From Anaerosolibacter sp. (GTDB lineage Bacteria > Bacillota > Clostridia > Peptostreptococcales > Thermotaleaceae): 64,000 nucleotides of DNA. The notes under the pieces were generated by a model. The model did not search any database. It was not told the origin of the DNA and saw only the letters and a list, made by a program, of their open reading frames with translations. Below are positions 1 to 64,000 of this stretch, piece after piece (the first letter of the stretch is position 1; every line of letters starts with the position of its first letter). The translations under genes were made by a program, and so were the position numbers. Where the stretch lies: the NCBI RefSeq assembly GCF_029240175.1, contig NZ_JARBTM010000005.1, forward strand, positions 248,001 to 312,000. Direction: 5' to 3'.

Positions 1-104
1 ACTTTATCTACTGAATTGTTAGTTGCAGCATAGCTATCAATAGGCATAAGCACAATACTCAATGTAAAAACAAATACCGCAAGTAAGGAAACGAATCTTT
101 TCAT
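1..104 (-). CDS. secreted protein, N-terminal part only (runs off the window)
   Basis: Only the first 34 codons are inside the window. They read Met-Lys-Arg-Phe, then a hydrophobic stretch of about 18 residues, then an SYA-AT site, which is a typical signal peptide with predicted cleavage after residue 26. An AAGGAGG ribosome site lies at 124-130, 19 bases before the ATG, which is longer than usual, but no closer in-frame start is seen. The mature protein and its function cannot be judged from what is visible. Confidence 0.6.
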   Translation of the reverse strand, partial: MKRFVSLLAVFVFTLSIVLMPIDSYAATNNSVDK

Positions 105-130
105 ACTTTTATTTATTTTGTATCCTCCTT

Positions 131-424
131 AGATTTATTTTAGTCATTTACTCATCAGTAATGACTATTGGCCTAGCTATAGATTTCAAATTTGAAAGGA
201 TAAGGTAAAATATCAGCTGATAAGAATAGTATATCAAAAAAATATAGAAGTAAAGTTAAAATTTGGAATGTAAATGTAAAATAATCCCATATATCTAGTT
301 GATATTGACATCTTAGGCAAACCTGTGTGATTGATTATTAGATATGCATTACTGCATTAAATACACCTTCAACGCAAAAGAGTAACATATAATAAATCCT
401 ACTTTTTTGCCATTCAGGAAATTT
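131..424. other. AT-rich spacer, nothing recognised
   Basis: About 290 bases between the divergent secreted-protein gene and the remnant ORFs at 425-749. I see no open frame with a ribosome site, no strong hairpin and no structured RNA. It should carry the promoter of the minus-strand gene, but no convincing -35/-10 pair was picked out. Confidence 0.4.
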
Positions 425-749
425 ATGGAATGTGTAGAAATTAGAACTTGGGTGATAAGCCGCATCTACAGGAGAATAAGAACCAAGATTATTTGGGCCA
501 TATACAAATGGGATAAATAGTCGCCGTTATAAGGGGGAATAAAATGAAATGGATTATCTTAATAGGTGATGAAAAGTTTATGGACTGAAGTTTGATTTCT
601 TATAAGGAAAGCAAGACGTAGTCCAACTTGCTTGATTGTAAGAGTGTTAGGTACGCCTTGAATGAAGTAGGGTAGGGTAAAATCCCTGCTTTTTAAATTT
701 AAGGAGGGAATAAATGGAATGCGTAGAAGTTAGTATTATGAAATTCTAA
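425..749 (+). pseudogene. cluster of three remnant small ORFs
   Basis: Three very short frames follow one another, each behind a purine-rich ribosome site. One of 31 codons at 425-520 begins MECVEI. One of 14 codons at 544-588 begins MKWIILIGDE and stops abruptly. One of 11 codons at 714-749 begins MECVEV behind a strong AAGGAGGG. The first and third share about 20 nearly identical bases over their start codons, so they look like copies of one small gene, each cut short by a different stop. They are best read as decayed genes, though very short peptides are not excluded. Function is unknown. Confidence 0.35.
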
Positions 750-792
750 TCAGCATCTGAGATTTTGCGAAATAAATAGGGGGAGAATGGAT

Positions 793-996
793 ATGAAGTA
801 TGTAACCTACATTATTATAGGTTTATTAACTTTTTGGATTGTGGAGTTCTTATCGATAAATGTTGGTCAATCCCTTGGAGCAGGACCGTATGAGATAGGG
901 CTTGTAATTAGTGCCATATCAATATTGTGTTCGCTGGTAGTAGTGTGTACCTTGATAATAGTAGATACTATAAAAAGTCACACTCAAATAAAATGA
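793..996 (+). CDS. small two-helix membrane protein, unknown function
   Basis: A 67-residue protein with two hydrophobic segments, about residues 2-22 and 34-56, joined by a short loop rich in Gly and Pro. I chose the ATG at 793 because the GGGGGAGA ribosome site at 779-786 sits seven bases ahead of it. The in-frame ATG at 787 directly touches that site. It ends in a short polar tail and is probably a small inner-membrane protein. No family was recognised and the neighbours give no hint. Confidence 0.55.
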   Translation: MKYVTYIIIGLLTFWIVEFLSINVGQSLGAGPYEIGLVISAISILCSLVVVCTLIIVDTIKSHTQIK

Positions 997-1101
997 ATTT
1001 TCTAGATCAAAAACAAGGCTGTTAATAGTGTACTAAATTACTGTTTCGTCTTGAGTATATAGAAGTTATTGAGCTTAACGATTATTAGAGGAGGCATATA
1101 A

Positions 1102-1497
1102 ATGAAACGAGAATTCTTTTTTTCAACAAAGGATCTTATTATTGAAGATACCAAGTTTCTAGCAATGTATAAGATCATAGACAATAAAAAATGGTGGGAT
1201 TTACCTGGTGGTAGAATGGAATTTGGAGAAAATGCAGAGGAAACTCTAGCTAGAGAGATAAAAGAAGAACTGGGCGTGAAGATTAAACCAATTAAGCTGA
1301 TTGATACATGGAATTATATGCCCAACGAAAAATTTCAAACTATAGGTGTAATATATCATTGTGAAATTATTTCAGGAGAAATTTCTATTTCTGAAGAACA
1401 TGATGGATATGAATGGATTAATATAGATAATATTGAAGAAGTATTTACTAGAGAAGCATTCAGTGAAAGAATGAAATCATGGATTGGAATTCAATAA
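1102..1497 (+). CDS. Nudix hydrolase
   Basis: A 131-residue single-domain Nudix protein. The Nudix box is complete at about residues 37-59: a Gly, five residues, Glu, seven residues, then REIKEELGV, which supplies the metal-binding glutamates. Nudix enzymes split nucleoside diphosphates linked to another moiety. The substrate cannot be read from the sequence. The start is fixed by GAGGAGG about eight bases upstream. It stands alone between two membrane-protein genes and is one of five Nudix proteins in the window. Confidence 0.9.
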   Translation: MKREFFFSTKDLIIEDTKFLAMYKIIDNKKWWDLPGGRMEFGENAEETLAREIKEELGVKIKPIKLIDTWNYMPNEKFQTIGVIYHCEIISGEISISEEHDGYEWINIDNIEEVFTREAFSERMKSWIGIQ

Positions 1498-1655
1498 TTA
1501 GCAGCAAAATTGTATATAGGCATTATGCCACCTATTAACTCTAATATTAAATAGAATCGATCTAATAGTTTGGTTATCTAATCGTTTACTATGATGAGAC
1601 TCAAAGATCATTAAAATATAAGGACACAATTAAACTGACAAGTGGGGGTAGAATC

Positions 1656-2429
1656 ATGAATCAAGTAAATATAAAGAACATAATAGGAAAATCTTTCAAG
1701 TTATATTCAGAAAAATTTTCCTTATTCACAGGCATTGCCACCGTATCTTTTATTGCTCAGTTGCTTGAGGTTGCAATTACGCATTTAAGGGTAGGGCATG
1801 ATTTTTTATCGATGAAGTCTGTAGGATTTTTTATAGGGATGATTTTCCTTGTGATCGATCTAGCCATGATCATAGTGAGTACCACTGTTATTTCCAAAAG
1901 ATACAATGATGAATATGTTGACCTAAATGAAGCTTTTCTTAGTTGGAGCGGAAGATTAGGAAGGTATATTGGGGTCATGCTGATATTCATTCTTGTAAGT
2001 ATCATTCCGGCGATTATAGGTACAATAGTCTATGCGTTTGTTACCACAAAAATATTAAAATATTTTCTATTAGGTCTGATGTCTATTCCTGTAATATATT
2101 TAATGACGATCTATTCGTTTGCTCCATATGTAGCAATCTTAGAAAGCAAGAATATCAATTCTTTCGCTATGAGTAAGAATTTAGTAAAAAACTATTTTTG
2201 GAAGGTAATACTGGTATTCACTATTTCATATGTCATCTTATTTGTGCCATCTTATCTCATAAAAATAGGGCGAGACTATATACCTTTGTTTCAGCGCATA
2301 GATAATACATATTTAGAGCTAATAAAGAAATTCATAGCCATTTTTACAGGAGTGTTAACAAATGTATTTTCCATTTCGCTATATTATGCTTTAAAAGAGA
2401 AAAGCGAAGCTATTATCGACACAGTGTAA
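1656..2429 (+). CDS. polytopic membrane protein
   Basis: A 257-residue, very hydrophobic protein with about six membrane segments (roughly residues 22-42, 54-80, 100-125, 130-155, 178-200 and 220-245). The N-terminal pattern, an amphipathic start with FKLYSEKFSLF followed by paired helices, resembles the membrane domain shared by YciC-like and glycerophosphodiesterase-linked proteins of Firmicutes, but that match is only by eye. Start chosen by a GTGGGGG ribosome site. Substrate or role unknown. It stands alone, with a MITE-like element downstream. Confidence 0.6.
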   Translation: MNQVNIKNIIGKSFKLYSEKFSLFTGIATVSFIAQLLEVAITHLRVGHDFLSMKSVGFFIGMIFLVIDLAMIIVSTTVISKRYNDEYVDLNEAFLSWSGRLGRYIGVMLIFILVSIIPAIIGTIVYAFVTTKILKYFLLGLMSIPVIYLMTIYSFAPYVAILESKNINSFAMSKNLVKNYFWKVILVFTISYVILFVPSYLIKIGRDYIPLFQRIDNTYLELIKKFIAIFTGVLTNVFSISLYYALKEKSEAIIDTV

Positions 2430-2506
2430 TATTGCTTTAGTATTAAAAAGAGATTTAGTGACTGTATTATAACGAGTAATACATGACTATGAGTGACTTG
2501 TAATTA

Positions 2507-2532
2507 TGTCGCATTCGTATAACAATGCGACA
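2507..2532. repeat. 9-bp inverted repeat beside the MITE-like element
   Basis: Arms 2507-2515 and 2524-2532 (TGTCGCATT and its complement) around an 8-base loop. A related short palindrome with CGACAT/ATGTCG lies at about 2746-2760, on the other side of the 2552-2725 element. The two may be halves of an older repeat into which the element inserted. No T-run follows, so it is not an obvious terminator. Confidence 0.45.
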
Positions 2533-2551
2533 CAGATTGATGTTGCGCTTG

Positions 2552-2725
2552 GTAGGGGCGATTCACGAATCGCCCATGGACCATAGATACCAACCCACCT
2601 GAATAACGTGAAGGATCTGATTGTGGGTCTTTGAGATGCTTCGCTGCGCTCTGCATGACAGCAACTGTGGTGCTATTCATAATGAACATGCCGCTAACAT
2701 TGGGCGATTCGTGAATCGCCCCTAC
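2552..2725. mobile_element. MITE-like or REP-like non-coding element with inverted ends
   Basis: About 174 bases bounded by inverted copies of a GTAGGGGCGATTC-type end (2552-2575 and 2702-2725). Each end is itself a near-perfect palindrome of nine-base arms around two bases. The interior carries the kind of phrase seen in dispersed bacterial repeats, for example a short GAGATGCTTCGCTGCG motif. There is no transposase, and frames crossing it on both strands have no sensible composition. It is more GC-rich than its surroundings. It is probably a non-autonomous element or an intergenic hairpin repeat. Confidence 0.65.
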
Positions 2726-2825
2726 AATTTTATTGATCTCAACCTGCGACATTTATGTCGTATTCTTCTTATAAAGCGTCGCAACTGTAGAATATCGCGT
2801 TCTACTTAAAAAAGGGGGAACGGTT

Positions 2826-2993
2826 ATGGAAATACTGCGTATCATGCTGATTATAACAGCATTAGCAAATTTAATTTTAGCCTACTTAGCTGCTATAGAT
2901 AAGATAAAACCAACAAAATCAACCCAAATTCTTTATTATATAATTGCTGCCTTATCACTTTTAGGACTTGCTTTTATGATATCTTTAATATAA
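2826..2993 (+). CDS. small two-helix membrane protein (55 residues)
   Basis: ATG follows an AAAAGGGGGAACG ribosome site at a good distance. The 55 residues form two hydrophobic helices, about 4-24 and 36-54, separated by a short charged loop (DKIKPTKST). The composition is clean and the frame ends normally, so I regard it as a real small membrane protein. No homologue was recognised. It sits alone after the MITE-like element. Confidence 0.6.
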   Translation: MEILRIMLIITALANLILAYLAAIDKIKPTKSTQILYYIIAALSLLGLAFMISLI

Positions 2994-3198
2994 TGTCTTT
3001 AGATTGATTTATTACGCAACCTGCTGATATTAAGTAACGATGCAAATATATCTCTTATGTAATACAATATAAGTTTAGTAAAATTAAGAAAAATGAGCAA
3101 GCTAGAGTACTGTAGATAAATGGAAAGATAATTGTTATGTAGTTATAGAACTAAGCGAATTGAAAGTAGTTAGATAGAGTAAAGGGGGGAATTGAGAA

Positions 3199-3654
3199 AT
3201 GGTACATGTGGTATATTGTGATGACAAAGAAAAGGTTTTGGAGAAAATTATGGATGGCACCAAAACTATGATTGTAAGAGGTGCAGCCGGAAGAAAAATT
3301 CCTCATAGTAGAGTTTTTGAAGGCGAAACATTGTACTTTATGAAAAAAGGAACAGGAAAAATCTCTGTTACAGCTACAGTAGCAAGCGTTCAAAACTATG
3401 TTAAATTGACAGAAGATGAGATTGTGAAAATACTTGAGAGAAATCAAAGTCAGCTGAATCTAACCAACAAGCAAAAAGAAAGGTGGCGGAAAAAATGCTT
3501 GTGCTTAGTTGAATTTAAAGATGTTAAAGAAATTGCTCCTTTAGAATTTGACCATCAGAGTAATATGGATGATTGGCTAATCATTGAAAAAATTGAAGAC
3601 GTGGTAGTCGGAACAAGCATCCAATATAATTATGACAATTCCAAACTTAAGTGA
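3199..3654 (+). CDS. ASCH/PUA-like domain protein
   Basis: A 151-residue soluble protein. Residues about 1-70 show the order of an ASCH/PUA-like fold: a first strand, then a helix ending in DGTKTMIVRGAAG, then EGETLYFMKKGTGKI and a strand turning into TATVASVQNY. Such domains usually bind RNA or modified bases. The C-terminal half is a charged helix followed by two strands. The start has a strong AAGGGGGG ribosome site. No partner gene is adjacent. The family call is by pattern only. The function is unknown. Confidence 0.55.
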   Translation: MVHVVYCDDKEKVLEKIMDGTKTMIVRGAAGRKIPHSRVFEGETLYFMKKGTGKISVTATVASVQNYVKLTEDEIVKILERNQSQLNLTNKQKERWRKKCLCLVEFKDVKEIAPLEFDHQSNMDDWLIIEKIEDVVVGTSIQYNYDNSKLK

Positions 3655-3903
3655 AGTTTATAAGCAAAGACTTATTATGTTGATTTAATACACCCTAAAT
3701 AATGAAATTATTCTGGATACAATTAACAATATTGATATTCTTGTTGAAAATGTTATTGTAGAAATAAGAAAGCGTTAAAATAAAAATAAGCTTAAGATAT
3801 AATCCTCTTGTATTTCGAAATATACATTTAGTGAGGGTTATTTGAAATTATATATATCTAAGAAATAAGCATTTTCAATGCATATAGATATCATATCGTT
3901 TTG

Positions 3904-4053
3904 CGATTTGGAGGACCAGATGGGGAACTGTCTGCAGCTTTAAGATATCTTCATCAAAGGTATAGCATGCCTACTGGTGAGGCAAAAGCATTGTTAACAG
4001 ATATCGGAACAGAGGAGCTTGCTCACTGGGAAATGATGGGTGCCATGTATCCT
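3904..4053 (+). pseudogene. cotJC: internal fragment of a CotJC-type spore coat protein (manganese catalase family)
   Basis: The frame reads RFGGPDGELSAALRYLHQRY and, further on, TDIGTEELAHWEMMGAMY. This is the four-helix-bundle core of the CotJC/manganese catalase family, with the metal-ligand stretch EELAHWEM. There is no start codon or ribosome site. Upstream, the frame dissolves into AT-rich sequence, and after residue 50 it runs into a repeat at 4049-4099 and stops at 4075-4077. Only about a quarter of a normal 190-residue CotJC remains, so it is a truncated relic. cotJA and cotJB are not seen. Confidence 0.75.
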
Positions 4054-4099
4054 GGATTTTTTACCTATTTTGAATGAGTCATTTGATTTTGTCCATAAA
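4049..4099. repeat. dispersed repeat, copy A (other copy 10453-10501)
   Basis: The core CTATTTTGAAT.AGTCATTT followed by GATTTT and ATAAA is shared with 10468-10501, with only a few mismatches, and similarity begins at the ATCCTGG of a hairpin arm. In the other copy this sequence lies between the stop codon and the terminator of the carbonic anhydrase gene. Copy A has only one arm of that hairpin, joined directly to the CotJC fragment, so it marks a rearrangement junction. Confidence 0.55.
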
Positions 4100-4308
4100 A
4101 CTGGTATTCATCCCCTTCCTTCATAGAGTTGTCTTAAATGGCCATGATACAAATGTATCTGTGAGCGCTCTAAGAGGGGGCACAAAGTTAGAGAACTGAA
4201 TGTAAAAAACTATATATAAGACTTTTGGCTTATTTATACTTTGTTTAAAAGGAAAAGGCTGAAAAAGGTAGAATAATATCGAAATGACATAAAGTAGATA
4301 TATGATTG

Positions 4309-4390
4309 ATAAAGGCAAACTTATCGAAAGGTAAGGACGCAAAACCATGGATCTAAGGAATGTTTCATTCTATGATTGACAGGTTGCCAA
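4309..4390 (+). promoter_or_regulatory. class I cyclic-di-GMP riboswitch (GEMM-I)
   Basis: The element matches the GEMM-I aptamer point by point. It opens with AAAGGCAAAC. A hairpin follows, CTTATC/GGTAAG, capped by a GAAA tetraloop. Next comes the invariant GGACGCAAA. A second hairpin (GAATG/CATTC) is flanked by TCTAAGG and TATGA, which form the receptor for the tetraloop. It closes with AGGTTGCC, pairing back to GGCAAAC. A terminator follows at 4416-4439 and then the gene at 4464, so cyclic-di-GMP probably controls read-through. Whether the ligand turns expression on or off cannot be decided by eye. Confidence 0.92.
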
Positions 4391-4415
4391 AGACGTTATG
4401 ACACATAATAATGCT

Positions 4416-4441
4416 GGCAGCTTTTTGAGCTGCTATTTTTA
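4416..4441 (+). terminator. intrinsic terminator of the riboswitch expression platform
   Basis: Stem GCAGCT (4417-4422) with AGCTGC (4428-4433), extendable by two pairs, loop TTTTG, followed by TATTTTTATT. It lies 26 bases after the aptamer and just upstream of the ribosome site GAAAGGATAAG of the 4464 gene. Confidence 0.8.
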
Positions 4442-4463
4442 TTGTGTGTGAAAGGATAAGATA

Positions 4464-6005
4464 ATGGATCAGACATACATTGATCGTTTTAATATTGATA
4501 ACATTCTTTTAAGAAGTATTAAACAAGATATTTTTGTTGGCACATCCAAAGCAGATTTAAATGATACAGCAGTCATTAATATTATTAAAGACAAAAGTAT
4601 TATATCATCAAAGGATTTAAAGAAGATTAAAAATTCATTGCATAATGTATTGTACCAAGAAAAGATTGATAATGGTGTAGTGTTGGTCACAAAATTTCTT
4701 GCTGGTACTCCTTTGTTAGAGCATTTAAACCAAAATAATTTGAATAAGAAAGATAGGGAACATATACTTTATGAATTTATCAAAGGAATATCTAAATATT
4801 CGAAGTTGGATAAGCCACTAATTAATGTTTTGATTGACGAGACACAAATATTTGTACGAAATGGCATACTTCAGTTTGCAGAACTGATTAAGTGTGATAA
4901 TTTGCTTCAGTCTCCTCAGGAGTTCAAGGCGATAGTAGGAAAAATAGGTGCTGTTTCAAGGAGAATATATACCTATGGATTACCAGAACAACACCAAGAA
5001 AATCTTGTATCTGATAAAATCTTAAAATTCATAGACGATTTAGAAAATGATAAACTGACTGTTAATAATATTGGTGAGATTTTAGATTACTATAAGAGTT
5101 TATATTTCTATAGTACATCATCAAGAACAAAAATTGATCAGGCCTATGGAACTACAAGAAATAAAAGAAGAACATTGAGGAAGCAGGTTAAGAGCCCGAT
5201 TACGAAAATTGCAACAGGACTTTCTATTGTAGTATTGATGACTTGTGCATCCACTATTTTCCAATTACCATATATGCTTCAAGGATTTGTTGTCCAACCA
5301 CCTACTGCATCTTTTGATAAAATTAACATTGCTGATGGATGGAAGTTTATAAACAAGAGTACTGCTGATGGAAGTAACAATATCATTAAAGGATCAGTGT
5401 GGCAAGTTTATAAAAACGATCAAATTATTGATGAGAAAATATCGAAAGATCTTGATATGGACTTTGTAGATCAAGGCACATACAAAGTAATTCTAAAGGT
5501 TCAAGATCAGTATGAAAAATGGAGTGTTCCCTACGAAAAAGAATTTCATATGTTAAAAAATGAGAGACCAGGACCACCACAAGAGACAGCTGGATTTGAA
5601 ACTGAAATCCTCGATAATTATGAGATTATTTATGATAACCCTAGTGATACATTTATAGATAATTCCATATTTAAAAAAGGCAACTGCTCCATCCGATTTG
5701 ATAAAAGTGAAAATGGAAACAACAAGTCTATTGCGATGAAAGATCTAGAACCTAGTAATTACTCTGCTTTTTCAATGTGGGTAATGTCTAATTCTATACA
5801 AACGATTGATTTCGAGATTGAAGGTTATAAAAATGAAAAACTTAACTATCGAAATAGAGTTTCTTTTAAGTTAGTTTCAAGTAATTCTTGGGAAATGCTT
5901 AATATAAATGGAGATATCAGCAATATAGATGAATTGAAAATATCCGTTTTAGACCATGACTCAGCTTTTTGGATTGATGACTTAACATTAGATTTATACA
6001 AATAA
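4464..6005 (+). CDS. riboswitch-controlled membrane protein: degenerate kinase-like domain, one TM helix, PKD-like and beta-sandwich-like extracellular part
   Basis: 513 residues. Residues 1-215 look like a worn protein-kinase fold: a beta-rich start, a hinge-like VTKFLAGTPLLEHL at about 75-88 and a stretch INVLIDETQIFVRNGILQFA at about 121-140 where a catalytic loop would be, but no HRD or DFG is present. A basic region (about 225-245) leads into one membrane helix (248-270). Outside, residues 290-362 resemble a PKD domain, with WKFINKST and GTYKVILKVQDQYEKWS. Residues 375-513 form a beta-rich domain reminiscent of carbohydrate-binding sandwiches. The upstream cyclic-di-GMP riboswitch suggests a surface role in attachment or motility change. 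The domain calls are inference. Confidence 0.75.
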   Translation: MDQTYIDRFNIDNILLRSIKQDIFVGTSKADLNDTAVINIIKDKSIISSKDLKKIKNSLHNVLYQEKIDNGVVLVTKFLAGTPLLEHLNQNNLNKKDREHILYEFIKGISKYSKLDKPLINVLIDETQIFVRNGILQFAELIKCDNLLQSPQEFKAIVGKIGAVSRRIYTYGLPEQHQENLVSDKILKFIDDLENDKLTVNNIGEILDYYKSLYFYSTSSRTKIDQAYGTTRNKRRTLRKQVKSPITKIATGLSIVVLMTCASTIFQLPYMLQGFVVQPPTASFDKINIADGWKFINKSTADGSNNIIKGSVWQVYKNDQIIDEKISKDLDMDFVDQGTYKVILKVQDQYEKWSVPYEKEFHMLKNERPGPPQETAGFETEILDNYEIIYDNPSDTFIDNSIFKKGNCSIRFDKSENGNNKSIAMKDLEPSNYSAFSMWVMSNSIQTIDFEIEGYKNEKLNYRNRVSFKLVSSNSWEMLNINGDISNIDELKISVLDHDSAFWIDDLTLDLYK

Positions 6006-6137
6006 ATACTTAGCATGAGGGCAATACTCTCCACCGTAATCTCCTTTATCGAGGCACAAAAAATATACTTATGAGAGTTATTATCAAAAAAGAAAGGGTA
6101 TTAATAACATAAATAATTAATCTGAGGAGGAAAATTT

Positions 6138-6749
6138 ATGAAAATATTAGTCCTTTTCTATTCAACCTATGGACATATTAAACTAATGGCTGAAGCTGTA
6201 GTTGAAGGTGCAAAACAAGTAGAAGGTGCGGAAGTAATACTTAGAAGAGTGCCCGAAACATTGCCGGATGCTGTTTTAGAGAAGATGGGTGCTTTTGAGA
6301 TTCAAAAATCATTTGCAAATATACCAGTAGTAGAACATAGCGATCTTGTAAATGCAGATGCTATCATTTTTGGAACTCCTACAAGGTTTGGTAATATGAC
6401 CGGTCAAATGAAACAATTTTTAGATTCTACAGGTGGTTTATGGGCACAGGGTTCTTTAATTGGAAAAGTTGCTAGTGTATTTACTAGTTCAGCTACACAG
6501 CATGGAGGACAAGAATCAACAATATTGAGTACACATATTCCACTTTTACATCATGGAATGATTATAGTAGGCCTACCTTATAGTTTCCAAGGACAGACAA
6601 GAATAGACGAAATAACGGGTTGTTCTCCATATGGAGCTTCTACTATAGCTGGAGCCCAAGGAGAAAGATTACCTAGTTTAAATGAGTTAGAGGGAGCAAG
6701 ATTCTTAGGAAAACATGTAGCAACTATTACGGCTAAATTAACAAGGTGA
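6138..6749 (+). CDS. wrbA: WrbA-type NAD(P)H:quinone oxidoreductase (flavodoxin-like)
   Basis: 203 residues, the usual WrbA length. The FMN phosphate-binding loop is at the N-terminus ([14 protein letters not shown]). The flavin-contact motifs [18 protein letters not shown] (about 76-93) and the C-terminal [12 protein letters not shown] are typical of WrbA. The enzyme passes two electrons from NAD(P)H to quinones, protecting against redox cycling. The start has a clear GAGGAGG site. It is a single gene with its own terminator at 6780-6805. Confidence 0.92.
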
Positions 6750-6779
6750 TTTTTATATCCAATTAACACCAATTATTCA

Positions 6780-6805
6780 CCCCTTGGTACATACCAAGGG
6801 GTTTT
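6780..6805 (+). terminator. terminator of wrbA
   Basis: Ten-base perfect arms CCCCTTGGTA/TACCAAGGGG at 6780-6789 and 6792-6801 with a two-base centre, followed by TTTTA. Confidence 0.85.
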
Positions 6806-6937
6806 ACTATGCAGTATCATCCAGCGTGATAATAAAAATATAATTGTATTTACACAGCTTCACTTGCGCGACAGAACAAAACTATCCCTTTGGCCCATTA
6901 ATAAAGGTTTGTTTTGTAGAGGTGATTGGATAAACGT

Positions 6938-7072
6938 ATGGATGAATTTCATGTAGTTATCGAAGTTTTAGAGGAATGGATAGCCGCTTTAGAGGAAGCT
7001 AAAACAGCTATCGCTATAAGTCCTCCAAGTAACTACATTAAGGTCAAGCAATTTAGAAACCAAACTTCTTAA
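6938..7072 (+). CDS. possible small helical protein (44 residues)
   Basis: The frame begins MDEFHVVIEVLEEWIAALEE and ends in a short polar tail. The first half is a strongly amphipathic helix. An AGAGGTGAT ribosome-like site lies about 13 bases upstream, further than ideal. The end overlaps the minus-strand gene at 7053 by 20 bases, tail to tail. The N-terminal pattern resembles the broken gene at 7361-7525, so both may belong to one family of small proteins. Real but unproven, function unknown. Confidence 0.4.
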   Translation: MDEFHVVIEVLEEWIAALEEAKTAIAISPPSNYIKVKQFRNQTS

Positions 7073-7253
7073 ACGTTTCATCAGCCATTTTTGCGTCTCT
7101 AGCCTTAAAAAATTCTTCAATCTCGGCATGAATATCATCATATTTTTGAACAAACTCGGTAGGAGTCAAATTTTGAACATTAGTTGCCAGCCTTAAGTAT
7201 TCCAAAGTAAGAGAGTGGATTTTATTATCACGTGCATCAGCAAAGCTAGTCAT
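7053..7253 (-). CDS. small soluble protein, unknown function
   Basis: 66 residues, mostly helical and charged (MTSFADARDNKIHSLTLEYL at the start, EEFFKARDAKMADETFKKFG at the end). A perfect GGAAGGAGGTG ribosome site precedes the ATG, which makes it a well-supported gene despite its size. No domain was recognised. The 3' end overlaps the plus-strand ORF at 6938-7072 by 20 bases. Confidence 0.65.
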   Translation of the reverse strand: MTSFADARDNKIHSLTLEYLRLATNVQNLTPTEFVQKYDDIHAEIEEFFKARDAKMADETFKKFGF

Positions 7254-7360
7254 GGTTTCACCTCCTTCCTATTTGAATAATTCTACAAGAAGAGGGAGAT
7301 ACCTCTATACAAATAACGACACTGATTGAATAAGTATTTTACCAAAGAGAGGTGCAAAGC

Positions 7361-7525
7361 ATGGAATGATATGTTGTCTAGAGGCTACAGGAAGCTTTGG
7401 CAAGATGTAGAGCTGTTATTCAAGAAGTTGTTAGGGGGAGTGATAATCCGACCTTGATAATAGCACATGAGATTGGTGCGACCATCGATATCAATGCGAT
7501 TGAGAACATCAAAGGAGAGGAATAG
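7361..7525 (+). pseudogene. small protein gene with two in-frame stop codons
   Basis: A GAGAGGTG ribosome site sits six bases before an ATG. The 55-codon frame contains TGA as codon 3 and TAG as codon 7, then reads on cleanly as RLQEALARCRAVIQEVVRGS and a 26-residue tail to a TAG at 7523-7525. The later part has good protein-like composition, so this looks like a recently disabled small gene. Both early stops can arise from single-base changes. It resembles the 6938 ORF at its N-terminus. Confidence 0.5.
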
Positions 7526-7527
7526 AT

Positions 7528-7584
7528 ATGAATCAAAAAAGGGGACGACTCCCAGGTCGGGGGACCAAGGGAGTCGTGGGGTAG
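7528..7584 (+). other. 18-codon micro-ORF containing a 9-bp hairpin
   Basis: ATG lies three bases after the preceding frame, behind AAAGGAGAGG, and encodes a very basic peptide beginning MNQKRGRLPGRGTKG. The sequence folds on itself: ACGACTCCC (7545-7553) pairs with GGGAGTCGT (7569-7577). It may be the truncated head of a second gene of a former small operon, or simply a hairpin. No function is assigned. Confidence 0.25.
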
Positions 7585-7621
7585 TGAAAATATTAATTTA
7601 CCATATTAACAATTTTATTTT

Positions 7622-7843
7622 AACATACATATTTCGACAAAACAAGACAAGGATTACATAAATGATCGGGATTGGACCTATAACACAATTGCAGATTGGC
7701 AATATCAGAACTCTCCTTTCCGGAGCCATGATACCGTAAAGCATACTTTTAGGAAGCTTGAGAATGATGGAGTGTTCTTGACAGATAATTTTAATGAAAT
7801 CAAAAGGTACTGCAAGCTTCAGGAAAAGGGTGATGCGTATTAA
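7622..7843 (+). pseudogene. fragment of a phage-type replication or helix-turn-helix protein
   Basis: An open stretch without any start codon reads QDKDYINDRDWTYNTIADWQ, then HDTVKHTFRKLENDGVFLTDNF and ends at a TAA at 7841. The pattern of a winged helix (DTVKHTFRKLENDG as the recognition helix and wing) resembles N-terminal domains of DnaD-like or phage replication-initiation proteins. Both ends are cut, so it is a relic, perhaps of a lost phage or plasmid. The family call is by resemblance only. Confidence 0.5.
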
Positions 7844-7933
7844 TTTATTTTTACTAAGTGATAATACGGCAAAGAAGGAGGTTGTTTTTATAGTGAAGGT
7901 AAATACCCGCGGGTATATCTTTAGTTTAAATAA

Positions 7934-8203
7934 TTACACGGTGATTGGTCCAAATGCTGCGATATCACGTGCATCAATAGACATCAGAGTTCCTACTGGG
8001 ATTGGTCCGAAGCTCTCAGTCAATATAATCCTTATGAAAGGTATAGGTGGTTGAGATTCACAAGATACTACTCTCCCAATTAGAGTGTTGGGATTTCCAC
8101 CTTCAAGCACAAATGCCCCGATAGCACCAACAGTTATACCACCTTGAGTTAAAATTTGGCAAGTATTCGGTAGAACCTGATCAACAGAAAGTTCATTTGA
8201 CAT
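7934..8203 (-). CDS. small conserved-looking protein, unknown function
   Basis: 89 residues starting MSNELSVDQVLPNTC. The rest is beta-rich with many Gly, Ile and Pro and has no membrane helix. A TTGGAGGAA ribosome site supports the ATG at 8203. A longer frame to 8221 would lose that site. The composition, with repeated short strands such as GGITVGAIGAFVLEGG, recalls small structural proteins of spore formers, but I could not place it in a family. A short TACCCGCGGGTA palindrome lies just past its stop at 7905-7916. Confidence 0.55.
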   Translation of the reverse strand: MSNELSVDQVLPNTCQILTQGGITVGAIGAFVLEGGNPNTLIGRVVSCESQPPIPFIRIILTESFGPIPVGTLMSIDARDIAAFGPITV

Positions 8204-8387
8204 AAAAATTCCTCCAATCATGATATTTTGGATAATGAATAATAAAAGGAATCAAGCATGGAGCCTTGTCCCATTACATGGTATTCATATCAATGGTTGG
8301 ATGTTACAAAATATTTAAATTGAGGTTTAACGAACAAGATAAAATTAAATGAAAAAGGTGCAATAATGAATTGCCGCTAAATATGAA

Positions 8388-8711
8388 TTAATCTAAATTA
8401 TTCTGATGCGTATTAGATTCGAAAGCCTCAAGAATGATGAGGAAAATTTGACAAATGATTTTCCAGATAACAATTGAGAAAATGAAAAGGCATGTACCTA
8501 TAAAGATACCCCGTAATACATTTGGCCCAGTTCTGAAAGTATAAAAACCATGTTGTGTAGCTGGGACTTGATACTGCGAAGGAAATAAAATAGCAAAGTA
8601 TTTTCCTAAACAAATGGAAGAAAAAAACAAAGGAAATATGCCAATACAAAAAAGTCTTTGTATTAATTTAAAGGCAGCTTCTTTCTTTATAGACAGTAAC
8701 TTCTCAAACAT
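8388..8711 (-). CDS. small membrane protein with two or three helices
   Basis: 107 residues from the ATG at 8711, which has a TTAGGAGGT site seven bases upstream. The longer frame to 8774 has no site. A basic N-terminus (KLLSIKKEAAFKLIQR) precedes a helix at about 20-40, a loop with conserved-looking QVPATQHGFYTFRTGPNV, and a second long hydrophobic region at about 67-93. Probably an inner-membrane protein. Function unknown, no linked genes. Confidence 0.55.
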   Translation of the reverse strand: MFEKLLSIKKEAAFKLIQRLFCIGIFPLFFSSICLGKYFAILFPSQYQVPATQHGFYTFRTGPNVLRGIFIGTCLFIFSIVIWKIICQIFLIILEAFESNTHQNNLD

Positions 8712-9039
8712 ATATATACCTCCTAAATTAACCAAATCAACAATAATAGTATCATGGAAAATTATTACAGTCAAACGTATAATTCTTTTTAAGAGAGATG
8801 TGCTAAATTATGTTTTAGCGATAATGAATTTTGAAAATTGAATAATACGGTATTTGAAAAACCTATGCTCTATGCAAATATAGATGTATTATATTGGTAA
8901 TTAAGATATAATTATCCTAAAAGACATAGTTAATGCAATAAATTTACTGTTAATGCAACGTAAGGTACATAGCAAATAATAACAATTAAACTGTGCAAAC
9001 TACAATAGAACAAATTATATCTAAAATACAGGAGGTCAT
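8712..9039. promoter_or_regulatory. intergenic region with a spaced direct repeat upstream of the DUF421 gene
   Basis: About 330 bases between divergent genes. The only clear structure is two copies of GTTAATGCAA at 8929-8938 and 8949-8958, twenty bases apart start to start, that is about two helical turns. They could bind a regulator of the downstream gene. No perfect promoter was identified. Confidence 0.3.
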
Positions 9040-9738
9040 ATGCATTCTATATTTGTTACAGTAGTTAGAACCTTATTAGGATTCACAGTATTATTCTTAC
9101 TAACACGTATTCTCGGTAAGAAGCAGATAGGTCAATTAACTCACTTTACATATATTACAGGAATTGCTCTAGGAAATATTGTTGGAGATATGGTTGTTCA
9201 CAGAGATATCAAGCTTATAGATGGTTTGGTGGGTGTAATCCTATGGGCGCTACTTACATTTTTATTAGAATATATAAGTTTAAAATCTTCAAAGGCTAGA
9301 GTGTTATTAGATGGCGAACCTATGATTGTTATAAAAAAGGGTAAAATTCAGGAAAAGGCATTGTCTAAATCACAACTGAACATTGATGATTTATCGATGC
9401 TCCTTCGTAATAAAGCTGTTTTTTCATTTGCTAATGTAGACTATGCTATTTTAGAACCCAATGGGGAATTAAGCGTATTAAAAATACCAGAGGCTGAATC
9501 TCCAACCAGGAAAGACTTAAAAATTCTAGCGCCTCAAAGATTACATATACCGACGGAGATCATCGTAGATGGTAAAGTAGTAGGCGAGAACCTAACAGAA
9601 TTCAGTTTAAGTCAGGACTGGTTGGATAGTCAATTGAAATCTTTTGGAATAAAATCTGTAAATGATGTAATTTATGCGGAGCTTCAAAGTGATGGAAGAC
9701 TATATGTAAACAAACGGAAAGAAAAAAACATAAAATAG
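9040..9738 (+). CDS. DUF421 (YetF-like) membrane protein
   Basis: 232 residues. The first 80 residues hold three membrane helices with the motif LLTRILGKKQIGQLTHFTY, which is characteristic of DUF421/YetF proteins. The rest is the conserved soluble domain, with LLDGEPMIVIKKGKI, DDLSMLLRNK and a C-terminal strand region. B. subtilis relatives are spore- or membrane-associated proteins of uncertain role. The start has a GGAGGTC site five bases upstream. A weak hairpin follows at 9771-9802. Confidence 0.85.
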   Translation: MHSIFVTVVRTLLGFTVLFLLTRILGKKQIGQLTHFTYITGIALGNIVGDMVVHRDIKLIDGLVGVILWALLTFLLEYISLKSSKARVLLDGEPMIVIKKGKIQEKALSKSQLNIDDLSMLLRNKAVFSFANVDYAILEPNGELSVLKIPEAESPTRKDLKILAPQRLHIPTEIIVDGKVVGENLTEFSLSQDWLDSQLKSFGIKSVNDVIYAELQSDGRLYVNKRKEKNIK

Positions 9739-9770
9739 CATTACATATAAGTTTATAGATGAAAAAATAC

Positions 9771-9802
9771 AAAGGATTTATAACCAGCAGTAGAAATCCT
9801 TT
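9771..9802 (+). terminator. weak hairpin after the DUF421 gene
   Basis: AAAGGATTT (9771-9779) pairs with AAATCCTTT (9794-9802) around a 14-base loop. There is no T-run beyond the arm itself. Directly after it a GGAGGGG site is followed by a six-codon frame (TTG start, TAA), which looks like the stump of a lost gene. Confidence 0.35.
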
Positions 9803-10082
9803 AGAGGAGGGGTGTATCTTGCTTAAAAGCTACCAGTAACTTAATTTTATATAAAAATTGTGTTAAAAATATGATGGAAAATCAAAAATCATGTGATGCA
9901 TAAAATCTCAAAGCATCCTGACGATATTCCCTTCAGTTTCAACGAGTTGGTACGAAATATAAAGGCTCCCATTTGAGTTGTACCCAGAAAAATAAATTTT
10001 TCCGGTATACATGACAAATTATGACAATATTTTTATGAATAATAATATATAATATTTAATTGGTGATTTTTATAAAAGTAAA
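9803..10082. other. spacer with gene debris
   Basis: No intact gene. A 26-codon frame at 9896-9976 reads MHKISKHPDDIPFSFNELVR without a ribosome site and looks like a fragment of a larger protein that I cannot name. The remainder is AT-rich and should contain the promoter of the small gene at 10101. Confidence 0.3.
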
Positions 10083-10100
10083 ATGGAGGTTATTATTAAA

Positions 10101-10250
10101 GTGGGTAAAAGTAATTTGATTGAGGTTTTATATGAAATTTTAGAAGGTGTAAATGTAGAACACCATAACGACACTACCTTTATTTGGTCTAAAGGATATC
10201 GCAAAGCAGTTCTAGATATCATTGATGCGATAGAAAATATTGAACTATAA
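10101..10250 (+). CDS. small helical protein (49 residues)
   Basis: A GTG start lies ten bases after ATGGAGGT. An in-frame ATG at 10083 would add six residues but has no ribosome site of its own. The product, beginning SNLIEVLYEILEGVNVEHH, is a soluble, mostly helical protein with an acidic end. A strong terminator follows at 10265-10313, so it is a complete small transcription unit. No family recognised. Confidence 0.5.
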   Translation: MGKSNLIEVLYEILEGVNVEHHNDTTFIWSKGYRKAVLDIIDAIENIEL

Positions 10251-10264
10251 AATCTATATTTAAG

Positions 10265-10313
10265 AAAGGGCTTAATTGTGTAAAAAAAATTTTACGCTGT
10301 TAAGTCCTTTTTT
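10265..10313 (+). terminator. terminator of the 10101 gene
   Basis: Outer arms AAAGGGCTTAA (10265-10275) and TTAAGTCCTTT (10300-10310) enclose an inner GTAAAA/TTTTAC hairpin. The strand ends in a run of T. Confidence 0.8.
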
Positions 10314-10438
10314 AAATGGCTTCAATTTATTAATTACTTGCCCCAAATGTGATGTTAAGTTATATAGAAAGCTACAAAGCCTGTAGTATGATCAGGAGCA
10401 GGGATTCCTATGAGGTCTTTACTACTTAATGCATCTAA

Positions 10439-10464
10439 AAAAGCCAGGAGGAATCCTGGCTTTT
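10439..10464 (-). terminator. terminator of the carbonic anhydrase gene
   Basis: Perfect 11-base arms at 10439-10449 and 10454-10464 around GGAA. It is rich in A before and T after, so it can work in both directions. It lies 42 bases beyond the stop codon of the minus-strand gene at 10506. Confidence 0.75.
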
Positions 10465-10501
10465 GTCTATTTTGAATCAGTCATTTGATTTTACCAATAA
10501 A
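10453..10501. repeat. dispersed repeat, copy B (other copy 4049-4099)
   Basis: This 3' flank of the carbonic anhydrase gene shares about 30 of 35 core bases with 4066-4099. It starts within the terminator hairpin and stops just before the stop codon at 10506. Confidence 0.5.
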
Positions 10502-10505
10502 TCTA

Positions 10506-11078
10506 TTAGAGGGTAGTATCCTCATACCCATTGACAAGAACATCAATTTTTCCTGTTTCTGGGTCCATAATTAAGCCGTGGATGCTTACATCCTTAGAAA
10601 TGAAAGGATGATTTTTTAATAATTCAACAGTTTCTTTTATAGATTCTTCTACAGAGTTAAAACCCTGCAGCCACTTTCGTATATTAATTCCTGCATTGCA
10701 TAGCGTATTTATCACATCCGGCGAAATACCTCTAGCCATTGCCTGTTCTAAGGTTTTGTCTACATCTAGATTACTCATACCACAACCATGGTGGCCAATT
10801 ACCAATACTTCGTCCGCTTTGAACTCATAAATAGCAACCACAATACTTCTTACTGCACTGCCGAATGGATCCATTATAATAGCTCCAGCATTTTTGATAA
10901 ATTTAGCATCACCATTTTTTAGATTTAGTGCTTTAGGAAGAAGTTCTGTTAATCTAGTATCCATACACGTCAAAATTACTAACTTCTTATTCGGATCTTT
11001 TGATGTCTTATACACATCATATCCTTTATTTTCAAGAAATGACTGGTTATGATTTAATATTTCTTGCAATTTGTTCAT
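10506..11078 (-). CDS. beta-class carbonic anhydrase
   Basis: 190 residues from the ATG at 11078, which follows CGGAGGACATA. An upstream extension to 11144 has no site. The zinc site of beta-class enzymes is complete: Cys in LTCMDTRLTELL, whose CxDxR also carries the Asp-Arg dyad, then His and Cys in VIGHHGCGM. The enzyme interconverts CO2 and bicarbonate in the cytoplasm. The length fits the short cab-type subgroup. It is a single gene with its own terminator. Confidence 0.93.
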   Translation of the reverse strand: MNKLQEILNHNQSFLENKGYDVYKTSKDPNKKLVILTCMDTRLTELLPKALNLKNGDAKFIKNAGAIIMDPFGSAVRSIVVAIYEFKADEVLVIGHHGCGMSNLDVDKTLEQAMARGISPDVINTLCNAGINIRKWLQGFNSVEESIKETVELLKNHPFISKDVSIHGLIMDPETGKIDVLVNGYEDTTL

Positions 11079-11542
11079 TATGTCCTCCGAATTATCGAAT
11101 AATGTCTTATTAATTATATCATATAAGTCAAACGAAGAAATCAAATTGCTTCATATGACGTGCTAGATTTGAGACTTAGCTTACAATCAGTAACCACCTA
11201 TATACTATCATATTTTTTTCTTAAAAACTTAAGAAAACTTTTTCCGAATTTTACAAAAAATACAATATAAGTAAGACTAAAACAAATGACAGGGGATAGT
11301 GATTAATATGCGATAGCTAAGTCAATAGATGATCCCTACTTAAACATGTATTCTTAAGGGTGTGTAGAGGAAGATTGTCAATAAGAGATGACTATGATAA
11401 TATATAAATCTATGAAGAGCACCATATAGGCTTATCTGTAAAACATAAGTTTTTAATAGTTATTTTACGAAGTTGTAAAAAGGGAATTCAAAATAGTCTT
11501 CACAAATTAAAATGAAACATAACGAATGGAGGAAATGAAATA
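11079..11542. other. long AT-rich spacer, nothing recognised
   Basis: About 460 bases between divergent genes. No coding frame of quality and no strong hairpin. It must contain the promoters of the carbonic anhydrase gene and of yjdM, but neither is a clear match to the consensus. Confidence 0.4.
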
Positions 11543-11884
11543 ATGTCTAATTTGCCAAATTGTCCAAAATGTAATTCAGAATACACTTACGAAGACGGAA
11601 GTCTTTTTGTTTGCCCAGAATGTGCCCATGAGTGGTCTAGTGAGCTAGAAACAGAAAAAGGCGACGACGAGAAGATTATTAAAGATGCAAATGGAAATGT
11701 TTTAAACAATGGTGATACTGTAACGGTTATCAAGGATCTTAAGGTAAAAGGAAGCTCATCCGTTATAAAAATAGGAACGAAAGTAAAAAATATACGATTG
11801 GTTGATGGGGATCATGATATTGATTGCAAAATCGACGGTTTTGGAGAGATGAAGTTGAAGTCTGAATTTGTTAAAAAGGTGTAG
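11543..11884 (+). CDS. yjdM: YjdM/PhnA-type zinc-ribbon protein
   Basis: 113 residues. An N-terminal zinc ribbon ([12 protein letters not shown] and [10 protein letters not shown]) is followed by the PhnA C-terminal SH3-like barrel with [20 protein letters not shown] and the closing LKSEFVKKV. This order and length match the YjdM family, historically called PhnA. Its role remains poorly defined and it is not phosphonoacetate hydrolase. GGAGG site 11 bases upstream. The gene ends with the perfect hairpin at 11913-11939. Confidence 0.93.
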
Positions 11885-11912
11885 ATATAATTTCATATAT
11901 TTTATCCAATAG

Positions 11913-11943
11913 AATAAGGCAGGACGGTCCTGCCTTATTATTT
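11913..11943 (+). terminator. terminator of yjdM
   Basis: Thirteen-base perfect arms at 11913-11925 and 11927-11939 with a single central base, followed by ATTT. Confidence 0.85.
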
Positions 11944-12326
11944 AATGTATATTAATGATAAGAGTTGATAGAATATATTTTGAGCATAAGAGCCCTTATT
12001 CATTCGTTTGTCTATTATAGAAACTGCATCTCTACGGTGCTTCCTGTCCTATAAATCCTATCTACAGTTAAGGCTTGGTATATATTGCATATGGCCATTA
12101 TTTAACATTCATCAGCAAATCGTTCCCTAGTAGTAGCCAGTTCCAATTACGTTTATATGACGACTTTAACCCCATTCAGCAAGTTACCTAAATCCGGTTA
12201 TCTGTCAAAAATGAATTTTACATAATCACCTATAACGCCCCAAAAAGGTAATAATCATTAGAAAATAAAAATTTAGGAAGCAGGAGTTATGCTGAGTTAA
12301 TATACTGTATTGCGGGGGTGGGATGC
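11944..12326. other. spacer, no intact gene seen
   Basis: About 380 bases. Short frames on the minus strand, for example ELATTRERFADEC ending near 12100, may be residues of a former gene, but stops break every longer frame. No structured RNA recognised. Confidence 0.35.
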
Positions 12327-12575
12327 ATGAAAACGTATAGATTTCATTTTAGGATTGAAAGAGAAGCTGGACTGACGAGTAGGGAAGGGGCTACACAAAT
12401 AGGGGCTGCATATACAGAAATATGTTTCGAAGCAAGAAAGAAACTGAATAATAAGGAGTTACACGAAGTGATCTTAAAGCTTAGAAAAGAATTGTCAGAA
12501 CAGTTGGGTATAAAGGTATGGTATATCGTATCAATCAGTGAGAAGGAATACATGAAACATTTGGAGGAACAGTAA
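12327..12575 (+). CDS. small protein, unknown function
   Basis: 82 residues from the ATG at 12327, seven bases after a GGGGGTGGG site. A GTG at 12318 is also in frame but lies inside that site. The start MKTYRFHFRIEREAG is beta-rich. The middle is a long helix and KVWYIVSISEKEYMKHLEEQ closes it. This resembles a small ferredoxin-like fold of two strands and two helices, but no family was recognised. An acetyltransferase gene follows 74 bases later. Confidence 0.5.
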   Translation: MKTYRFHFRIEREAGLTSREGATQIGAAYTEICFEARKKLNNKELHEVILKLRKELSEQLGIKVWYIVSISEKEYMKHLEEQ

Positions 12576-12649
12576 GTTACCAATAGTCCTTCTTATATGA
12601 TATAGTATTAGAAATAAGTGCTTAGTCCATTGACAGGGGGAAATGGTAC

Positions 12650-13207
12650 GTGTTGACCGTAAAGAAACTAGAACAGTTTACAATCGAAGATCAGGAATCT
12701 TTTGGATTCAATGGATTCAAAACCGATAAGATATATGCTGTTGAAAAAAGAGAATGTGAAGATGAGCTCATCATCAGTGTAAAAATAAAAGACTTGGAGG
12801 AGACTTATCAAAAAAAATGGTCCAGGAGCAGTGCATCAGAGAAATTCTTTCAAGAGGTTATCAAGCAGAATTTATCTTTTGGTGCTTACATCCATGAAGA
12901 GTTAGCGGGCGTTTTGATTGCTAGTGAGATTAAATGGAACAATTCTCTTTGGATAGAAAATATAATCATTTCGGAAAGGTACAGAGGTAACGGTATTGGG
13001 AAAGCCTTATTGGACAATCTGATGAAGCTGGCAGCGGAGCGGAAGATTAGGATAATTGGTCTAGAAACACAGGGTTCAAATTATCCAGCAATACAGTTTT
13101 ACAAGAAACATGGATTTGAAATAGATGGAATAGATTTTTCACTTTATCCAAGTAAAGATGAAAGTAATCCAGATGTAGCAATTATCATGAAAAGGAAGGT
13201 TATATGA
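12650..13207 (+). CDS. GNAT acetyltransferase resembling streptothricin acetyltransferase (SatA)
   Basis: 185 residues. The acetyl-CoA loop is present as RYRGNGIGKALLDNL (about 121-135), and the following GLETQGSNYPAIQFYKKHGF with GIDFSLY is the hallmark of the SatA branch of the GNAT superfamily, whose members acetylate the beta-lysine of streptothricin. The first 60 residues match only loosely. A GTG start is used, nine bases after AGGGGG. Substrate not proven. It may be a resistance enzyme or a housekeeping N-acetyltransferase. Confidence 0.8.
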   Translation: MLTVKKLEQFTIEDQESFGFNGFKTDKIYAVEKRECEDELIISVKIKDLEETYQKKWSRSSASEKFFQEVIKQNLSFGAYIHEELAGVLIASEIKWNNSLWIENIIISERYRGNGIGKALLDNLMKLAAERKIRIIGLETQGSNYPAIQFYKKHGFEIDGIDFSLYPSKDESNPDVAIIMKRKVI

Positions 13208-13255
13208 GGAAGCAAACAATGAAGAAGGTAGGTACTTTTAATATAGATATGTATA

Positions 13256-13423
13256 CTACCCTTCTTTCTTTAAAAGCTCGTTGTATTCATTTATTTTAAT
13301 ATCTAGCGCTTGACTAATGATCAATATTTCAGGATTAAGCAGCATGGGGTCTTTAGCGATCAATTCGCACATAGATGCTCTTAATCTTTCAATCTCAATT
13401 AAGAGCTGCCCTAAGTTATCCAT
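13256..13423 (-). CDS. Spo0E-like aspartyl phosphatase
   Basis: 55 residues, the usual size for the family. Two helices form a hairpin and the second carries the signature SQALDIKINEYN, the counterpart of the SQELD motif of Spo0E, which removes phosphate from Spo0A and so holds back sporulation. A GGTGAT site supports the ATG at 13423. It lies between an acetyltransferase gene and a small gene on the other strand. A relative at 27028 has Asn in place of the key Asp. Confidence 0.85.
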   Translation of the reverse strand: MDNLGQLLIEIERLRASMCELIAKDPMLLNPEILIISQALDIKINEYNELLKKEG

Positions 13424-13585
13424 ACAATATCACCCTAACTTTTCATTATTTAAAAATAATTATAAAACTATTATATAACTCTAAAATTATAACTTCAATA
13501 CAAAATATTACAAATTTTTCATTTTTTAACATTTTATCGTGACAATACTGGAGGAAAAATGTTTTTTTTATAGAATATATTTTTA

Positions 13586-13616
13586 TAGCGGAGCGTACGG
13601 ATTAGCGGAGCGTACG
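13586..13616. repeat. 14-bp direct repeat upstream of the 13655 gene
   Basis: TAGCGGAGCGTACG occurs at 13586-13599 and again at 13603-13616, a 17-base period. It sits in the leader of the next gene. It is GC-rich against an AT-rich background, so it stands out. Confidence 0.5.
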
Positions 13617-13654
13617 AAAGAAAAAGATCATTCTATGAAGACAGGAGCCTCTAT

Positions 13655-13843
13655 ATGAGTTTGTACCTATTTGAAATAGAAAAGGATCTGGCAGCATTAT
13701 GTACTGAAATGATTGGCATCTTTGTAGAGATGAAGAACAGAGGAATCATTAGCGAAGATGTATACGAGAAGCATGTTAAATTAAAAGCAGAGTTTCTTAA
13801 CGATTATCTAAAAAAATATGTTGCTGGATTAGGACAGAATTGA
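13655..13843 (+). CDS. small helical protein, unknown function
   Basis: 62 residues, nearly all helix: MSLYLFEIEKDLAALCTEM, then VEMKNRGIISEDVYEKH and LNDYLKKYVAGLG. ACAGGAG lies eight bases before the ATG. The stop codon is inside the terminator hairpin at 13831-13853. The helix-turn-helix-hairpin look and the nearby Spo0E-like gene suggest a small regulator, but there is no motif to support this. Confidence 0.6.
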   Translation: MSLYLFEIEKDLAALCTEMIGIFVEMKNRGIISEDVYEKHVKLKAEFLNDYLKKYVAGLGQN

Positions 13844-13860
13844 ATTCTGTCCTTTCCTTT
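13831..13860 (+). terminator. terminator overlapping the stop codon of the 13655 gene
   Basis: Eleven-base perfect arms at 13831-13841 and 13843-13853 around one base, then TTCCTTTT. The TGA at 13841-13843 forms the tip. Confidence 0.85.
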
Positions 13861-13896
13861 TGCATTAGATATACTATTTTGGGTTAGAAGACATTG

Positions 13897-14034
13897 CTAT
13901 TTGTTATCGATCTGTTTCATACAATGGACCAACGTGTTGTCATTCCAATGGGATTTAATACATAGACAGCATTTGCCATGGAATTCGCACTCCGTATCTA
14001 AACATGTACACCAATTTTCATTACATGAAGTCAC
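13897..14034 (-). CDS. cysteine-rich small protein
   Basis: 45 residues with seven cysteines: TSCNENWCTCLDTECEFHG, then KCCLCIKSHW and VHCMK. The Cys-x-Cys, Cys-x5-Cys-Cys-x2-Cys spacing with His-Gly between points to a zinc or iron-sulfur binding fold like the cysteine-rich small domain proteins (DUF6485 type) of Clostridia. A GTG at 14034 is chosen because GGGGGTGG sits just upstream at a normal distance. The GTG at 14043 touches it. Function unknown. Confidence 0.6.
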   Translation of the reverse strand: MTSCNENWCTCLDTECEFHGKCCLCIKSHWNDNTLVHCMKQIDNK

Positions 14035-14265
14035 TATATCCACCCCCTAGATAAATATATTAAACATGTACCACAATTATTCTAGGAGATTAGAAGGGTT
14101 TGAATGAACCCATTACTACAGCTGAATTTGAAGAGAGCAAATAAATTGAGCCCTTATCACAGGGATAAGCGCTCATAAGTGAAAGGAGGAACTTACTGAT
14201 TATATTCATAATATATCCTATTGGAGGATGTCCAAATCAAAAAAGAAAAAATAATATTTTACAAC

Positions 14266-14478
14266 TCACCAAGGAATCTTGTCTAAATGATCTCCTCTTA
14301 ACACAGGAAGGATCTTGGATTTAATCGCAGGGGGTACGTCCTTTAACTTCAAATGATCGATACGGGTAATACAAGATATATCTAATTTCAGCTTAAAGGC
14401 TAGCTCCTGTGCTGTATATCCTTGATTTTTTCGTAATTCTTTCACAGTGTTATTCCTATTTCTAAATTCAAAAAACAT
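14266..14478 (-). CDS. small helix-turn-helix-like protein
   Basis: 70 residues from an ATG six bases after AGGAGG. After a short N-terminus, the stretch NTVKELRKNQGYTAQELAFKLKLDISCITRID has the rhythm of an XRE-type helix-turn-helix (first helix, turn Gly, second helix TAQELAFKL, recognition helix starting DISCITRI). The C-terminal half, VPPAIKSKILPVLRGD, is probably a helical cap. Possibly a small DNA-binding regulator. Weaker than the clear XRE protein at 31728. Confidence 0.55.
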   Translation of the reverse strand: MFFEFRNRNNTVKELRKNQGYTAQELAFKLKLDISCITRIDHLKLKDVPPAIKSKILPVLRGDHLDKIPW

Positions 14479-14672
14479 ATGCAACCTCCTATCAATATCT
14501 CCAGTCTAAGTTTATTATATCAAAAACAATTTATAGAATGTTAAATTTTGATTTTGATTTGTAAATAGCCGATAGGCAACTTTGATCTCAAATGATTTTC
14601 AATAAAAAAATATGCGTATTTACTCAATTTTGTGGTAGATATAGAATATAAATAAACAAAGGGGTGATGACA

Positions 14673-15098
14673 ATGTTGGAACTTCCCAAAATTAAAAATG
14701 GTACTTCTATTGTTATCCAAAGAGAAATCAAAGAGGAAGACACGGCTTTAAACTATGGTAGTGGAAGGTTAGAAAACCTATTGGCTACGCCATCCTTGAT
14801 TGCATTAATGATAGAGGGGGCTGTAAAACTGGTGGATGACAAGCTCCCCGATGGTGTGATTACCGTTGGAAAAATGATTCAAATCGAACACCAAAAGCCA
14901 ACAGGATTAGGTGCAACAGTCAGCGTAAAGGTAGTGGTGAAAGAATTTGACGGTGCAAGAATCCTATTTGACATTCAAGCTTATGATGAGATCGGTATGA
15001 TTGGTAGCGGTAGTCATGAAAGATGGATTGTTAACAAAAACTCTTTGCTTCAAAGAGCAACAGAGAGAGCGGAAAAACTGAAAAATAAAGATTTCTAA
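14673..15098 (+). CDS. FlK-like hot-dog fold thioesterase
   Basis: 141 residues. The order fits the fluoroacetyl-CoA thioesterase-like hot-dog family: LATPSLIALMIEGAVKLVDD as the central helix, GKMIQIEHQKPTGLGATVSV with the conserved His-x-x-x-Thr, and the closing strands GSGSHERWIVN. These enzymes hydrolyse short acyl-CoA thioesters or act as acyl-CoA binding proteins. The start is the third possible one, six bases after AAAGGGGTG. Substrate unknown. Its terminator is at 15109-15140. Confidence 0.85.
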   Translation: MLELPKIKNGTSIVIQREIKEEDTALNYGSGRLENLLATPSLIALMIEGAVKLVDDKLPDGVITVGKMIQIEHQKPTGLGATVSVKVVVKEFDGARILFDIQAYDEIGMIGSGSHERWIVNKNSLLQRATERAEKLKNKDF

Positions 15099-15108
15099 TG
15101 GATACACG

Positions 15109-15140
15109 AATGCTGCATATTGATGCAGCATTCTCCTTTT
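15109..15140 (+). terminator. terminator of the thioesterase gene
   Basis: AATGCTGCAT (15109-15118) pairs with ATGCAGCATT (15123-15132), loop ATTG, followed by CTCCTTTT. Confidence 0.85.
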
Positions 15141-15178
15141 ATTTAATAGGAAAGTTCTCCTTTCCTATTAAATAAAAG
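15136..15178. repeat. 19-bp perfect hairpin
   Basis: Arms 15136-15154 and 15160-15178 are perfectly complementary around TTCTC. The hairpin begins at the end of the thioesterase terminator and is followed directly by the GC-rich block at 15182. It is AT-rich, so it could be a second terminator or the border of an inserted element. Confidence 0.7.
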
Positions 15179-15181
15179 ATT

Positions 15182-15290
15182 AGGGGTGCAGGGGAAGTAT
15201 TCCCATGCCGTAGTCAGAGGGGTGCTCAGGCTGCCTAGCAGCCGTCGAAGGGGAACTAGGTTCCCCTAGCGAAGGCATCGAATATGGGTT
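15182..15290 (+). ncRNA. GC-rich structured leader or element upstream of the diguanylate cyclase
   Basis: About 110 bases of markedly higher GC than the neighbourhood with nested palindromes: GGGAA/TTCCC near 15195, GGCTGC/GCAGCC with CTA loop at about 15231-15245, GGGGAAC/GTTCCCC with TAG loop at about 15255-15271, and an outer ATGCC/GGCAT pairing near 15206 and 15280. It does not match the cyclic-di-GMP aptamers I know. It may be an unknown cis-acting RNA of the gene at 15330, or the end of a lost IS200/IS605-type element whose RNA is structured in this way. Confidence 0.4.
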
Positions 15291-15329
15291 AAGGACATAT
15301 GATGAAGAAAAATGAGGGAGGGTATACCC

Positions 15330-16883
15330 ATGAAGATAGGAATTAGAATGAAAATGAGCCTCACGATGCTAATATTAATCAGTATTCCTATCTATGTGCT
15401 GGGGGCCTCATCCTATGGAAAAGCAAAAGAGATATTGATCCAAGAGTTAAATGAGGTGAATCTTAGAACCATAGAACATATGAATGATTTTTTTATCCAT
15501 CACTACATGGAAGAAATAGAATCTACTGTAGATATTTTTTCAAGTGATCCAGCGCTGGTTGAATCACTAACTGCTGAATCAAATAGCTTAAATGTGACAG
15601 CGGATTGGGAGATCATTCGAAAACTTAATTCAGACCTTTGGCATGTTGTGGTTGGGACAAGCAAGGGCGAAATTTATGTCGTTCCAGATTGGCTGCCGCC
15701 CAATGGGTACAATCCCATCATTCGGCCTTGGTATGCAGCTGCCATGAAGGAAAAGGGGAAAATCGCTTGGAGCGAACCCTATGAAGAATTGGTTACTCAC
15801 GAGACGGTAATCAGTGCCTCAAAGACCATAGAAAATCAACAGGGTGAAGTTGTAGGGGTGTTTGCGATCAATACCTCCCTCCAAAAACTTTCAATGGCAG
15901 TAGAAGGGACGAATCTGGGAGATGGTGGATATATGATGATTTTAGATCAAAATGGACAGATTATCGCCCATCCCGATGAAAATGCCTTAGGAAATACAGT
16001 GATTCAGCAGGGGTGGTATTCCTCCTTAACGAAAGGGAAAGATGCATTTTATGCAACCGTAGGCGGCAAGGGTGTATTTATAAGTTATATGACGATTCCA
16101 AAAACTGGATGGAAGATCGTCGCATTGATGCCGAAGGAAACTTTGGAAAGGGAGGTTGAACCAATACGACAGCGGACAATCTCCATCGCTCTGATTAGTG
16201 GACTTTCTGCTGTGTTGGTAGGCATATTTTTCTCCCATACATTGGTGGGAAGAATCAAAAAAATTATGGAATATATGGGACAGGTTGAAAGCGGCAATAT
16301 GAAAGATCACTATCATTGCCGGGGAAATGATGAGATTTCTGAGCTGAATAGGAAGTTTAACCAAATGGTTGATACGCTGAATCATACAATGACAGAAATG
16401 GAGAAAATGGTTATGCTGGATGGATTGACAAAGATATACAATCATAAGTATATGTATGAACGTCTTGACCAAGAAATACAAGAAGCTAAGCGATATGGGA
16501 AACATTTGACCGTAATCATGGTGGATATAGATCATTTTAAGAAAGTAAACGATGTGTATGGCCATCAGGTTGGTGACCATGTGTTGTCTAAACTGGCGAT
16601 GTTCATAAAGGATAATCTAAGGAGTATGGATATTGTGGGCAGGTATGGAGGCGAAGAATTCATGATCATTTTACCAGAGACAGCATTAGCACAAGGTTAT
16701 ATGGTGGCGGATAAGATACGGCAGTTGGTTGAATCCATGGAATGGGAGGAAAAAAATCTGAAAATCACCATAAGTGGCGGCGTTACAGCGTGGATGGATG
16801 AGGGTGCATTGAAAATGGTAAAAAAGGCGGATGATCTACTATATCAGGCAAAAAAGAACGGAAGAAATAGAATAGAGCAATGA
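15330..16883 (+). CDS. diguanylate cyclase with Cache sensor and HAMP domain
   Basis: 517 residues. A membrane helix at about 8-30, an extracellular dCache-type sensor at 35-280 (with IRPWYAAAMKEKGKIAWSEPY, typical for it), a second helix at 282-305, HAMP at about 305-355, then GGDEF at about 360-517. The catalytic motif GGEEF is intact and an inhibitory site RSMD lies five residues before it, so an active, feedback-controlled cyclase is expected. It turns two GTP into cyclic-di-GMP in response to an external ligand. ATG chosen after GGGAGGG. The product is the ligand of the riboswitch at 4309. Confidence 0.93.
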   Translation: MKIGIRMKMSLTMLILISIPIYVLGASSYGKAKEILIQELNEVNLRTIEHMNDFFIHHYMEEIESTVDIFSSDPALVESLTAESNSLNVTADWEIIRKLNSDLWHVVVGTSKGEIYVVPDWLPPNGYNPIIRPWYAAAMKEKGKIAWSEPYEELVTHETVISASKTIENQQGEVVGVFAINTSLQKLSMAVEGTNLGDGGYMMILDQNGQIIAHPDENALGNTVIQQGWYSSLTKGKDAFYATVGGKGVFISYMTIPKTGWKIVALMPKETLEREVEPIRQRTISIALISGLSAVLVGIFFSHTLVGRIKKIMEYMGQVESGNMKDHYHCRGNDEISELNRKFNQMVDTLNHTMTEMEKMVMLDGLTKIYNHKYMYERLDQEIQEAKRYGKHLTVIMVDIDHFKKVNDVYGHQVGDHVLSKLAMFIKDNLRSMDIVGRYGGEEFMIILPETALAQGYMVADKIRQLVESMEWEEKNLKITISGGVTAWMDEGALKMVKKADDLLYQAKKNGRNRIEQ

Positions 16884-16985
16884 TTATATTTGGAAGAATC
16901 TCTAATTTTATTGAACAGAGGTAACAGATATGATACCCTAGATATGATATGGAAAGACCTAGGAATGAGTGGAGGGGGATTCGTA

Positions 16986-17630
16986 ATGCTCAACAGTGTT
17001 CAAGGTGTCATATTTGATTTAGATGGAACCCTTGTTGATTCTATGTGGATTTGGAAACAAATCGATATTGACTATTTGGAGAAACGCGGCTTAGGGCTGC
17101 CTGAAGATTTGCAAAAGGAAATAGAGGGAATGAGCTTTACAGAAACAGCCCATTATTTTAAAGAGAGATTTTCATTGTCAGACCCTATAGACGTCATTAA
17201 AGAAGAATGGCTGGGTATGGCAGCCGATTTTTATGCAAGAAGGATTACCTTAAAAAAAGGTGTCATTCCTTTTCTAACTTTCCTCAAAGAAAACAATATC
17301 AAAATGGGAATAGGAACAAGTAATGCCAGGGATCTGGCAGAGGCGGTTCTAAAAAACCATAATATTCTTCATTATTTTGATTCGATACGAACTTCTTGTG
17401 AAGTGGAAAAGGGAAAACCGAATCCAGATGTATTCTTGAAGGTCGCTGAAGATTTGCAGCTTGACCCAGCTCGATGTCTTGTATTTGAGGATACTTATGC
17501 CGGTGTTCTTGCAGGAAAACGGGCAGGCATGCAAGTAATTGCCATTGCTGATGAGCATTCCTTCCCCTACAAGCATGATATTTGTGCTTTGGCCGATAAG
17601 TATATTGAGGATTATGAAGAAATAGCCTAA
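16986..17630 (+). CDS. HAD-superfamily phosphatase (beta-phosphoglucomutase-like)
   Basis: 214 residues from the ATG preceded by GGAGGGGG. An open frame continues upstream to 16890 without a site. The first HAD motif DLDGTLVDS (about residue 12) contains both catalytic aspartates. Motif II is GIGTSN, motif III the Lys of GKPNPDVF, and motif IV VFEDTYAGV. The small helical cap is of the beta-phosphoglucomutase type. It probably hydrolyses a sugar or nucleotide phosphate. Substrate unknown. It follows the cyclase by 102 bases. Confidence 0.9.
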   Translation: MLNSVQGVIFDLDGTLVDSMWIWKQIDIDYLEKRGLGLPEDLQKEIEGMSFTETAHYFKERFSLSDPIDVIKEEWLGMAADFYARRITLKKGVIPFLTFLKENNIKMGIGTSNARDLAEAVLKNHNILHYFDSIRTSCEVEKGKPNPDVFLKVAEDLQLDPARCLVFEDTYAGVLAGKRAGMQVIAIADEHSFPYKHDICALADKYIEDYEEIA

Positions 17631-17656
17631 AGCCGAGTCCATACTCGGCTTTATAA
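17629..17656 (+). terminator. terminator of the HAD gene
   Basis: AAAGCCGAGT (17629-17638) and ACTCGGCTTT (17643-17652) around CCAT. The first arm begins within the stop codon. Confidence 0.85.
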
Positions 17657-17733
17657 ATGTTTTTGAAAGTGCATATTCAGGTCAGAATCATAGGAAAATA
17701 GGATTAGGTAGAAATATTTGGGGTGATCAATCA

Positions 17734-19104
17734 ATGAATTTGCCAAAGGATTTTTTAGAGAAAATGCGGTTTCTGTTAAAAGATGAATATGAGGGTTTTA
17801 TAGCCAGCTATAGGGAGAACAAATTGCAAGGACTACGTGTTAATACACTAAAGATATCGGTAAAAGACTTTTTAAAACAGAATGTATTTCAATTAGAGCC
17901 TATTCCTTGGGTAGGGGAAGGGTTTTATTATCCTGTTGAGGAGAGGCCAGGTAAACATCCATTTCATGAGGCCGGATTATATTATATTCAGGAGCCCAGT
18001 GCTATGGCAGTAGGAGCTGCCCTTGATCCTCAGCCAGGGGAACGTGTGTTAGACCTTTGTGGAGCACCCGGAGGGAAATCCACCCATATTGCAGCTAGGC
18101 TTAATAATGAAGGATTTTTGCTCGCCAATGAAATCCATCCTGCCAGGGCGAAAATTCTAGCCCAGAATGTGGAACGGATGGGTATCAAAAACTGCGTAGT
18201 AACCAATGAAACCCCTGAAAAGTTAGCCCACCGATTTCCAAGATATTTTCACAGGATTCTAGTAGATGCTCCATGCTCTGGAGAAGGAATGTTTCGAAAG
18301 GACCCAGATGCTTGTGAAGAGTGGAGTTTAGAGAATGTAGCCTTGTGTGCGAATCGGCAGCTTCAAATATTGGAGGAAGCAGGAAAGATGCTGATGCCTG
18401 GGGGGCGATTGGTATACTCTACGTGTACATTTTCACCAGAGGAGAATGAAGGGGTTATTGACCAATTTCTAAAGAAGCATCCTGAATATTCTGTAGAGGC
18501 TGTAGTATCACATGAAGGCTTCAAACCCGGAAGAAAAGAGTGGATACAAACAGATAATACGTCCATTGAAAAGACAATACGGTTATGGCCCCATCACCTA
18601 AAAGGAGAAGGGCACTATGTGGCAGTACTAACCAAAAATGATGGTGAGGGCCCAGAAAAAATAAAGACTATAGAAAAGTCAGTAGATCGTAAGCTGTTGA
18701 AGGATTATTTTGATTTTGGGGAAGCATATTTAAATGAAACACCAGAAGGTGAATACATATTATTTGGGGAGCAATTATATATTATACCTAAGGAGATGGT
18801 ACGCCTAGAGAAGTTAAAAGTACTTCGCCCTGGATGGCATTTAGGAGCCATCAAGAAAAATCGATTTGAGCCATCCCATGCCTTGGCACTATCTTTGAAA
18901 GAAGAGGATTGTAAGTTCAATATCAGCTTCGAGATAGGCGACGATCTACTACTTGCCTATCTAAAGGGTGAGTCGTTAAATGTAGAAGGACACAAGGGTT
19001 GGAATCTTGTTCATGTAGAAGGCTATTCATTGGGTTGGGGCAAACTGGCAGATCAGGTGTTAAAAAATCATTATCCCAAAGGCTTAAGGTGGTCAGGGAT
19101 GTAA
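17734..19104 (+). CDS. RsmF-type RNA (cytosine-5) methyltransferase
   Basis: 456 residues. The N-terminal part holds the GLRVNTLK and YYIQEPSAMAVGA segments of the NOL1/NOP2/Sun family. The AdoMet loop is LDLCGAPGGKSTHIA. The two catalytic cysteines are in DAPCSGEGMFRKD (motif IV) and YSTCTFSPEENEG (motif VI). The C-terminal 150 residues match the RsmF extension with a PUA-like end. It makes m5C in rRNA or tRNA. First gene of an RNA-modification cluster (gaps of 25 and 35 bases). A paralogue lies at 38551. Confidence 0.92.
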   Translation: MNLPKDFLEKMRFLLKDEYEGFIASYRENKLQGLRVNTLKISVKDFLKQNVFQLEPIPWVGEGFYYPVEERPGKHPFHEAGLYYIQEPSAMAVGAALDPQPGERVLDLCGAPGGKSTHIAARLNNEGFLLANEIHPARAKILAQNVERMGIKNCVVTNETPEKLAHRFPRYFHRILVDAPCSGEGMFRKDPDACEEWSLENVALCANRQLQILEEAGKMLMPGGRLVYSTCTFSPEENEGVIDQFLKKHPEYSVEAVVSHEGFKPGRKEWIQTDNTSIEKTIRLWPHHLKGEGHYVAVLTKNDGEGPEKIKTIEKSVDRKLLKDYFDFGEAYLNETPEGEYILFGEQLYIIPKEMVRLEKLKVLRPGWHLGAIKKNRFEPSHALALSLKEEDCKFNISFEIGDDLLLAYLKGESLNVEGHKGWNLVHVEGYSLGWGKLADQVLKNHYPKGLRWSGM

Positions 19105-19129
19105 TCCTTCAGCAGCGTGGTGAAGAAAT

Positions 19130-19774
19130 ATGATTTTAAAGGTGAAAAAAGAACAACGAGAAGCATTAGACTACCTATACCAACGATTAAAGGAAGATGA
19201 GAAAACAATAAAAGATATTCTTGGTAAAAAAGCATCTTTTCGACATAGCGCAGATGGTCGTTTCAACCATACGGTGGCAGTACTCCATCATGGCAGGGAG
19301 ATTCTCACCAAAGTAGTCTGCAACAAAGAAGTGGTAGAGATGGCGATCATTCTCCATGACATTGCCAAGCTTTCCGATGATGTCAATCATGAGAAAACGG
19401 GCGCTGTCATCGCCAAAGAATATCTAGAAAACAGATGCTATGGACAAGTATATACGCGACAAGTATTGGAATGTATTCGCCTGCATAACCAGAAAGGTCA
19501 AACACCCACTGCATCCATTGAAGTCAAAGTTGTCCAAGATGCGGATCTATTGGATAAAAGATTATTCTATGAGATACATCATGTATCGGCGGGAAGATTA
19601 TGGGAAGAAGGAAGAAAAACGGAATACGCAAAACTACTGAAGACTTACAAAGGAAACTTAAAAAAATATGCTGATTGGGCCAATTTTCCATTTGTAAGAC
19701 AACAGATACTGGGTGCCCTTAACAGGATAGAGAGAGAATTTTGTGAAGAGGAAATAAATCATCCGTTGATGTAA
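19130..19774 (+). CDS. HD-domain phosphohydrolase
   Basis: 214 residues. The metal-binding His-Asp pair is in AIILHDIAKLSD (about residue 81), with a first His in FNHTVAVLHHG and later ligands in IRLHNQKG and VQDADLLDK, in the order of HD-superfamily enzymes acting on nucleotides. It is set between two RNA methyltransferase genes, 25 and 35 bases away, so it is probably cotranscribed. What it hydrolyses is not known. Start by position: no strong ribosome site, with GGTGAAG nearby. Confidence 0.85.
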   Translation: MILKVKKEQREALDYLYQRLKEDEKTIKDILGKKASFRHSADGRFNHTVAVLHHGREILTKVVCNKEVVEMAIILHDIAKLSDDVNHEKTGAVIAKEYLENRCYGQVYTRQVLECIRLHNQKGQTPTASIEVKVVQDADLLDKRLFYEIHHVSAGRLWEEGRKTEYAKLLKTYKGNLKKYADWANFPFVRQQILGALNRIEREFCEEEINHPLM

Positions 19775-19809
19775 GGACAACATTCACCCACTAAGGAGGA
19801 GCAGCTTTC

Positions 19810-21165
19810 ATGAAAAAAAGAGAAATATTGGATTTGAAAATTGAGCAGGTAGAGTTTCCTTCCAAGGGCATTGCCTACCATGAAGGAAAACCTGTATATA
19901 TAAAAAATGCCCTTCCTGGTCAAACCGTAAGGGTACAAATCAGCAAGGTTAGGGACGATTATGCAGAGGGAAAAGTCCAGGAGGTCATTGAACGATCTCC
20001 AGAGGAGCAAGAATCATTTTGTGCCCATTATGGAATATGTGGCGGATGTGCCCAACAAACACTGACCTACAGCAAACAACTGGAGATGAAGGCTGAACAA
20101 GTAAAAAGGCTCCTTGATGCTGCTGAAATCGAAGATTATACTTTTCTAGGTATTGAAGGTAGTCCAGAAGAGTTTGCCTATCGTAATAAGATGGAATATT
20201 CCTTTGGAGATGCAGAGCGTGGCGGGGAGTTAACCCTGGGAATGCATGAAAAGGGAAAATTCAATTCCGTGGTGACCGTAGATCAATGTAAAATAGCCGA
20301 TGAAGACTTCAATCTAATCCTGAGAACCACGTTGGAATACTTCAAAAATAAAGGGGTTCCCAAATACAACAGTAAATCCCATGAAGGCTACCTGCGGCAC
20401 TTTATAGTCCGAAAAGCCAAAAGTACAGGAGAAACACTGGTAAACATCGTCACCTCTACCCAGATTCAGTTTGATATGGGGGAATGGGTGACACGAATCA
20501 GAGACCTGAATCTAGTTGGTAAATTGGTAGGTATTCTTCATACCTTTAATGATAATATCTCCGATGTGGTTATCAGTGAAAAAACAGATATCCTATGGGG
20601 ACAAGATTATTTTACAGAGGAGATATTGGGATTGAAGTTTAAGATTTCAGCCTTTTCTTTCTTCCAGACAAATTCCTTAGGGGCAGAGAAACTCTATAGC
20701 ATTGTTTTAAACTTTATGGAAAATGCCGATAACAAGACCATCTTTGATCTCTACAGCGGCACGGGCACCATTGGACAGATTGTGGCGAAGAAAGCAAAAA
20801 AGGTGATAGGTATCGAATTGATTGAAGAGGCTGTGGAGGCTGCCAATAAGAATGCCAAAATGAATGGTTTGGATAACTGCACATTCATGGCTGGAGATGT
20901 GCTGAAGAAGATTGATGAACTAAAGGTAAAGCCAGAGATCATTATCATAGATCCACCTAGGGTAGGTGTGCATCCCAAGGCTCTGCAGAAGATATTAAGA
21001 TACAAAGCCCCCGAGATTATCTATGTATCTTGTAACCCGAAGACCTTAACAGAGAACTTAAAAGATGCCCAGCAGGCTGGGTACAAGGTAGATAAGGTAA
21101 AAGTCATGGACATGTTCCCCCATACGCCCCATGTTGAGACCGTCGTGAGGTTGATGAGGAAATAA
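19810..21165 (+). CDS. rlmD: 23S rRNA (uracil-5) methyltransferase, RlmD/RlmCD type
   Basis: 451 residues. An N-terminal TRAM domain (about 1-60) is followed by the iron-sulfur cysteines FCAHYGICGGCAQQ with a fourth in VDQCKIAD. The methyltransferase core has LYSGTGTIGQIVA and DPPRVGVHPKAL. The catalytic Cys lies in YVSCNPKTL. This is the complete RumA/RlmD arrangement, forming m5U in 23S rRNA. Gram-positive members often serve two sites (RlmCD). AAGGAGGAG ribosome site. Terminator at 21175. Confidence 0.93.
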   Translation: MKKREILDLKIEQVEFPSKGIAYHEGKPVYIKNALPGQTVRVQISKVRDDYAEGKVQEVIERSPEEQESFCAHYGICGGCAQQTLTYSKQLEMKAEQVKRLLDAAEIEDYTFLGIEGSPEEFAYRNKMEYSFGDAERGGELTLGMHEKGKFNSVVTVDQCKIADEDFNLILRTTLEYFKNKGVPKYNSKSHEGYLRHFIVRKAKSTGETLVNIVTSTQIQFDMGEWVTRIRDLNLVGKLVGILHTFNDNISDVVISEKTDILWGQDYFTEEILGLKFKISAFSFFQTNSLGAEKLYSIVLNFMENADNKTIFDLYSGTGTIGQIVAKKAKKVIGIELIEEAVEAANKNAKMNGLDNCTFMAGDVLKKIDELKVKPEIIIIDPPRVGVHPKALQKILRYKAPEIIYVSCNPKTLTENLKDAQQAGYKVDKVKVMDMFPHTPHVETVVRLMRK

Positions 21166-21174
21166 GTTGAAATT

Positions 21175-21202
21175 AAAGAGCTAGAGAAATCTAGTTCTTT
21201 TA
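21175..21202 (+). terminator. terminator of the rlmD-like gene
   Basis: Eleven-pair arms 21175-21185 and 21190-21200 with a GAAA loop, one G-T pair, followed by T. Confidence 0.8.
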
Positions 21203-21273
21203 CTTTTGTGGACACGCCACTTCGGAAAAGCGTTTGTAGGAATTTATGCTTCAGAATGGTCAATTAATTATGT

Positions 21274-21307
21274 AAAAGGGACAAGAGGTTAGTACCGTAC
21301 TTGTCCC
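21274..21307 (-). terminator. terminator of the 21325 gene
   Basis: GGGACAAG (21278-21285) pairs with CTTGTCCC (21300-21307). Read on the minus strand the hairpin is followed by TTTTA. A further GGGACAAG copy lies beside it. Confidence 0.6.
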
Positions 21308-21324
21308 CCTTGTCCCTGCCTTTA

Positions 21325-21732
21325 TTATGATGCCTTTTCTTGAATTGCTTTTTTATTTTCAGTTGTCTTTAATTTTTCCCACGCTTGATATTGGCTAACC
21401 AAGTTCAGTGCTCTTTTGATTGTTTTATCCTGTACTTTTTCGGGGTTTTTAAGAATATTAGCCATTTGAACCAATTGAATTTCTAAAAATTTTGGATTGT
21501 TAAATTTACCTGAAAAAGAAGCCTTGTCCTTTTTCTTTGATACAGCTAGAGACTCTTTAAACATCAACAGTAGAAAACTATTTTTCTTTTGTTTTGGAAC
21601 TTGCTTTATCATGTCATAGGTCTGATTGAATAACTTCTCAATATTTCGTTTTCTATAATAATATAATGCAACGCCTGCGCCACCGCCTAAGCTTAGTATT
21701 GCTCCAACCGTAAATACACTCGTCATGTCCAT
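21325..21732 (-). CDS. membrane-anchored small protein, unknown function
   Basis: 135 residues from the ATG at 21732, which follows AGGAGTGG. An N-terminal helix (FTVGAILSLGGGAGVALYYY) anchors the protein. The rest is a highly basic, helical cytoplasmic domain ending EKLKTTENKKAIQEKAS. No catalytic motif. The gene is transcribed towards rlmD and ends with its own hairpin. The topology recalls small scaffold or DUF-type proteins of spore formers, but no family is claimed. Confidence 0.6.
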   Translation of the reverse strand: MDMTSVFTVGAILSLGGGAGVALYYYRKRNIEKLFNQTYDMIKQVPKQKKNSFLLLMFKESLAVSKKKDKASFSGKFNNPKFLEIQLVQMANILKNPEKVQDKTIKRALNLVSQYQAWEKLKTTENKKAIQEKAS

Positions 21733-21917
21733 GAATACCACTCCTTTAAAAAGATATAAATGCTCTTATATTTTACCATAAATCTTGTCTAAAAGCATTA
21801 GCTAAAGCATTTTACCAAGAAAAGATAATTAGATTTTTAAATCTAGTGGGCAATAGACCTTATTATATGATATTTTTAAGAAGGAAGAAGTATTAAAAAG
21901 CATTTATAGGTATTTAT

Positions 21918-21941
21918 AATATGACATAAACATGTCATATT
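21918..21941. promoter_or_regulatory. 10-bp inverted repeat, operator candidate
   Basis: AATATGACAT (21918-21927) and ATGTCATATT (21932-21941) around AAAC, 45 bases before the GyrI-like gene. No T-run. Symmetric and well placed for a regulator of the 21986 gene. Confidence 0.5.
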
Positions 21942-21985
21942 AGGAGAGCTGTACTGATCTTATCATAAAATGAAAAGAGGTATGA

Positions 21986-22609
21986 ATGGTGAAGAAGGTA
22001 GATTACAAAACTGATTTTAAAGACATTTATCTTCCTAAGAAAACCCCTGTCATCGTCACAGTGCCGACTATATCCTATATTATGATTGATGGTGAGGGTG
22101 ACCCCAATGGGGAGGCGTTTGCTCAAGCAACTGCAGCACTTTATAGTTTCAGTTATGCTGTAAAAATGTCGTACAAAAGTAAGGATGTACCAAAAGGTTA
22201 TTATGATTACACCGTATTTCCCCTTGAGGGGATATGGGATTTGCTGGATTACAATTTATCCCATACGGACAAAAATAACTTAAAGTATACAATCATGATC
22301 CGGCAGCCAGATTTTTTGACAACAGAGCTGTTTCAAAGATTTATGGAAGAGACAACAAAGAAAAAGCCGAACCCTTATCTTGATAAAATCGAATACAGAA
22401 CTGTAACGGAAGGGTTATGTTGTCAGATGCTTCATGTGGGAAGCTACGATAATGAACCAGAAAGCTTTAGACAGATGGAAGCGTTCTGCCAAGACAATGG
22501 ATATGCGCGAATTTCACGTACACATAGGGAAATATATCTTTCAGATCCTCGAAAGACAGAGTCCAATAAACTCAAAACCGTATTGCGTTTTCAGGTTGAA
22601 GTGAAGTAA
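21986..22609 (+). CDS. GyrI-like small-molecule binding domain protein
   Basis: 207 residues made of a single GyrI-like (SOUL/BacEff) domain, recognised by YIMIDGEGDPNGEAFAQATA at about 31-50, the central YDYTVFPLEGIWD and the closing YLSDPRKTESNKLKTVLRF. This domain binds hydrophobic ligands and usually sits behind a DNA-binding domain, but here it is alone, as in many Firmicutes. AAGAGGT site. A 24-base symmetric repeat lies upstream. Role unknown, possibly drug sensing. Confidence 0.88.
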   Translation: MVKKVDYKTDFKDIYLPKKTPVIVTVPTISYIMIDGEGDPNGEAFAQATAALYSFSYAVKMSYKSKDVPKGYYDYTVFPLEGIWDLLDYNLSHTDKNNLKYTIMIRQPDFLTTELFQRFMEETTKKKPNPYLDKIEYRTVTEGLCCQMLHVGSYDNEPESFRQMEAFCQDNGYARISRTHREIYLSDPRKTESNKLKTVLRFQVEVK

Positions 22610-22715
22610 AGGGGAATATCCCCTATTACTTATGCTCATTCTTCGTACCATCTTTCGCTATGATGGGAATTAGAAAAGATGGCAAATTCTCCTCGTCAGT
22701 CGTAACAAATGGGAC

Positions 22716-22931
22716 TTACTTTACTAACTTTTTCGCTTTTTGCACATCATTTGGTTTAAGGGTTGGTGGTATTTTGTCTCGGCCTAGTTGCTTTCCTACT
22801 ATATAACGTGCACATTTCGTTTCATTACCATAGCAGTAATGATCTTCAATTAATTTAACAAAATGCTCTGGAAAGTTTTTAAAGCTATCTTTATGGGAAT
22901 CACATACTTTTTTAAATCTACATCCAGACAC
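22716..22931 (-). CDS. small protein with four cysteines
   Basis: 71 residues from a GTG seven bases after GAGGAG. The frame continues to 22946 without a site. Cysteines at 4, 10, 33 and 40 (Cys-x5-Cys, later Cys-x6-Cys) could hold a metal or cluster. The sequence EHFVKLIEDHYCYGNETKCARYIVG recalls short domains linked to iron-sulfur or redox proteins. The C-terminal tail is basic. Function unknown. Confidence 0.6.
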   Translation of the reverse strand: MSGCRFKKVCDSHKDSFKNFPEHFVKLIEDHYCYGNETKCARYIVGKQLGRDKIPPTLKPNDVQKAKKLVK

Positions 22932-23097
22932 AGGATCACTCCTCAATGCAAATATTTTGACGGTACAATATATTACGCTTGTGGATCAGATTATGATACA
23001 AAATAGCGAGGTTTAGAGAAAATGGATGATAAATATAAAAATATATTGTAAGCATACATTTGTATCGTAGAAACATACTAATGATGAGGTGATCATC

Positions 23098-23298
23098 ATG
23101 GAAAAGAAAGATAAGAATCCTATAAGAGTAGATACTGTGGTTCAGAAAGACATGGGGAACACTAAGAACTATTTTGATAAGGAAGCAGGAGAAACACCAG
23201 GTGCAGAATCTGTGATAGATGATATGAACATGAAAGGGCAGCTGGAGGCGGAAGCGCTTGTGGAGAAATATGAAAACAGTGGCATAAAGACAATTTGA
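23098..23298 (+). CDS. small acidic protein, unknown function
   Basis: 66 residues from the ATG at 23098, six bases after GATGAGGTG. It is polar, low in hydrophobics, and probably mostly unstructured (MEKKDKNPIRVDTVVQKDMG and a GETPGAES turn). The terminator at 23300 makes it a closed transcription unit. It could be a spore or cytosolic small protein. No family recognised. Confidence 0.6.
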   Translation: MEKKDKNPIRVDTVVQKDMGNTKNYFDKEAGETPGAESVIDDMNMKGQLEAEALVEKYENSGIKTI

Positions 23299-23299
23299 A

Positions 23300-23332
23300 A
23301 CAAGAGCTCTAAGGGGCTCTTGTCTGATTTTA
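23300..23332 (+). terminator. terminator of the 23098 gene
   Basis: ACAAGAGC (23300-23307) pairs with GCTCTTGT (23316-23323), followed by CTGATTTT. Confidence 0.75.
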
Positions 23333-23467
23333 AGCAGTTGTATTTAATTTTGTTTGAAATTGAAATAATTTTTATAATAATATATGATGGGTATATCTAG
23401 TATGACAAGCAGATAGCCTTATGGAACACTGGAGCTGGACTATATAATGGAAAAGGGAGTGCAAAAG

Positions 23468-23626
23468 ATGTCAAGCAACAATATAGAACGAATGAAAAAG
23501 TTAATCGAAGAAAAGAAGAAACTAAGCGCACAGCAAGGACCTTCTGATGATAAGCCAAATCAAAAAATGGGGAATTATCGAAAGGCTTTTAAGAGTACAA
23601 AGCGTGGCGGGTTCTTTGATAAATAG
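23468..23626 (+). CDS. small basic protein (52 residues)
   Basis: GGGAG lies eight bases before the ATG. The product begins MSSNNIERMKKLIEEKKKLS and ends RKAFKSTKRGGFFDK. A charged helix is followed by a basic tail with a Gly-Gly-Phe-Phe end. Such short proteins with a basic, Gly-rich C-terminus occur in many Clostridia, and some bind nucleic acid, but I cannot assign a function. It precedes the SNF2 gene by 111 bases. Confidence 0.6.
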   Translation: MSSNNIERMKKLIEEKKKLSAQQGPSDDKPNQKMGNYRKAFKSTKRGGFFDK

Positions 23627-23737
23627 AAGGAAGAATGAAATATTAAGCCGATTAATAGGATAGGGGAGTGGGTATTATATAATAGCTTCCCCAAGCGATA
23701 TTTATGTAGATAAGTTTTAAACCAAAGGATGATGCAC

Positions 23738-26700
23738 ATGTTCAATATTACAGATGAAATGATAGAGGATGGCTGCTATACTTATTCGACCCTGCTGAAA
23801 GGGCAGCGTTATTATAAAGAGGGGAGAGTAAGAGCCGTAGATATTGATGAGGTTTCTGTACAGGCCATCGTAAAAGGTAGTGAGGATTATTTTGTAGAGG
23901 TTGTATTTACGCCTTCCCATAACCTTGATTTTGCGGAATGTGAGTGTCCTGCAAATCATGAGTATACAGGATATTGTAAGCATATCGTTGCAGTGCTTTT
24001 ACATCTTAAAGATTTAAAAAAATCTAAGGTGAAAGATATGAATCCTCAGGTGGCAGATTTAAGAAGCACGCAAGCAGCTGGAGAGATTATTAACTATTTT
24101 GAGAACAAATTAAATATCTTTTCCAAGGATGAAGTGGAAATAGAGATCACCCTGGAGATGATGAGAAGTCCCATGAACTATAGCCAGAGTATACCCACCA
24201 TATCATTGCGTATCGGAAAGGGAAAACTTTACGTTGTGAAGAACATCAAAACCCTTATTGAGTCCATAGATGGTGGAACCCCTTTGGAATTTGGGAAAAA
24301 ATTTACTTTTGATCCTTATGTACATAAATTCAAGGAAGCAGATCAAGCAATTATCGATTTTCTGAAAGAAATGTATCAGATTGATCAAACCATCAAAGGA
24401 TATAGTAGTTATGGCTTTGGCAGCGGGGGAATCTTCACTGGAAAATATATTTATTTAACTCACATGTCTGCTGTGAGATTTTTAAGACTACTGGAAAATA
24501 AAAGCTTTAAAGCGAATATACTAGAGACTGAATATGAAGATGTCAGAATTCTAAAGGAAGATTTGCCGGTAGAGTTTTTGCTTAAGAAAGTGGATCATCA
24601 TTTGTTACTTAATATGAGTATCCAAGGTCATGTGGTGCCTATCACCCAGGATGGTGCCTATATGTTTTCAAAGGGAAATGTTTATAGTATCTCAAAATCC
24701 CAACGTGATACCCTAGGGCCTTTTTACAATACGTTAGCCAGGTCTGGCGTGAAGGACATTAAGTTTTCAGAAAAAGACGGTGAAAAATTTGCATCTTTGG
24801 TGCTTCCAAATATAAAAAGAGCTGGAAAGCTTGCAATAGACAGCAGCGTTGAAAGGTTATTCTATCACAAACCCCTTGAGGCCAAGGTATATCTTGATAA
24901 AGTGGGAGATAGAATTACCGCTGGCTTTAACTTCGAATATGGAGAATATGGTATCGATCCTTTTAAGGAAAATGTGAAAGGGACCGACGGGAATATTATC
25001 ATCAGGGACTTTGAAAGAGAACGGAGCATCCTTGAGATTATTGAGCAAAGCGGATTTCGGATCAATAAATCGGAAGTCTATCTAGATGATGATGTGATGA
25101 TTTATGATTTTATAACAGATCGTATATCGGAGCTCCAAAAATTATGTGAGATCTATTATTCTGAGAGCTTTAAGAAAATAAAGATGTATGATTCGTCTTA
25201 TTACAAGGGGAGTGTACGTTTTAATGAGGTGACCGATCTTTTGGAATTTAGTTTTTCAATCGAAGGTGTAGATCGAGATAGTCTGCCTCAGATATTTGCC
25301 TCGATTAAGCAGCGGAAAAAATACTATCGTTTGCCCGATGGCTCTTTCTTACCATTAGATTCCCCAGAACTTGGGAACATATCCGATATTATTGAATACC
25401 TAGATCTTGAGGCTGAGGATTTACAAAGGGATTTTATAAACCTTCCTAAGTTTAAAGCTATGTATCTTGATAACAAACTGAAGGAATTGGACAGTATCCA
25501 TGTGGAACGAAACTTAGCTTTCAAGCAGATTGTCGAGAATATTAAGGAACCAAAGGATATGGATTTTGAGATGCCCGAAAGCCTTCAAGGTATTATGAGA
25601 AGCTACCAATCCATTGGTTTCAAATGGTTAAAAACCTTAGCGACTTATGGACTAGGGGGTATTTTAGCAGACGATATGGGTCTTGGAAAAACCCTTCAGA
25701 CCATTGCTTTTTTGCTCTCAGAAAAGGAAATCGTGAAGCAGCCTTCTATGGTAGTATGTCCTACATCTTTAGTATACAACTGGGAAAGCGAGGTAAAAAG
25801 ATTTGCACCTTCTTTAAAGACTTTGGTGGTTTTGGGTACGAAGAAAGAACGGGCAGAAATCATCGACCAGATTAAAGAGGTGGATGTGGTCATCACATCC
25901 TATCCCTTGATACGGAGGGATATTGAGCAATATGGAGATATATCCTTCAATTACTGTATTCTTGATGAAGCCCAGCATATTAAAAATCCAGACTCCATCA
26001 ATGCAAAATCCGTAAAGGAACTTAGAGCCAAAGGGTATTTTGCCTTGACGGGTACACCTATTGAGAACAATTTAACGGAGCTATGGTCTATTTTTGATTT
26101 TGTGATGCCGGGATATCTACTCTCCCATAGAAAATTTGTAGAGAAATTTGAAAAACCTATTGTGACCGGGGAGAAGAAAGAGGCATTGAAGGAATTGAAT
26201 AAACATGTCAAACCCTTTGTGCTTAGAAGATTAAAGAAGGATGTGTTAAAGGAGCTTCCGCCTAAAATTGAAAGTACCCTTACTGCGGAGCTTACGGAAG
26301 GGCAAAAAGAGGCCTACCTTGCATATCTTCAGCAGATCCGTGGGAAGATTGAAGCAGAAATAAGGGAGAAGGGGTTTGAAAAGAGTCATATTCAGATCCT
26401 TGCTGGACTTACCAGACTAAGGCAAATCTGCTGTCATCCTGCCATGTTCATAGAAGGCTATGAAGGAGAAAGTGGAAAGATGGATTTGCTCATAGAGCTT
26501 TTACAGGAAGCGAAGGCAGGTGGACACAGGGTACTATTGTTTTCCCAGTTTACAGAGGCCTTGAAGCTTATAGCAAAAGCCCTCGAACGGGAATCATTAT
26601 CCTACTTTTACCTTGATGGCAGTACAAAGATAGAGACAAGGGGAGCACTGGTAAAGGCCTTTAATCATGGAGAAAAGGATGTATTCCTCATTTCGTTAAA

Positions 26701-26986
26701 GGCTGGAGGAACAGGACTCAATTTAACAGGTGCTGACATGGTCATCCATTTTGATCCATGGTGGAACCCTGCTGTTGAGGAACAAGCTACCGACCGGGCA
26801 TATAGAATCGGTCAGGAAAATTCTGTTCAGGTGATAAAGCTGATTACCAAAGGAACCATAGAAGAAAAAATATTGGATCTACACGCAAGGAAGAAAGAGC
26901 TTATTGGATCTGTTCTAGAAAATAGCGAAAATTTCATATCGAAGATGACAGAAAAGGATATTCAAGAGCTTTTTCAAATATCTTAG
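23738..26986 (+). CDS. SWIM zinc-finger and SNF2-type helicase
   Basis: 1082 residues. An N-terminal SWIM finger (CECPANHEYTGYCKHIVAVL at about 68-87) is followed by a long helicase-associated middle domain. The SNF2 ATPase holds Walker A ADDMGLGKTLQTIAFL at about 646-661, the DEAQH box, and the C-terminal helicase motifs KAGGTGLNLTGAD and DRAYRIGQ. Bacterial relatives (RapA/HepA-like, YwqA-like) remodel nucleic acid-protein complexes, probably RNA polymerase or repair intermediates. AAAGGATGAT site before this ATG. The largest gene in the window, complete and monocistronic. Confidence 0.93.
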   Translation: MFNITDEMIEDGCYTYSTLLKGQRYYKEGRVRAVDIDEVSVQAIVKGSEDYFVEVVFTPSHNLDFAECECPANHEYTGYCKHIVAVLLHLKDLKKSKVKDMNPQVADLRSTQAAGEIINYFENKLNIFSKDEVEIEITLEMMRSPMNYSQSIPTISLRIGKGKLYVVKNIKTLIESIDGGTPLEFGKKFTFDPYVHKFKEADQAIIDFLKEMYQIDQTIKGYSSYGFGSGGIFTGKYIYLTHMSAVRFLRLLENKSFKANILETEYEDVRILKEDLPVEFLLKKVDHHLLLNMSIQGHVVPITQDGAYMFSKGNVYSISKSQRDTLGPFYNTLARSGVKDIKFSEKDGEKFASLVLPNIKRAGKLAIDSSVERLFYHKPLEAKVYLDKVGDRITAGFNFEYGEYGIDPFKENVKGTDGNIIIRDFERERSILEIIEQSGFRINKSEVYLDDDVMIYDFITDRISELQKLCEIYYSESFKKIKMYDSSYYKGSVRFNEVTDLLEFSFSIEGVDRDSLPQIFASIKQRKKYYRLPDGSFLPLDSPELGNISDIIEYLDLEAEDLQRDFINLPKFKAMYLDNKLKELDSIHVERNLAFKQIVENIKEPKDMDFEMPESLQGIMRSYQSIGFKWLKTLATYGLGGILADDMGLGKTLQTIAFLLSEKEIVKQPSMVVCPTSLVYNWESEVKRFAPSLKTLVVLGTKKERAEIIDQIKEVDVVITSYPLIRRDIEQYGDISFNYCILDEAQHIKNPDSINAKSVKELRAKGYFALTGTPIENNLTELWSIFDFVMPGYLLSHRKFVEKFEKPIVTGEKKEALKELNKHVKPFVLRRLKKDVLKELPPKIESTLTAELTEGQKEAYLAYLQQIRGKIEAEIREKGFEKSHIQILAGLTRLRQICCHPAMFIEGYEGESGKMDLLIELLQEAKAGGHRVLLFSQFTEALKLIAKALERESLSYFYLDGSTKIETRGALVKAFNHGEKDVFLISLKAGGTGLNLTGADMVIHFDPWWNPAVEEQATDRAYRIGQENSVQVIKLITKGTIEEKILDLHARKKELIGSVLENSENFISKMTEKDIQELFQIS

Positions 26987-27027
26987 GGTGAATGGTTGAA
27001 ATTGTTAAATAAGAAAAATGAAGCGAG

Positions 27028-27198
27028 TCATATTTTCCTACGGATCATTTCATTATATTTTGTAATGGCTGTATTTAACGCTTGACTAGAAGAAATGACT
27101 TCAGGATCCTGCAAATCAATTCCTTTCTGTTCTATTAACTGATGTAAATTTGTTCTCAGTTTTTCAATATCTTTTAATAACTCCTGAAGTTCATGCAT
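27028..27198 (-). CDS. Spo0E-like protein with altered signature
   Basis: 56 residues, two helices, ATG after GGTGGTGAT. The signature region reads SSSQALNTAITKYNE. In typical Spo0E phosphatases the residue after Ala-Leu is the Asp that is needed for activity, here it is Asn. It may therefore bind a response regulator without removing phosphate. Compare the intact motif in the gene at 13256. It stands alone downstream of the helicase gene, on the opposite strand. Confidence 0.8.
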   Translation of the reverse strand: MHELQELLKDIEKLRTNLHQLIEQKGIDLQDPEVISSSQALNTAITKYNEMIRRKI

Positions 27199-27296
27199 AG
27201 CGATCACCACCTAGTAGATAGAATAGACAAAGTTGGTGAAAATATACATCATACGAAGCGATAGGTGATGCTAGAAATTAGAATATAAATACAATG

Positions 27297-27322
27297 GGGT
27301 TCTCTTCGATCGAAGAGAACCC
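27297..27322. repeat. 26-bp perfect palindrome
   Basis: The sequence from GGGTTCTCTTCG to its complement is a perfect 13-base-arm palindrome with no loop. There is no T-run on either side. It lies about 100 bases upstream of the Spo0E-like gene on the minus strand, so it may be an operator or a terminator of an unseen transcript. Confidence 0.6.
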
Positions 27323-27399
27323 TATGTAAAAAGGAGGAGTGTATAAAGATTATACATTTTTAGTCTACGCCAAATCTGTGAGAAAAATGTGAAGAAATT

Positions 27400-27576
27400 A
27401 TGAAAAAGTGTCTAAGGGTAAAAATCGTCTCTAGGTCCTGCATCGATGACAAAACATAACAGATGGCTTGTTGTACTGTGTATAGGCAATTGGTTGCTGC
27501 ATTGTCGCAAAAAGACGAGGATTTAGACAATTCTACAGCGACAATTGACAAAGTTTTCATGATGAAAATGCTATGA
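27400..27576 (+). pseudogene. possible broken small gene
   Basis: Frame from ATG at 27400 reads MKKCLRVKIVSRSCIDDKT, a TAA at 27457-27459, then QMACCTVYRQLVAALSQKDE and on to a TGA at 27574. The second half is protein-like. No good ribosome site at either ATG. Low certainty, but there is nothing better in this 430-base gap. Confidence 0.25.
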
Positions 27577-27632
27577 TTATTTCATAGGAGAATATTTTTA
27601 TTAGGAAATTTGCATAGTGAGGGATGGACGGA

Positions 27633-27920
27633 ATGAAAGAAATATTCTTAGAAAAGGAATTACATCAGTTTGATCCAGTTGCATTGAGATATGTGTTTTC
27701 AAATATTATTGAGGAACACAATGACACTACTGCCATCGCAGTAGACTTTGCAGCCATTGAGTATGTTACCGGCATTTTTTTAGGCGCACTGATGTTTTTT
27801 CTAAAAAAAGCATGGGATAGAGGAATTACCATCGAATTGGTTAATGTACGACCCGATATTGAAAAGATATTCAAGCTTACCGCTTTGGATAGGATATTCA
27901 ACATCAATTTATTGAAATGA
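27633..27920 (+). CDS. STAS-domain protein (anti-sigma-factor antagonist-like)
   Basis: 95 residues, one compact STAS fold: strand TAIAVDFAAIEYVTG, helix FLGALMFFLKKAWDRG, strand ITIELVNV, helix IEKIFKLTALDRIF. In SpoIIAA-type proteins the loop before the helix carries the Ser that is phosphorylated. Here the corresponding place is Val-Thr-Gly. It may switch a partner kinase or phosphatase. The SpoIIE-domain protein at 53097 is a candidate partner only by family logic. Start chosen after GAGGGATGG. Confidence 0.75.
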   Translation: MKEIFLEKELHQFDPVALRYVFSNIIEEHNDTTAIAVDFAAIEYVTGIFLGALMFFLKKAWDRGITIELVNVRPDIEKIFKLTALDRIFNINLLK

Positions 27921-27921
27921 T

Positions 27922-27959
27922 AAAAAATAATAAGGCAGAATTCTGCCTTATTATTTTTT
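27922..27959. terminator. 38-bp perfect palindromic terminator between convergent genes
   Basis: Arms 27922-27940 and 27941-27959 are perfectly complementary, A-rich at the start and T-rich at the end, so it ends both the STAS gene and the minus-strand gene at 27951, whose stop codon lies inside it. Confidence 0.9.
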
Positions 27960-28172
27960 ATCTAAACGGATAGATTTTGTCCATGACTTTCTTCCGCATT
28001 TTGAACATTGCAGGTATTTAGAGGATGGACCTTGAGGACTTTTAAAATCTTGGAAAGGTGTGATTGAATATTGATGCTTACACTTTGGGCAAATATAAGC
28101 CGATACTTTGGTATGCCATCGTACCAACAAAAACAATAGAATCGCACTCCCAGCGATAATTATATAAATCAT
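27951..28172 (-). CDS. membrane-anchored zinc-ribbon protein
   Basis: 73 residues. An N-terminal helix (IYIIIAGSAILLFLLVRW) is followed by a zinc ribbon with YICPKCKHQYSI and YLQCSKCGRKSW, a classical Cys-x2-Cys pair set, and a basic end. GGAGATC site before the ATG at 28172. The same layout is known in small membrane proteins of Firmicutes of unknown role. Confidence 0.75.
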   Translation of the reverse strand: MIYIIIAGSAILLFLLVRWHTKVSAYICPKCKHQYSITPFQDFKSPQGPSSKYLQCSKCGRKSWTKSIRLDKK

Positions 28173-28233
28173 AGATCCGATCTCCTTATAAATAAAATAT
28201 GTCTAGATGAAATTTTCCATAGCCTTATTATAG

Positions 28234-28278
28234 CACAATAAACGAGGATGCAAAGTCTTTGCATCCTCGTTTATTGTG
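28234..28278 (-). terminator. hairpin with 22-bp perfect arms
   Basis: Arms 28234-28255 and 28257-28278 around a single T. It stands behind the minus-strand gene at 28333 and before the start of the next one at 28172. A smaller hairpin with AGAATTGGG/CCCAATTCT lies between it and the stop codon, at about 28300-28322. Confidence 0.7.
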
Positions 28279-28332
28279 GTTGTGGTAAATTATGTATAGA
28301 ATTGGGAAACCCCCAATTCTATTAAACCGTTA

Positions 28333-28563
28333 TTATACTCTTCCAAAACCAAAGAATGGTCCGCCAAATAATACGATTAATAGTAGGAAGAAGAAAAGCA
28401 GGCTACTGTCATCGCCAAATCCGCCAAAGAATCCGCCTTTGCCGCAACCAGGTTCATTAAAACATCCACCAAACAATACTACAAGCAAGAGGAAGAAAAA
28501 TAGTAAGTTTGTGTTGTCACCAAGAAAGCCACATCCTGGCTTTACTGCTGCAGTCTCACTCAT
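28333..28563 (-). CDS. small hydrophobic protein with an internal duplication
   Basis: 76 residues from the ATG at 28563, preceded by GGAGGTTTG. It contains two copies of a unit GDxxxLLFFFLLLxVLFGG, at about 15-33 and 50-68, joined by a Gly-Pro-Cys-rich linker (CFNEPGCGKGGFFGGFG). It looks like the short hydrophobic Gly-Phe proteins (YjcZ-like) often found in spores of Firmicutes. Probably spore or membrane associated. Tandem duplication is direct. Exact role unknown. Confidence 0.7.
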   Translation of the reverse strand: MSETAAVKPGCGFLGDNTNLLFFFLLLVVLFGGCFNEPGCGKGGFFGGFGDDSSLLFFFLLLIVLFGGPFFGFGRV

Positions 28564-28740
28564 GAAAAACAAACCTCCTTCAATGATTCTATGTTTATGT
28601 TGATATCTTTCTAATATAAAATATGCGATAGCCTAAGTATTGGTGACCTATTTATTTTGGTTACGCGAATATATCAAAATATGCTATCATGAAATATATC
28701 TGTTGTTTAAGACATAGAGACAAAGAAAGAGGATAAACAT

Positions 28741-29136
28741 ATGCATATAAAGAAAAACAGAGTCGTACAGCTTATGTTGTGGATATTGGTTATTCTATTG
28801 GGTCTGGGAACAAGGCGGTATGGAGAATATATGCCCCAGGTTATAGCAGTCTATGGGGGCGATGTTTTATGGGCATTAATGGTGTATGAAGGATTTGGAT
28901 TTTTATGTAACAGGGCTTCTACGGGAAAATTATTCATCTTTACATTGATATTTTCTTATATGATAGAGTTGAGTCAATTATATCAAGCACCTTGGATTAT
29001 GTCTGTGCGAAGAACCACTTTTGGAGCCTTAATCCTTGGACATGGATTTTTATGGAGCGATTTGGTATGCTATACGATTGGTGCGATTCTTGGTGTACTG
29101 ATTGAAAAATATATTTTACTGAGACGAGCAAATTAA
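28741..29136 (+). CDS. DUF2809 membrane protein
   Basis: 131 residues with four hydrophobic segments (about 9-23, 37-57, 62-82, 100-124). The motif LGLGTRRYGEYMPQVIAVYGGDVLWALMVY at about 20-49 and IELSQLYQAPWI are typical of the DUF2809 family. It is a small inner-membrane protein without known activity. The start has AGAGGAT nearby. The next gene follows after 36 bases, so the two are probably cotranscribed. Confidence 0.9.
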   Translation: MHIKKNRVVQLMLWILVILLGLGTRRYGEYMPQVIAVYGGDVLWALMVYEGFGFLCNRASTGKLFIFTLIFSYMIELSQLYQAPWIMSVRRTTFGALILGHGFLWSDLVCYTIGAILGVLIEKYILLRRAN

Positions 29137-29172
29137 ACATAAGAAGAAAAACAGGAAAAGGAGAACTTTAAT

Positions 29173-29835
29173 ATGACAGAGATTCGAATTAGAGAGAAAT
29201 TAAAGGCTTTATGTCCTACGACCTTATTGGGATGTATTGAGGCCGAGATCATGGTGGAAGATTCCCAAAATGAACTTTGGAATCAGCTAAACGATGCATG
29301 TCTACATATTGCCAGTGAATTAAAGATGGAAGATATCGCTAAAATAAAAAATGTCATGGATGGCAGAGCTGTTTACAGGAAATTAGGTAATGATCCTACC
29401 CGTTACAGATTATCTTCGGAAGCATTGCTGCGACGTATTGTAAAAGAAAGAGGTTTGTATCAGATTAATAGTGTAGTAGATATTAATAATCTCATCTCAA
29501 TTTCTTCTTTTAATCCGGTATGTGCGTATGATTTAGATAAAATTCAAGGACCTATCAGTTTTACCGTGGGTGAGGAAGGAGAAAGCTATGAGGGAATTGG
29601 AAGAGGAAAAATTAATATTGAAAATCTTCCTGTATTTGAAGATGAAAATGGTAAATTTGGAAGTACTACCTCAGATTCAGAACGGGTAATGGTAACCACG
29701 GATACGGTGAGACTCTTGCTTTGCGTTGTTTCTTTCAATGATGATCCCTGTATGCATCAGCATTTGGAAATGGCCAAAGGATTGCTGGAAAAATATGCGG
29801 GCGCTACAAATATAAAGATGGATATCGTACGATAG
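29173..29835 (+). CDS. B3/B4 tRNA-synthetase-like domain protein
   Basis: 220 residues forming one stand-alone B3/B4 domain, as in the beta subunit of phenylalanyl-tRNA synthetase: RLSSEALLRRIVKERGLYQINSVVDINN at about 79-106 and NPVCAYDLDKIQGPISFTVG at about 115-134. Free-standing copies are thought to edit or bind tRNA or amino acids, but this is not established. AAGGAGA site ten bases upstream. It ends with the hairpin at 29846. Confidence 0.9.
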   Translation: MTEIRIREKLKALCPTTLLGCIEAEIMVEDSQNELWNQLNDACLHIASELKMEDIAKIKNVMDGRAVYRKLGNDPTRYRLSSEALLRRIVKERGLYQINSVVDINNLISISSFNPVCAYDLDKIQGPISFTVGEEGESYEGIGRGKINIENLPVFEDENGKFGSTTSDSERVMVTTDTVRLLLCVVSFNDDPCMHQHLEMAKGLLEKYAGATNIKMDIVR

Positions 29836-29845
29836 CAAACCATCA

Positions 29846-29876
29846 AAAAACATCCATGGCAGCATGGATGTTTTTA
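29846..29876 (+). terminator. terminator of the B3/B4 gene
   Basis: ACATCCATG (29850-29858) and CATGGATGT (29863-29871) around GCAG, then TTTTA. Confidence 0.8.
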
Positions 29877-29985
29877 CATATACCGAAAATTATCTTTTTA
29901 GGGATAGATGCCGCAATTTTATTATAAATATATAGAAGGGATTTAAAGATGTAAGCGTATTTTATCAGATGAGGGGGGAACATGG

Positions 29986-30324
29986 ATGACTGTGTTTGTT
30001 TCAGACTTAATTTATAATTTTCTCATCGCATTTGGCGTTATTCTTGGTGCTAGTTTTTTTGCAGGGGTAGGAGCGATTATAAATAATCATCCACCTTTCA
30101 AGACCATGATGGAGATCGCGGCATCCTTCAAGATCTGGGCAGTTGCCATGGCCATAGGTGGAACCTTTACATCCTTTGAAGTAATTGATCAGGGTATCTT
30201 TAAAGGGGAATTCAGGGGAGTTATCAAGCAAATTATCTATATATTGGTTGCGTTAATCGGTGCCAATATGGCCTGTATATTCATTAGATTTGTTAAAGAT
30301 TGTGCGCAGCTATGGCTAGAGTAA
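29986..30324 (+). CDS. ytrH: sporulation protein YtrH
   Basis: 112 residues, three hydrophobic segments (about 6-27, 45-65, 83-103). GVILGASFFAGVGAIINNHPPFKTMMEI and AVAMAIGGTFTSFEVIDQG are hallmarks of YtrH, which is made in the mother cell of Bacillus during sporulation and helps form heat-resistant spores. GGGGGG site. Its end overlaps ytrI by 13 bases, so the pair is one operon as in Bacillus. Confidence 0.92.
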   Translation: MTVFVSDLIYNFLIAFGVILGASFFAGVGAIINNHPPFKTMMEIAASFKIWAVAMAIGGTFTSFEVIDQGIFKGEFRGVIKQIIYILVALIGANMACIFIRFVKDCAQLWLE

Positions 30325-30797
30325 AGAAGCACGGATGGAAATTGTTTAGTTCGTTTTTATTGGGTATGGCAACTGGCGGATTAATAGGTGTGATAACCAT
30401 AACTGTATTGGTTAGCTATCGTTTGGACCAATCCTACGAAGAAATTGCAGCCCTTAAAAGTGTTATTGAGGAAAAAGATGAACGATTGAGTAAACTAGAA
30501 GAGTCTACCAACAAGCAACGATTCATTCTTAAAGAGATTAGAATTGACTTCATCTTTGAAGATGATGAAATGGATAAGATTGATGAAATTGATGAAATTG
30601 AGCTAGAGAAACATATTCGAAGTAAATACATTAAGCTCATTGGAAAAGAGGTTCAATCCATTGATGTAGAATTGTTAGGGGAAGTTATGGATAGAAGAAT
30701 CATGACATTAGGCAACAATACATATCAATTGTTTGTGGATAAAATAGTTTTAACAGATATATTGCACCTTTGGATAAAGGTAGAATCCAAAAAATGA
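30312..30797 (+). CDS. ytrI: sporulation membrane protein YtrI
   Basis: 161 residues. One membrane helix at about 13-35 (LGMATGGLIGVITITVLVSY), then a coiled coil SYEEIAALKSVIEEKDERL and a mixed C-terminal domain. The position directly behind ytrH, overlapping it, and the TM-plus-coiled-coil layout identify YtrI. ATG at 30312 lies inside the end of ytrH, consistent with coupled translation. Needed with YtrH for full sporulation in Bacillus. Confidence 0.88.
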   Translation: MARVKKHGWKLFSSFLLGMATGGLIGVITITVLVSYRLDQSYEEIAALKSVIEEKDERLSKLEESTNKQRFILKEIRIDFIFEDDEMDKIDEIDEIELEKHIRSKYIKLIGKEVQSIDVELLGEVMDRRIMTLGNNTYQLFVDKIVLTDILHLWIKVESKK

Positions 30798-30972
30798 AAT
30801 GAACAATGAACCGTTATAAAGGGACGATTTTTTTATTGCCCTTATAACTTTATGGGTAGAATTGTGTAATAATATAGTATAATGATGTATGTAGCAGATG
30901 TGTATACATTAGAAATCATGGGCCAAAAGAATGACGTAGGCGAGCAGTATCGGCCAGAATGGAGTATGACAT

Positions 30973-31665
30973 ATGAAAATCGGAAAAAAAAGATTTGTAT
31001 CGATAGCACGATTGTTGATCACATTATTTTTACCCTTGGTAATCCTATTATCTACCCTGCAAACATTTGCTTTTGATAAAGACTTTTACCTAAAGGAATT
31101 CAACAAATATGAAGTTTCAAAAGTTACAGGGATGAATATGGAAGATTTAGAAAGGGTTGCTGTGAAGCTGATTCGATATCTTCAAGATGAGGAAAAGGAT
31201 CTGGTGATCAAAGGAACAGTTAAGGGAGAAGAAAGGGAAGTGTTCGGAGAAAGGGAAAAACATCACATGATAGATGTTAAGAACCTGTTTCAAGGAGGAT
31301 TTTTTCTTAGAAATACAGGATTAATTTTAATCGCAGCTTCAATCCTTTTATTAAGGAGGTTAACAGACAAGGCGAATGTGGAAATTAGCAGGGGTATATT
31401 CCATAGCAGTATATTAACCCTTGTGCTCATGGGCTTACTTTTGATTTTGATGCAAATTGATTTCTATAAATACTTTACGTATTTTCATGAAATTTTCTTT
31501 GACAATGATCTGTGGCTGCTTGATCCCAATACGGAAGTACTTATTCAAATGCTTCCGCTGGAGTTTTTTATCGATATTGCCACCAGGGTCATCCTATGGT
31601 TTGTGGGAATTATGATTGTTATGGGTGGAGCAGCCTATGCAAGGTTAAAAAAAGCAGCATATTAA
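30973..31665 (+). CDS. TIGR01906/DUF1461 membrane protein
   Basis: 230 residues: a first helix at about 9-30, an extracellular region with DKDFYLKEFNKYEVSKVTGM, then three helices (about 115-133, 142-163, 195-220). The DFYLKEF...KYEV motif and the layout are those of the TIGR01906 integral membrane family of Clostridia. GGAG eight bases upstream of this ATG. A longer frame to 30882 in another reading is not supported. Role unknown. Confidence 0.82.
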   Translation: MKIGKKRFVSIARLLITLFLPLVILLSTLQTFAFDKDFYLKEFNKYEVSKVTGMNMEDLERVAVKLIRYLQDEEKDLVIKGTVKGEEREVFGEREKHHMIDVKNLFQGGFFLRNTGLILIAASILLLRRLTDKANVEISRGIFHSSILTLVLMGLLLILMQIDFYKYFTYFHEIFFDNDLWLLDPNTEVLIQMLPLEFFIDIATRVILWFVGIMIVMGGAAYARLKKAAY

Positions 31666-31670
31666 ACAAT

Positions 31671-31706
31671 AAATCAGCCAAGATTATAATCTTGGCTGAT
31701 TTTATT
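31671..31706. terminator. 32-bp perfect palindromic terminator
   Basis: Perfect palindrome 31671-31702 followed by TATTTTAAT. Shared by the TIGR01906 gene and the minus-strand regulator at 31728. Confidence 0.88.
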
Positions 31707-31727
31707 TTAATACGATTTATATATTGC

Positions 31728-31946
31728 TCATAGGGCCATGGATGAATTTACAGGAATTCGCAAATCATCAATGAGTACATTTAGTGCATCTGCCAACTTT
31801 TCGATGGTTGCAAAACTAGGATTTCGTTTGTCTCCCCTCTCCAGTTCTTCAATGTAGCTTTTAGACAAATTACTTCTCAATGCCAAATCTAACGAGGTAT
31901 ATCCTTTTTCCTTTCGCAATTCTCTGATCTTTGTGCCATTGACCAT
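31728..31946 (-). CDS. XRE-family transcriptional regulator
   Basis: 72 residues consisting of one Cro/C1-type helix-turn-helix: IRELRKEKGYTSLDLALRSN, LSKSYIEELERGDKRNPSFATIEKLADALNV. All key positions of the domain (first helix, turn Gly, Leu of helix 2, Ile-Glu-Arg-Gly after the recognition helix) are present. AAAGGAGGC site before the ATG at 31946. Being a single-domain regulator it probably acts as a dimer. Targets unknown. Confidence 0.9.
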   Translation of the reverse strand: MVNGTKIRELRKEKGYTSLDLALRSNLSKSYIEELERGDKRNPSFATIEKLADALNVLIDDLRIPVNSSMAL

Positions 31947-32280
31947 TCAGAATGCCTCCTTTAGATAAGTATTTTCCTAGGATGTCCATTGGTAAGAAGA
32001 TGACAAGACCTATGCTTGTTAGAGGTATACTTTTATATATGCTGAATTTTCAAATGCTATACTATTATTATAGCATGGATTGAATAGAAATCATTTAGGA
32101 ATTGTTAAATTTCCCTAGGAATACAGCATCATTTTCTCGAACGAAGTCATAAATTGTTGAATAATGGCGTAAAATTTTTTCGGGAGTTGTAGTACGATTA
32201 AGAAAATTTAATATGATTGAAATAGTCTAATCAATTGATTATGATGAATAGAGAGAAGTATTTCTGGAGGCGAAATAAAT
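31947..32280. other. divergent intergenic region
   Basis: About 330 bases between the XRE regulator and the MFS gene, transcribed away from each other. It should hold both promoters. No clear inverted repeat or structured RNA found. A regulator of the transporter could be the adjacent XRE protein, but nothing in the sequence proves it. Confidence 0.35.
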
Positions 32281-33516
32281 ATGATTAAAATCAAGAACTA
32301 CCTACATCAATATAGAAGAAATGGGAAACTGTTTCTTTTAAATAGTTTTATTTCCTTTTTTACGATGAGTGCCTTTAGTATTCTACTAGGCATATTTTTA
32401 AAAGAAAAACAATATGGAGAGGCTTTCGTAGGCTCCATTATGTCAATTCAGATTGTCGCCATGGGTATAGGATCGCTGCCCTCAGCTTTTATGTTAAATA
32501 GATGGGGAAATAAGAAAAGTTTGATTTTATCCTTGTCATTGATAGCCATTGGTGGTGTTGGGCAAGTCGCTACAGACAGTGAAATAATGATTATCATCTA
32601 TTCCATCGTATATGGCCTCGGTTTTGGTATACAGTTTACTGTGGAGCCCCTATTCCTGGTAGAAAACAGCTCTCCAGTAGAGAGAATGTCCTTATTCAGT
32701 TTAAATTTTGTCTTAAAAAATATTGCCATGATGATTGGAAACTTTTCAACAGGATACATTTCAGATTATTTAAAACAATATATGAGCAGTGTGGAAGCCA
32801 TAAAGTGGATACTCATAGGCTGTAGTATCATTGCTTTATCTGGTATTTATGCAGTAGCTAGAATAGAGGAATATGAGATAGGTCAGACAAAAAGCTCTAA
32901 CAATTTTTTTGCAGGATACAAAAACATGATGAGCTCGTCAGTAATCTTATACATCCTCTACAATGCATTAATAGGACTAGGTGCAGGAATGGTTGTACCA
33001 TTTTTTAGTATTTACTTAAAATATGCGTTACATGTGGATGACATGGTGGTGGGAAGTATTTTATCCTTTGCCCAGCTGGGAACGGTACTTGGGGGAATGC
33101 TTATTCCAATATTGGTTCTGAAGCTAGGGAAGCCTAAAACAGTGGTGCTGTGCCAGATCCTTTCTATTCCTTTTTTGCTTTCAATAGCTTTTCCACAGGG
33201 TTTAGCGTTAGTGGCAGTTTCGTTTTTTATGCGGTCTTCCCTTATGAACATGGCGCAACCTGTATTGCAAAATCTCTCTATGGATTTAGTTCAGAAAGAA
33301 AGCAGGTCATCCTTGAGCAGCTTCCTGGCTTTATCTAATAATATTTTGAGAGGGGCAGGGGTGTATCTAGGCGGCATGATGATGGAACGATTTACATATA
33401 ATACACCATATTATTTTACTGTGGCTATGTATTTCATAGGAACTATATTGTTTATGATCATTTTTATGAAGGATCAATTGTGGGGACTGAGAAAACAGCT
33501 CCAAAAGCAAGGGTAA
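32281..33516 (+). CDS. MFS transporter
   Basis: 411 residues with about 11 to 12 membrane helices in two halves separated by a loop (about 195-215, YEIGQTKSSNN). The first inter-helix loop carries an MFS signature variant (LNRWGNKKSL) and the second half mirrors it (VLKLGKPKTVV). No substrate-specific motif was recognised. It could be a drug or metabolite exporter. TCTGGAGG site. The last helices end in a basic tail. Divergent from the XRE regulator at 31728. Confidence 0.88.
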   Translation: MIKIKNYLHQYRRNGKLFLLNSFISFFTMSAFSILLGIFLKEKQYGEAFVGSIMSIQIVAMGIGSLPSAFMLNRWGNKKSLILSLSLIAIGGVGQVATDSEIMIIIYSIVYGLGFGIQFTVEPLFLVENSSPVERMSLFSLNFVLKNIAMMIGNFSTGYISDYLKQYMSSVEAIKWILIGCSIIALSGIYAVARIEEYEIGQTKSSNNFFAGYKNMMSSSVILYILYNALIGLGAGMVVPFFSIYLKYALHVDDMVVGSILSFAQLGTVLGGMLIPILVLKLGKPKTVVLCQILSIPFLLSIAFPQGLALVAVSFFMRSSLMNMAQPVLQNLSMDLVQKESRSSLSSFLALSNNILRGAGVYLGGMMMERFTYNTPYYFTVAMYFIGTILFMIIFMKDQLWGLRKQLQKQG

Positions 33517-33603
33517 ATGCTTAATGTATGTTGATTTCTCAAGTATAGTCGGATACAATTCTCATCATACTAATGGAATAGAAGGATCTTATCTTGAAAG
33601 AAG

Positions 33604-34125
33604 ATGGTGAATACCATGGAGGATATTGAAAAAAATGAGATTTTCGTAGTGATTAAAAGGCTGCCAAGATATAGCAAATTAATCTACCATTTGTACAAAG
33701 CGCCCTTTGTGACAAGAAAACAAAAATTACTCCTTTCTACTGCCATGGGTTATCTCATATCACCCATAGAGTTGGTCCCTGGATTTATACCCATAGCGGG
33801 ACAGGTAGATGATCTGATTATCGTACTGACAATCCTAAAAAAGGTATTGAAATCAAGTGAAAGTAAGTTGATACAGGATTTATTATTGTATCAAGGATTG
33901 ACGATAGAGATGATTGATGAAGATATTCGAATCAGCATGGCGTTTGCTAAAGCAATGGTGATGAAGGCAGGTCGATTAATGGGAAGAACAGTCCTGTGGG
34001 TAGGAAAAGGCAGCCTTGCTGTAGGAAAGAAAGTTATTGGAAAAAGATACTTAAAAAGCAGTAAGATGCAAAAGAATTCTAATCAGAGGTTGCATAAAAA
34101 GCCAAAATATAGTAAAAATGAATAG
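33604..34125 (+). CDS. DUF1232 protein with basic tail
   Basis: 173 residues. The central DUF1232 motif is [33 protein letters not shown] at about 57-89, a helical pair inserted in or near the membrane. The C-terminal 45 residues are very basic, with [17 protein letters not shown] and many Lys. Function of DUF1232 is unknown. The first ATG is used here. The ATG at 33616 fits the GATGGTGA site as well. It is followed by the cyclophilin gene. Confidence 0.85.
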
Positions 34126-34157
34126 AGAGTAAAATACAGCAAGAGAGGATGATACAT

Positions 34158-34676
34158 ATGAGCAACCCAATCGTAACGATTACTATGGAAAGTGGAAATG
34201 AAATAAAGGTTGAACTATATCCTGATATAGCACCGAATACGGTGAACAATTTTATTTCATTGGTACAGAAAGGATTTTATAATGGTTTGATTTTCCATAG
34301 AGTGATACCTGGATTTATGATCCAAGGGGGCTGTCCCCAAGGGTCAGGTACAGGGGGGCCAGGATACAGCATCAAGGGTGAATTTAGCGGTAATGGATTT
34401 AAAAATGATTTGAAGCATACAAAAGGTGTACTTTCTATGGCAAGAGCAGCCCATCCAGATTCAGCTGGATCACAATTTTTTATTATGCACGAGAATTCAC
34501 CCCATTTAGATGGACAGTATGCGGCCTTTGGAAAAGTGATTGAGGGTATAGAAGAAGTAGACCGAATCGCAGGAACTAAAACGGACTTTAGAGATAGACC
34601 TGTTGAGGATCAAAAAATGCAGAAGGTCACTGTAGAGCTTTTTGACAAGGAATATGCAGAGCCTGAGAAAAAATAG
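34158..34676 (+). CDS. ppiB: cyclophilin-type peptidyl-prolyl isomerase
   Basis: 172 residues. All classical cyclophilin motifs are present: [13 protein letters not shown] (active Arg and Phe), [29 protein letters not shown], and [12 protein letters not shown]. No signal peptide, so a cytoplasmic foldase. The ATG at 34158 follows GAGAGGATGAT. The stop lies within a 22-base palindrome that ends the unit. Confidence 0.95.
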
Positions 34677-34700
34677 CTAGGAGAATTCTCCTAGCTTTCC
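34675..34700 (+). terminator. palindromic terminator of ppiB
   Basis: Perfect 22-base palindrome 34675-34696 beginning inside the stop codon, followed by TTCC. Short T-run, moderate strength. Confidence 0.7.
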
Positions 34701-34755
34701 TAATCCTATAGAAAAACATATTAGGTATGGATGTTGATTGAGCGGGAGTGATGGG

Positions 34756-36099
34756 ATGGACGTAAATACACTAGCAATAAGGAATAATATTTTAAAATTA
34801 GCTGGGCCGGCAATATTAGAAATGACTTTGCATACGCTGGTTTGGACCGTTGATACAGCGATGATTGGGAGACTAAATCCTGCATCTATCTCAGCTGTCT
34901 CACTGGGCGCCCAGATGATGTTTATTAGTATGGCCATTTTTGGTTCAATCGGAATAGGTGCAACAGCCATGGTGGCAAGGAATGTGGGGGCAGGGGATTT
35001 AGAAAGAGGACGAAAAGTTGCTGCTCAAGCCCTCTCCATGGGTATTGTAATTAGCATACTGCTTTCTTCCGTGGGTATGATTTTCTCAAAGGAGATTTTT
35101 TCTTTTGTCGTAGATGATCCTCAGCTCATTTCTTATGGGAGTGTCTATTTACGGTATGTACTAATAGGTGGATTTTTTTTGATTCCTTTAGGTGTAAGCA
35201 ATGCCATATTAAGGGGTGCAGGGAATACGATTATACCTTTAAAAGCGGCATTATTTGCCAATCTATTTAATATTATCGGTGACTATGTATTGATTTTTGG
35301 AAAATGGGGATTTCCCCAGCTCGGGGTAAAGGGTGCAGCCATAGCTACGGGTCTAGCCCAGATGCTAGGTGCATTTATATCATTATATTATTTGTTTTCA
35401 GGGAAATATGGGATTAAGGTAAACCTAAAAGAGTTATTTATTCTAGATAAGGAAATATTGTCGAAACTCTTTCGATTAAGTATACCAGCAGCATTTGAAA
35501 TCACTATGAATGATGGCAGCCGATTATTATCATCCTTCTGGATTGCAAAACTAGGAACTGTTCATTTTGCTGCTAATGCCGTAGCCGTAGCAGCTGAATC
35601 CATTTCTTTCATGCCTGGATATGGATTTGCCATCGCAGCTACCACATTAATGGGACAAAGCTTAGGGGCAAAGGATGTGGATGTAGCCCATAAAAGCACC
35701 ATGAAGTCGATGCAATATGCGGTGATTCTTATGGGAATCATTGCAGTCATATTTCTTACGATACCCCGTTTGATTATGTCATTATTTACATCAGATCAGA
35801 AAACCTTGCTCTTGGCAACCCAGTGCATTCGTGTTGGTGCCCTAGAACAAATACCGATTGCCATTGCTATGGTGATTTCTGGAGCATTGAAAGGGGCAGG
35901 GGATACAAAAGGTCCGTTCTATATTTCATTGGCGACAAATTTAGGTGTCAGGCTTCCTTTGATATTTATGATTGTATTCTTCTGGAAGCTGAGTATTGTA
36001 TATGTTTGGGTTGCCACTGCCCTCCAATTCACTCTAGAGGCGCTATTGATGACTTGGCGCTATAGAAGAGGTAAGTGGAAAACCTTAGAGCTTGGCTAA
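34756..36099 (+). CDS. MATE-family efflux transporter
   Basis: 447 residues and about 12 membrane helices in two related halves. The N-half has GPAILEMTLHTLVWTVDTAMIG, the C-half SIPAAFEITMNDGSRLLSSFW. LRGAGNTIIPLKAALFANLFNIIGDYVLI at about 155-183 and LKGAGDTKGPFYISL are the repeated MATE signatures. These exporters use Na+ or H+ to remove cationic drugs or metabolites. Start chosen after GGGAGTGATGGG. Terminator 36101-36136 is shared with a Nudix gene. Confidence 0.93.
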   Translation: MDVNTLAIRNNILKLAGPAILEMTLHTLVWTVDTAMIGRLNPASISAVSLGAQMMFISMAIFGSIGIGATAMVARNVGAGDLERGRKVAAQALSMGIVISILLSSVGMIFSKEIFSFVVDDPQLISYGSVYLRYVLIGGFFLIPLGVSNAILRGAGNTIIPLKAALFANLFNIIGDYVLIFGKWGFPQLGVKGAAIATGLAQMLGAFISLYYLFSGKYGIKVNLKELFILDKEILSKLFRLSIPAAFEITMNDGSRLLSSFWIAKLGTVHFAANAVAVAAESISFMPGYGFAIAATTLMGQSLGAKDVDVAHKSTMKSMQYAVILMGIIAVIFLTIPRLIMSLFTSDQKTLLLATQCIRVGALEQIPIAIAMVISGALKGAGDTKGPFYISLATNLGVRLPLIFMIVFFWKLSIVYVWVATALQFTLEALLMTWRYRRGKWKTLELG

Positions 36100-36100
36100 A

Positions 36101-36136
36101 TAAATAGGCATCTTCCTTTAGGAGGATGCCTATTTA
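36101..36136. terminator. bidirectional terminator between MATE and Nudix genes
   Basis: AAATAGGCATC (36102-36112) pairs with GATGCCTATTT (36125-36135), with TCC/GGA continuing the stem. The stop of the minus-strand Nudix gene (36130) lies within it. Confidence 0.82.
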
Positions 36137-36498
36137 TTCTCTATAAGCTGCATAGCCTTTTCAAAAATAGTGATATCTGGAGAAATGGGACTGGGTAATT
36201 GATTCATTGAAAACCAGCCAACCTCATGACTTTCGAAACTACATTGTAATTGACCAGAAATGTATTGACATGCATACACAGTAATATGGGAATCTTCATA
36301 CATGAACTCATGGATTTGTTGTTCGATCTGGCATAGAATGCCTGTCTCTTCCCATATTTCTCTGCAAACAGCTTCTTCTTTCGTCTCGCCGGGATCTACA
36401 AATCCTCCGGGAGGTCCCCAAAGCTTAGGATACCATTTTCTATGAACAAGAAGCACCTGATGATCCTTTACAACAATTCCCATTGCTGCAACCTTCAT
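36130..36498 (-). CDS. Nudix hydrolase
   Basis: 122 residues from the ATG at 36498, after ATAGGAGGAAC. The Nudix box is complete: [24 protein letters not shown] at about 30-53. The N-terminal strands [21 protein letters not shown] are typical of mutator-type enzymes. A single domain, probably a dNTP or nucleotide-sugar pyrophosphatase. It lies tail to tail with the MATE gene and in front of fba on the same strand. Confidence 0.9.
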
Positions 36499-36519
36499 TT
36501 TTGTTCCTCCTATGATCAT

Positions 36520-36545
36520 AATAGCCAGGAGAAATCCTGGCTATT
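36520..36545 (-). terminator. hairpin after fba
   Basis: AATAGCCAGGA (36520-36530) and TCCTGGCTATT (36535-36545) around GAAA, 31 bases after the fba stop on the minus strand. It is followed by ATGATCAT, no T-run, so termination may be partial, letting the Nudix gene be read through. The stem resembles the hairpin at 10439. Confidence 0.6.
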
Positions 36546-36575
36546 ACCATTTTGTCAATAATGTATGATAAGTAA

Positions 36576-37505
36576 TTATAACCTGTTGCTTGATCCCAAT
36601 ACATTACGAATTTTGTGTTGTACCATATCTTTAATCGCAGATCTAGCAGGCGCTAAATATTTTCTTGGATCAAATTCTTTTGGGCTTTCCATGAGTAATC
36701 TTCGAATCGCTGCTGTCATGGCAAGTCTCAAGTCAGTATCGATGTTTACCTTACAGACGCCTAATGTAGCTGCTTGGCGAATCATATCTTCAGGAACGCC
36801 TTGGGCGCCGGGTATGTCACCGCCATACTTGTTACATAGGTCTACAAATTCTGGAAGAACAGTAGAAGCACCATGTAAAACAAGGGGTGTATTTGGAACA
36901 AGGTTTGTTATTTTTTCTAGGCGTGCAAAGTCTAATCGCGGCTCTCCTTTAAATTTATAGGCACCGTGACTTGTACCAATTGCTATAGCTAAAGAATCTA
37001 CGCCAGTTCGTTCTACAAATTCTGCTGCCTGATCTGGATCAGTAAACGTAGCATCCTTTTCGCTAACGTTCACATCATCTTCAACACCAGCAAGCTTTCC
37101 TAATTCCGCTTCTACTACCACACCACGTGCATGGGCATATTCTACTACTTTTCTTGTAAGGGCAATGTTTTCTTCAAATGGGTACTTAGATCCATCGATC
37201 ATTACTGAAGTGAATCCATCATCTATACACATTTTACAAATTTCAAAATCCTCACCATGATCAAGGTGTAGTACAATATCTAGTCCACTATCTTCGACTG
37301 CGGCTTCAACGAGTTTTCTAAGATAGATTGGACTTGCATATTTTCTTGCACCTGCAGAAACCTGAAGAATAAGTGGAGACTTCTCTTCTTTTGCTGCTTC
37401 AACAATACCTTGAATAATTTCCATATTATTCACATTGAATGCACCGATTGCATATCCTCCCAATGCAGCCTTTTTAAACATTTCAGTTGACGTAACTAAT
37501 GGCAT
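36576..37505 (-). CDS. fba: class II fructose-1,6-bisphosphate aldolase
   Basis: 309 residues from the ATG at 37505, with TAGGAGGT eight bases upstream. Zinc and substrate motifs are intact: VLHLDHGEDFEICK (zinc His and catalytic Asp), AELGKLAGVED, the zinc His and lysine of GTSHGAYKFKGE, VLHGASTVL and NIDTDLRLAMT. It splits fructose-1,6-bisphosphate in glycolysis and runs backwards in gluconeogenesis. A palindrome overlaps its probable promoter at 37584. Confidence 0.95.
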   Translation of the reverse strand: MPLVTSTEMFKKAALGGYAIGAFNVNNMEIIQGIVEAAKEEKSPLILQVSAGARKYASPIYLRKLVEAAVEDSGLDIVLHLDHGEDFEICKMCIDDGFTSVMIDGSKYPFEENIALTRKVVEYAHARGVVVEAELGKLAGVEDDVNVSEKDATFTDPDQAAEFVERTGVDSLAIAIGTSHGAYKFKGEPRLDFARLEKITNLVPNTPLVLHGASTVLPEFVDLCNKYGGDIPGAQGVPEDMIRQAATLGVCKVNIDTDLRLAMTAAIRRLLMESPKEFDPRKYLAPARSAIKDMVQHKIRNVLGSSNRL

Positions 37506-37583
37506 GGTAAAACCTCCTAACATTGAATTCATTTCATTCGTTTTTAACTTGCTTTTGAACCGTTGTATGTATAGTGTTTTCAA

Positions 37584-37603
37584 CTGTTATTATATAATAA
37601 CAG
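37584..37603. promoter_or_regulatory. 20-bp palindrome over the -10 region upstream of fba
   Basis: Perfect palindrome with arms CTGTTATTAT. Read on the minus strand it includes a TATAAT hexamer about 80 bases before the fba start codon. A regulator bound here would cover the promoter. It has no T-run and is not a terminator. Confidence 0.5.
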
Positions 37604-37953
37604 ATTTAAAAAAACCATAAAAAATAAAAATGACATAAAAAATAACTAGGAATTGACAGAAATTTAATGTAAAATAAGATATAGAAAAAACAAGAAGTAT
37701 AGCTTGACCTAGAACATAACAAACTAAAGTAAGTACAAAAATGCGCAATATATTTATGTCTATAAATTTATCCATGGTGTATTTAACGGTCTACTTAACT
37801 AGTTTTATACTTTTACAGTGAATTTTATTCCATGATATTCGTACTTATATGAACTTTACATGGATGAAAGAACTTACTTATAACTATGGGATAACTTTGG
37901 ACAGCAATATACTGCAAGCCATGACGAGCCTATAAAGGCGGGGGTGATTCTTC
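37604..37953. other. AT-rich spacer between fba and pssA
   Basis: About 350 bases with long A and T runs. A 61-codon hydrophobic frame on the minus strand (37590-37775) lacks a ribosome site and is probably chance from T-rich sequence. The pssA promoter must lie here, but I see no clear consensus. Confidence 0.4.
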
Positions 37954-38469
37954 ATGAAGTATAAAAGTCAAATTCCTAATATATTTACATTTTTAAATCT
38001 TTCCTTTGGTATTCTTGCAATTATTGCTGTTTTTTATGATCAATATGGAACGTCTGCATGGTTGATTATTTGTGCTGGTTTGTTAGATCGAATGGATGGT
38101 CAACTGGCGAGAAAGCTAAATGCCGTGAGCGAATTTGGGAAGGAATTAGATTCCTTGTGTGATTTGATTTCCTTTGGTGTAGCACCGGCTATTTTGATGT
38201 GGCACTTAAATCTTATGGGAACAGGTGCACTGGGTATTGGGATTACCTTGATGTTTGCCCTATGTGGTGCATTCCGACTAGCAAGGTATAATATTGCAGA
38301 ATTTGAGGGTGTCTATATGGGTATACCAATTACCATCTGCGGTGGATTGGTGGCGCTGATGTCTTTATATTCTACCCGCTATGCCACAAGCTTGCCCATC
38401 GTGTTTGTTACAATGATTTTTCTTTCCTATGCCATGGTAAGCAAACGAATTAAATTAAGAAAGAGATAG
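37954..38469 (+). CDS. pssA: CDP-diacylglycerol-serine O-phosphatidyltransferase
   Basis: 171 residues and about six membrane segments. The CDP-alcohol phosphotransferase signature is complete at about 47-72: DRMDGQLARKLNAVSEFGKE then LDSLCD, with the three catalytic aspartates. It joins serine to CDP-diacylglycerol, giving phosphatidylserine. The length fits the Gram-positive subtype. GCGGGGGTGAT site. Ends in a hairpin at 38474. Confidence 0.93.
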   Translation: MKYKSQIPNIFTFLNLSFGILAIIAVFYDQYGTSAWLIICAGLLDRMDGQLARKLNAVSEFGKELDSLCDLISFGVAPAILMWHLNLMGTGALGIGITLMFALCGAFRLARYNIAEFEGVYMGIPITICGGLVALMSLYSTRYATSLPIVFVTMIFLSYAMVSKRIKLRKR

Positions 38470-38473
38470 AAAA

Positions 38474-38499
38474 ACCCACCTTACGGTGGGTATATTTTT
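38474..38499 (+). terminator. terminator of pssA
   Basis: ACCCACC and GGTGGGT arms (38474-38480, 38485-38491) around TTAC, followed by ATATTTTTG. Confidence 0.85.
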
Positions 38500-38550
38500 G
38501 TATTTATACTGGAGATGCTAGTAAAAACAAGGAAGTAGGGGAGATCTATA

Positions 38551-39909
38551 ATGCAGCTGCCAATAGATTTTTTAAAGAGAATGAAGTCTTTGCTAGGGGA
38601 TGAGTATGAAGATTTTATTCGATCCTATGATGGATCAAAGTATCAAGGCTTAAGGATCAATACATTGAAAATATCTGTGGATGAATTTCAGAAAAGATCT
38701 CCATTTTCCTTAAAACCCATTCCTTGGACAAAGGATGGTTTTTATTATGAAGAAGGAGAGCGGCCTGCAAAACACCCATACTATCATGCTGGATTATATT
38801 ATATACAAGAACCCAGTGCCATGGCGCCGGCATCTGTGTTAGATGTTGTGCCAGGGGATAAGGTGTTGGACCTTTGTGCAGCACCTGGAGGGAAAACAGT
38901 ACAGCTTGCAGCAAAGCTCAAAGATAAGGGGATTCTTGTTACGAATGATATCAATTTACAGAGGGTTAAGGCCTTGATTAAAAATGTTGAGTTGTTTGGG
39001 ATTAAAAATGCTATCGTCACCAATGAAAGTCCTGAGAAGTTAACAAGATATTTCTCAAGATATTTTGATAAAATTCTAGTCGATGCCCCGTGTTCTGGAG
39101 AAGGAATGTTTCGCAAGGATGAAAAAATGGTGAAAAGCTGGGAACGACAAGGCGTTGAGCCCTATGTGGCCATGCAGCGCAGTATCATGGACTGTGTGGA
39201 TGGGATGCTGGACGCTGACGGAGAATTATTGTATTCTACGTGTACTTTTTCTCCTGAAGAAAATGAAGGAATTATCGAGGAGTTTATATCAAACCACGAA
39301 AATTATATGATTCGTCCTATATCTAAGGCTTTGGGTTTTGATGAAGGGAGACCTCAATGGGTTTCAGGCAGAGAAACCTTAAGGGGGAGTGCGCGGCTGT
39401 GGCCCCACAGGCTAGAAGGAGAAGGACATTTTTTAGCCTGGTTAAAAAAAGGACATGATTTGTTAAGAGAGATAAATGCCAAGGGAACAGATGCAATAAA
39501 GGCACCTAAATTATTTGCTGCTTTTGTGGAAGAAAACTTGAATGTTCAGCTGGAAGGCTGTTTTGAGATACATAATGATCAATTATATTTATTGCCCGAT
39601 GGATTACCACCTTTAAAAGGTTTGAAAATTTTAAGATCGGGATGGTTGCTCGGAAGCTTAAAAAAAGATAGATTTGAGCCAAGCCAGGCCATGGCCATGG
39701 CATTATCTCGTACGGATGCCACGAGAACAGTAAATTTCAAAGTCAGCGATCCAATGATTGTCAAATATCTAAAAGGAGAGACATTGGATATCGAAGGGGA
39801 GAAGGGCTGGACCTTGGTATGTGTAGATGACTTTCCAGTGGGATGGGCGAAGCAGACGGGTACCATGTTAAAAAACTATTATCCACCTGCTTGGAGATGG
39901 ATAGATTAG
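38551..39909 (+). CDS. RsmF-type RNA (cytosine-5) methyltransferase, second copy
   Basis: 452 residues, collinear along its whole length with the protein at 17734. It has the same motifs: GLRINTLKIS, YYIQEPSAMAPAS, LDLCAAPGGKTVQLA, both catalytic cysteines in DAPCSGEGMFRKD and YSTCTFSPEENEG, and the RsmF-type C-terminus with GWLLGSLKKDRFEPS. So it should also make m5C, perhaps at a different RNA site. AGGGGAGAT site. The rsuA-like gene begins nine bases after it, so the two form an operon. Confidence 0.92.
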   Translation: MQLPIDFLKRMKSLLGDEYEDFIRSYDGSKYQGLRINTLKISVDEFQKRSPFSLKPIPWTKDGFYYEEGERPAKHPYYHAGLYYIQEPSAMAPASVLDVVPGDKVLDLCAAPGGKTVQLAAKLKDKGILVTNDINLQRVKALIKNVELFGIKNAIVTNESPEKLTRYFSRYFDKILVDAPCSGEGMFRKDEKMVKSWERQGVEPYVAMQRSIMDCVDGMLDADGELLYSTCTFSPEENEGIIEEFISNHENYMIRPISKALGFDEGRPQWVSGRETLRGSARLWPHRLEGEGHFLAWLKKGHDLLREINAKGTDAIKAPKLFAAFVEENLNVQLEGCFEIHNDQLYLLPDGLPPLKGLKILRSGWLLGSLKKDRFEPSQAMAMALSRTDATRTVNFKVSDPMIVKYLKGETLDIEGEKGWTLVCVDDFPVGWAKQTGTMLKNYYPPAWRWID

Positions 39910-39918
39910 GAGGCTTGT

Positions 39919-40641
39919 ATGGCGAAAACACAGAGATTAGATAAAGTCCTTAGTAATATGGGCTATGGAACCCGCAGAGAAATAAAGCTCTTTATGAAAA
40001 AGAATAGTGTAGATGTCAATGGAGTACATGTAAAAGATGGAAGTGTTCATGTAGACCCCCAGGAAGATGTGATTAAGATCAATGGGGAGAAGATACATTA
40101 TCGGGATGTGGTCTATCTCATGATGAATAAACCCCAGGGGGTCATATCTGCAAGCTTCGATCCAAAGGTGGAGACAGTGGTGGATTTGGTTGATGAAACC
40201 TATCGTGTATTCGAATTGTTTCCTGTGGGTAGATTAGACAAGGATACCGAGGGATTGCTCATATTAACGAATGATGGTAAGCTTGCCCATGAGCTGTTGG
40301 CACCGAAAAAGCATGTTCCGAAAACATACTATGCACGAATTGAGGGGCGGGTTACCGATGATGATGGAGACGCTTTCCAAAAAGGTGTAACCTTGGATGA
40401 TGGATATGTAACCCAGCCTGCATCACTAAAAATACTAAAAAGTGACGAAGTTTCTGAGATTGAGTTAACGATTTATGAGGGGAAATTCCATCAAGTGAAA
40501 AGAATGTTTGAAGCTGTGGGAAAAAAAGTTACCTACTTAAAGCGGATTTCCATGGGCAATCTAAAGCTCGACCCACAGCTTGGTTTAGGTGAATATAGGG
40601 AACTGACAGAGGGAGAACTTCAGATACTTGTAAATAGATAG
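39919..40641 (+). CDS. rsuA: RsuA-type 16S rRNA pseudouridine synthase
   Basis: 240 residues. An N-terminal S4 RNA-binding domain (QRLDKVLSNMGYGTRREIK) precedes the synthase core: MNKPQGVISAS, catalytic Asp in FPVGRLDKDTEGLLILTNDG, KTYYARIEG and EGKFHQVKRMFEAVG. This is the RsuA/RluB/E/F group, and length and core favour RsuA, which acts on 16S rRNA. AGGAGGC ribosome site. The stop lies inside a long hairpin. Confidence 0.9.
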   Translation: MAKTQRLDKVLSNMGYGTRREIKLFMKKNSVDVNGVHVKDGSVHVDPQEDVIKINGEKIHYRDVVYLMMNKPQGVISASFDPKVETVVDLVDETYRVFELFPVGRLDKDTEGLLILTNDGKLAHELLAPKKHVPKTYYARIEGRVTDDDGDAFQKGVTLDDGYVTQPASLKILKSDEVSEIELTIYEGKFHQVKRMFEAVGKKVTYLKRISMGNLKLDPQLGLGEYRELTEGELQILVNR

Positions 40642-40670
40642 AGGTGAAGCTGCGCTTCACCTCTATCTAT
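40634..40670. terminator. 17-bp perfect hairpin between convergent genes
   Basis: Arms 40634-40650 and 40654-40670 around TGC. Both the rsuA stop (40639-40641) and the stop of the minus-strand gene (40667-40669) lie in its arms. There is no T-run of length, so it may act through stem strength. Confidence 0.75.
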
Positions 40671-41374
40671 TCAGTGGGGGCATCTTCCTCATCAGTGGTT
40701 GCATTTGTATCAAACATAGACATGAGCTTCATCATCTGGGCCATTTTTTTGAACTGATCAATGTTCTTTGCTTGTTCCTCGGGCAGCATAGGTCGTATGG
40801 CTTCAATCATTGCATCAATTTGCATTGGAGAATCGCCGCCATTTTCAGTCTTGACTTGACGTTGGATATCTAGTACCTTTTTTACATCTTTGAACTTATC
40901 CATCATAGATATCATATTGGTAAAGTTGTGGATTTGGGCTTTGTTTTCACTGCTTATATTATCTCCAAGAAGTTCTACAATTTCATTGACGATCTCTTTA
41001 TTAAACTTTCCAGAAGAGGTCTTAGTTTTTGCTAAGGTTTTACTTAGACCTTGTATGGAAGAGACCTTTTTTACACCCTCTAATATTTTAGTGAATCTTT
41101 CAATGGAGTGAGAATCAATAACTGGGGATGGTGAAGAAATAGGATTCAGTGAAATCAGCTTTCTATCAAAACTCTGGGTAGAAAGTTTTGGTTTGGTCAG
41201 TACAAAAGGATTTCGGTCCTTTAATAGAAATAATAGTGCAAAAGGAATAAGTATAAGAACCAATTTTTTATTACTTTCAGAGGTGAGCTGGGCGATGCCA
41301 AGCTCCTCAAAAGATTTTAGAAACTCATCAGGATGAGAAATTTCATGATTGTTTGAGGAAATGAAATCATTCAT
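40667..41374 (-). CDS. membrane-anchored protein with Met-rich C-terminal helices
   Basis: 235 residues from the ATG at 41374, behind TTAGGAGGC. After about 38 polar residues, one membrane helix (KLVLILIPFALLFLLKDRNP) crosses the membrane. The rest is soluble, mostly helical, and ends with EAIRPMLPEEQAKNIDQFKK and a Met-rich amphipathic stretch (AQMMKLMSMFD). Domain not recognised. It faces away from the gene at 41526, whose product has the same kind of Met-rich helices, hinting at a linked function. Confidence 0.6.
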   Translation of the reverse strand: MNDFISSNNHEISHPDEFLKSFEELGIAQLTSESNKKLVLILIPFALLFLLKDRNPFVLTKPKLSTQSFDRKLISLNPISSPSPVIDSHSIERFTKILEGVKKVSSIQGLSKTLAKTKTSSGKFNKEIVNEIVELLGDNISSENKAQIHNFTNMISMMDKFKDVKKVLDIQRQVKTENGGDSPMQIDAMIEAIRPMLPEEQAKNIDQFKKMAQMMKLMSMFDTNATTDEEDAPTE

Positions 41375-41525
41375 AGTTAGCCTCCTAACATAAAAATGCA
41401 CCTTTATTCTATACTATGCACGCCATGAATTATGGTTACAATATTCTTAAAGAATTCCAAGTGATAAATGATAAAAATGCTACATACATATAAATGAACA
41501 CCAAATCGGACTTGGAGGTGCTATA

Positions 41526-41822
41526 ATGGGAAGCATAGATAAGAGAAGACTACAGGGACTGATGCAGATGATGGGCGGCATGAACATCAATCCACAGCAA
41601 TTGAAAATGTTTGAAGAAATATCAAATATCTATGGAGATAAGAGCGAGGAAGAGATTATTCAAGAACTCACCCAATTAAATAAAGCATTGGGTAAAGATA
41701 AAGAAAAATATTTGAGGCAAATGGAAGCATTGGCGCAAATGAAAGATTTTCTCAGCGAAGAACAGCGGAAAAAGCTAGATCGGATCATAGAGTTTTTGAA
41801 CAAAGAGGAAAATCAAGAATAG
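41526..41822 (+). CDS. small Met-rich helical protein
   Basis: 98 residues, almost all helix: LQGLMQMMGGMNINPQQLKM, then DKSEEEIIQELTQLNKALG and AQMKDFLSEEQRKKLDRIIE. CTTGGAGGTG site. It is divergent from the gene at 40667, and both have Met-rich helices with a Pro-Glu-Glu-Gln or Ser-Glu-Glu-Gln helix start. Such small proteins may bind membranes or each other. Function unknown. Terminator at 41846. Confidence 0.6.
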   Translation: MGSIDKRRLQGLMQMMGGMNINPQQLKMFEEISNIYGDKSEEEIIQELTQLNKALGKDKEKYLRQMEALAQMKDFLSEEQRKKLDRIIEFLNKEENQE

Positions 41823-41845
41823 GTATTCCCATAGAAATATAAGAA

Positions 41846-41876
41846 AAAGACTAGGACACTCCTAGTCTTTTATTAT
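41846..41876. terminator. bidirectional terminator
   Basis: AAAGACTAGGA (41846-41856) and TCCTAGTCTTT (41860-41870) around CAC, followed by TATTATG. Between the convergent genes at 41526 and 41899. Confidence 0.85.
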
Positions 41877-41898
41877 GATCTACTTGTTTGTAAAATTT

Positions 41899-42456
41899 CT
41901 ATGAAGAGGATCTCTTCGTGCCAGTGATGGTATAAATGACATCATCAAGGGAGGCATCCGATGGGACAGAAAATTTACCGGACTTTAATTTCGCTTCCAG
42001 TTTCAATTCCTGTATACGGGCAATAAATTTTGCAGTGTTGTCAATAAGCCCCTTTTGCTTTAAAATATTAGCAATACCACTACCTGGGGTACCGTTGGGA
42101 ATATCCACTTGGATTGTCGTGGGTTGTGGCTGTGGCACTACGGCAGTAACGACAGTTTCTAATACCGGCGAGGCTTGTGGTTCCTCAGGCAATGATGGAC
42201 TCTCATTGTTACTAGATGTCTGGCTTTGAGATAAATCTTCAGAAGCAATCTCTGTAGGCGTTTCCTCTGATGCCACTTCATTGGATGGAGAATTCTGCTG
42301 AGCTGCAACCGGTTCTCCATTGGTAAGCTTGTCGGTTGAAAAAGCCAAAGAGTCCGAAACCTTCCAGGTAATTACTGTGGACATTACTAGAATAATAACA
42401 AAGGCAAGCAAAACATCACTGGCTTCGTATAATAAATCTTTGAATTTTTCAAACAT
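41899..42456 (-). CDS. membrane-anchored MltG (YceG) N-terminal-like domain protein without catalytic domain
   Basis: 185 residues from the ATG at 42456, after AGGAGGATAC. A membrane helix (ASDVLLAFVIILVMSTVITW) is followed by a long Ser-Pro-Gln-Thr linker (about 40-115) and a C-terminal domain. In this domain IPNGTPGSGIANILKQKGLI, IARIQELKLEAKLKSGKFSV and SLDDVIYTI copy the LysM-like N-terminal domain of the transglycosylase MltG. The catalytic YceG part is absent. Probably a cell-wall or septum binding protein. Confidence 0.7.
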   Translation of the reverse strand: MFEKFKDLLYEASDVLLAFVIILVMSTVITWKVSDSLAFSTDKLTNGEPVAAQQNSPSNEVASEETPTEIASEDLSQSQTSSNNESPSLPEEPQASPVLETVVTAVVPQPQPTTIQVDIPNGTPGSGIANILKQKGLIDNTAKFIARIQELKLEAKLKSGKFSVPSDASLDDVIYTITGTKRSSS

Positions 42457-42625
42457 CCTGTATCCTCCTCTTATGTAATGCAGAAACTTATATATAAAGG
42501 ATAACATATCCAAAGGGATTGTTTCAACTGCAATCAAAAATATATTCCGGAGGACCTAAGGGATAGATGACATATTACTTAGTAAGTATATGGAAGAAGT
42601 ATAGCTATATGGAGAAAGGAGTGGG

Positions 42626-43147
42626 ATGATGGTACAAGTTCCTAAATATCAGTACTGTCCTAAATGTGGAGGAACGCTGTCATTAAATCACATTCATGAC
42701 CGTCAAAGATTAAGATGTGGAGAATGCAGCTTTATTCTATATGAGAATCCCATTGTGGGTGTGGCTGCAATTCTTCTTAAAGATAGAAGAATATTATTAG
42801 GAAAAAGAAATACGAGCTATAAGGGTTTGTGGTGTATACCCTGTGGTTATGTAGAGTATGACGAAGACGTTCATGATGCAGTTGTGAGAGAATTTAAAGA
42901 GGAAACAGGGTTAGAAATCGTTGTTGACAGAGTGTATACTGTAAAATCCAACTTTCATAATCCAGAGAGGCACACGGTAGGGATTTGGTTTTTGGCCCGT
43001 GAAATTGGTGGAAAGCTGGAAGCAGCCGATGATCTAGACCAGGTAGACTATTTTGATTTGGATCATATTCCACCATTGGCATTTCCAACAGATGAGATGG
43101 TTATAAAGATGTTGAGAAACGATATAGAGGGAGAGAGTGAAAAGTGA
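42626..43147 (+). CDS. zinc-ribbon Nudix hydrolase
   Basis: 173 residues. A zinc ribbon opens the protein (YCPKCGGTL and LRCGECSFI), as in NudC relatives. The Nudix box follows at about 72-94: GYVEYDEDVHDAVVREFKEE followed by TGLEI, complete. It probably hydrolyses NAD-like or ADP-ribose substrates. AAGGAGTGGG site. Its stop overlaps the GTG of the next gene (pseudouridine synthase) by four bases, so the two are translationally coupled. Confidence 0.9.
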   Translation: MMVQVPKYQYCPKCGGTLSLNHIHDRQRLRCGECSFILYENPIVGVAAILLKDRRILLGKRNTSYKGLWCIPCGYVEYDEDVHDAVVREFKEETGLEIVVDRVYTVKSNFHNPERHTVGIWFLAREIGGKLEAADDLDQVDYFDLDHIPPLAFPTDEMVIKMLRNDIEGESEK

Positions 43148-44139
43148 GAGAACTAAACGTAGGAAAAAATGAAGGCAATCAACGTATTGATAAGTTCTTG
43201 AGAAAATATTTGCCTAAGGCTTCCTTAGGGTTTATCTACAAAATGATTCGGAAAAAGAATATTAAAGTCAATGGCGGAAGAATAGACAATGACTATATGT
43301 TACAGGATGGAGATATGGTTCAGCTATACCTCAGCGAGGAAACCATTGAAGGTTTTTCAGAAAAAAAGGAAGTCAAAACCGTCAGAATGTCTTTTAAAGT
43401 CGTATATGAAGATGAAAATATACTCCTAGTAAATAAGCCCTTTGGCTTGCTAGTCCATGGTGATAGCAGGGAAAAAAAGAATACATTGATCAATCAAGTG
43501 ATGAGTTATCTCCACGCCAAGGGAGAATATGATCCTAGGGATGAAAAGACCTTTGTACCTGCCAGTGTAAATCGACTAGATCGAAATACCAGCGGTATTG
43601 TGATTTTTGCGAAGAACTATGAAACAGTGCAAAACTTGAATAAAATGATTCGAGAAAAAGAATATATTAGAAAGTACTATTTAACGATTGTAAAGGGAAG
43701 TGTAAGAAAAGGCCAAGAGCTGAAGGGATATTTGACAAAAGATGAAGATCGAAACCGCGTACGACTCGCAGCACGGGAGGATGAGGACGCAAAAGAAATT
43801 CATACCATCTATAAGCCATTAAAGCGTACGGATGAATTTAGCCTCTTAGAGGTAGAGATTATCACAGGAAGAACGCATCAGATCAGGCTTCACCTTTCAA
43901 GTATAGGTCATCCAATTATTGGGGATTCCAAGTATGGCAATCCGCGAATCAATCAAATGATGAAGAAAGAATTCGGTTTAGATACTCAGTTTTTGCATGC
44001 ATATAAAATATTCTTCGATAAATGTGTAGGAAATTTGACCTATTTGGAAGGGAAAAGCTTTGAAGCCGTCCTTCCCAAAAGGCTGAAAGATATTGAAGAT
44101 GGATTGATAAATGATTTGGAATATCAGGAAAATAGGTAG
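43144..44139 (+). CDS. RluA-family pseudouridine synthase
   Basis: 331 residues. It has an S4 domain at the N-terminus (RIDKFLRKYLPKASLGFIYK), then the RluA core. The catalytic motif is VNRLDRNTSGIVIFAKN, with Asn where RluA has His before the Arg-Leu-Asp. ITGRTHQIRLHLSSIGHPIIGDSKYGN is complete. It makes pseudouridine in 23S rRNA or tRNA. A GTG start overlaps the Nudix gene before it. Similar in size to RluC and RluD, exact site not decidable. Confidence 0.92.
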   Translation: MRELNVGKNEGNQRIDKFLRKYLPKASLGFIYKMIRKKNIKVNGGRIDNDYMLQDGDMVQLYLSEETIEGFSEKKEVKTVRMSFKVVYEDENILLVNKPFGLLVHGDSREKKNTLINQVMSYLHAKGEYDPRDEKTFVPASVNRLDRNTSGIVIFAKNYETVQNLNKMIREKEYIRKYYLTIVKGSVRKGQELKGYLTKDEDRNRVRLAAREDEDAKEIHTIYKPLKRTDEFSLLEVEIITGRTHQIRLHLSSIGHPIIGDSKYGNPRINQMMKKEFGLDTQFLHAYKIFFDKCVGNLTYLEGKSFEAVLPKRLKDIEDGLINDLEYQENR

Positions 44140-44199
44140 AAAAGATATGATGTGATATATAGTTCAGCAAAAAAGATTATTCGAAAGAAGGGGACGGTA

Positions 44200-45003
44200 A
44201 TGGATAGTTTAAACAAGCCTGAAATCAAATGTGATTCATTATGGTTTGTTTTTAATAGGGATCAAATCCTTATAAGGACTGAGAATGATAGATGGGAAAT
44301 TCCCACAAGAGAAGATTTAAGACTTATAGGATGTGAACCTGAGCGGTATCAATTTCTTGGAGAGCTAAATGGAATAAGTTGTTTTTCAGCTGAAATAAGG
44401 ATAAACGATAACCTGAAGAATAATATGGTTTTTGTTGGCTTAAGAGAGCTATTTGGCAAGATAGAGGAGCCATTGTTTTGGCTGGCAGGTAAAGCAATTC
44501 AGATTGTGAATTGGGATAAAACCTATCAATTTTGTGGACAGTGCGGAAAACCCACTGAGACAAAGGTTCGTGAATTCGCAAAGGTTTGTGTTGATTGTGG
44601 GCTTACCAATTATCCGCGTATTTCCCCGGCAATCATTGTAGCGGTCGTGAATAATGACCAGATTTTGCTTGCCCAGAGCCGTCGATTTACATCTAAGTTT
44701 TATAGTGTACTGGCAGGATTTGTTGAGCCGGGAGAAACATTAGAGGAATGTGTGATACGGGAGGTAAGGGAAGAATCGGGTATTGAAGTAAAAAATATAA
44801 CTTATTTCGGAAGCCAGCCTTGGCCTTTCCCCAATTCTCTTATGGTTGCTTTCACCGCCGAGTATGCATCTGGTGAGATCAAGATAGATGAAGAAGAACT
44901 TGTGGATGCAAAATGGTTCTCAGTGAAGGACTTACCTCAAATACCTAGCAGTATTAGTATCGCAAGGAAGTTGATTGATTGGTTTATAGAGAAATATAAA
45001 TAA
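44200..45003 (+). CDS. nudC: NAD(+) diphosphatase / decapping Nudix enzyme
   Basis: 267 residues from ATG 44200 after GAAGGGGACGG. It has a four-Cys zinc ribbon (QFCGQCGKPTE and KVCVDCGLTNYPR), the Nudix box GFVEPGETLEECVIREVREE followed by SGIEV, and the NudC signature SQPWPFPNSLM. The enzyme cuts NAD(H) to NMN and AMP, and removes NAD caps from RNA 5' ends. The third Nudix gene within a few kilobases. Follows the pseudouridine synthase by 60 bases. Confidence 0.94.
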   Translation: MDSLNKPEIKCDSLWFVFNRDQILIRTENDRWEIPTREDLRLIGCEPERYQFLGELNGISCFSAEIRINDNLKNNMVFVGLRELFGKIEEPLFWLAGKAIQIVNWDKTYQFCGQCGKPTETKVREFAKVCVDCGLTNYPRISPAIIVAVVNNDQILLAQSRRFTSKFYSVLAGFVEPGETLEECVIREVREESGIEVKNITYFGSQPWPFPNSLMVAFTAEYASGEIKIDEEELVDAKWFSVKDLPQIPSSISIARKLIDWFIEKYK

Positions 45004-45042
45004 GACAACGGGATTTTTATAACAAAGATTGTTACAATAATC

Positions 45043-45061
45043 GGGCGGGGTAACCCCGCCC
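45043..45061. terminator. GC-rich hairpin between convergent nudC and asparaginase genes
   Basis: GGGCGGGG (45043-45050) and CCCCGCCC (45054-45061) around TAA, ending with CTAG. No T-run. Its GC-rich palindrome resembles ends of dispersed repeats such as the one at 2552, so it may be a repeat rather than a true terminator. Confidence 0.5.
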
Positions 45062-45075
45062 CTAGTTACTGAATA

Positions 45076-46086
45076 TCAAAATTTATTTAATTTAAATACT
45101 GGCTGTAACTCACCGATGATTTCACCGCGATGATTCTTCACAACGGGTTTCCAAAGAGACCTCAACTGTTGAAATTCGTCCTTGGTGATTAGGTCGAGGC
45201 TGTTTAATACATCAATGATGACTGGGTCAATGGCACGATAGGAACCATCATCGATTTTTAGACAAATGCCTAAATCCTCGTCTACGACACCAATATTATA
45301 GACAGCTTCAGCACCTAATTTGGCAACAAGTCTGCCTTTTGTAACTTCCATAAGAATCGTATCTAAACGATTTGTACCGGCTACGTAAAAAGGGTTAGTA
45401 GTCATTGCAGATTGAATTCTTTTCAGTATCCTGGCTCTTTCAGGTTCAAAATAGCTTTCAGGTTTTGAAAATCTTGCATAGGCTAAAGCCATCCTGTCTA
45501 TGCCCATACCAAAGACAGGTACACCGCATCCATCAACTGCCAGGACTACATCTTGGGGAGACATATCACAACATGCTGCAATGGTTTTTTTCATGATTTG
45601 TTGAATAGGATGATCCACATGTAGATAGTTTTCCATGGAGATGCATAGCAGTTTACCTAGTGCCAGCATGGCGGCATGCTTACCTGAACATGCATTATGG
45701 CTAGATTGATATGTATGACCGCCGCGAAGAATAGTATCGGCTGCTGGACTATACATAGGTGCTGCAATACCACAGTCCAAATAGGTGGTGTCATAGCCAA
45801 TTTTAGATAAGATAGATAGTACTGTATCTACGTGTGCTGGTTCGCCGCCATGGGATGATGTCATCAATGCCAATTCATGGGGTTGAATGTGAAAGGCTTC
45901 CATGCCGCCAGATTCTAAGAATGGAATGGCTTGAAACGGCTTGGCAGCAGAACGCCAAAACGTAAAACGGTGGGGGTCTCCTAAGGCATATAAAATCTTG
46001 CCATTACCATTCACAATGACTAGATCTCCATGATGACAACTCTCTATATGGCTGCCTCTCGTTACATGGACAAGAATCTCTGACAA
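45076..46086 (-). CDS. L-asparaginase II (AnsA-like, Rhizobium type)
   Basis: 336 residues. The Asparaginase-II family signature is clear: FRFTFWRSAAKPFQAIPFLE near the N-terminus (written from HRFTFWRS), TSSHGGEPAHVD and HNACSGKHAAML with the Cys, Ser and Lys expected in the active site, and DGCGVPVFGM. It is not related to the classic AnsB type. It converts asparagine to aspartate and ammonia. The start is preceded by GAAGGAGGC. A sigma-A-like promoter lies at 46123-46151. Confidence 0.9.
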   Translation of the reverse strand: MSEILVHVTRGSHIESCHHGDLVIVNGNGKILYALGDPHRFTFWRSAAKPFQAIPFLESGGMEAFHIQPHELALMTSSHGGEPAHVDTVLSILSKIGYDTTYLDCGIAAPMYSPAADTILRGGHTYQSSHNACSGKHAAMLALGKLLCISMENYLHVDHPIQQIMKKTIAACCDMSPQDVVLAVDGCGVPVFGMGIDRMALAYARFSKPESYFEPERARILKRIQSAMTTNPFYVAGTNRLDTILMEVTKGRLVAKLGAEAVYNIGVVDEDLGICLKIDDGSYRAIDPVIIDVLNSLDLITKDEFQQLRSLWKPVVKNHRGEIIGELQPVFKLNKF

Positions 46087-46122
46087 ATAAACCGCCTCCT
46101 TCGGAGAAAATATATTATAATG

Positions 46123-46151
46123 AGTATATGCTTATTATATCATGAAAACAA
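46123..46151 (-). promoter_or_regulatory. sigma-A promoter of the asparaginase gene
   Basis: On the minus strand TTGTTT (46146-46151) is spaced 17 bases from TATACT (46123-46128), about 37 bases before the start codon. Confidence 0.6.
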
Positions 46152-46186
46152 TTGTCCATAGAAATTGATAAAATAACATTGGGATA

Positions 46187-46996
46187 GTGGATAAGGAAAG
46201 GATTAAAAACCATATGAATGAGGCAAAAATGTCTGTGTTGGATTATAGTTTAGGTCGATATGATTATTCTGGTGCTTATAGGTTATTAAAGGATATTGAT
46301 GATGCACCTCAAAGCATTGTCTGTATTTTGGATGGCTGTAGATACGCAGCGAATTTTGATTTTAAAACAGCTTTTGAAACAGTTAGAGCTTTAAAAGATG
46401 ATAAGGACATGGATATACCGATGAAAAAGTGGCTTGATGATATGGAGAGTCTTGCTAAAGGTGTACCCGATGCGATTTTTTCTGAACTTCTAGAAAATAC
46501 TAGAATTCAGCTGGAAAATGAACGATATATTGATTTTGTGAGCAGAATATACCGTCTAAAGGAAGCTATTTTAAAATATGTTTTTATTCGGTATCATATA
46601 GAAAAAAATAAAGTTACATTTTCATCGGAAGTTTTGTCAAAGCAATCCATATTAAAAATACTAAGAAAAAAGTATAAGATTTTCAATCCAAATCTAAGTT
46701 ACGCCATTACAGCCTATTTACAAAAGTACCACAACAATGATTGGCGATGTAATCAATTGATCCATTTAATAAATAGTGATAAAATGAATGCGCTCATGGA
46801 TTTACGCAATGCCTCTATCGCAGGGCACGGGTTTAAAGGAATTGAACGTAAAGACCTTATCATGATTTATGGCAGTATTGATCAAATCATAGAGGATTTT
46901 GTTAAAGTATTTTCTGAAATAAATGTTCATTTACAAAGAAATAAGTATGATCGGTTAAATCGTTATATTTTAGAAATGATGGCAAAAAACAAATAG
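46187..46996 (+). CDS. orphan HEPN-domain protein (Csm6/Csx-like RNase candidate without CARF)
   Basis: 269 residues, all helical. The HEPN RNase motif is at 207-214: Arg-Asn followed by four residues, Gly and His (DLRNASIAGHG), with the polar Asn right after the Arg as in active HEPN nucleases. The helix ERYIDFVSRIYRLKEAILKY (about 119-138) matches the one before the motif in Csm6 and Cas02710-type effectors. No CARF domain and no CRISPR locus are seen. GTG start used. ATG at 46214 is possible. Probably an RNase of a defence or stress system. Confidence 0.6.
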   Translation: MDKERIKNHMNEAKMSVLDYSLGRYDYSGAYRLLKDIDDAPQSIVCILDGCRYAANFDFKTAFETVRALKDDKDMDIPMKKWLDDMESLAKGVPDAIFSELLENTRIQLENERYIDFVSRIYRLKEAILKYVFIRYHIEKNKVTFSSEVLSKQSILKILRKKYKIFNPNLSYAITAYLQKYHNNDWRCNQLIHLINSDKMNALMDLRNASIAGHGFKGIERKDLIMIYGSIDQIIEDFVKVFSEINVHLQRNKYDRLNRYILEMMAKNK

Positions 46997-46999
46997 GAA

Positions 47000-47028
47000 T
47001 TGTTGTATAGGGCAATAAGTGATAGAAT
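47000..47028 (+). promoter_or_regulatory. sigma-A promoter of the first signal peptidase gene
   Basis: TTGTTG (47000-47005), 17-base spacer, TAGAAT (47023-47028), 36 bases before the ATG. Confidence 0.6.
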
Positions 47029-47064
47029 AAAACATGGTGAGCTTGTATAAAGGAGGGGGAGCAT

Positions 47065-47595
47065 ATGAAGAAAGAGATTATAGAATGGATTAAAACCATT
47101 GTTATTGCAGTAGTCATTGCATTGGCAATAACAAATTTTATTGCAAGACCAACCTTAGTAAAAGGATATTCCATGTATCCTACCTTGGATCAATACGATT
47201 ATTTGATTATCAATAAAATTCCATATATGATCCACGAACCAGAGCGCGGGGACATCGTCGTATTTAAGTCCCATTTAAAAACTCTAGAAGGAAAAGAAAA
47301 GGATTTGATTAAAAGAATCATTGGCATTCCAGGAGACCATGTTCAAGTAACTGGAGGTAAAGTTTCTGTCAACGGAGAGGAACTGGAAGAACCATATATT
47401 AACGGAGACTATACACCTGGAGAAGTTGATACCATTGTTCCAGAGGATATGCTTTTCGTCATGGGAGATAATCGTGAGAATAGTTTAGATAGCAGAGATG
47501 AAAGAGTAGGACCAGTAGAAAAGGAAACACTGATGGGTAAAGCCTTTGTGCGCTTATACCCCTTCACAAAAATTGGTTTAATGGATGGTAAATAA
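47065..47595 (+). CDS. lepB: signal peptidase I
   Basis: 176 residues. One N-terminal membrane helix (IKTIVIAVVIALAITNFIA) anchors the catalytic domain outside. The catalytic Ser is in VKGYSMYPTLD and the Lys in DLIKRIIGIPGDHV. MGDNRENSLDSRDERVG closes the fold. It removes signal peptides from secreted proteins. AGGAGGGGG site. A shorter relative lies at 58316. Terminator at 47594. Confidence 0.93.
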   Translation: MKKEIIEWIKTIVIAVVIALAITNFIARPTLVKGYSMYPTLDQYDYLIINKIPYMIHEPERGDIVVFKSHLKTLEGKEKDLIKRIIGIPGDHVQVTGGKVSVNGEELEEPYINGDYTPGEVDTIVPEDMLFVMGDNRENSLDSRDERVGPVEKETLMGKAFVRLYPFTKIGLMDGK

Positions 47596-47626
47596 ACTCA
47601 AGCTTTGGCTTGAGTTTATTTTTATT
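47594..47626 (+). terminator. terminator of lepB
   Basis: AAACTCAAGC (47594-47603) and GCTTGAGTTT (47608-47617) around TTTG, followed by ATTTTTATT. Confidence 0.88.
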
Positions 47627-47741
47627 CATTGAACTTTGCTTTCACAATGAAGGAAATTGAAGAAATATAGCGAAATAAGTATTGAAGGAAAAGTAATCCT
47701 ATCATAGATACAATAAATCTTAAATGCGAGGAGCCGTTAAG

Positions 47742-48188
47742 ATGGAGAATAGGGATATCATCATTGTAAATGATTCAAAATTTGAAGCGAGAATATTGAT
47801 GGATATTTTGTCCAGATTAGGGATGAATCCTATCATTTCTGATGAGTATACGATCTTAAGAGATATAAAGCATCGTAAACCCTTTATGGTTATTATTAAC
47901 TATATTTTGGAGGACTGTACAGGAGATCGAATTATTGAAGAACTCAAAAAGAGATCACCCAACACCATATGCATTCTTTCATCAAGCAACGCTCTCTCCA
48001 TCACGGATTTTCCCAGCAGTCCCATAGATCAAATCATAAAAACGCCTATTACTATTGACAAAATGAAAGAGATACTCCTAGAAAAACTTGAACAAGAAAA
48101 CAGTCAATGCAGCAAATGTGGTAAAGCCATTCAGAAAGATTTTATTGTCTGCCCATACTGCGGTACGTTATTAAAAATTAGAGCATAA
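47742..48188 (+). CDS. pseudo-receiver domain fused to a zinc ribbon
   Basis: 148 residues from the ATG at 47742 after GAGGAGCC. Residues 1-115 have the receiver fold: IIIVNDSKFEARILMDIL at the start, IINYILEDCTGDRII where the phospho-acceptor Asp should be, and CILSSSNALS with the Ser of the switch. But residue 53 is Asn instead of Asp, so it is unlikely to be phosphorylated. A zinc ribbon ends it (CSKCGKAIQKDFIVCPYCG). Its partner is unknown. The stop lies in the terminator. Confidence 0.75.
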   Translation: MENRDIIIVNDSKFEARILMDILSRLGMNPIISDEYTILRDIKHRKPFMVIINYILEDCTGDRIIEELKKRSPNTICILSSSNALSITDFPSSPIDQIIKTPITIDKMKEILLEKLEQENSQCSKCGKAIQKDFIVCPYCGTLLKIRA

Positions 48189-48202
48189 TGCTCTTTTTTT
48201 TG
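48180..48202 (+). terminator. terminator overlapping the stop of the pseudo-receiver gene
   Basis: AGAGCAT (48180-48186) and ATGCTCT (48188-48194) around A, followed by eight T. The TAA stop is the tip. Confidence 0.85.
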
Positions 48203-48262
48203 TTTATTTTTTCTGATATTGCACAAGCTAATAAATGAAAAAATGAAAGGAGGCAAGACTCT

Positions 48263-48688
48263 ATGAAAGTAAGAGAACTGATGACAACAAATGTTTCAAC
48301 GGCAGGGGTGGATACACCGATTGATCAAGTGGCAAAACAAATGAGAGATCTAGATGTAGGGTGTATTCCAGTATGTGACCAAAATAAAAATGCCTTAGGA
48401 ATCGTTACGGATAGAGATATCGTAATCAGAAGTGTTTCCCAGGGAAATACGAGAGTCAATGCAGGGGATGTAATGAGCAGCAATCTTGTGTATGCAACGC
48501 CAGAAATGCATGCCCATGAGGCCGCTGAAATTATGGCAAAACATCAGATCAGAAGATTACCTGTTGTTGAGAATGGAAGAATCGTAGGGATTTTAGCCAT
48601 TGGTGATTTGGCAACAGTAAATATCTATGTGAATGAGGCAGGGGATGCATTAAGCGATATATCAAAACCGAGTACAACTAAAATGTAG
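48263..48688 (+). CDS. CBS-domain protein
   Basis: 141 residues, a pair of CBS motifs: KVRELMTTNVSTAGVDTPID with GIVTDRDIVIRS, then VNAGDVMSSNLVYATPEMHA with RLPVVENGRIVGILAIGDLA. CBS pairs sense adenine nucleotides and regulate partner enzymes or channels. It stands alone here. GAAAGGAGGC site. Probably a cytoplasmic nucleotide sensor. Target unknown. Terminator at 48693. Confidence 0.9.
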   Translation: MKVRELMTTNVSTAGVDTPIDQVAKQMRDLDVGCIPVCDQNKNALGIVTDRDIVIRSVSQGNTRVNAGDVMSSNLVYATPEMHAHEAAEIMAKHQIRRLPVVENGRIVGILAIGDLATVNIYVNEAGDALSDISKPSTTKM

Positions 48689-48692
48689 CGAG

Positions 48693-48726
48693 TAAAGTTC
48701 CTGTTTATGCAGGAACTTTATTTTGT
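48693..48726 (+). terminator. terminator of the CBS gene
   Basis: TAAAGTTCCTG (48693-48703) and CAGGAACTTTA (48710-48720) around TTTATG, then TTTTG. Confidence 0.88.
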
Positions 48727-48830
48727 TGTATAAAATAATAGAATAACTATTTATGGGAGAAAACAGAAAATATTGGGTATAATAAGAAGTATAGGTAAAA
48801 TCCATAATCTAAGTGGGGGATATAAAAGAG

Positions 48831-50489
48831 ATGACAGAGAAGATAAAAGTGTTGTTAGATGAACAAAATGCTTTAGAAGTAGAACAAGGGACAATACTAG
48901 CAGAAGTGTGCAGTAAAGTGCAAGACCAATACCCTTTCATGATCGTAGCTGCGAAAGTTGACAATAGGCTTTGTGAATTGAGTTATCCATTACATAGGGA
49001 CGCAAAAATAGAATTTGTAGATTTGACATCAACCGATGGTATCCGAATCTACCAGCGAGGATTGGCCTTCGTTTTTATTCGATCAGCCATGGAGATTTTG
49101 TCTGGGTGCAGGGTGACTGTAGAGCATTCTTTAAGCAAGGGACTATATTGTGAAATTCATTATAAAAGACCCATTCATGAAGATGATGTGGTAAAGATCG
49201 AAGCAAGAATGAGGGAAATCATTGACGAAGATGTTCCTTTTATAAAGGGCAGCGTGCCTGTTGCTGAGGCGAAGCGAATATTTACGGAATTGGGACTTGA
49301 CGCAAAGACAAAGCTTCTAGACTATAGGAATACATCAGAGGTAAACATTTATAGTTGCGGGTGGCTAAAGGATTACTTCTACGGTTATATGGTGCCAAGT
49401 ACTGGATACTTGAAATTATTCAAATTGAAGTATTATATGCCTGGTGTAATTATCCAATATCCAGAGAAATCAAATCCTACTGAGATTCCTGAGTTTGAGG
49501 AACAGGCCAAATTAGCCACTGTTTTTCGTGAAGCCGAGCAGTGGGGCAGAATTCTTAATATTGAATATGTAGCAAATCTAAATGACAGGATAACAGATAA
49601 AAAATATCCTGAATTAATCCGGGTTGCAGAAGCTCTTCATGAAAAGAAGATAGCACAGATTGCAGACCAGATTTTAGAAAAGAAAAAAAGAATTATTCTC
49701 ATTGCAGGGCCGTCATCTTCTGGAAAAACAACATTCGCCCAGCGACTGTCTATCCAGCTCCAGGTGAATGGTCTTAGACCCATATCCTTATCGACAGATG
49801 ATTATTTTGTAGATCGCGATCATACGCCAAGAGATGAGAAAGGTGACTTCGATTTTGAGTCCATCAAAGCCGTGGATACAGATTTGTTCAATGATCATCT
49901 AGCCAGGCTGATTCAGGGGGAGATGGTAGATCTTCCAACCTTTAACTTTCATAAGGGAGAAAGGGAGTATCGAGGAAAAACACTGCAGATATCCGAAGAC
50001 CAACCCATTATCATAGAGGGAATCCATGGATTGAATGATATACTCACCGCGGATATACCTCACGATAAAAAGTTTAAGATATATATTAGTGCGCTGACAC
50101 AGCTAAACATTGATGACCATAACCGTATTCCCACAACAGATACGCGCCTGATTCGAAGAATCGTTAGAGATAGCAAGTATAGAGGTCATTCTGCTCTGAC
50201 CACATTAAAGCTTTGGAATTCTGTGAGACGTGGAGAAGAAAGAAACATTTTCCCTTTCCAGGAAGAAGCGGATATCATGTTCAATTCGGCATTGATCTAT
50301 GAACTAGCGGTCTTGAAAAAACATGCCGAACCACTGTTGCTTGAAATAAGCAAGGATGAAAAGGAGTTTTCTGAAGCAAAAAGGTTACTAAAATTTTTAA
50401 GTTACTTCTTGTCCATAGAGGATGACCATGTAATACCACAGACATCTATTATTAAAGAATTTGTAGGTGGAAGCTGCTTTGAAGAATAG
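48831..50489 (+). CDS. uridine kinase-like enzyme with TGS and synthetase-like N-terminal domains
   Basis: 552 residues. Residues 1-60 are TGS-like (QGTILAEVCSKVQDQYPFMI), 70-190 recall the second additional domain of threonyl-tRNA synthetase (FVFIRSAMEILSGCRVTVEH), and 285-500 are a nucleoside kinase with Walker A LIAGPSSSGKTTFAQRL and LSTDDYFVDRDHTPRD. The same fusion is common in Clostridia and in B. subtilis relatives and is annotated as nucleoside kinase. The substrate is probably uridine or cytidine. GTGGGGGAT site; the frame can extend to 48813. Confidence 0.88.
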   Translation: MTEKIKVLLDEQNALEVEQGTILAEVCSKVQDQYPFMIVAAKVDNRLCELSYPLHRDAKIEFVDLTSTDGIRIYQRGLAFVFIRSAMEILSGCRVTVEHSLSKGLYCEIHYKRPIHEDDVVKIEARMREIIDEDVPFIKGSVPVAEAKRIFTELGLDAKTKLLDYRNTSEVNIYSCGWLKDYFYGYMVPSTGYLKLFKLKYYMPGVIIQYPEKSNPTEIPEFEEQAKLATVFREAEQWGRILNIEYVANLNDRITDKKYPELIRVAEALHEKKIAQIADQILEKKKRIILIAGPSSSGKTTFAQRLSIQLQVNGLRPISLSTDDYFVDRDHTPRDEKGDFDFESIKAVDTDLFNDHLARLIQGEMVDLPTFNFHKGEREYRGKTLQISEDQPIIIEGIHGLNDILTADIPHDKKFKIYISALTQLNIDDHNRIPTTDTRLIRRIVRDSKYRGHSALTTLKLWNSVRRGEERNIFPFQEEADIMFNSALIYELAVLKKHAEPLLLEISKDEKEFSEAKRLLKFLSYFLSIEDDHVIPQTSIIKEFVGGSCFEE

Positions 50490-50615
50490 GGCATCTAAAG
50501 AGCTAAAAATCCATATTACGAAATATTAAGAAAGTTCCGTGGATGACCTATTGACTTCGGTTTCTTGATGCATTAAAGTAAGAATTGCACTGGAATCAGA
50601 AAGGTGGGGTTATCT

Positions 50616-51533
50616 ATGGAACTTTTGTTATCTGAATTAATATCTAAAAATAGGTACTGGACCAGTTTTGGTCGTGTGGCCGCATATATTCCTGAACTTA
50701 AGAATGCGGATCAGAATGCCCTTGGAATTGCCGTTGTGGATATGGATGGCAATATATATAAGGCTGGGGACTATGATACAAAGTTTACAATCCAAAGTGT
50801 TTCTAAGCCTATTACCCTGATGCTTGCACTGATGGATTATGGACCAGAGTATGTATTCGAAAAGGTGGGGATGGAGCCAACAGGAGATCCGTTTAATTCC
50901 ATGAGAAAGCTGGAAACCATCAATCCATCTAGACCATTAAACCCCATGATCAATGCAGGGGCTATTGCGGTAGCTTCCTTGATCAAAGGGAAAGACAATC
51001 AAGAGAAAATGAATAGAATTTTAGGTCTGTTTAGAAAATTATCAAAAAATCCTTCTTTGGATATTAACGAGAATGTCTACTTTTCTGAAAAGAAAACTGG
51101 TGATAGAAATCGATCTATGGCGTACTTTCTAAGGGATGTAGGTGTTATCGAAGGAAATGTGGAGGATATTTTAGATCTTTATTTTATGCAATGTTCAATA
51201 GAAGTAACTTGTGAAGACATCGCCCAGATAGGTATGTTTTTGGCAAATCATGGACTTGTCAAAGAGACTGGAGAACAGTATGTACCAAAGCATATCACGC
51301 AGATTGCCAAAACCTTCATGGTAACCTGTGGAATGTATGATGCTTCCGGAGAGTTTGCCATCCAGGTGGGCGTTCCTGCGAAGAGTGGTGTAGGCGGTGG
51401 AATTATGTGTGCTATTCCGAATAAGATGGGCATTGGTGTGGTAGGCCCAGCCTTAGACAAAAAAGGGAACAGCATTGCGGGTGTAAAAATGCTACATGAC
51501 CTGTCAAAACAATTGAATTTGAGCATATTCTAA
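50616..51533 (+). CDS. glsA: glutaminase A
   Basis: 305 residues, typical for GlsA. Motifs: FTIQSVSKPITLMLALMDYG with the Ser-x-x-Lys catalytic pair (about 60-79), NPMINAGAIAVASLI, and GIMCAIPNKMGIGVVGPALD near the end, together a penicillin-binding-protein-like fold. It hydrolyses glutamine to glutamate and ammonia and may feed glutamate to acid tolerance. GGTGGGG site before the ATG at 50616. Terminator 51532-51560. Confidence 0.94.
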   Translation: MELLLSELISKNRYWTSFGRVAAYIPELKNADQNALGIAVVDMDGNIYKAGDYDTKFTIQSVSKPITLMLALMDYGPEYVFEKVGMEPTGDPFNSMRKLETINPSRPLNPMINAGAIAVASLIKGKDNQEKMNRILGLFRKLSKNPSLDINENVYFSEKKTGDRNRSMAYFLRDVGVIEGNVEDILDLYFMQCSIEVTCEDIAQIGMFLANHGLVKETGEQYVPKHITQIAKTFMVTCGMYDASGEFAIQVGVPAKSGVGGGIMCAIPNKMGIGVVGPALDKKGNSIAGVKMLHDLSKQLNLSIF

Positions 51534-51560
51534 GGTTCCTTCCAAAGGAATCTTTTTTTT
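51532..51560 (+). terminator. terminator of glsA
   Basis: AAGGTTCCTT pairs with AAGGAATCT (one G-T pair) with loop CCA, and eight T follow. Confidence 0.82.
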
Positions 51561-51644
51561 CGGAGAAGATATAAATCATTGGGAATAATAATTTATACAG
51601 GTTTTTTGAGGACAAATAAAAATTTTGAATAGAGGGTAGATGTG

Positions 51645-52106
51645 ATGAATAGAGTATATTATGTTGATGGTGGCAGACGAAAGATTGAGTTGTTTCTATC
51701 GAAACATGCTGATCGACAAGTAGATTATGATGGATGCATCGTGATCTTGTTTAAGAATGAAAAACTGGTTATGGCTTATCATCCCAAAAGGAAGGGATGG
51801 GAGTTCCCCGGAGGAAAAATTGAACCAGGTGAATCAATTGAAGACTGCGGGATAAGAGAAACCTATGAAGAGACTGGATGTAGCATTGAGAAGCTTACTT
51901 TATTAGGATATTTTATTATCATTACGCAAATGGGCAAAACTACCTCAGCAATATTCTATGGAGAAGCAGGAATGTTACATTCATTGCCTAATCATAGTGA
52001 AATGGAAAGCGTAGCGCTGTTTGATGGATTACCTGAAGATATATCCTTTGATGATGATATTTATAAAATAACCTTAGCTTATATAAGGGATGAAAAAATT
52101 CGTTAA
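51645..52106 (+). CDS. Nudix hydrolase (YtkD-like)
   Basis: 153 residues. Nudix box GGKIEPGESIEDCGIRETYEETGCSI (about 63-88) is complete, with KRKGWEFPGGK before it. The extra N-terminal strand region (VYYVDGGRRKIELFLSKHAD) and TLAYIRDEKI end resemble B. subtilis YtkD, a sporulation-linked dNTP pyrophosphatase that removes 8-oxo-dGTP. ATG after AGGGTAGATGTG. The nitroreductase gene starts 25 bases after it. Confidence 0.88.
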   Translation: MNRVYYVDGGRRKIELFLSKHADRQVDYDGCIVILFKNEKLVMAYHPKRKGWEFPGGKIEPGESIEDCGIRETYEETGCSIEKLTLLGYFIIITQMGKTTSAIFYGEAGMLHSLPNHSEMESVALFDGLPEDISFDDDIYKITLAYIRDEKIR

Positions 52107-52131
52107 ATTCTAGTGTTAAGGGGTGGAAGGT

Positions 52132-52992
52132 GTGAACATCGTAGAAATTCTAGAAAATAGACGTTCAATACGAAAATTTGACAGGAGAGAAGTATCATCT
52201 AGACAGTTAGCCGGGTTAGTGGATGCGGGGAATACATCTATACCTTTATATAAGGACATCGATGTACAATTTAGGTTAATTCGTAAAGGGGCTGATTTTG
52301 CAAAAAAAATATCTGGAAGCGCGGGTTATTTCGGTATTGTATTCGATGCGCCCCATTATATTGTTTCAATTTCTGAAAAAAAAGAAGGATTTTTAGAAAA
52401 TTTAGGATACCGCATGGAACAAATGATGCTCAAAGCCCAAGAGGAAGATATAGGCACTTGCTGGACGGAAGTATTTCATTATCATGATAAGATAAAGGAA
52501 ATACTGGATATTTATGATGATTCCAAGTTAATTCTTGCAGTAACGCCTATCGGATATGAAAAAGAAAATTTTACAGATAAAATGATAAAGCAAGTAGAAA
52601 ACCAAGGTATATCAAGGAAAAGTGTAGATGAATTGATATGGGGGGAAGACTGGAATAAGGAGCATACAAGGAAGTGGGCAGAGAGATACAAACGGATTAT
52701 TGATAAAGCACGCTTGGCCCCCTCATGCGCGAACCAGCAGCCATGGAAATTTATTCTTCATCATGAACATCTCGTATTATGCATAAAAAAAGAATCTGTC
52801 GGAGGCCATTTATCGATCAATATGAATAGAATAGATGGGGGCATTGTCATGCTCTATTTTCAACTGATTGCTGCCCATGAGGGTGTTAGAGGTGTTTGGA
52901 AAAAAGTATCTTCAACAGAGATGATGAACATCAGCATCTCTGATAAACACGAAGCAGTAGGCATATTCAAACCCGTAGGACATTATCAATAA
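52132..52992 (+). CDS. nitroreductase-family protein
   Basis: 286 residues starting with GTG after AAGGGGTGGAAGG. The N-terminal half has ILENRRSIRKFDRREVSSRQ, the flavin-binding opening of nitroreductases, and EEDIGTCWTEVFHYHD. The C-terminal half repeats the motif as YKRIIDKARLAPSCANQQPWKF, a second nitroreductase-like lobe that carries the FMN phosphate site. This duplicated form is known in Clostridia. Substrate unknown. Paired with the Nudix gene, 25 bases apart. Confidence 0.85.
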   Translation: MNIVEILENRRSIRKFDRREVSSRQLAGLVDAGNTSIPLYKDIDVQFRLIRKGADFAKKISGSAGYFGIVFDAPHYIVSISEKKEGFLENLGYRMEQMMLKAQEEDIGTCWTEVFHYHDKIKEILDIYDDSKLILAVTPIGYEKENFTDKMIKQVENQGISRKSVDELIWGEDWNKEHTRKWAERYKRIIDKARLAPSCANQQPWKFILHHEHLVLCIKKESVGGHLSINMNRIDGGIVMLYFQLIAAHEGVRGVWKKVSSTEMMNISISDKHEAVGIFKPVGHYQ

Positions 52993-53096
52993 TCAGACAC
53001 CGAAGGAAAACGGAATAATTTTAGAATATTGAAGGATTATGCCGTTTCATGTAGAAATTTTAAACAATAAAGATTATCGAAACGGAGTTGAATCCT

Positions 53097-54767
53097 TTGC
53101 TAAGTATAAAGGAAAACAAAAAATCTGTCGATTTAAGATACATTTATTTGGCCCTGGTTTTCCTGGGCTCACTGTTTATATTTCAAGTGGTGGGGATGCT
53201 TGAGGTATATATTTATAGTGTGATTGGAAATATTACTTTTCTTACTTATCATCTGATCTTAGAGGCTGCAAGCATTATTATTAGTTTTGCATCTTTCATT
53301 ATTACATACTATACTTATCAAAAAAATCATCGTCTGAGACTTCTCGTGTTTTCGGCTGTTTTTTTTATCACTGGATGGTTGGACTTCTTTCATACCATGG
53401 GTTACAATGGGATGCCTGAATTCTTTACAGAGAGTTCTATTCCGAAAGCAACAACATTTTGGATTATCGGAAGGTTGTTTTTTGCCATAGGATTACTGAT
53501 TGCGGGACTGATTCCATATAATTATAAAACGAAAGTAAAAAGGGGTTATTTTTTATGGGGTAGTATCATTGCTTCTACAGTGATCTCATATTTAGTAACA
53601 CTCCATTTAGATCGTTTTCCACCTTTATTTATAGAGGGTCAAGGACTCACCCTGTTGAAGATAAATCTGGAGTATGTTATATTAGCCATTTTTTTAATTG
53701 CTGCAGTTGCGTATATTCGTGATTATCATTTGACAAAGGATCGTATTTTCATACTTGTAGCCGCTGGCTTAATTGTCAGTGTTTTTGCAGAGGCAGCATT
53801 TACTCTGTATAAGAGTGTTTATGATACCTATAATTTGTTGGGACATATTTATAAAATCATAGGGATCTATCTTATTAGCAGAGGCATATTCATATATAAT
53901 TTAGACAAGCCGTATATGGAATTGAGTAATGCGAAAAAGAAAATTAAACTTTATGCAGAAAACTTAGAAAAAATTGTGGAGCGGAGAACATCTGAGGTTC
54001 AAAAGGTTAATGCAAAGATCATAGAGGATTTAGAATATGCAAGAAAAATTCAGGAATCCATGCTGCCGCCAAAGGAATTAAATATTTACGGTACTCAGTT
54101 TATATCGGAGTATATTCCTTGTGAACGTTTAAGCGGAGATTTCTATGGCATTTATGTTGTTGATGAAGAAAATCTAGGCATGTATATTGCCGATGTAGCG
54201 GGTCATGGGGTATCTGCAGCCATGATGACAGTGGTGGCTGATCGAATCATTAAACCAACAGGGGCTCAAGAGCGTGCGGTAAATGCATTGGCACCCCATA
54301 AAACCCTAGAGCATTTTTACCGAGAGTTCAATAGGTCTGAATTTCCTATAGAAATGCACGTAGTTATGTTTCATGCAATCTTTAATACGAGATCTCGAGT
54401 GCTTTCCTATTGTACAGGGGGAATCAATGTGCTTCCCTTCGTTGTAAAGAAAAGCGGAGAGATTATTAACCTTAATGAGAGTGTAGGATTTCCAATCTGT
54501 CGTTTTGGTGATTTCTATACACCCGAATACAAAAAAGCAGAGATACTGTTAGATAAAGGGGATCGGGTCATCTTTTACACAGATGGTCTTGCTGAAAATT
54601 TTAAGAATAATACTTTATTAGAACGGGAAAATTTAATTCGTATCCTCCAAGCAGAACGAGAAACGGATTTAAAAGAATTAAATCAGGTAATAAAAAGGGA
54701 AGTGAATCAAATTTCATCGGGCTTAGCATATGATGATGATATTACTTACTTTATCATGGAAGCATAG
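53097..54767 (+). CDS. MASE3 membrane sensor fused to a SpoIIE-type PP2C phosphatase
   Basis: 556 residues. Residues 10-265 hold seven or eight membrane helices of the MASE3 sensor (FFITGWLDFFHTMGYNGMPEF and FWIIGRLFFAIGLL are hallmarks). A coiled coil follows (about 275-315, KKKIKLYAENLEKIVERRTSE), then the PP2C domain: SMLPPKELNI, SGDFYGIYVVDEENLGMYIADVAGHG with the metal Asp residues, and a closing YDDDITYFIM. It likely dephosphorylates an anti-sigma-factor antagonist. TTG start nine bases after CGGAG. A TTG at 53088 is also in frame. Confidence 0.85.
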   Translation: MLSIKENKKSVDLRYIYLALVFLGSLFIFQVVGMLEVYIYSVIGNITFLTYHLILEAASIIISFASFIITYYTYQKNHRLRLLVFSAVFFITGWLDFFHTMGYNGMPEFFTESSIPKATTFWIIGRLFFAIGLLIAGLIPYNYKTKVKRGYFLWGSIIASTVISYLVTLHLDRFPPLFIEGQGLTLLKINLEYVILAIFLIAAVAYIRDYHLTKDRIFILVAAGLIVSVFAEAAFTLYKSVYDTYNLLGHIYKIIGIYLISRGIFIYNLDKPYMELSNAKKKIKLYAENLEKIVERRTSEVQKVNAKIIEDLEYARKIQESMLPPKELNIYGTQFISEYIPCERLSGDFYGIYVVDEENLGMYIADVAGHGVSAAMMTVVADRIIKPTGAQERAVNALAPHKTLEHFYREFNRSEFPIEMHVVMFHAIFNTRSRVLSYCTGGINVLPFVVKKSGEIINLNESVGFPICRFGDFYTPEYKKAEILLDKGDRVIFYTDGLAENFKNNTLLERENLIRILQAERETDLKELNQVIKREVNQISSGLAYDDDITYFIMEA

Positions 54768-54786
54768 AAAAGAATCATAAAGGATT

Positions 54787-54815
54787 TTGACAAGGATCTA
54801 GAAAAAGTATATAAT
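54787..54815 (+). promoter_or_regulatory. consensus sigma-A promoter
   Basis: Perfect TTGACA (54787-54792), a 17-base spacer and perfect TATAAT (54810-54815), 71 bases before the regulator gene at 54886. Confidence 0.85.
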
Positions 54816-54885
54816 ATATACAATTGTTACAATATCTTAATAAATTTACAAAAATGCTGAATTTGAGAAGAATAGAGGAGATCAT

Positions 54886-55461
54886 ATGAAAGATATACTG
54901 GTGCTGAGGGAATTGGACCAAATAAAGGCGATTTCTCATCCGTATCGTTTAGAGATTATTGAGTGCTTTGAGGAAGAGCAGCCTGCTACAGCAAAGCAAA
55001 TCGCGGATCGTATGGGAGAGCCCCATGCAAAAATCAATTATCATATTAAAACCCTTCAAAAAGTTGGTATTCTTGAGTTGATTGATGAAAAGGTAAAGTC
55101 GGGAATTATCGAAAAATACTATCGTCCAGCAGCGAAAACTTTTGTAATCGATCGAAGTATTATGAATACTAGTGAGAAGAGTGTAGTAGAATCAATTAAT
55201 CAAGCTTCTATTTCAATATTTGAAAACATTAGCAATGATTTTTATCGGGCCATAGAAAATGCCAATGATTTAGATTATGCCCAAAAAATGCTCCATTATA
55301 ATGATTATTATTTGACGATTGAAGAAACGGAGGAGCTTCAAAATATATTAAAAACTACCCTAGAGAGTTATATCAAAGATAAAAGAGATAAGTCTCGGGA
55401 AGGTACAAAGGCATATTCCATTTCAACATTGGCAATTCCAAGGGTGAAAAAAAAGAAATAA
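54886..55461 (+). CDS. ArsR-type winged helix regulator
   Basis: 191 residues. The winged helix lies at about 10-85: IKAISHPYRLEIIECFEEEQ, ATAKQIADRMGEPHAKINYHIKTLQ as the recognition helix and GILELIDEKVKSGIIEKYY as the wing. The C-terminal part (about 95-180) is helical and probably for dimerisation or ligand. No metal-binding Cys motif. It is driven by a strong promoter at 54787. The target may be the DUF456 gene behind it, not proven. Terminator at 55475. Confidence 0.87.
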   Translation: MKDILVLRELDQIKAISHPYRLEIIECFEEEQPATAKQIADRMGEPHAKINYHIKTLQKVGILELIDEKVKSGIIEKYYRPAAKTFVIDRSIMNTSEKSVVESINQASISIFENISNDFYRAIENANDLDYAQKMLHYNDYYLTIEETEELQNILKTTLESYIKDKRDKSREGTKAYSISTLAIPRVKKKK

Positions 55462-55474
55462 GGTAATACTAATA

Positions 55475-55506
55475 AAAGACTTATGTGGCTTCTACATAAG
55501 TCTTTA
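55475..55506 (+). terminator. terminator of the ArsR-type gene
   Basis: AAAGACTTATGT (55475-55486) and ACATAAGTCTTT (55494-55505) around GGCTTCT. Confidence 0.82.
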
Positions 55507-55563
55507 CAATTTTCTATAAACACAGTATCAAAATATTATTCTATAAGAGCAGGGGGTTGATCT

Positions 55564-56034
55564 ATGCTGATATTGGCCATCAGTATTCTGATCATTGGAT
55601 TTATTGGTGCTATTGTTCCTGGAATACCAGGAATTGGCCTGATGTTTTTGACTACTTTATTCTATGGATTTGTTTCCCAGTTTGAAAAAATAAGTATAGG
55701 TTGGATAGCAGTCTTTGGGTTGTTAACCCTGATATCCTTTGTGTTGGACTACTTATCCAGTATAATGGCTGCAAGAAAGTTTGGTGCAACAAAATTTGGG
55801 ATTATTGGAGGCGTTCTAGGTGCAGTAATAGGTACTCTGATACTTAATCTACCTGGATTGTTTCTCGGACAATTTTCTGGGATGCTCATAGGGGAGATTT
55901 ATGGAGGAAAAGCATTGAAGGCATCGGTAAAAGCTGGCTTTGGTGGTATGATAGGTTACATACTAGGCATGAGCATGAACATATCTATTGCGTTTTTTAT
56001 ATTGGCTACTTTTTTGTTTAAAACACTGGGTTAA
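55564..56034 (+). CDS. DUF456 membrane protein
   Basis: 156 residues with about four hydrophobic stretches. The DUF456 signatures GFIGAIVPGIPGIGLMFLTT (about 12-31) and GAVIGTLILNLPGLFLGQFSG (about 86-106) are clear, with Gly-rich helices and a conserved FVLDYLSSIMAARKFG between them. Function unknown; small membrane protein. AGGGGGT site. nfo begins 21 bases after it, so probably one operon. Confidence 0.9.
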   Translation: MLILAISILIIGFIGAIVPGIPGIGLMFLTTLFYGFVSQFEKISIGWIAVFGLLTLISFVLDYLSSIMAARKFGATKFGIIGGVLGAVIGTLILNLPGLFLGQFSGMLIGEIYGGKALKASVKAGFGGMIGYILGMSMNISIAFFILATFLFKTLG

Positions 56035-56055
56035 AGAAACTTGGGAGGTGGTATG

Positions 56056-56907
56056 ATGTTAAATATTGGTGCCCACTTAACAATATCGAAAGGATATGAA
56101 AAAGCTGCGAAAGAAGCCATATCCATTGGTGCGAATACATTTCAATTTTTTACAAGAAATCCTAGGGGTGCAAGGGCAAAGACATTGGATTTAGAGGATA
56201 TTCAGAAACTGGATAAAATCAGTAAGGACCATGGATTTGCCTCACTCCTTGCCCATGCACCCTATACCTATAATTTAGCTTCAGGAGAGGAAGACACCTG
56301 GAGTCTTGGGAAAAAGCTGCTCAGGGATGATCTAGACCGGCTACAGCATATGGAGAGCTGTAATTATATTGTATTTCATCCTGGAAGTCATGTGAAAAGG
56401 GGTATTATATTTGGAATTGATCGTATTGCTCAAGGCTTGAATGACATACTTACAGGTGAAGAGAATACAATGCTTTTGTTGGAAGGAATGGCAGGTAAGG
56501 GCACTGAAATAGGAAGTCGGTTTGAGGAGCTAAGATTAATTATAGACCAAGTGAATCAGCGTGATCTTGTAGGTGTTTGTTTAGACACATGCCATTTATA
56601 TAGCGCAGGGTACGATATCGTAAATCTGTTGGATGATGTGCTGGAGGAGTTTGACAAGAAAATCGGCTTAAACAAACTGAAAGCTATCCATCTCAATGAC
56701 AGCATGATGCCTTTTGCCAGCCATAAAGACCGTCATGCAAAAATTGGAGAAGGTACTATAGGCTTGAAGGCCATTACTACACTTATCAAACATCCTGCTA
56801 TAAAGAGTTTGCCGTTTTTTTTAGAAACACCCAATGAAGTTGAAGGATACAGGGATGAAATCAAATTGCTGAGAAGTGAATTGAATAAAGAATCATTAGA
56901 AGAATAA
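56056..56907 (+). CDS. nfo: deoxyribonuclease IV (AP endonuclease)
   Basis: 283 residues. All zinc-site motifs of Nfo are present: LNIGAHLTISKG, NTFQFFTRNPRG, LLAHAPYTYNLAS, IVFHPGSHVKRG, LLLEGMAGKG, GVCLDTCHLYSAGYD, IHLNDSMMPFASHKDRHAKIGEG and LPFFLETPNE. It cleaves DNA at abasic sites in base-excision repair. Start is the second of two adjacent ATGs, spaced from GGGAGGTG. The stop is within a palindromic terminator. Confidence 0.96.
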   Translation: MLNIGAHLTISKGYEKAAKEAISIGANTFQFFTRNPRGARAKTLDLEDIQKLDKISKDHGFASLLAHAPYTYNLASGEEDTWSLGKKLLRDDLDRLQHMESCNYIVFHPGSHVKRGIIFGIDRIAQGLNDILTGEENTMLLLEGMAGKGTEIGSRFEELRLIIDQVNQRDLVGVCLDTCHLYSAGYDIVNLLDDVLEEFDKKIGLNKLKAIHLNDSMMPFASHKDRHAKIGEGTIGLKAITTLIKHPAIKSLPFFLETPNEVEGYRDEIKLLRSELNKESLEE

Positions 56908-56928
56908 GGAATTCCTTATTCTTTTTTT
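56901..56928 (+). terminator. palindromic terminator overlapping the nfo stop
   Basis: Perfect 22-base palindrome 56901-56922, followed by TTTTTT. The TAA stop (56905-56907) is inside the first arm. Confidence 0.88.
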
Positions 56929-57036
56929 GTAACTTGCAGCAATAAAAGAATGACAGCATGCATTATCGTAAAAAATAATAACAAATAGGTGATCAGCAAT
57001 ATATGCGTAAAGAATAACAACGAAGGAGTGGGTCTG

Positions 57037-57780
57037 ATGAACGGATATATTGCGAGTATATTGGCAGGTGCCTGTACTGGTATAGGCGCATTGCCTTTGG
57101 TTTTTGTAAAAAGAATATCAAAAAAATTTGAAGACCTCATCTTGGGATTTGCAGCAGGCATTATGTTATTTGCAGCATCTTTTAGCCTTCTTTTACCTGC
57201 TTTAGAGCTAGGAGGGATTAAACAGGTGATTGGGGGACTATTGTGTGGCGCCATCATCTTGGGAGTTATTGAGAAAGTAACCCCAAACATTAATATGGGT
57301 CAGGTGAGGGGCACAGATTTCAATAACAAAGCCCTGAGGAAAACAATCATGATGACAGCAGCCATCGCCATTCACAATATTCCTGAGGGATTTGCCATCG
57401 GTGTAGGATATGCATCAGGAGAGGCAAACATGGGTTTAGTATTGGCAATGGCTATAGGCATTCAAAATGTTCCTGAAGGGTTGGTGGTAGCTGCACCTCT
57501 CATTGAGAAAGGTTATTCTAAATATAAGGCCATAGGATTTGCCTTTTTTGCAGGAATTGGTGAACCCATTGCAGCTACCATGGGAATCTTAGCAGGTAGA
57601 TTTATTCAACCTTTTATGCCTTTTACTCTGGCTATGGCAGCAGGTGCAATGTACTATGTTGTATCCCATGAGTTAATCCCAGAGAGTCACTGTCATGGCA
57701 ATCAGATGTGTGCTACCTTTGGTGTAATTGCAGGCTTTATAGGTATGCTCCTAATTGAGTATAAAATCAAAGGGTTTTAG
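57037..57780 (+). CDS. ZIP-family metal transporter
   Basis: 247 residues and about eight membrane helices. The metal-binding helix pair of ZIP proteins is intact: AIAIHNIPEGFAIGVGYASG (about 107-126) and IGIQNVPEGLVVAAPLIEKG. ALPLVFVKRISKKFEDLILGFAAGIMLFAAS at the start and the His-rich SHELIPESHCHGNQ near the end complete it. It imports zinc or other divalent metals. GAAGGAGTGGG site. Its end overlaps the RusA-type gene by 14 bases, convergent. Confidence 0.93.
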   Translation: MNGYIASILAGACTGIGALPLVFVKRISKKFEDLILGFAAGIMLFAASFSLLLPALELGGIKQVIGGLLCGAIILGVIEKVTPNINMGQVRGTDFNNKALRKTIMMTAAIAIHNIPEGFAIGVGYASGEANMGLVLAMAIGIQNVPEGLVVAAPLIEKGYSKYKAIGFAFFAGIGEPIAATMGILAGRFIQPFMPFTLAMAAGAMYYVVSHELIPESHCHGNQMCATFGVIAGFIGMLLIEYKIKGF

Positions 57781-58189
57781 GCGGATCATTAGGTTCAATC
57801 GTGTACTGAATGTTGTATCGACTGCTTTCATACAATTCAATTTCAATCCGTGGATGATCTTTATCGATATAATCAAATAAAAGAACGGGTTTTAACTGCT
57901 TGTCATTTAGGATGACACCGCTTTTCTCAATACCATCACAAATACTTTTTGGATAGTTATGGATATCTCCCATTTGACGATTAGGAAAAAACAGCTTAAT
58001 GATTGTAATCACGCTGCCTTCGAGAGGTGATCCATGGTACTGTTGATTGATGTGGCCAGCAATAGTATTTTCATAAGCAATATATTTACTATGTTTACCT
58101 TGTCTGGGCATCCAAAACTGGCCATGAATGTTTTGCAGCTTGAAGTTAGACTTACTGATTGGTTTTCCTGGTACAATTATTTTAATCAT
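57767..58189 (-). CDS. RusA-like Holliday junction resolvase
   Basis: 140 residues from the ATG at 58189, after GGAGGTGTG. MGDIHNYPKSICDGIEKSGV (about 75-94) followed by ILNDKQLKPV carries the paired Asp residues of the RusA active site. The N-terminal KIIVPGKPISKSNFK is the usual RusA start. These enzymes cut four-way DNA junctions and are often phage-borne; here the gene is alone in chromosomal context without other phage genes. Confidence 0.85.
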   Translation of the reverse strand: MIKIIVPGKPISKSNFKLQNIHGQFWMPRQGKHSKYIAYENTIAGHINQQYHGSPLEGSVITIIKLFFPNRQMGDIHNYPKSICDGIEKSGVILNDKQLKPVLLFDYIDKDHPRIEIELYESSRYNIQYTIEPNDPPKTL

Positions 58190-58315
58190 TTTCACACCTC
58201 CAGAAATATTTTAGCATACCCAGGACATATAATAAAATGATTCATTATTTCCTTCGGTTATAAAAAGTTTAAACAAAGGAGAGAATGAATAAAAAGAGAC
58301 ACAGGGTGTGATGAG

Positions 58316-58858
58316 ATGCTGGATAAAATTATAGGTGTACTAAAAAATATTTTAATTGCTGTTTTTGTGGCAATCATAATCGAAGAATTTATTTTTGGAT
58401 TCACTGTGGTACAAGGAGAATCCATGGCGCCAACTGTAAATAATCAAGATAAATTATTTGTAAATAAGATCGGATACTTACTTCATAAACCCAAGATTGG
58501 GGATATTGTTATATTTCATCCCCCTATAGAAAATAGACAAAAGGAATATTTTATTAAGAGAGTTATTGCCATGGAAAATGATGAGTTTATGATTCAGGAT
58601 GGGAAAGTATTTATTAACGGCAAAAAAATTATCGAAGATTATATCATGAATGAACCATACATCGACAGAACTGCTGATATAAGCCAAGGAAAAGTGCCAA
58701 AAGGTATGATGTTTGTCATGGGAGACAATAGAAATGACAGCAATGACAGTCGTTACTTTGGGTTTGTACCAATTAAGAATATAGAGGGCAAAGCAAATTT
58801 GCGACTGTGGCCATTTGATGAGGTCAAGGCCTTTACCGTTGATTATGAAAAGGATTGA
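58316..58858 (+). CDS. signal peptidase I, second copy
   Basis: 180 residues. One membrane helix (ILKNILIAVFVAIIIEEFIF), the Ser motif VVQGESMAPTVNNQDKLFVN, the Lys motif EYFIKRVIAME and the end box VMGDNRNDSNDSRYFGFVP. So both catalytic residues are present. It is a shorter relative of the lepB at 47065, and may have other substrates. Start behind GGGTGTGATGAG. Terminator at 58848 contains the stop codon. Confidence 0.93.
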   Translation: MLDKIIGVLKNILIAVFVAIIIEEFIFGFTVVQGESMAPTVNNQDKLFVNKIGYLLHKPKIGDIVIFHPPIENRQKEYFIKRVIAMENDEFMIQDGKVFINGKKIIEDYIMNEPYIDRTADISQGKVPKGMMFVMGDNRNDSNDSRYFGFVPIKNIEGKANLRLWPFDEVKAFTVDYEKD

Positions 58859-58877
58859 GGAGGACTCAATCCTTTTT
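58848..58877 (+). terminator. terminator of the second signal peptidase gene
   Basis: Twelve-base arms 58848-58859 and 58865-58876 around GAGGA, ending in TTTTT. The TGA stop (58856-58858) is in the first arm. Confidence 0.88.
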
Positions 58878-58938
58878 ATATGATGCATTTATGATATAAT
58901 GGAAAGAAGATTTTTTCTGGTCAGGGGTGATGTTGGTC

Positions 58939-60036
58939 ATGTTAGAAGATGAAATTAGGCGTTATGGGAAAAGTATTGGGATTGATTTAATTGGTTTTAC
59001 TACAGCAGCGCCGTTTTTAAGAATTGGAGAGGTGCAGCAGCAAAGACTAGAAATGAACTGTCTTTCAGGTTTTGAAGAGCAGGATATTGAAAAACGTGTG
59101 AATCCGCTGCTAACCATGGAAAAAGCAAAGTCTATTATTGCAATTGGCATTGGGTATTATCATAAGGATGAGTGTTCGGTAGAGGAAACTCATGGGGAAA
59201 TAGCACGGACAGCTTGGGGAAGAGATTATCATCATGTTTTGATGGACAAGCTTTTACGGCTTATGGAGTACATCAAAAAAAATGTAGGGGAATTTGAATA
59301 CAAAGCATTCGTAGATACTGGACCCTTATCAGATCGTGAAGTTGCTTACCGGGCTGGACTTGGCTGGTTTGGAAAGAATAATATGTTTATTGCAGAGGAT
59401 TATGGTTCTTGGGTTTTTCTAGGCTATGCATTGACCAATCTTTCACTAATGCCTGATCAACCTGTAACAGAAAGCTGTTTACAATGCAATCTTTGTATTG
59501 AGGCATGTCCTGGCAGAGCCTTGAAAGATGGTTATAACATGAATGCTAGGAAATGTATATCATATGTAACCCAAACCAAAGAAGAAATCGATGAAGAGGC
59601 TAGAGGCAAGATGAAAAATTTTATCTATGGTTGTGATGTCTGTCAGAATGTTTGTCCCCATAATAAACATATTGTCCATAAGATAGAAGGTGATTTTATA
59701 CCAGAAGGAAATATCCATCGGCCATCCATAAGAAAATTGATTCAAATGTCTAATAAAGAATTTAAAGTGCTTTATAAAAATACTGCAGCGGGGTGGAGGG
59801 GGAAAAATAATCTGAGGAGAAATGCAATCATAGCAGCAGGAAATACGAAAGACCCAGGATTGCTGCTCTATCTCGCAGAAGTATTGAAGGATGAAAGCGT
59901 GATGATCAGGAAATATGCAGTATGGGCCATTCATAAAATAGGGGGAGAAGGTAAAACTACACTTCGGAAGCATTTATTGCTAGAAAAGGATCAGGAAATT
60001 ATAAACGAGATCACAAAATGTTTAGAGGGTGACTAA
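58939..60036 (+). CDS. queG: epoxyqueuosine reductase
   Basis: 365 residues. QueG motifs: GIDLIGFTTAAPF at the start, VDTGPLSDREVAYRAGLGWFGKNNMFI (about 122-148), two 4Fe-4S clusters (ESCLQCNLCIEACPGRAL and CDVCQNVCPHNK), and C-terminal HEAT-like helices (ESVMIRKYAVWAIHKIGG). It performs the last step of queuosine synthesis in tRNA with cobalamin. ATG 58939 after AGGGGTGATG. The next gene starts directly after the stop, so both are coupled. Confidence 0.95.
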   Translation: MLEDEIRRYGKSIGIDLIGFTTAAPFLRIGEVQQQRLEMNCLSGFEEQDIEKRVNPLLTMEKAKSIIAIGIGYYHKDECSVEETHGEIARTAWGRDYHHVLMDKLLRLMEYIKKNVGEFEYKAFVDTGPLSDREVAYRAGLGWFGKNNMFIAEDYGSWVFLGYALTNLSLMPDQPVTESCLQCNLCIEACPGRALKDGYNMNARKCISYVTQTKEEIDEEARGKMKNFIYGCDVCQNVCPHNKHIVHKIEGDFIPEGNIHRPSIRKLIQMSNKEFKVLYKNTAAGWRGKNNLRRNAIIAAGNTKDPGLLLYLAEVLKDESVMIRKYAVWAIHKIGGEGKTTLRKHLLLEKDQEIINEITKCLEGD

Positions 60037-60522
60037 ATGCGTATTGCTGTTTTATCTGATACCCATCTGAGAAATCATAAGTTAGATTTGCCTCAAATTG
60101 TGGTGGAAACCTTAAAGAATATGGATGGAATTATTCATTGTGGAGATATGAAAGAAGAAGGCTTGTTAGATTTGTTAGAAGCCTATGGGCCGGTATACGC
60201 CGTCCATGGCAATGGAGACAATGAAGCATTGAGATCTAAATTGAAGGAGAGGCTAGTGATCCATCTAGGGGATTATAAGATTGGAATTGTTCACGGACAT
60301 GGAGAAAAGGGCAAGACATCAGATAGAGCCTTAGAAGCCTTTGAAGATATGGAAGTAGATATTATGCTTTTTGGTCACAGTCATCAACCGCTTCTTCAGA
60401 CAAAAAAGGGTATTTTGATGATCAATCCCGGATCGCAAACTGCAAAAAGGCGAGAAAAGAAGCATTCTATGGTCATCTTAAATCTGGGGCAGAATCTACA
60501 TTGTGAATTTATTTTCTTTTAG
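60037..60522 (+). CDS. YfcE/MJ0936-type metallophosphoesterase
   Basis: 161 residues. Metal-binding motifs in order: VLSDTHLRNH, IIHCGDMKEEG, VHGNGDNEAL, IVHGHGEKG, LFGHSHQP and NPGSQTAKR. Two-metal phosphodiesterase of the YfcE group; substrates in the cell are unknown, often tested on artificial cyclic or linear phosphodiesters. It starts at the base right after the queG stop, so translation is coupled. Ends in the hairpin at 60588. Confidence 0.9.
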   Translation: MRIAVLSDTHLRNHKLDLPQIVVETLKNMDGIIHCGDMKEEGLLDLLEAYGPVYAVHGNGDNEALRSKLKERLVIHLGDYKIGIVHGHGEKGKTSDRALEAFEDMEVDIMLFGHSHQPLLQTKKGILMINPGSQTAKRREKKHSMVILNLGQNLHCEFIFF

Positions 60523-60587
60523 AAATACTGTATTTGAAATTGGTAGTTATTTCAAGTTTCATTAAAAAGGTTGGGATATTATAATAT

Positions 60588-60626
60588 AAATAAGCCTGGG
60601 TGAGGGCCCATACCCAGACTTATTTC
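60588..60626 (+). terminator. terminator of the queG operon
   Basis: Long arms 60588-60601 and 60612-60625 with one mismatch (C over A), around GAGGGCCCA. T-run short. Confidence 0.72.
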
Positions 60627-60656
60627 GCAAATTATTGAGATAGAAAGAGTGAAAAC

Positions 60657-60800
60657 ATGAGAATCATTAAGCGCCTGTTATCGAAGTTTATTATTAAGAA
60701 AGACATGCCGAATAAGAATCTACCCTCCCATCTGCTGTTGTCCAATACAATTAATACCACCGTCCATAATAGATCCCGTCGGTTTAACCTTAAGTTCTAA
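60657..60800 (+). CDS. possible basic small protein (47 residues)
   Basis: ATG follows AAAGAGTG by about six bases. The 47 residues start MRIIKRLLSKFIIKKDMPNK and have 11 Lys or Arg. The stop codon lies in the terminator hairpin, which is the same layout as several proven units here, so it may be a true small gene. It could also be a leader transcript. No family known. Confidence 0.4.
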   Translation: MRIIKRLLSKFIIKKDMPNKNLPSHLLLSNTINTTVHNRSRRFNLKF

Positions 60801-60820
60801 ACTTAAGGTTTTTTCTTTTT
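60786..60820 (+). terminator. terminator after the 60657 ORF
   Basis: AACCTTAAGTT (60786-60796) and AACTTAAGGTT (60100 offset corrected: 60800-60810) around CTA, followed by a long T-run. Confidence 0.85.
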
Positions 60821-60951
60821 TGACGAATTGTGTTCCTGTGAAATGGATAGATTTTATCCTTTGATAAAAATATGGGAGAGATGGACGAGGAAGGCGAATA
60901 GAATGGATTAAAGAGTGCTTATGAATAAGGACAGGATAGGAGGAATATTTA

Positions 60952-63348
60952 ATGGCAGAATATAAAGAACTTCCATATACAAAGCTCAAAAGATTTTGCA
61001 ACCCAGATCAATTTGCCTTCAGAACAACGGAAGATCTCATTTTTAACGATAATATAATCGGTCAAGACAGGGCGGTTAGAGCCATGGAGTTTGGGCTTAG
61101 GGTAAAAAGTTCACAATACAATATATTTGTCACAGGATTAAAGGGTACTGGGAAGACCAGCTATGCCCAGCGCATTGTATCGGAAAGAGCAAAGGATGAA
61201 AATGTGCCTGACGACTGGTGTTATGTATATAATTTTGATAATCCAGGTGTACCGCTGGCTTTGAATGTGCCCCCTGGGATGGGGAAGATCTTAGTAGAAG
61301 ATATGGATATTCTTGTTCAGGACCTCCTAACAGAAATTCCCAAAGCTTTTCATGGAGAAGATTATGAAAAAAGAAAAGCTGAGATTGTTAAGAAGTATCA
61401 GGATGAAAGGAATCAGTTGATCGAAGAATTGACGGAATATAGTAAAGAACAGGGCTTTAAAATCAAGAATACAAGTACTGGATTTGCTTTAGCCCCCTTA
61501 ATCAATGGAGAGGTGATCAGTGATGGCGAATACAGTGATCTGGATGAAGAACAGAGAATAGAAATTGAAACCAAAGCGGAAGATATTCAGGACCGGGCAG
61601 TGGAAATTTTAAGGAAGATTAAAGAAATGGAAAGACAGGCGAAGAAAAAGATCATAGATTTAGATAATACCCTGGGATTATATGTGGTAGAACCTTTGAT
61701 GGATGAATTGTTTGATAAATATAAAGAACATACCAAGGTTATCGAATATATAAAAAATGTACAAAATGATGTAATTGAACAGATTTATGACTTTGATTTA
61801 TCTGAAGAGGAACAGGATGAATTGGTTGTAAAAAAGGCAGAGAACAATTTTGTGAAAAAGTATAAAGTGAATTTATTTATCGATAACAGCAATACTACTG
61901 GTGCACCAATCGTCATGGAATGTAATCCTAATTATAATAATTTAGTAGGCAGAATAGAGTATGAAAATGAGCAGGGTTCATTAAAGACTGATTTTACCAT
62001 GATTAAGCCCGGTGCTATTCATAGGGCCAATGGAGGATATCTGATTCTTCAGGCAAATCAAGTCCTCACAAATGCACAGTCATGGGATTTATTAAAACGA
62101 ACCATTGAAACAGGCCAGATTAGCATCGAAAACCTGCGAATGCAGCTAGGCATTGTGGAGGTCACGACCTTAAAACCAGAACCGATACCCGTAGATATCA
62201 AGGTCATTTTGATTGGAAATCCATATTTATATCAGCTTTTATACAACCATGATGAGGATTTTGAGAAGCTTTTTAAGGTAAAGGTCGATTTTGATTCTGT
62301 AATGAACACCAACCGTGAGAATGAACAGAAAATCGCTAACTTTATCAGTGATTATTGTGATCGAAAAGAATTAAAGCATTTGGATCGAGAAGCCGTTGCA
62401 AAGGTAGTAGAATACAGCCATAAGATTGCAGGGAGTCAGAAAAAACTATCTACACGATTTAACAAGATTATTGAGCTGCTGATTGAAGCCGATGTGTGGG
62501 CTGACATTGACAAAAGTGAGTTGGTTCGTAAAGAACATATTGATAAAGCTTATGAGGAGAAACAGTACCGAAACAATCGCATGGAAGAGAAACTAGATGA
62601 AATGTACGAAACCGGTAAAATTATTATTGATCTCAAAGGGAAAAAGATTGGAAGGATCAATGGCCTTTCCGTGATCGATGTGGGAGATCATTCCTTTGGT
62701 AAACCATCAGTAATTACTGTAACCACATATGCAGGAAATAGAGGCGTTGTCAATATCGAAAGAGAAGTGAAGATGAGTGGGAAAATTCATGATAAGGGCG
62801 TGTTGATATTAGAGGGATACTTAAGCGAAAAGTTTGGTCAGGAATATCCAGTTACATTGACTGCCAAAATTTGCTTTGAACAATCCTATAGTGGTGTGGA
62901 TGGAGATAGTGCATCTAGTACCGAACTATATGGACTTTTGTCGAGTTTGAGTGACATACCTTTGAAACAGCATATTGCAGTAACGGGGTCGGTAAACCAG
63001 AAGGGGGAAATTCAACCGGTTGGAGGTGTGACGGAGAAAATAGAAGGTTTTTTTAGTTTGTGTAGATACTTCGGATTGACTGGTGATCAAGGTGTGATCA
63101 TACCCCATCAAAATGTTGATGATTTGGTTTTAAAAGATGAAATCGTTGAGGCTGTGAGAGATGGAAAGTTTCATATATATCCTGTAGCAATGGTAGAGGA
63201 GGGCATAGAGATCCTAACAGATCAATCCTTCCCCAAAATATCGGAAGCTGTAATAGAGAAACTATATAAGTTCACAGCTATTGTGAAGAAAGATGATGAT
63301 TCAGAGAGCAGAAAAGGTTTTAGAGGCAGAACCTCCAAGGGTAAATAA
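60952..63348 (+). CDS. Lon-like ATP-dependent protease (AAA_32/LonB type)
   Basis: 798 residues. Walker A FVTGLKGTGKTSYAQRI at about 58-74, an inserted coiled-coil region (about 130-300, many Glu and Lys), IHRANGGYLILQANQVL near Walker B, and a C-terminal Lon protease domain: catalytic Ser in YSGVDGDSASSTELYGLL and Lys in VGGVTEKIEGFF. No long N-terminal Lon domain. This LonB-like form is widespread in Clostridia, sometimes linked with sporulation. GATAGGAGG site. Terminator at 63357. Confidence 0.93.
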   Translation: MAEYKELPYTKLKRFCNPDQFAFRTTEDLIFNDNIIGQDRAVRAMEFGLRVKSSQYNIFVTGLKGTGKTSYAQRIVSERAKDENVPDDWCYVYNFDNPGVPLALNVPPGMGKILVEDMDILVQDLLTEIPKAFHGEDYEKRKAEIVKKYQDERNQLIEELTEYSKEQGFKIKNTSTGFALAPLINGEVISDGEYSDLDEEQRIEIETKAEDIQDRAVEILRKIKEMERQAKKKIIDLDNTLGLYVVEPLMDELFDKYKEHTKVIEYIKNVQNDVIEQIYDFDLSEEEQDELVVKKAENNFVKKYKVNLFIDNSNTTGAPIVMECNPNYNNLVGRIEYENEQGSLKTDFTMIKPGAIHRANGGYLILQANQVLTNAQSWDLLKRTIETGQISIENLRMQLGIVEVTTLKPEPIPVDIKVILIGNPYLYQLLYNHDEDFEKLFKVKVDFDSVMNTNRENEQKIANFISDYCDRKELKHLDREAVAKVVEYSHKIAGSQKKLSTRFNKIIELLIEADVWADIDKSELVRKEHIDKAYEEKQYRNNRMEEKLDEMYETGKIIIDLKGKKIGRINGLSVIDVGDHSFGKPSVITVTTYAGNRGVVNIEREVKMSGKIHDKGVLILEGYLSEKFGQEYPVTLTAKICFEQSYSGVDGDSASSTELYGLLSSLSDIPLKQHIAVTGSVNQKGEIQPVGGVTEKIEGFFSLCRYFGLTGDQGVIIPHQNVDDLVLKDEIVEAVRDGKFHIYPVAMVEEGIEILTDQSFPKISEAVIEKLYKFTAIVKKDDDSESRKGFRGRTSKGK

Positions 63349-63356
63349 TAACTCTC

Positions 63357-63388
63357 AGAGCAGTTCACTTACGAACTGCTCTATTTGT
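63357..63388 (+). terminator. terminator of the Lon-like gene
   Basis: AGAGCAGTTC (63357-63366) and GAACTGCTCT (63373-63382) around ACTTAC, followed by ATTTG. Confidence 0.82.
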
Positions 63389-63459
63389 TTACAAAAATAA
63401 ATATTCTGTCATAAAAAAAGGAGGAATTTTATAGGGATATGTGGTATAGTAATGGTATA

Positions 63460-63502
63460 TGGCGGACAATTATCACGAAACATGGTGTTTTGGCGGACAA
63501 TT
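63460..63502. repeat. 12-bp direct repeat upstream of tdh
   Basis: TGGCGGACAATT occurs at 63460-63471 and 63491-63502, 31 bases apart, that is three helical turns. It may be a binding site for a regulator of tdh. Repeated short motifs of this kind also occur at the ends of IS21-family elements, but no transposase is seen here. Confidence 0.5.
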
Positions 63503-63564
63503 GTACTCAATAATCGCACAGTAAATTTAAAATATTCTGTTTATAATAAAAGAGGAGGGTATAT

Positions 63565-64000
63565 ATGGAAGGAAATATGAAAGTAGTGATTAAGGAAGAG
63601 CCAGGAGTAGGTGCAGTGATTGGAACGAAGGAAATACCTAAGGTAGGTCCTAATGATATTTTGGTAAAAGTAATGGCTACATCGATTTGTGGTACGGACT
63701 ATCATATCTATAGCTGGGATGCATGGTCTCAAAAAAGAATAAAGACACCTCGAATCATGGGACATGAATTCGCAGGAGAAGTTGTCGAGATTGGAAAAAA
63801 CGTTACCAGAGTGAAGTTAGGAGATATTGTGTCTGCTGAAACCCATGTGGTATGCGGAAAGTGTGAATTATGTGTAACAGGGAAAGCCCATATCTGTAAG
63901 GATACAAAGATCCTTGGCGTAGATACAGATGGTTCCTTTGCAGAGTATATAGCAATACCTGAGGAGAACGCATGGATCAATGACCCATCTATTCCACCAG
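63565..64000 (+). CDS. tdh: L-threonine 3-dehydrogenase, N-terminal part
   Basis: 145 codons to the window edge. Zinc alcohol dehydrogenase fold: catalytic Cys in ATSICGTDYHIYSWDAWSQK and MGHEFAGEVVEIGKN, structural zinc cysteines VVCGKCELCVTGKAHICKDT. The stretch YHIYSWDAWSQKRIKTPRIM is typical of Tdh, which oxidises threonine to 2-amino-3-oxobutyrate. AGAGGAGGG site. It is open at the 3' end, so a partner such as kbl may follow. Confidence 0.9.
   Translation, partial: MEGNMKVVIKEEPGVGAVIGTKEIPKVGPNDILVKVMATSICGTDYHIYSWDAWSQKRIKTPRIMGHEFAGEVVEIGKNVTRVKLGDIVSAETHVVCGKCELCVTGKAHICKDTKILGVDTDGSFAEYIAIPEENAWINDPSIPP

Follow-up and report, generated by a model that had tools for sequence, protein, structure and literature searches.

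A predicted transmembrane pseudokinase family with exchangeable outer modules and, in some lineages, a c-di-GMP-I riboswitch

We found that a full c-di-GMP-I (GEMM-I) riboswitch precedes a gene for a membrane protein that combines a kinase-fold domain on its predicted cytoplasmic side with a PKD and jelly-roll module on the outside, and that this protein belongs to a real, apparently undescribed family whose anatomy is well supported. The gene lies in the 64,000-nucleotide stretch of DNA that was analysed (the window), and the coordinates of its features are collected in Table 1. Taken singly, the riboswitch and the domains belong to known kinds; their combination is new, as is the family. We read the locus as encoding a single-pass transmembrane pseudokinase receptor whose transcription would be shut off by c-di-GMP, so that a protein with a ligand outside and a docking function inside would be made when c-di-GMP is low. 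This whole reading is reasoned from the features described below, and is put forward tentatively as a real possibility. Bacterial pseudokinases are mostly uncharacterised, with seven families named in the accessible part of a review (PMC12599244). A family that is common in its order, with a receptor-like build, swapped outer domains and c-di-GMP wiring in some lineages, would let the use of a pseudokinase as a bacterial surface receptor be put to the test, and may add a new output to the switch between motile and sessile life in Clostridia.

Table 1. Features of the riboswitch and pseudokinase locus in the window.
Feature	Position	Strand	Detail	Basis
c-di-GMP-I (GEMM-I) riboswitch aptamer	4304..4391	+		Rfam RF01051 match
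P1 3' strand of aptamer, predicted antiterminator	4381..4389	+	pairs with 4415-4423	pairing energy
Intrinsic terminator	hairpin 4415-4435; T tract 4436-4443	+	TGGCAGC..GCTGCTA	terminator scan
Ribosome binding site	4450..4455	+	GAAAGG	sequence
Gene, membrane protein	4464..6005	+	513 aa, ATG start	ORF call, homologues, AlphaFold model
Cytoplasmic pseudokinase domain	4464..5117	+	residues 1-218	AlphaFold model, fold matches
Single transmembrane helix	5202..5279	+	residues 247-272	helix in model
PKD domain (outside)	5313..5552	+	residues 284-363	profile, fold
Jelly-roll (CBM-like) domain	5607..6002	+	residues 382-513	Foldseek

The leader and the direction of the switch

The aptamer matched RF01051 over the full length of the model (1-87) with a score of 83.3 bits (E 6.5e-15), well above the Rfam gathering score of 35 bits, and the GAAA tetraloop and GGACGCAAA both fell inside the match. 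The earlier note had read from the letters a full GEMM-I aptamer, then a terminator and a 513-residue gene; the covariance search bore out the aptamer, the limits given at that time (4309-4390) being a few bases short, and the terminator with its T tract and the gene were both recovered downstream. This was the only c-di-GMP aptamer that Rfam placed in the window, and one of 11 GEMM-I aptamers genome-wide. The terminator hairpin (-11.1 kcal/mol) was the sole terminator-like site that the scan gave in 4050-6140.

Over the whole window leader, no stretch paired better with the P1 3' strand than the terminator 5' arm, the two forming 9 bp at -13.0 kcal/mol. The terminator 5' arm was likewise the best partner in L002, L016, and L077, and the pairing was thus kept in four of the five riboswitch-bearing leaders although their sequences differ. 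When each leader was compared with shuffled arms, the pairing was strong in the window (equalled in 0.2% of shuffled arms) and L016 (1%), modest to weak in L002 (5%), and weak in L077 (16%). No clear antiterminator was found in the fifth leader, L026. From this architecture of the sequence we infer that the pseudokinase gene is under a predicted c-di-GMP OFF switch. At high c-di-GMP, the aptamer would close P1, the terminator 5' arm would be free, and transcription would stop before the gene. At low c-di-GMP, as in motile cells, the P1 3' strand would hold the terminator arm and the protein would be made. With an OFF switch, the protein would be one of the low-c-di-GMP (motile) state.

Class-I c-di-GMP riboswitches of C. 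difficile are transcriptional OFF switches (PMC11477304). With c-di-GMP-I riboswitches the window locus shares the full aptamer, in which no differences were seen, the terminator platform, and a regulon of surface and motility type, and its leader shows the exclusion between P1 and terminator that is expected of an OFF switch. The type of gene controlled, a transmembrane pseudokinase, was not found in the literature searched, and a literature search gave no paper combining GEMM, riboswitch and PKD. The other genes downstream of GEMM-I in this genome, as judged from translations read by eye, encode transglutaminase-like secreted proteins, a sortase beside a wall-protein-like gene, a Flp pilin/prepilin peptidase operon, a chemotaxis receptor (MCP), an HD-GYP protein, a PAS protein, and a large surface-type protein. 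The pseudokinase gene fits well into such a regulon of surface and motility genes. The pilin and wall-protein-like genes among those co-regulated would also suit an ON switch, with sessile cells making the protein under an adhesion programme driven by c-di-GMP. However, the P1 3' strand and the terminator 5' arm are mutually exclusive partners in four leaders, and the C. difficile riboswitches of this class work in the OFF direction, leaving an ON switch improbable. The structure and the c-di-GMP-I control proposed earlier were retained. Membership in an adhesion programme switched on by c-di-GMP is not what the leader predicts.

A second RNA element was seen elsewhere in the window. A Clostridiales-2 RNA (RF02937, 79.6 bits) at 15174-15255 is followed closely, in the same orientation, by a gene (15312-16883) whose membrane-protein product combines a sensor-like region with a C-terminal domain of GGDEF type (GGEEF) and is likely a c-di-GMP maker. 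The RNA may serve as the leader of this gene.

The cytoplasmic pseudokinase and its outer modules

No family was named for the window protein by searches of Pfam and NCBIfam. The gene is not a chance ORF, because full-length homologues of about 30% identity were present in many genomes. The AlphaFold model of the whole protein, for which the input was a 31-sequence alignment, had a mean pLDDT of 83.7 and placed the jelly roll at residues 382-511, and residues 1-218 modelled alone gave a pTM of 0.88 and a pLDDT of 90.7. VIA-align placed this N-terminal domain on NEK7 (Z 15.7, 203 of 218 residues aligned), S. aureus PknB (Z 14.3), and the plant pseudokinase DRIK1 (Z 14.2). Foldseek against the PDB returned kinases throughout among the matches listed, with E values down to 7e-8, and these included the intracellular pseudokinase domain of Mycobacterium MviN (3otv); EssB was absent among the 50 fold-search matches listed, an absence that carries no weight. 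By hhalign, the domain matched PrkC with a probability of 25%, with beta4-beta5-hinge-alphaD in the right register. The assignment of the modelled domain to the kinase fold is firm, and the fold search agreed with the kinase-like fold that the earlier note had suggested for residues 1-215.

The catalytic positions were mapped from secondary structure and motif remnants rather than from coordinates, and with a possible error of one residue at the DFG position, the family alignment placed N39 at the VAIK Lys (Asn in 28 of 30), L123 at the HRD Asp (Leu in 26 of 30, hydrophobic in all aligned members), Q128 at the catalytic-loop Asn (Gln in 30 of 30), and E140 at the DFG Asp (Glu in 28 of 30, Asp in 2 of 30). 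In support of the register, distant homologues show remnants such as NPDNI and NPSNI at the place of the kinase KPxNI. The domain has no glycine-rich loop, and its activation segment spans only about a dozen residues. G26, Q128, and L193 are invariant in the family alignment, with N39 and E140 near-invariant. Judged by sequence, the domain is a pseudokinase whose substitutes are unusual but strongly conserved, and L123 and E140 accord with the absence of HRD and DFG reported before.

The conserved polar substitutes at N39, Q128, and E140 converge in the kinase pocket, and pseudokinases with new chemistry do exist, according to the accessible part of the review (PMC12599244). A remodelled enzyme could thus be envisaged, in which this pocket would bind a nucleotide and catalyse a different transfer, like SelO and SidJ. 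Against such an enzyme stand the hydrophobic residue at the HRD Asp position in every aligned member, the missing glycine-rich loop, and the very short activation segment, and we regard it as very unlikely. There is also a slim chance that the family forms a separate, undescribed class of receptor pseudokinase, in which one conserved dead-kinase signalling unit is linked by the transmembrane helix to interchangeable outer modules, and whose Asn/Gln/Glu pocket, in place of Lys/Asn/Asp, would take a small ligand that is not ATP-Mg but perhaps a nucleotide second messenger. If this were true, a surface receptor controlled by c-di-GMP would also read a cytoplasmic signal.

A disordered basic linker with 9 K/R and 1 D/E in 28 residues precedes the transmembrane helix, and this basic stretch predicts that the kinase part lies inside the cell. 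On the other side of the helix, a profile search of the PDB matched the PKD domain to 2c26 and to the PKD of ColH, and Foldseek matched the jelly roll to CBM44 (2c26), CBM61, and CBM22. The PKD-like plus beta-sandwich ectodomain of the earlier note was thus recovered by both profile and fold. Among the 31 members, PKD_4 was present in 11 and CBM_4_9 in one. Sugar binding by the jelly roll is suggested by the modelled fold, and its conserved tryptophans may be structural. The window protein ends in W-x-D-D-x...Y-K-stop. As a separate observation, the final Lys (6000-6002) closes 28 of the 31 aligned sequences and every one of the 15 further jelly-roll members listed, for the most part as Y/F-K-stop.

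The outer part varied among homologues, with the pseudokinase and the transmembrane helix kept. It consisted of PKD plus jelly roll, of a jelly roll only (such as L045 and L055), of PKD only (L098, E 9e-8), or, in the distant homologues L107, L108, L109, and L116, of a C-terminal LysM domain (E 6e-7 to 2e-14) set behind a long disordered linker, and was missing from L096 and L110, which have the transmembrane helix without an outer module. A constant unit of pseudokinase and helix with exchanged modules of wall or sugar type is expected of a receptor or of a wall-anchored hub. Since many surface proteins carry PKD and jelly-roll domains and the kinase motifs are lost, the protein might instead be a surface anchor or adhesin, with the inner kinase fold a functionless, vestigial plug on the membrane side. 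However, a vestige predicts the reverse of what was found, in that loss or exchange of the outer part leaves the inner domain conserved, and this inner domain holds the invariant and near-invariant residues given above. We consider a mere anchor or adhesin to be quite improbable.

Distribution of the family and recurrence of the riboswitch

Homologues were present in 36 of 98 related genomes. Wider sampling gave them in 78 of 297 genomes for the order and 30 of 391 for the class, some of these order- and class-level matches covering the PKD part only. A pattern scan for named relatives gave only Anaerovirgula multivorans and one MAG, and one named family member belongs to Peptostreptococcales. 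No homologue was found in the plasmid and phage collections searched. Around the family loci, the search showed neither a partner nor a neighbouring gene that is conserved, and the neighbours changed from clade to clade (SbcCD-like, M20 peptidase, ABC transporter, and housekeeping genes). Two further observations concern gene copies. A second, short paralogue in G014 and G015 (L096 1980-2885, L110 1974-2807) consists of the pseudokinase and the transmembrane helix with almost no outer part, and the window holds two similar RNA-methyltransferase-like genes of about 455 aa each, at 17734-19104 and 38551-39909.

The search for orthologues with the same riboswitch, proposed earlier, gave four genomes besides that of the window with GEMM-I directly upstream of the family gene: G001, which is of the same genus as the window and whose family protein is only about 31% identical, G077 (Anaerovirgula multivorans), G064, and G481. 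The search turned up no second GEMM-I in G064. Its single aptamer (L026 1259-1347) is weak at 49 bits, has GGATACAAAG in place of GGACGCAAAG and an unclear terminator, and is perhaps decaying. On the tree of the N-terminal domain, the riboswitch label needs four changes and falls in two separated, distant clades. The 36 family-bearing genomes contain 180 GEMM-I, and 4 adjacencies to the family gene were seen versus about 0.1 expected by chance (P ~3e-6, or ~0.004 if counted as two events), an estimate for which the number of transcription units per genome was assumed. The riboswitch was present at 5 of about 70 loci scanned, with the remaining 65 or so lacking it, and no sub-threshold riboswitch was found at 14 other member loci. 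Because most members lack the riboswitch, control by c-di-GMP is recurrent in the family, not general to it. The pairing of riboswitch and pseudokinase noted before is thus present, but the family is wider than that arrangement, as the outer domain can be exchanged and most homologues do without the riboswitch. A further GEMM-I, in genome G493 (L081 1643-1728), lies beyond the family gene, at a distance of about 270 bases and in the same orientation, before the next gene.

GEMM-I occurred in 33 of 36 genomes with the family versus 38 of 62 others, and flagellin in 31 of 36 versus 33 of 62 (p ~0.001, by a statistic that ignores shared ancestry). The co-occurrence is suggestive, and was not taken as proof because shared ancestry is ignored in the statistic. 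Spo0A showed no clear pattern of co-occurrence with the family.

Comparison with known systems and the proposed mechanism

In the receptor reading that we favour, the kinase-fold domain would lie in the cytoplasm, with the PKD and jelly-roll module in the wall or outside, where it would bind a cell-surface or environmental polysaccharide. This binding would be relayed across the membrane to the pseudokinase, which would need no phosphotransfer and would instead dock or release a partner in the cytoplasm. We infer both that the ligand is a polysaccharide and that the protein signals instead of serving as a static anchor. The suggestion in the earlier note, that the protein may relay surface adhesion state to the cytoplasm or act as a scaffold, is likewise a candidate function.

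The layout also resembles that of EssB/YukC of T7SSb and TraF of the pIP501 T4SS, which share with the window family an N-terminal cytoplasmic pseudokinase of about 210 residues, a single transmembrane helix, an outer C-terminal domain, and degraded catalytic motifs and activation loop. The outer domain of EssB/YukC and TraF is helical, whereas that of the window family is beta-rich (PKD, jelly roll, or LysM), and the window family lacks a secretion operon and is sometimes under a c-di-GMP riboswitch. Orthology to EssB/YukC was rejected, as the YukC profile (PF10140) was unmatched in 31 of 31 members at E 0.01. Since EssB/YukC (type VII) and TraF (type IV secretion) are non-catalytic hubs of the same layout, according to the accessible parts of the sources (PMC12599244, PMC13037476), the window protein could be an assembly hub instead of a sensor, its pseudokinase nucleating a membrane complex and its outer module only fixing that complex to the wall. 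Outer modules of wall- or sugar-binding types, LysM included, and homologues reduced to pseudokinase and helix would agree with a hub. However, no secretion or pilus genes are conserved beside the gene, and a search of all 98 related genomes with the YukC profile gave 0 matches. A hub is on balance somewhat unlikely.

PASTA-type PrkC/PknB kinases share with the window family the kinase fold inside, the single transmembrane helix, and outer wall-binding modules, whereas the window family lacks catalytic motifs and PASTA (a PASTA profile search of the 31 members gave no match), and the sequence similarity is faint. PrkC-like kinases occur in the same genomes as the family. The RsgI anti-sigma factors of C. 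thermocellum follow the same receptor logic, with exchangeable carbohydrate sensors (PMC12203970) of CBM, PA14, or GH type outside, a transmembrane helix, and a short cytoplasmic regulatory domain; their cytoplasmic domain binds sigma, whereas that of the window protein has a kinase fold. Identity with RsgI was ruled out by the kinase fold of residues 1-218 and the lack of a match to any anti-sigma family, and no sigma-factor gene was seen beside the window gene.

MviN (Rv3910), of the ActPs3 family, is likewise a bacterial membrane protein with a kinase-dead domain as docking site and an outer domain of carbohydrate-binding type. It carries a flippase and an actinobacterial pseudokinase, and differs from the window family in domain order and lineage. 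The accessible part of the pseudokinase review (PMC12599244) names ActPs1-3, GLW, CP1, DYD, and DLHK and leaves EssB, SidJ, and SelO unclassified; the window architecture was not found among the families in that part, which makes no mention of PKD, the comparison being with the published descriptions there. The ectodomain is most closely paralleled by the PKD-CBM44 tandem of C. thermocellum Cel44A (2c26), which was the first Foldseek match of the model (E 1e-9) and a profile match at E 5e-7. The PKD and jelly-roll tandem is the same in both; in Cel44A it is a module of a secreted endoglucanase, whereas in the window protein it forms the ectodomain of a membrane protein, with sugar binding putative.

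Follow-up and report, generated by a model that had tools for sequence, protein, structure and literature searches.

Locus and structure of the element

The window, by which we mean the whole analysed stretch of 64,000 nucleotides from Anaerosolibacter sp. (genome G000 below), carries a structured element between genes for a thioesterase and a diguanylate cyclase. The element unit spans approximately positions 15136-15280. The features of the locus are as follows.

14664..15098, +, upstream host gene, an ORF encoding an FlK-type thioesterase (Pfam FlK, E 1.5e-30)
15108..15133, +, host intrinsic terminator hairpin (terminator scan; present in the element-free genome G001 as 'GATGCTGCATTTCAATGCAGCATTTTCCTTTATAG')
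15136..15178, +, stem P1; the left arm (15136-15154) merges with the host T-tract, the right arm (15160-15178) is its exact reverse complement
15174..15255, +, match to RF02937, Clostridiales-2 RNA (79.6 bits, gathering cut-off 58.6)
15188..15208, +, core hairpin P2 (covariation)
15214..15229, +, conserved linker ahead of P3, with an invariant TCAG at 15226-15229 (alignment of copies)
15229..15243, +, core hairpin P3 (covariation)
15250..15266, +, core hairpin P4 (covariation); the Rfam match stops within its 5' strand
15274..15280, +, GGCATCG, remnant of the element's own terminator P5; set against 42 other G000 copies, the 3' stem half and T-run are absent
15330..16883, +, downstream gene, a Cache-HAMP-GGDEF diguanylate cyclase (Pfam GGDEF, E 7e-46)

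The inverted repeat of P1 (15136-15154 and 15160-15178) is perfect over 19 bp, as an earlier note on this DNA had it. The GC-rich part, described there as nested palindromes with an outer pairing, consists of the three hairpins P2, P3, and P4; the outer pairing is weaker and is seen as a short extension around P4 in the minimum-energy fold. The fold of positions 15136-15290 has a predicted energy of -62.9 kcal/mol versus -43.8 ± 3.8 kcal/mol in 200 shuffles (z -5.0), none of which was equally low. The distance of about 40 bases to the cyclase, also given in the note, is right if the gene starts at the ATG at 15330, which is conserved in the congener G001; the longer ORF start at 15312 is disfavoured. 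A simple scan yielded no sigma-70-type promoter near this copy.

The element had been judged not to be a cyclic-di-GMP aptamer, and indeed there is no Rfam hit to one at 15090-15335 even at E 5. The only c-di-GMP-I riboswitch hit in the window lies at 4304-4391 on the forward strand (83.3 bits), before a 513-aa ORF at 4464-6005. Elsewhere, the window contains two similar genes that by eye are rRNA-methyltransferase-like (17734-19104 and 38551-39909), 20 kb apart.

An Rfam scan, a covariation alignment, and a search of related genomes had been proposed as checks. The scan assigns the element to RF02937, as the window copy matches at 15174-15255 with a score well above the cut-off. The model has 82 positions, covering the right arm of P1, P2, and P3 and ending within the 5' strand of P4; it includes neither the left arm of P1 nor P5. 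The family's source is probably Weinberg and others (2017).

The hairpins P2-P4 covary in an alignment of 26 diverse copies. In these copies 95.7% of cells pair, versus 82.4% in shuffles, 78 cells versus 21 are changed on both sides, and the covariation score is 0.450 versus 0.186; none of 500 shuffles was as high in any of the three. The signal is lost when the partner column is shifted by one to three columns. Cruder covariation measures are less clear, with 12 pairs showing two-sided change versus 9.3 in shuffles (24 of 500 shuffles) and 24 further pair types versus 23.4 (237 of 500). From the 34 sequences selected for this alignment, nine (L018, L020, L062, L069, L102, L119, L123, L232, and L253) were excluded as truncated, rearranged, or diverged, and L053 was added.

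We aligned 43 copies from the window's own genome and examined the surroundings of 72 hits in other genomes (five of them duplicates), the latter being among the best-scoring hits and not a random sample. The core-less G000 copies L063 and L064 and the five duplicate loci L013-L017 were dropped. Full-length copies have the order gene, host terminator hairpin, T-tract, P1, P2, linker (..GGTGCTCAG..), P3, P4, and P5 with a T-run. The interior of P1 varies by subfamily from a 3-nt loop to more than 70 nt, and some copies have no P1. The window copy has lost its own 3' terminator, namely the 3' half of P5, and its sequence stops at GGCATCG (15280). This loss, the upstream host terminator at 15108-15133, and the multi-copy nature of the element all go beyond the earlier note.

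Some copies have features of their own. In L102 (G007:C67:16381), P1 is a perfect 27-bp hairpin, its apparent subfamily mates carrying a 70-nt loop, and it looks like a template-switch product. The truncated copy L184 (G001:C39:34768) has the 3' end AAGGAGG a few bases before an ATG, so that a gene which by eye is exopolyphosphatase-like seems to take its ribosome-binding site from the element. Two G000 copies without P1, L053 and L055, have in common a 63-nt stretch beside the core, in opposite orientation, that starts like another left end (TTTATTGTCTTAG) and is perhaps a further element type.

The search of genomes revealed many copies. With positions 15100-15340 as the query, blast gave 64 rows in G000, most of them with 84-97% identity, which fall at no fewer than 40 distinct places; 23 of the 64 rows are the P1 palindrome matching the opposite strand, and the 40 places are a lower bound, since they come from scoring 40 of 68 first-look candidates. 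Hits to RF02937 number 43 in G000, at least 63 in G001, at least 63 in G013, 34 in G007, 32 in G011, and 22 in G034. Their spread is patchy: under strict filters, and with the own genome counted in both sets, they occur in 13 of 59 relatives and 22 of 245 genomes of the class, and in none of 14 control genomes. There was no blastn match in plasmid and phage collections, and viral contigs matched neither one exact core pattern nor one exact left-end pattern. Copies of the own genome have no common flanks at E 1e-6 when the 40 nt adjoining the element are excluded, with the exception of the L053/L055 stretch beside the core.

The repeat sits behind pre-existing host terminators

The orientation of the repeat is constant, and its place is immediately after an intrinsic terminator that the host already had, at the T-tract. 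A helix ends at most 4 nt before the T-tract in 81 of the 95 analysable copies (13 of 108 were not analysable), versus 317 of the 771 other runs of at least five T that these loci contain, and 38% of shuffles, by the same criterion; the remaining 14 copies have no helix at the T-tract. By a crude ORF call, and with five duplicate rows included, the upstream gene has the direction of the element in 88 of 115 rows and the opposite one in 24, and three rows have no such gene. Some copies, for example L019, lie directly behind a coding region.

Several sites could be compared between genomes. Between coaBC and priA, G000 and G001 hold different subfamilies at the same point and behind the same terminator. 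Searching the coaBC loci of 19 other genomes with the core model, we found a copy in G001 only and none in the other 18; the site in G005 is a bare terminator, the one in G023 has an apparent left-stem remnant, and the neighbour gene or the spacing differs in some genomes. The lysS site has the core in none of 19 loci (two of which are paralogue or partial matches), and the terminator is retained in G001 and G005 without the element. There is also no core in six loci of relatives corresponding to the window locus. G001 and G005 lack the element at both glyQS and mpp-dut, and G011 has none at the site that L101 occupies in G007. L074 holds two elements, of which the second lies behind the terminator of the first, now decayed. 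Since relatives have empty sites with the same terminators, the host terminators came first. The scattered copies and the matching empty sites make the repeat a dispersed, non-autonomous (MITE-like) mobile element; the earlier note had reasoned that copies scattered without gene linkage would favour a mobile origin, and it was for mobility that the comparison came out.

Target-site duplications looked promising by eye and proved weak by permutation, with p of approximately 0.02-0.05 for most measures, 0.16 for one, and no significance in single genomes; one test left out 17 of 108 copies plus nine subfamily rows, the other 29 of 108. Hence, we do not claim them. In the right flanks of L127 and L072, left-end sequence (TTTTTTACTTACTAGGAAATTATA, TTTTTATTGTCTAAA) occurs again directly behind the right terminator. 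These are either solo left ends, such as the one that constitutes L175, or long target duplications.

The same comparison bears on the suggestion, made in the earlier note, that the element could be a regulatory RNA of the cyclase. The element is structured and lies 40-50 bp before the cyclase start; still, it is extremely improbable that it is a conserved regulatory leader of this gene. G001 has the identical order of thioesterase, terminator, and cyclase, with the same terminator hairpin and no element, which rules out the leader as a conserved feature. In G005, G007, and G011, about 135-175 bp separate the thioesterase match from that of a HAD hydrolase, which in the window's genome is found beyond the cyclase; this leaves no room for a cyclase in between. 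Other copies of the element adjoin and precede unrelated genes. Judged by these gene orders, the cyclase is a bystander. The window copy may possibly have a private effect on it, for example via the lost terminator.

The stem P1 and the host T-tract

The right arm of P1, an A-rich segment of the element itself, is complementary in each copy to the T-tract of that copy's host site. In 23 copies from G000, a copy's own arms pair at 11.30 of 12 positions on average, versus 9.91 with the left arms of other copies, and the perfect extension of own arms is 11.43 versus 4.66 nt, neither value being reached in 20,000 permutations; the window copy and L029 are badly anchored in this test, which counts against the result. 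Arms also match in G001 (13 copies; 2 of 20,000 permutations). The effect is weaker in G007 and G011 taken together (14 copies; 3 of 20,000 for extension and 534 of 20,000 for matches), and weak in six mixed copies (about 160-198 of 20,000). In G013, P1 is copy-specific even in copies with a non-palindromic P1 loop.

At the mpp-dut site, the sequence is CTTTTTCAT in the two relatives without the element and CTTTTTCATT where it is present; the right arm of the element reads AATGAAAAAG, with a G opposite the host C. As the host tract is present in the empty relatives, it can predate the insertion. At the window locus, the host C before the T-tract is also found in the empty G001, and the element has a G where most copies have an A. 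The right arm departs from the consensus at 22 of 282 positions, versus 39 of 1594 in the core (Fisher p 3e-5; 19 own copies, being 22 hand-picked ones minus three with a truncated core). In L035, there are no departures in 84 core positions and three in 15 right-arm positions. The higher departure rate of the right arm means that it is rewritten faster than the element diverges.

The likeliest cause of arm matching is template switching, which, according to PMC8794818, can rewrite the arms of imperfect inverted repeats. Alternatively, the arm could be templated at the time of insertion, with a single-stranded A-rich segment pairing with the target T-tract and being copied from it, similarly to the EBS1-IBS1 guide-target pairing of group II introns. 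This would agree with the single orientation and the hairpin-plus-T-tract target, with the copy-specific P1 of G013 copies that have a non-palindromic loop, with the matching of host bases older than the insertion, and with the contrast between core and right arm in L035. However, template switching after insertion covers the same data by a known process (PMC8794818), and we regard templating at insertion as doubtful. Its most far-reaching form, which we offer as a speculation, would be a terminator-targeted rolling-circle transposition in which the A-rich segment is re-templated at each insertion and the "sRNA family" is the folded body of the transposon system; if this is true, every copy is a reverse-complement record of its own landing site. 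The target-matched stem of each copy makes target-templated insertion and later template-switch repair directly testable against each other. It also means that covariation in such a stem alone is no proof of selection on the RNA.

Candidate mover and origin of the repeat

By querying with the left end of a long-loop repeat copy, we found four core-less loci in G007 (L181, L261, L262, and L265) that contain the same 300-350 nt behind a T-tract and the left end. All four run off contig ends, beyond which the right end of these copies lies. Their body encodes the N-terminus of a protein with the zinc-binding domain Zn_Tnp_IS91 (PF14319, E 4.4e-16). Repeat copy L103, also from G007, agrees with their left end at every one of the first 29 nt, and matches of 87-97% to this end are seen in many repeat copies from other genomes. 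In L265, the P5 terminator of a repeat copy immediately precedes the start of the IS91-like element. Two viral contigs carry relatives, one of them intact (L283, 402 aa, with PF14319 at E 1e-24 and the Y2_Tnp domain PF04986 at E 8e-43) and the other frameshifted (L284). Both have at the right end a hairpin followed by TTTTTTAT, similar to P5 of the repeat; the best match, between L284 and repeat copy L121, is a short resemblance (23 nt at 96%, E 3e-4), and the match of L283 has an E of only 0.05. Five of the six IS91-like copies, namely the four from G007 together with L283 and L284, are located directly behind a hairpin and T-tract, the exception being L181. The IS91-like element was seen in G007 and the two viral contigs only, and none was found within the examined loci of the window's genome; RF02937 was not found inside the IS91-like copies. 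In L262 (positions 1515-1625), a near-complement of its own left end (ACAGTAAAAA) lies about 90 nt inside the IS91-like element, which, by eye, may form a P1-like stem too.

Given the common left end, the similar right-end hairpin, and the same target, the repeat appears to be a non-autonomous partner of IS91-like elements that target terminators. Our main reading, to which we assign a probability of roughly 0.77, is that the window stretch is a non-autonomous mobile repeat with a Clostridiales-2 body, targeted to terminators and moved in trans by IS91-like elements. It would be a small repeat of about 145-200 bp, with the structured RNA as its body. The IS91-like elements would move it as a single strand, by rolling-circle transposition aimed at terminators. 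An insertion that lies behind one terminator and brings a second would be nearly harmless, as the gene and its terminator would remain intact, and this would explain the tens of copies per genome. The right arm of P1 would then come to match the host tract through rewriting, with template switching as replication passes over the palindrome as the likeliest cause.

A rival to this reading is that the same terminator-targeted repeat is moved by something other than IS91-like elements, the shared left end being due to capture or to coincidence in T-rich sequence. In its favour, the IS91-like copies were seen in one high-copy genome only, and RF02937 is absent from them; set against this are the 29 identical nucleotides beside a T-tract within the same genome, the matches of 87-97% to the left ends of repeat copies in other genomes, the same target, and a similar right-end hairpin. 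We therefore think a different mover unlikely. Much less likely is that the copies are resident small-RNA genes that arose by ordinary duplication and were kept in 3' regions for their function as a back-up terminator or a source of sRNA. The core does covary, intact copies carry a terminator, and Rfam classes the family as sRNA. However, own-genome copies have no common flanks at the threshold and exclusion given above, empty sites keep intact terminators, and different subfamilies occupy one site. Function and mobility of the repeat are not exclusive.

The other option of the earlier note was that a lost element of IS200/IS605 type, with a structured RNA, had left its end here. Mobility and the structured RNA have been borne out; the family and the "end" have not, since the left end is common to an IS91-like element in G007, and the repeat forms a small unit in itself, from which the window copy differs by a single 3' deletion. 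More generally, derivation from an IS200/IS605 or REP/RAYT system (Y1 transposase) or from a group II intron has very little probability in our view. It is suggested by the short, hairpin-bearing form of the repeat, by Y1 matches in 17 of 18 genomes, and, for introns, by the choice of terminators reported for group IIC introns in PMC4424553. Yet six genomes have 43 Y1 matches between them, and the 16 of these regions that we inspected contain no repeat copy; Y1 and element numbers also disagree, as G008 and G006, both element-free, have 10 and nine Y1 matches, whereas G013 has two and at least 63 elements. Counts of RF00029 do not track the copy number of the repeat either, as G013 has none and G005, with one element, has 16 sub-threshold hits; accordingly, both Y1 linkage and a group II intron as the driver were rejected. 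RF00029 (domain V/VI) has no hit in the window.

Group II introns were encountered in two other contexts. In L040 (G000:C37:122534-122749, minus strand), the 3' end of a group II intron (RF00029) abuts a repeat copy inside the left arm of P1, and the contig ends within the intron; this is a separate intron interrupting an element copy. The 16 sub-threshold RF00029 hits of G005 (contigs C1, C33, C35, C55, C76, C78, and others), 14 of them with equal score and several about 50 bases from the contig start, represent copies of one group II intron, multiplied within G005.

Our literature search returned nothing on the Clostridiales-2 family, on repeats that target terminators, or on terminators as sites of IS91-like elements, and a remark in the source paper is possible. 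The RNA family itself is known; the terminator targeting, the target-matched stem, and the IS91 link, all read from sequence comparisons, are apparently new. If the main reading is right, a mobile repeat for which transcription terminators serve as safe harbours has as its body an RNA family classed as sRNA, and the choice of terminators, documented for group IIC introns, would extend to the IS91-like elements pointed at here.

Among known systems, the Bacillus cereus repeats bcr1-bcr18 resemble the repeat in size and copy number: they are described as dispersed, 100-400 bp long, present in tens of copies, and with mobile features and a TTTAT motif (PMC6542083). The available part of that source does not describe terminator adjacency or a target-matched stem, and the sequence relation was compared through Rfam alone. 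The Clostridiales-2 family (RF02937) has the same sequence and P2/P3 structure as the element, although the Rfam entry presents it as an sRNA gene and shows nothing on repeats, mobility, or terminators. Group IIC introns, like the element, insert behind intrinsic terminators, at whose DNA motifs they are reported to integrate (PMC4424553); unlike them, the element has neither domain V (RF00029) nor a reverse transcriptase.

Classical IS91 inserts beside a short fixed sequence and is not known to make a target-site duplication. By contrast, the target here is a hairpin with a T-tract, and the repeat has no transposase. The IS91 family is characterized by HUH, Y2 transposases and by rolling-circle replication from oriIS to terIS (PMC6218425). 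The Zn_Tnp_IS91 element of G007 has the left end of the repeat and its terminator target, and L283, with its intact Zn_Tnp_IS91 and Y2_Tnp protein, has a right-end hairpin similar to that of the repeat.
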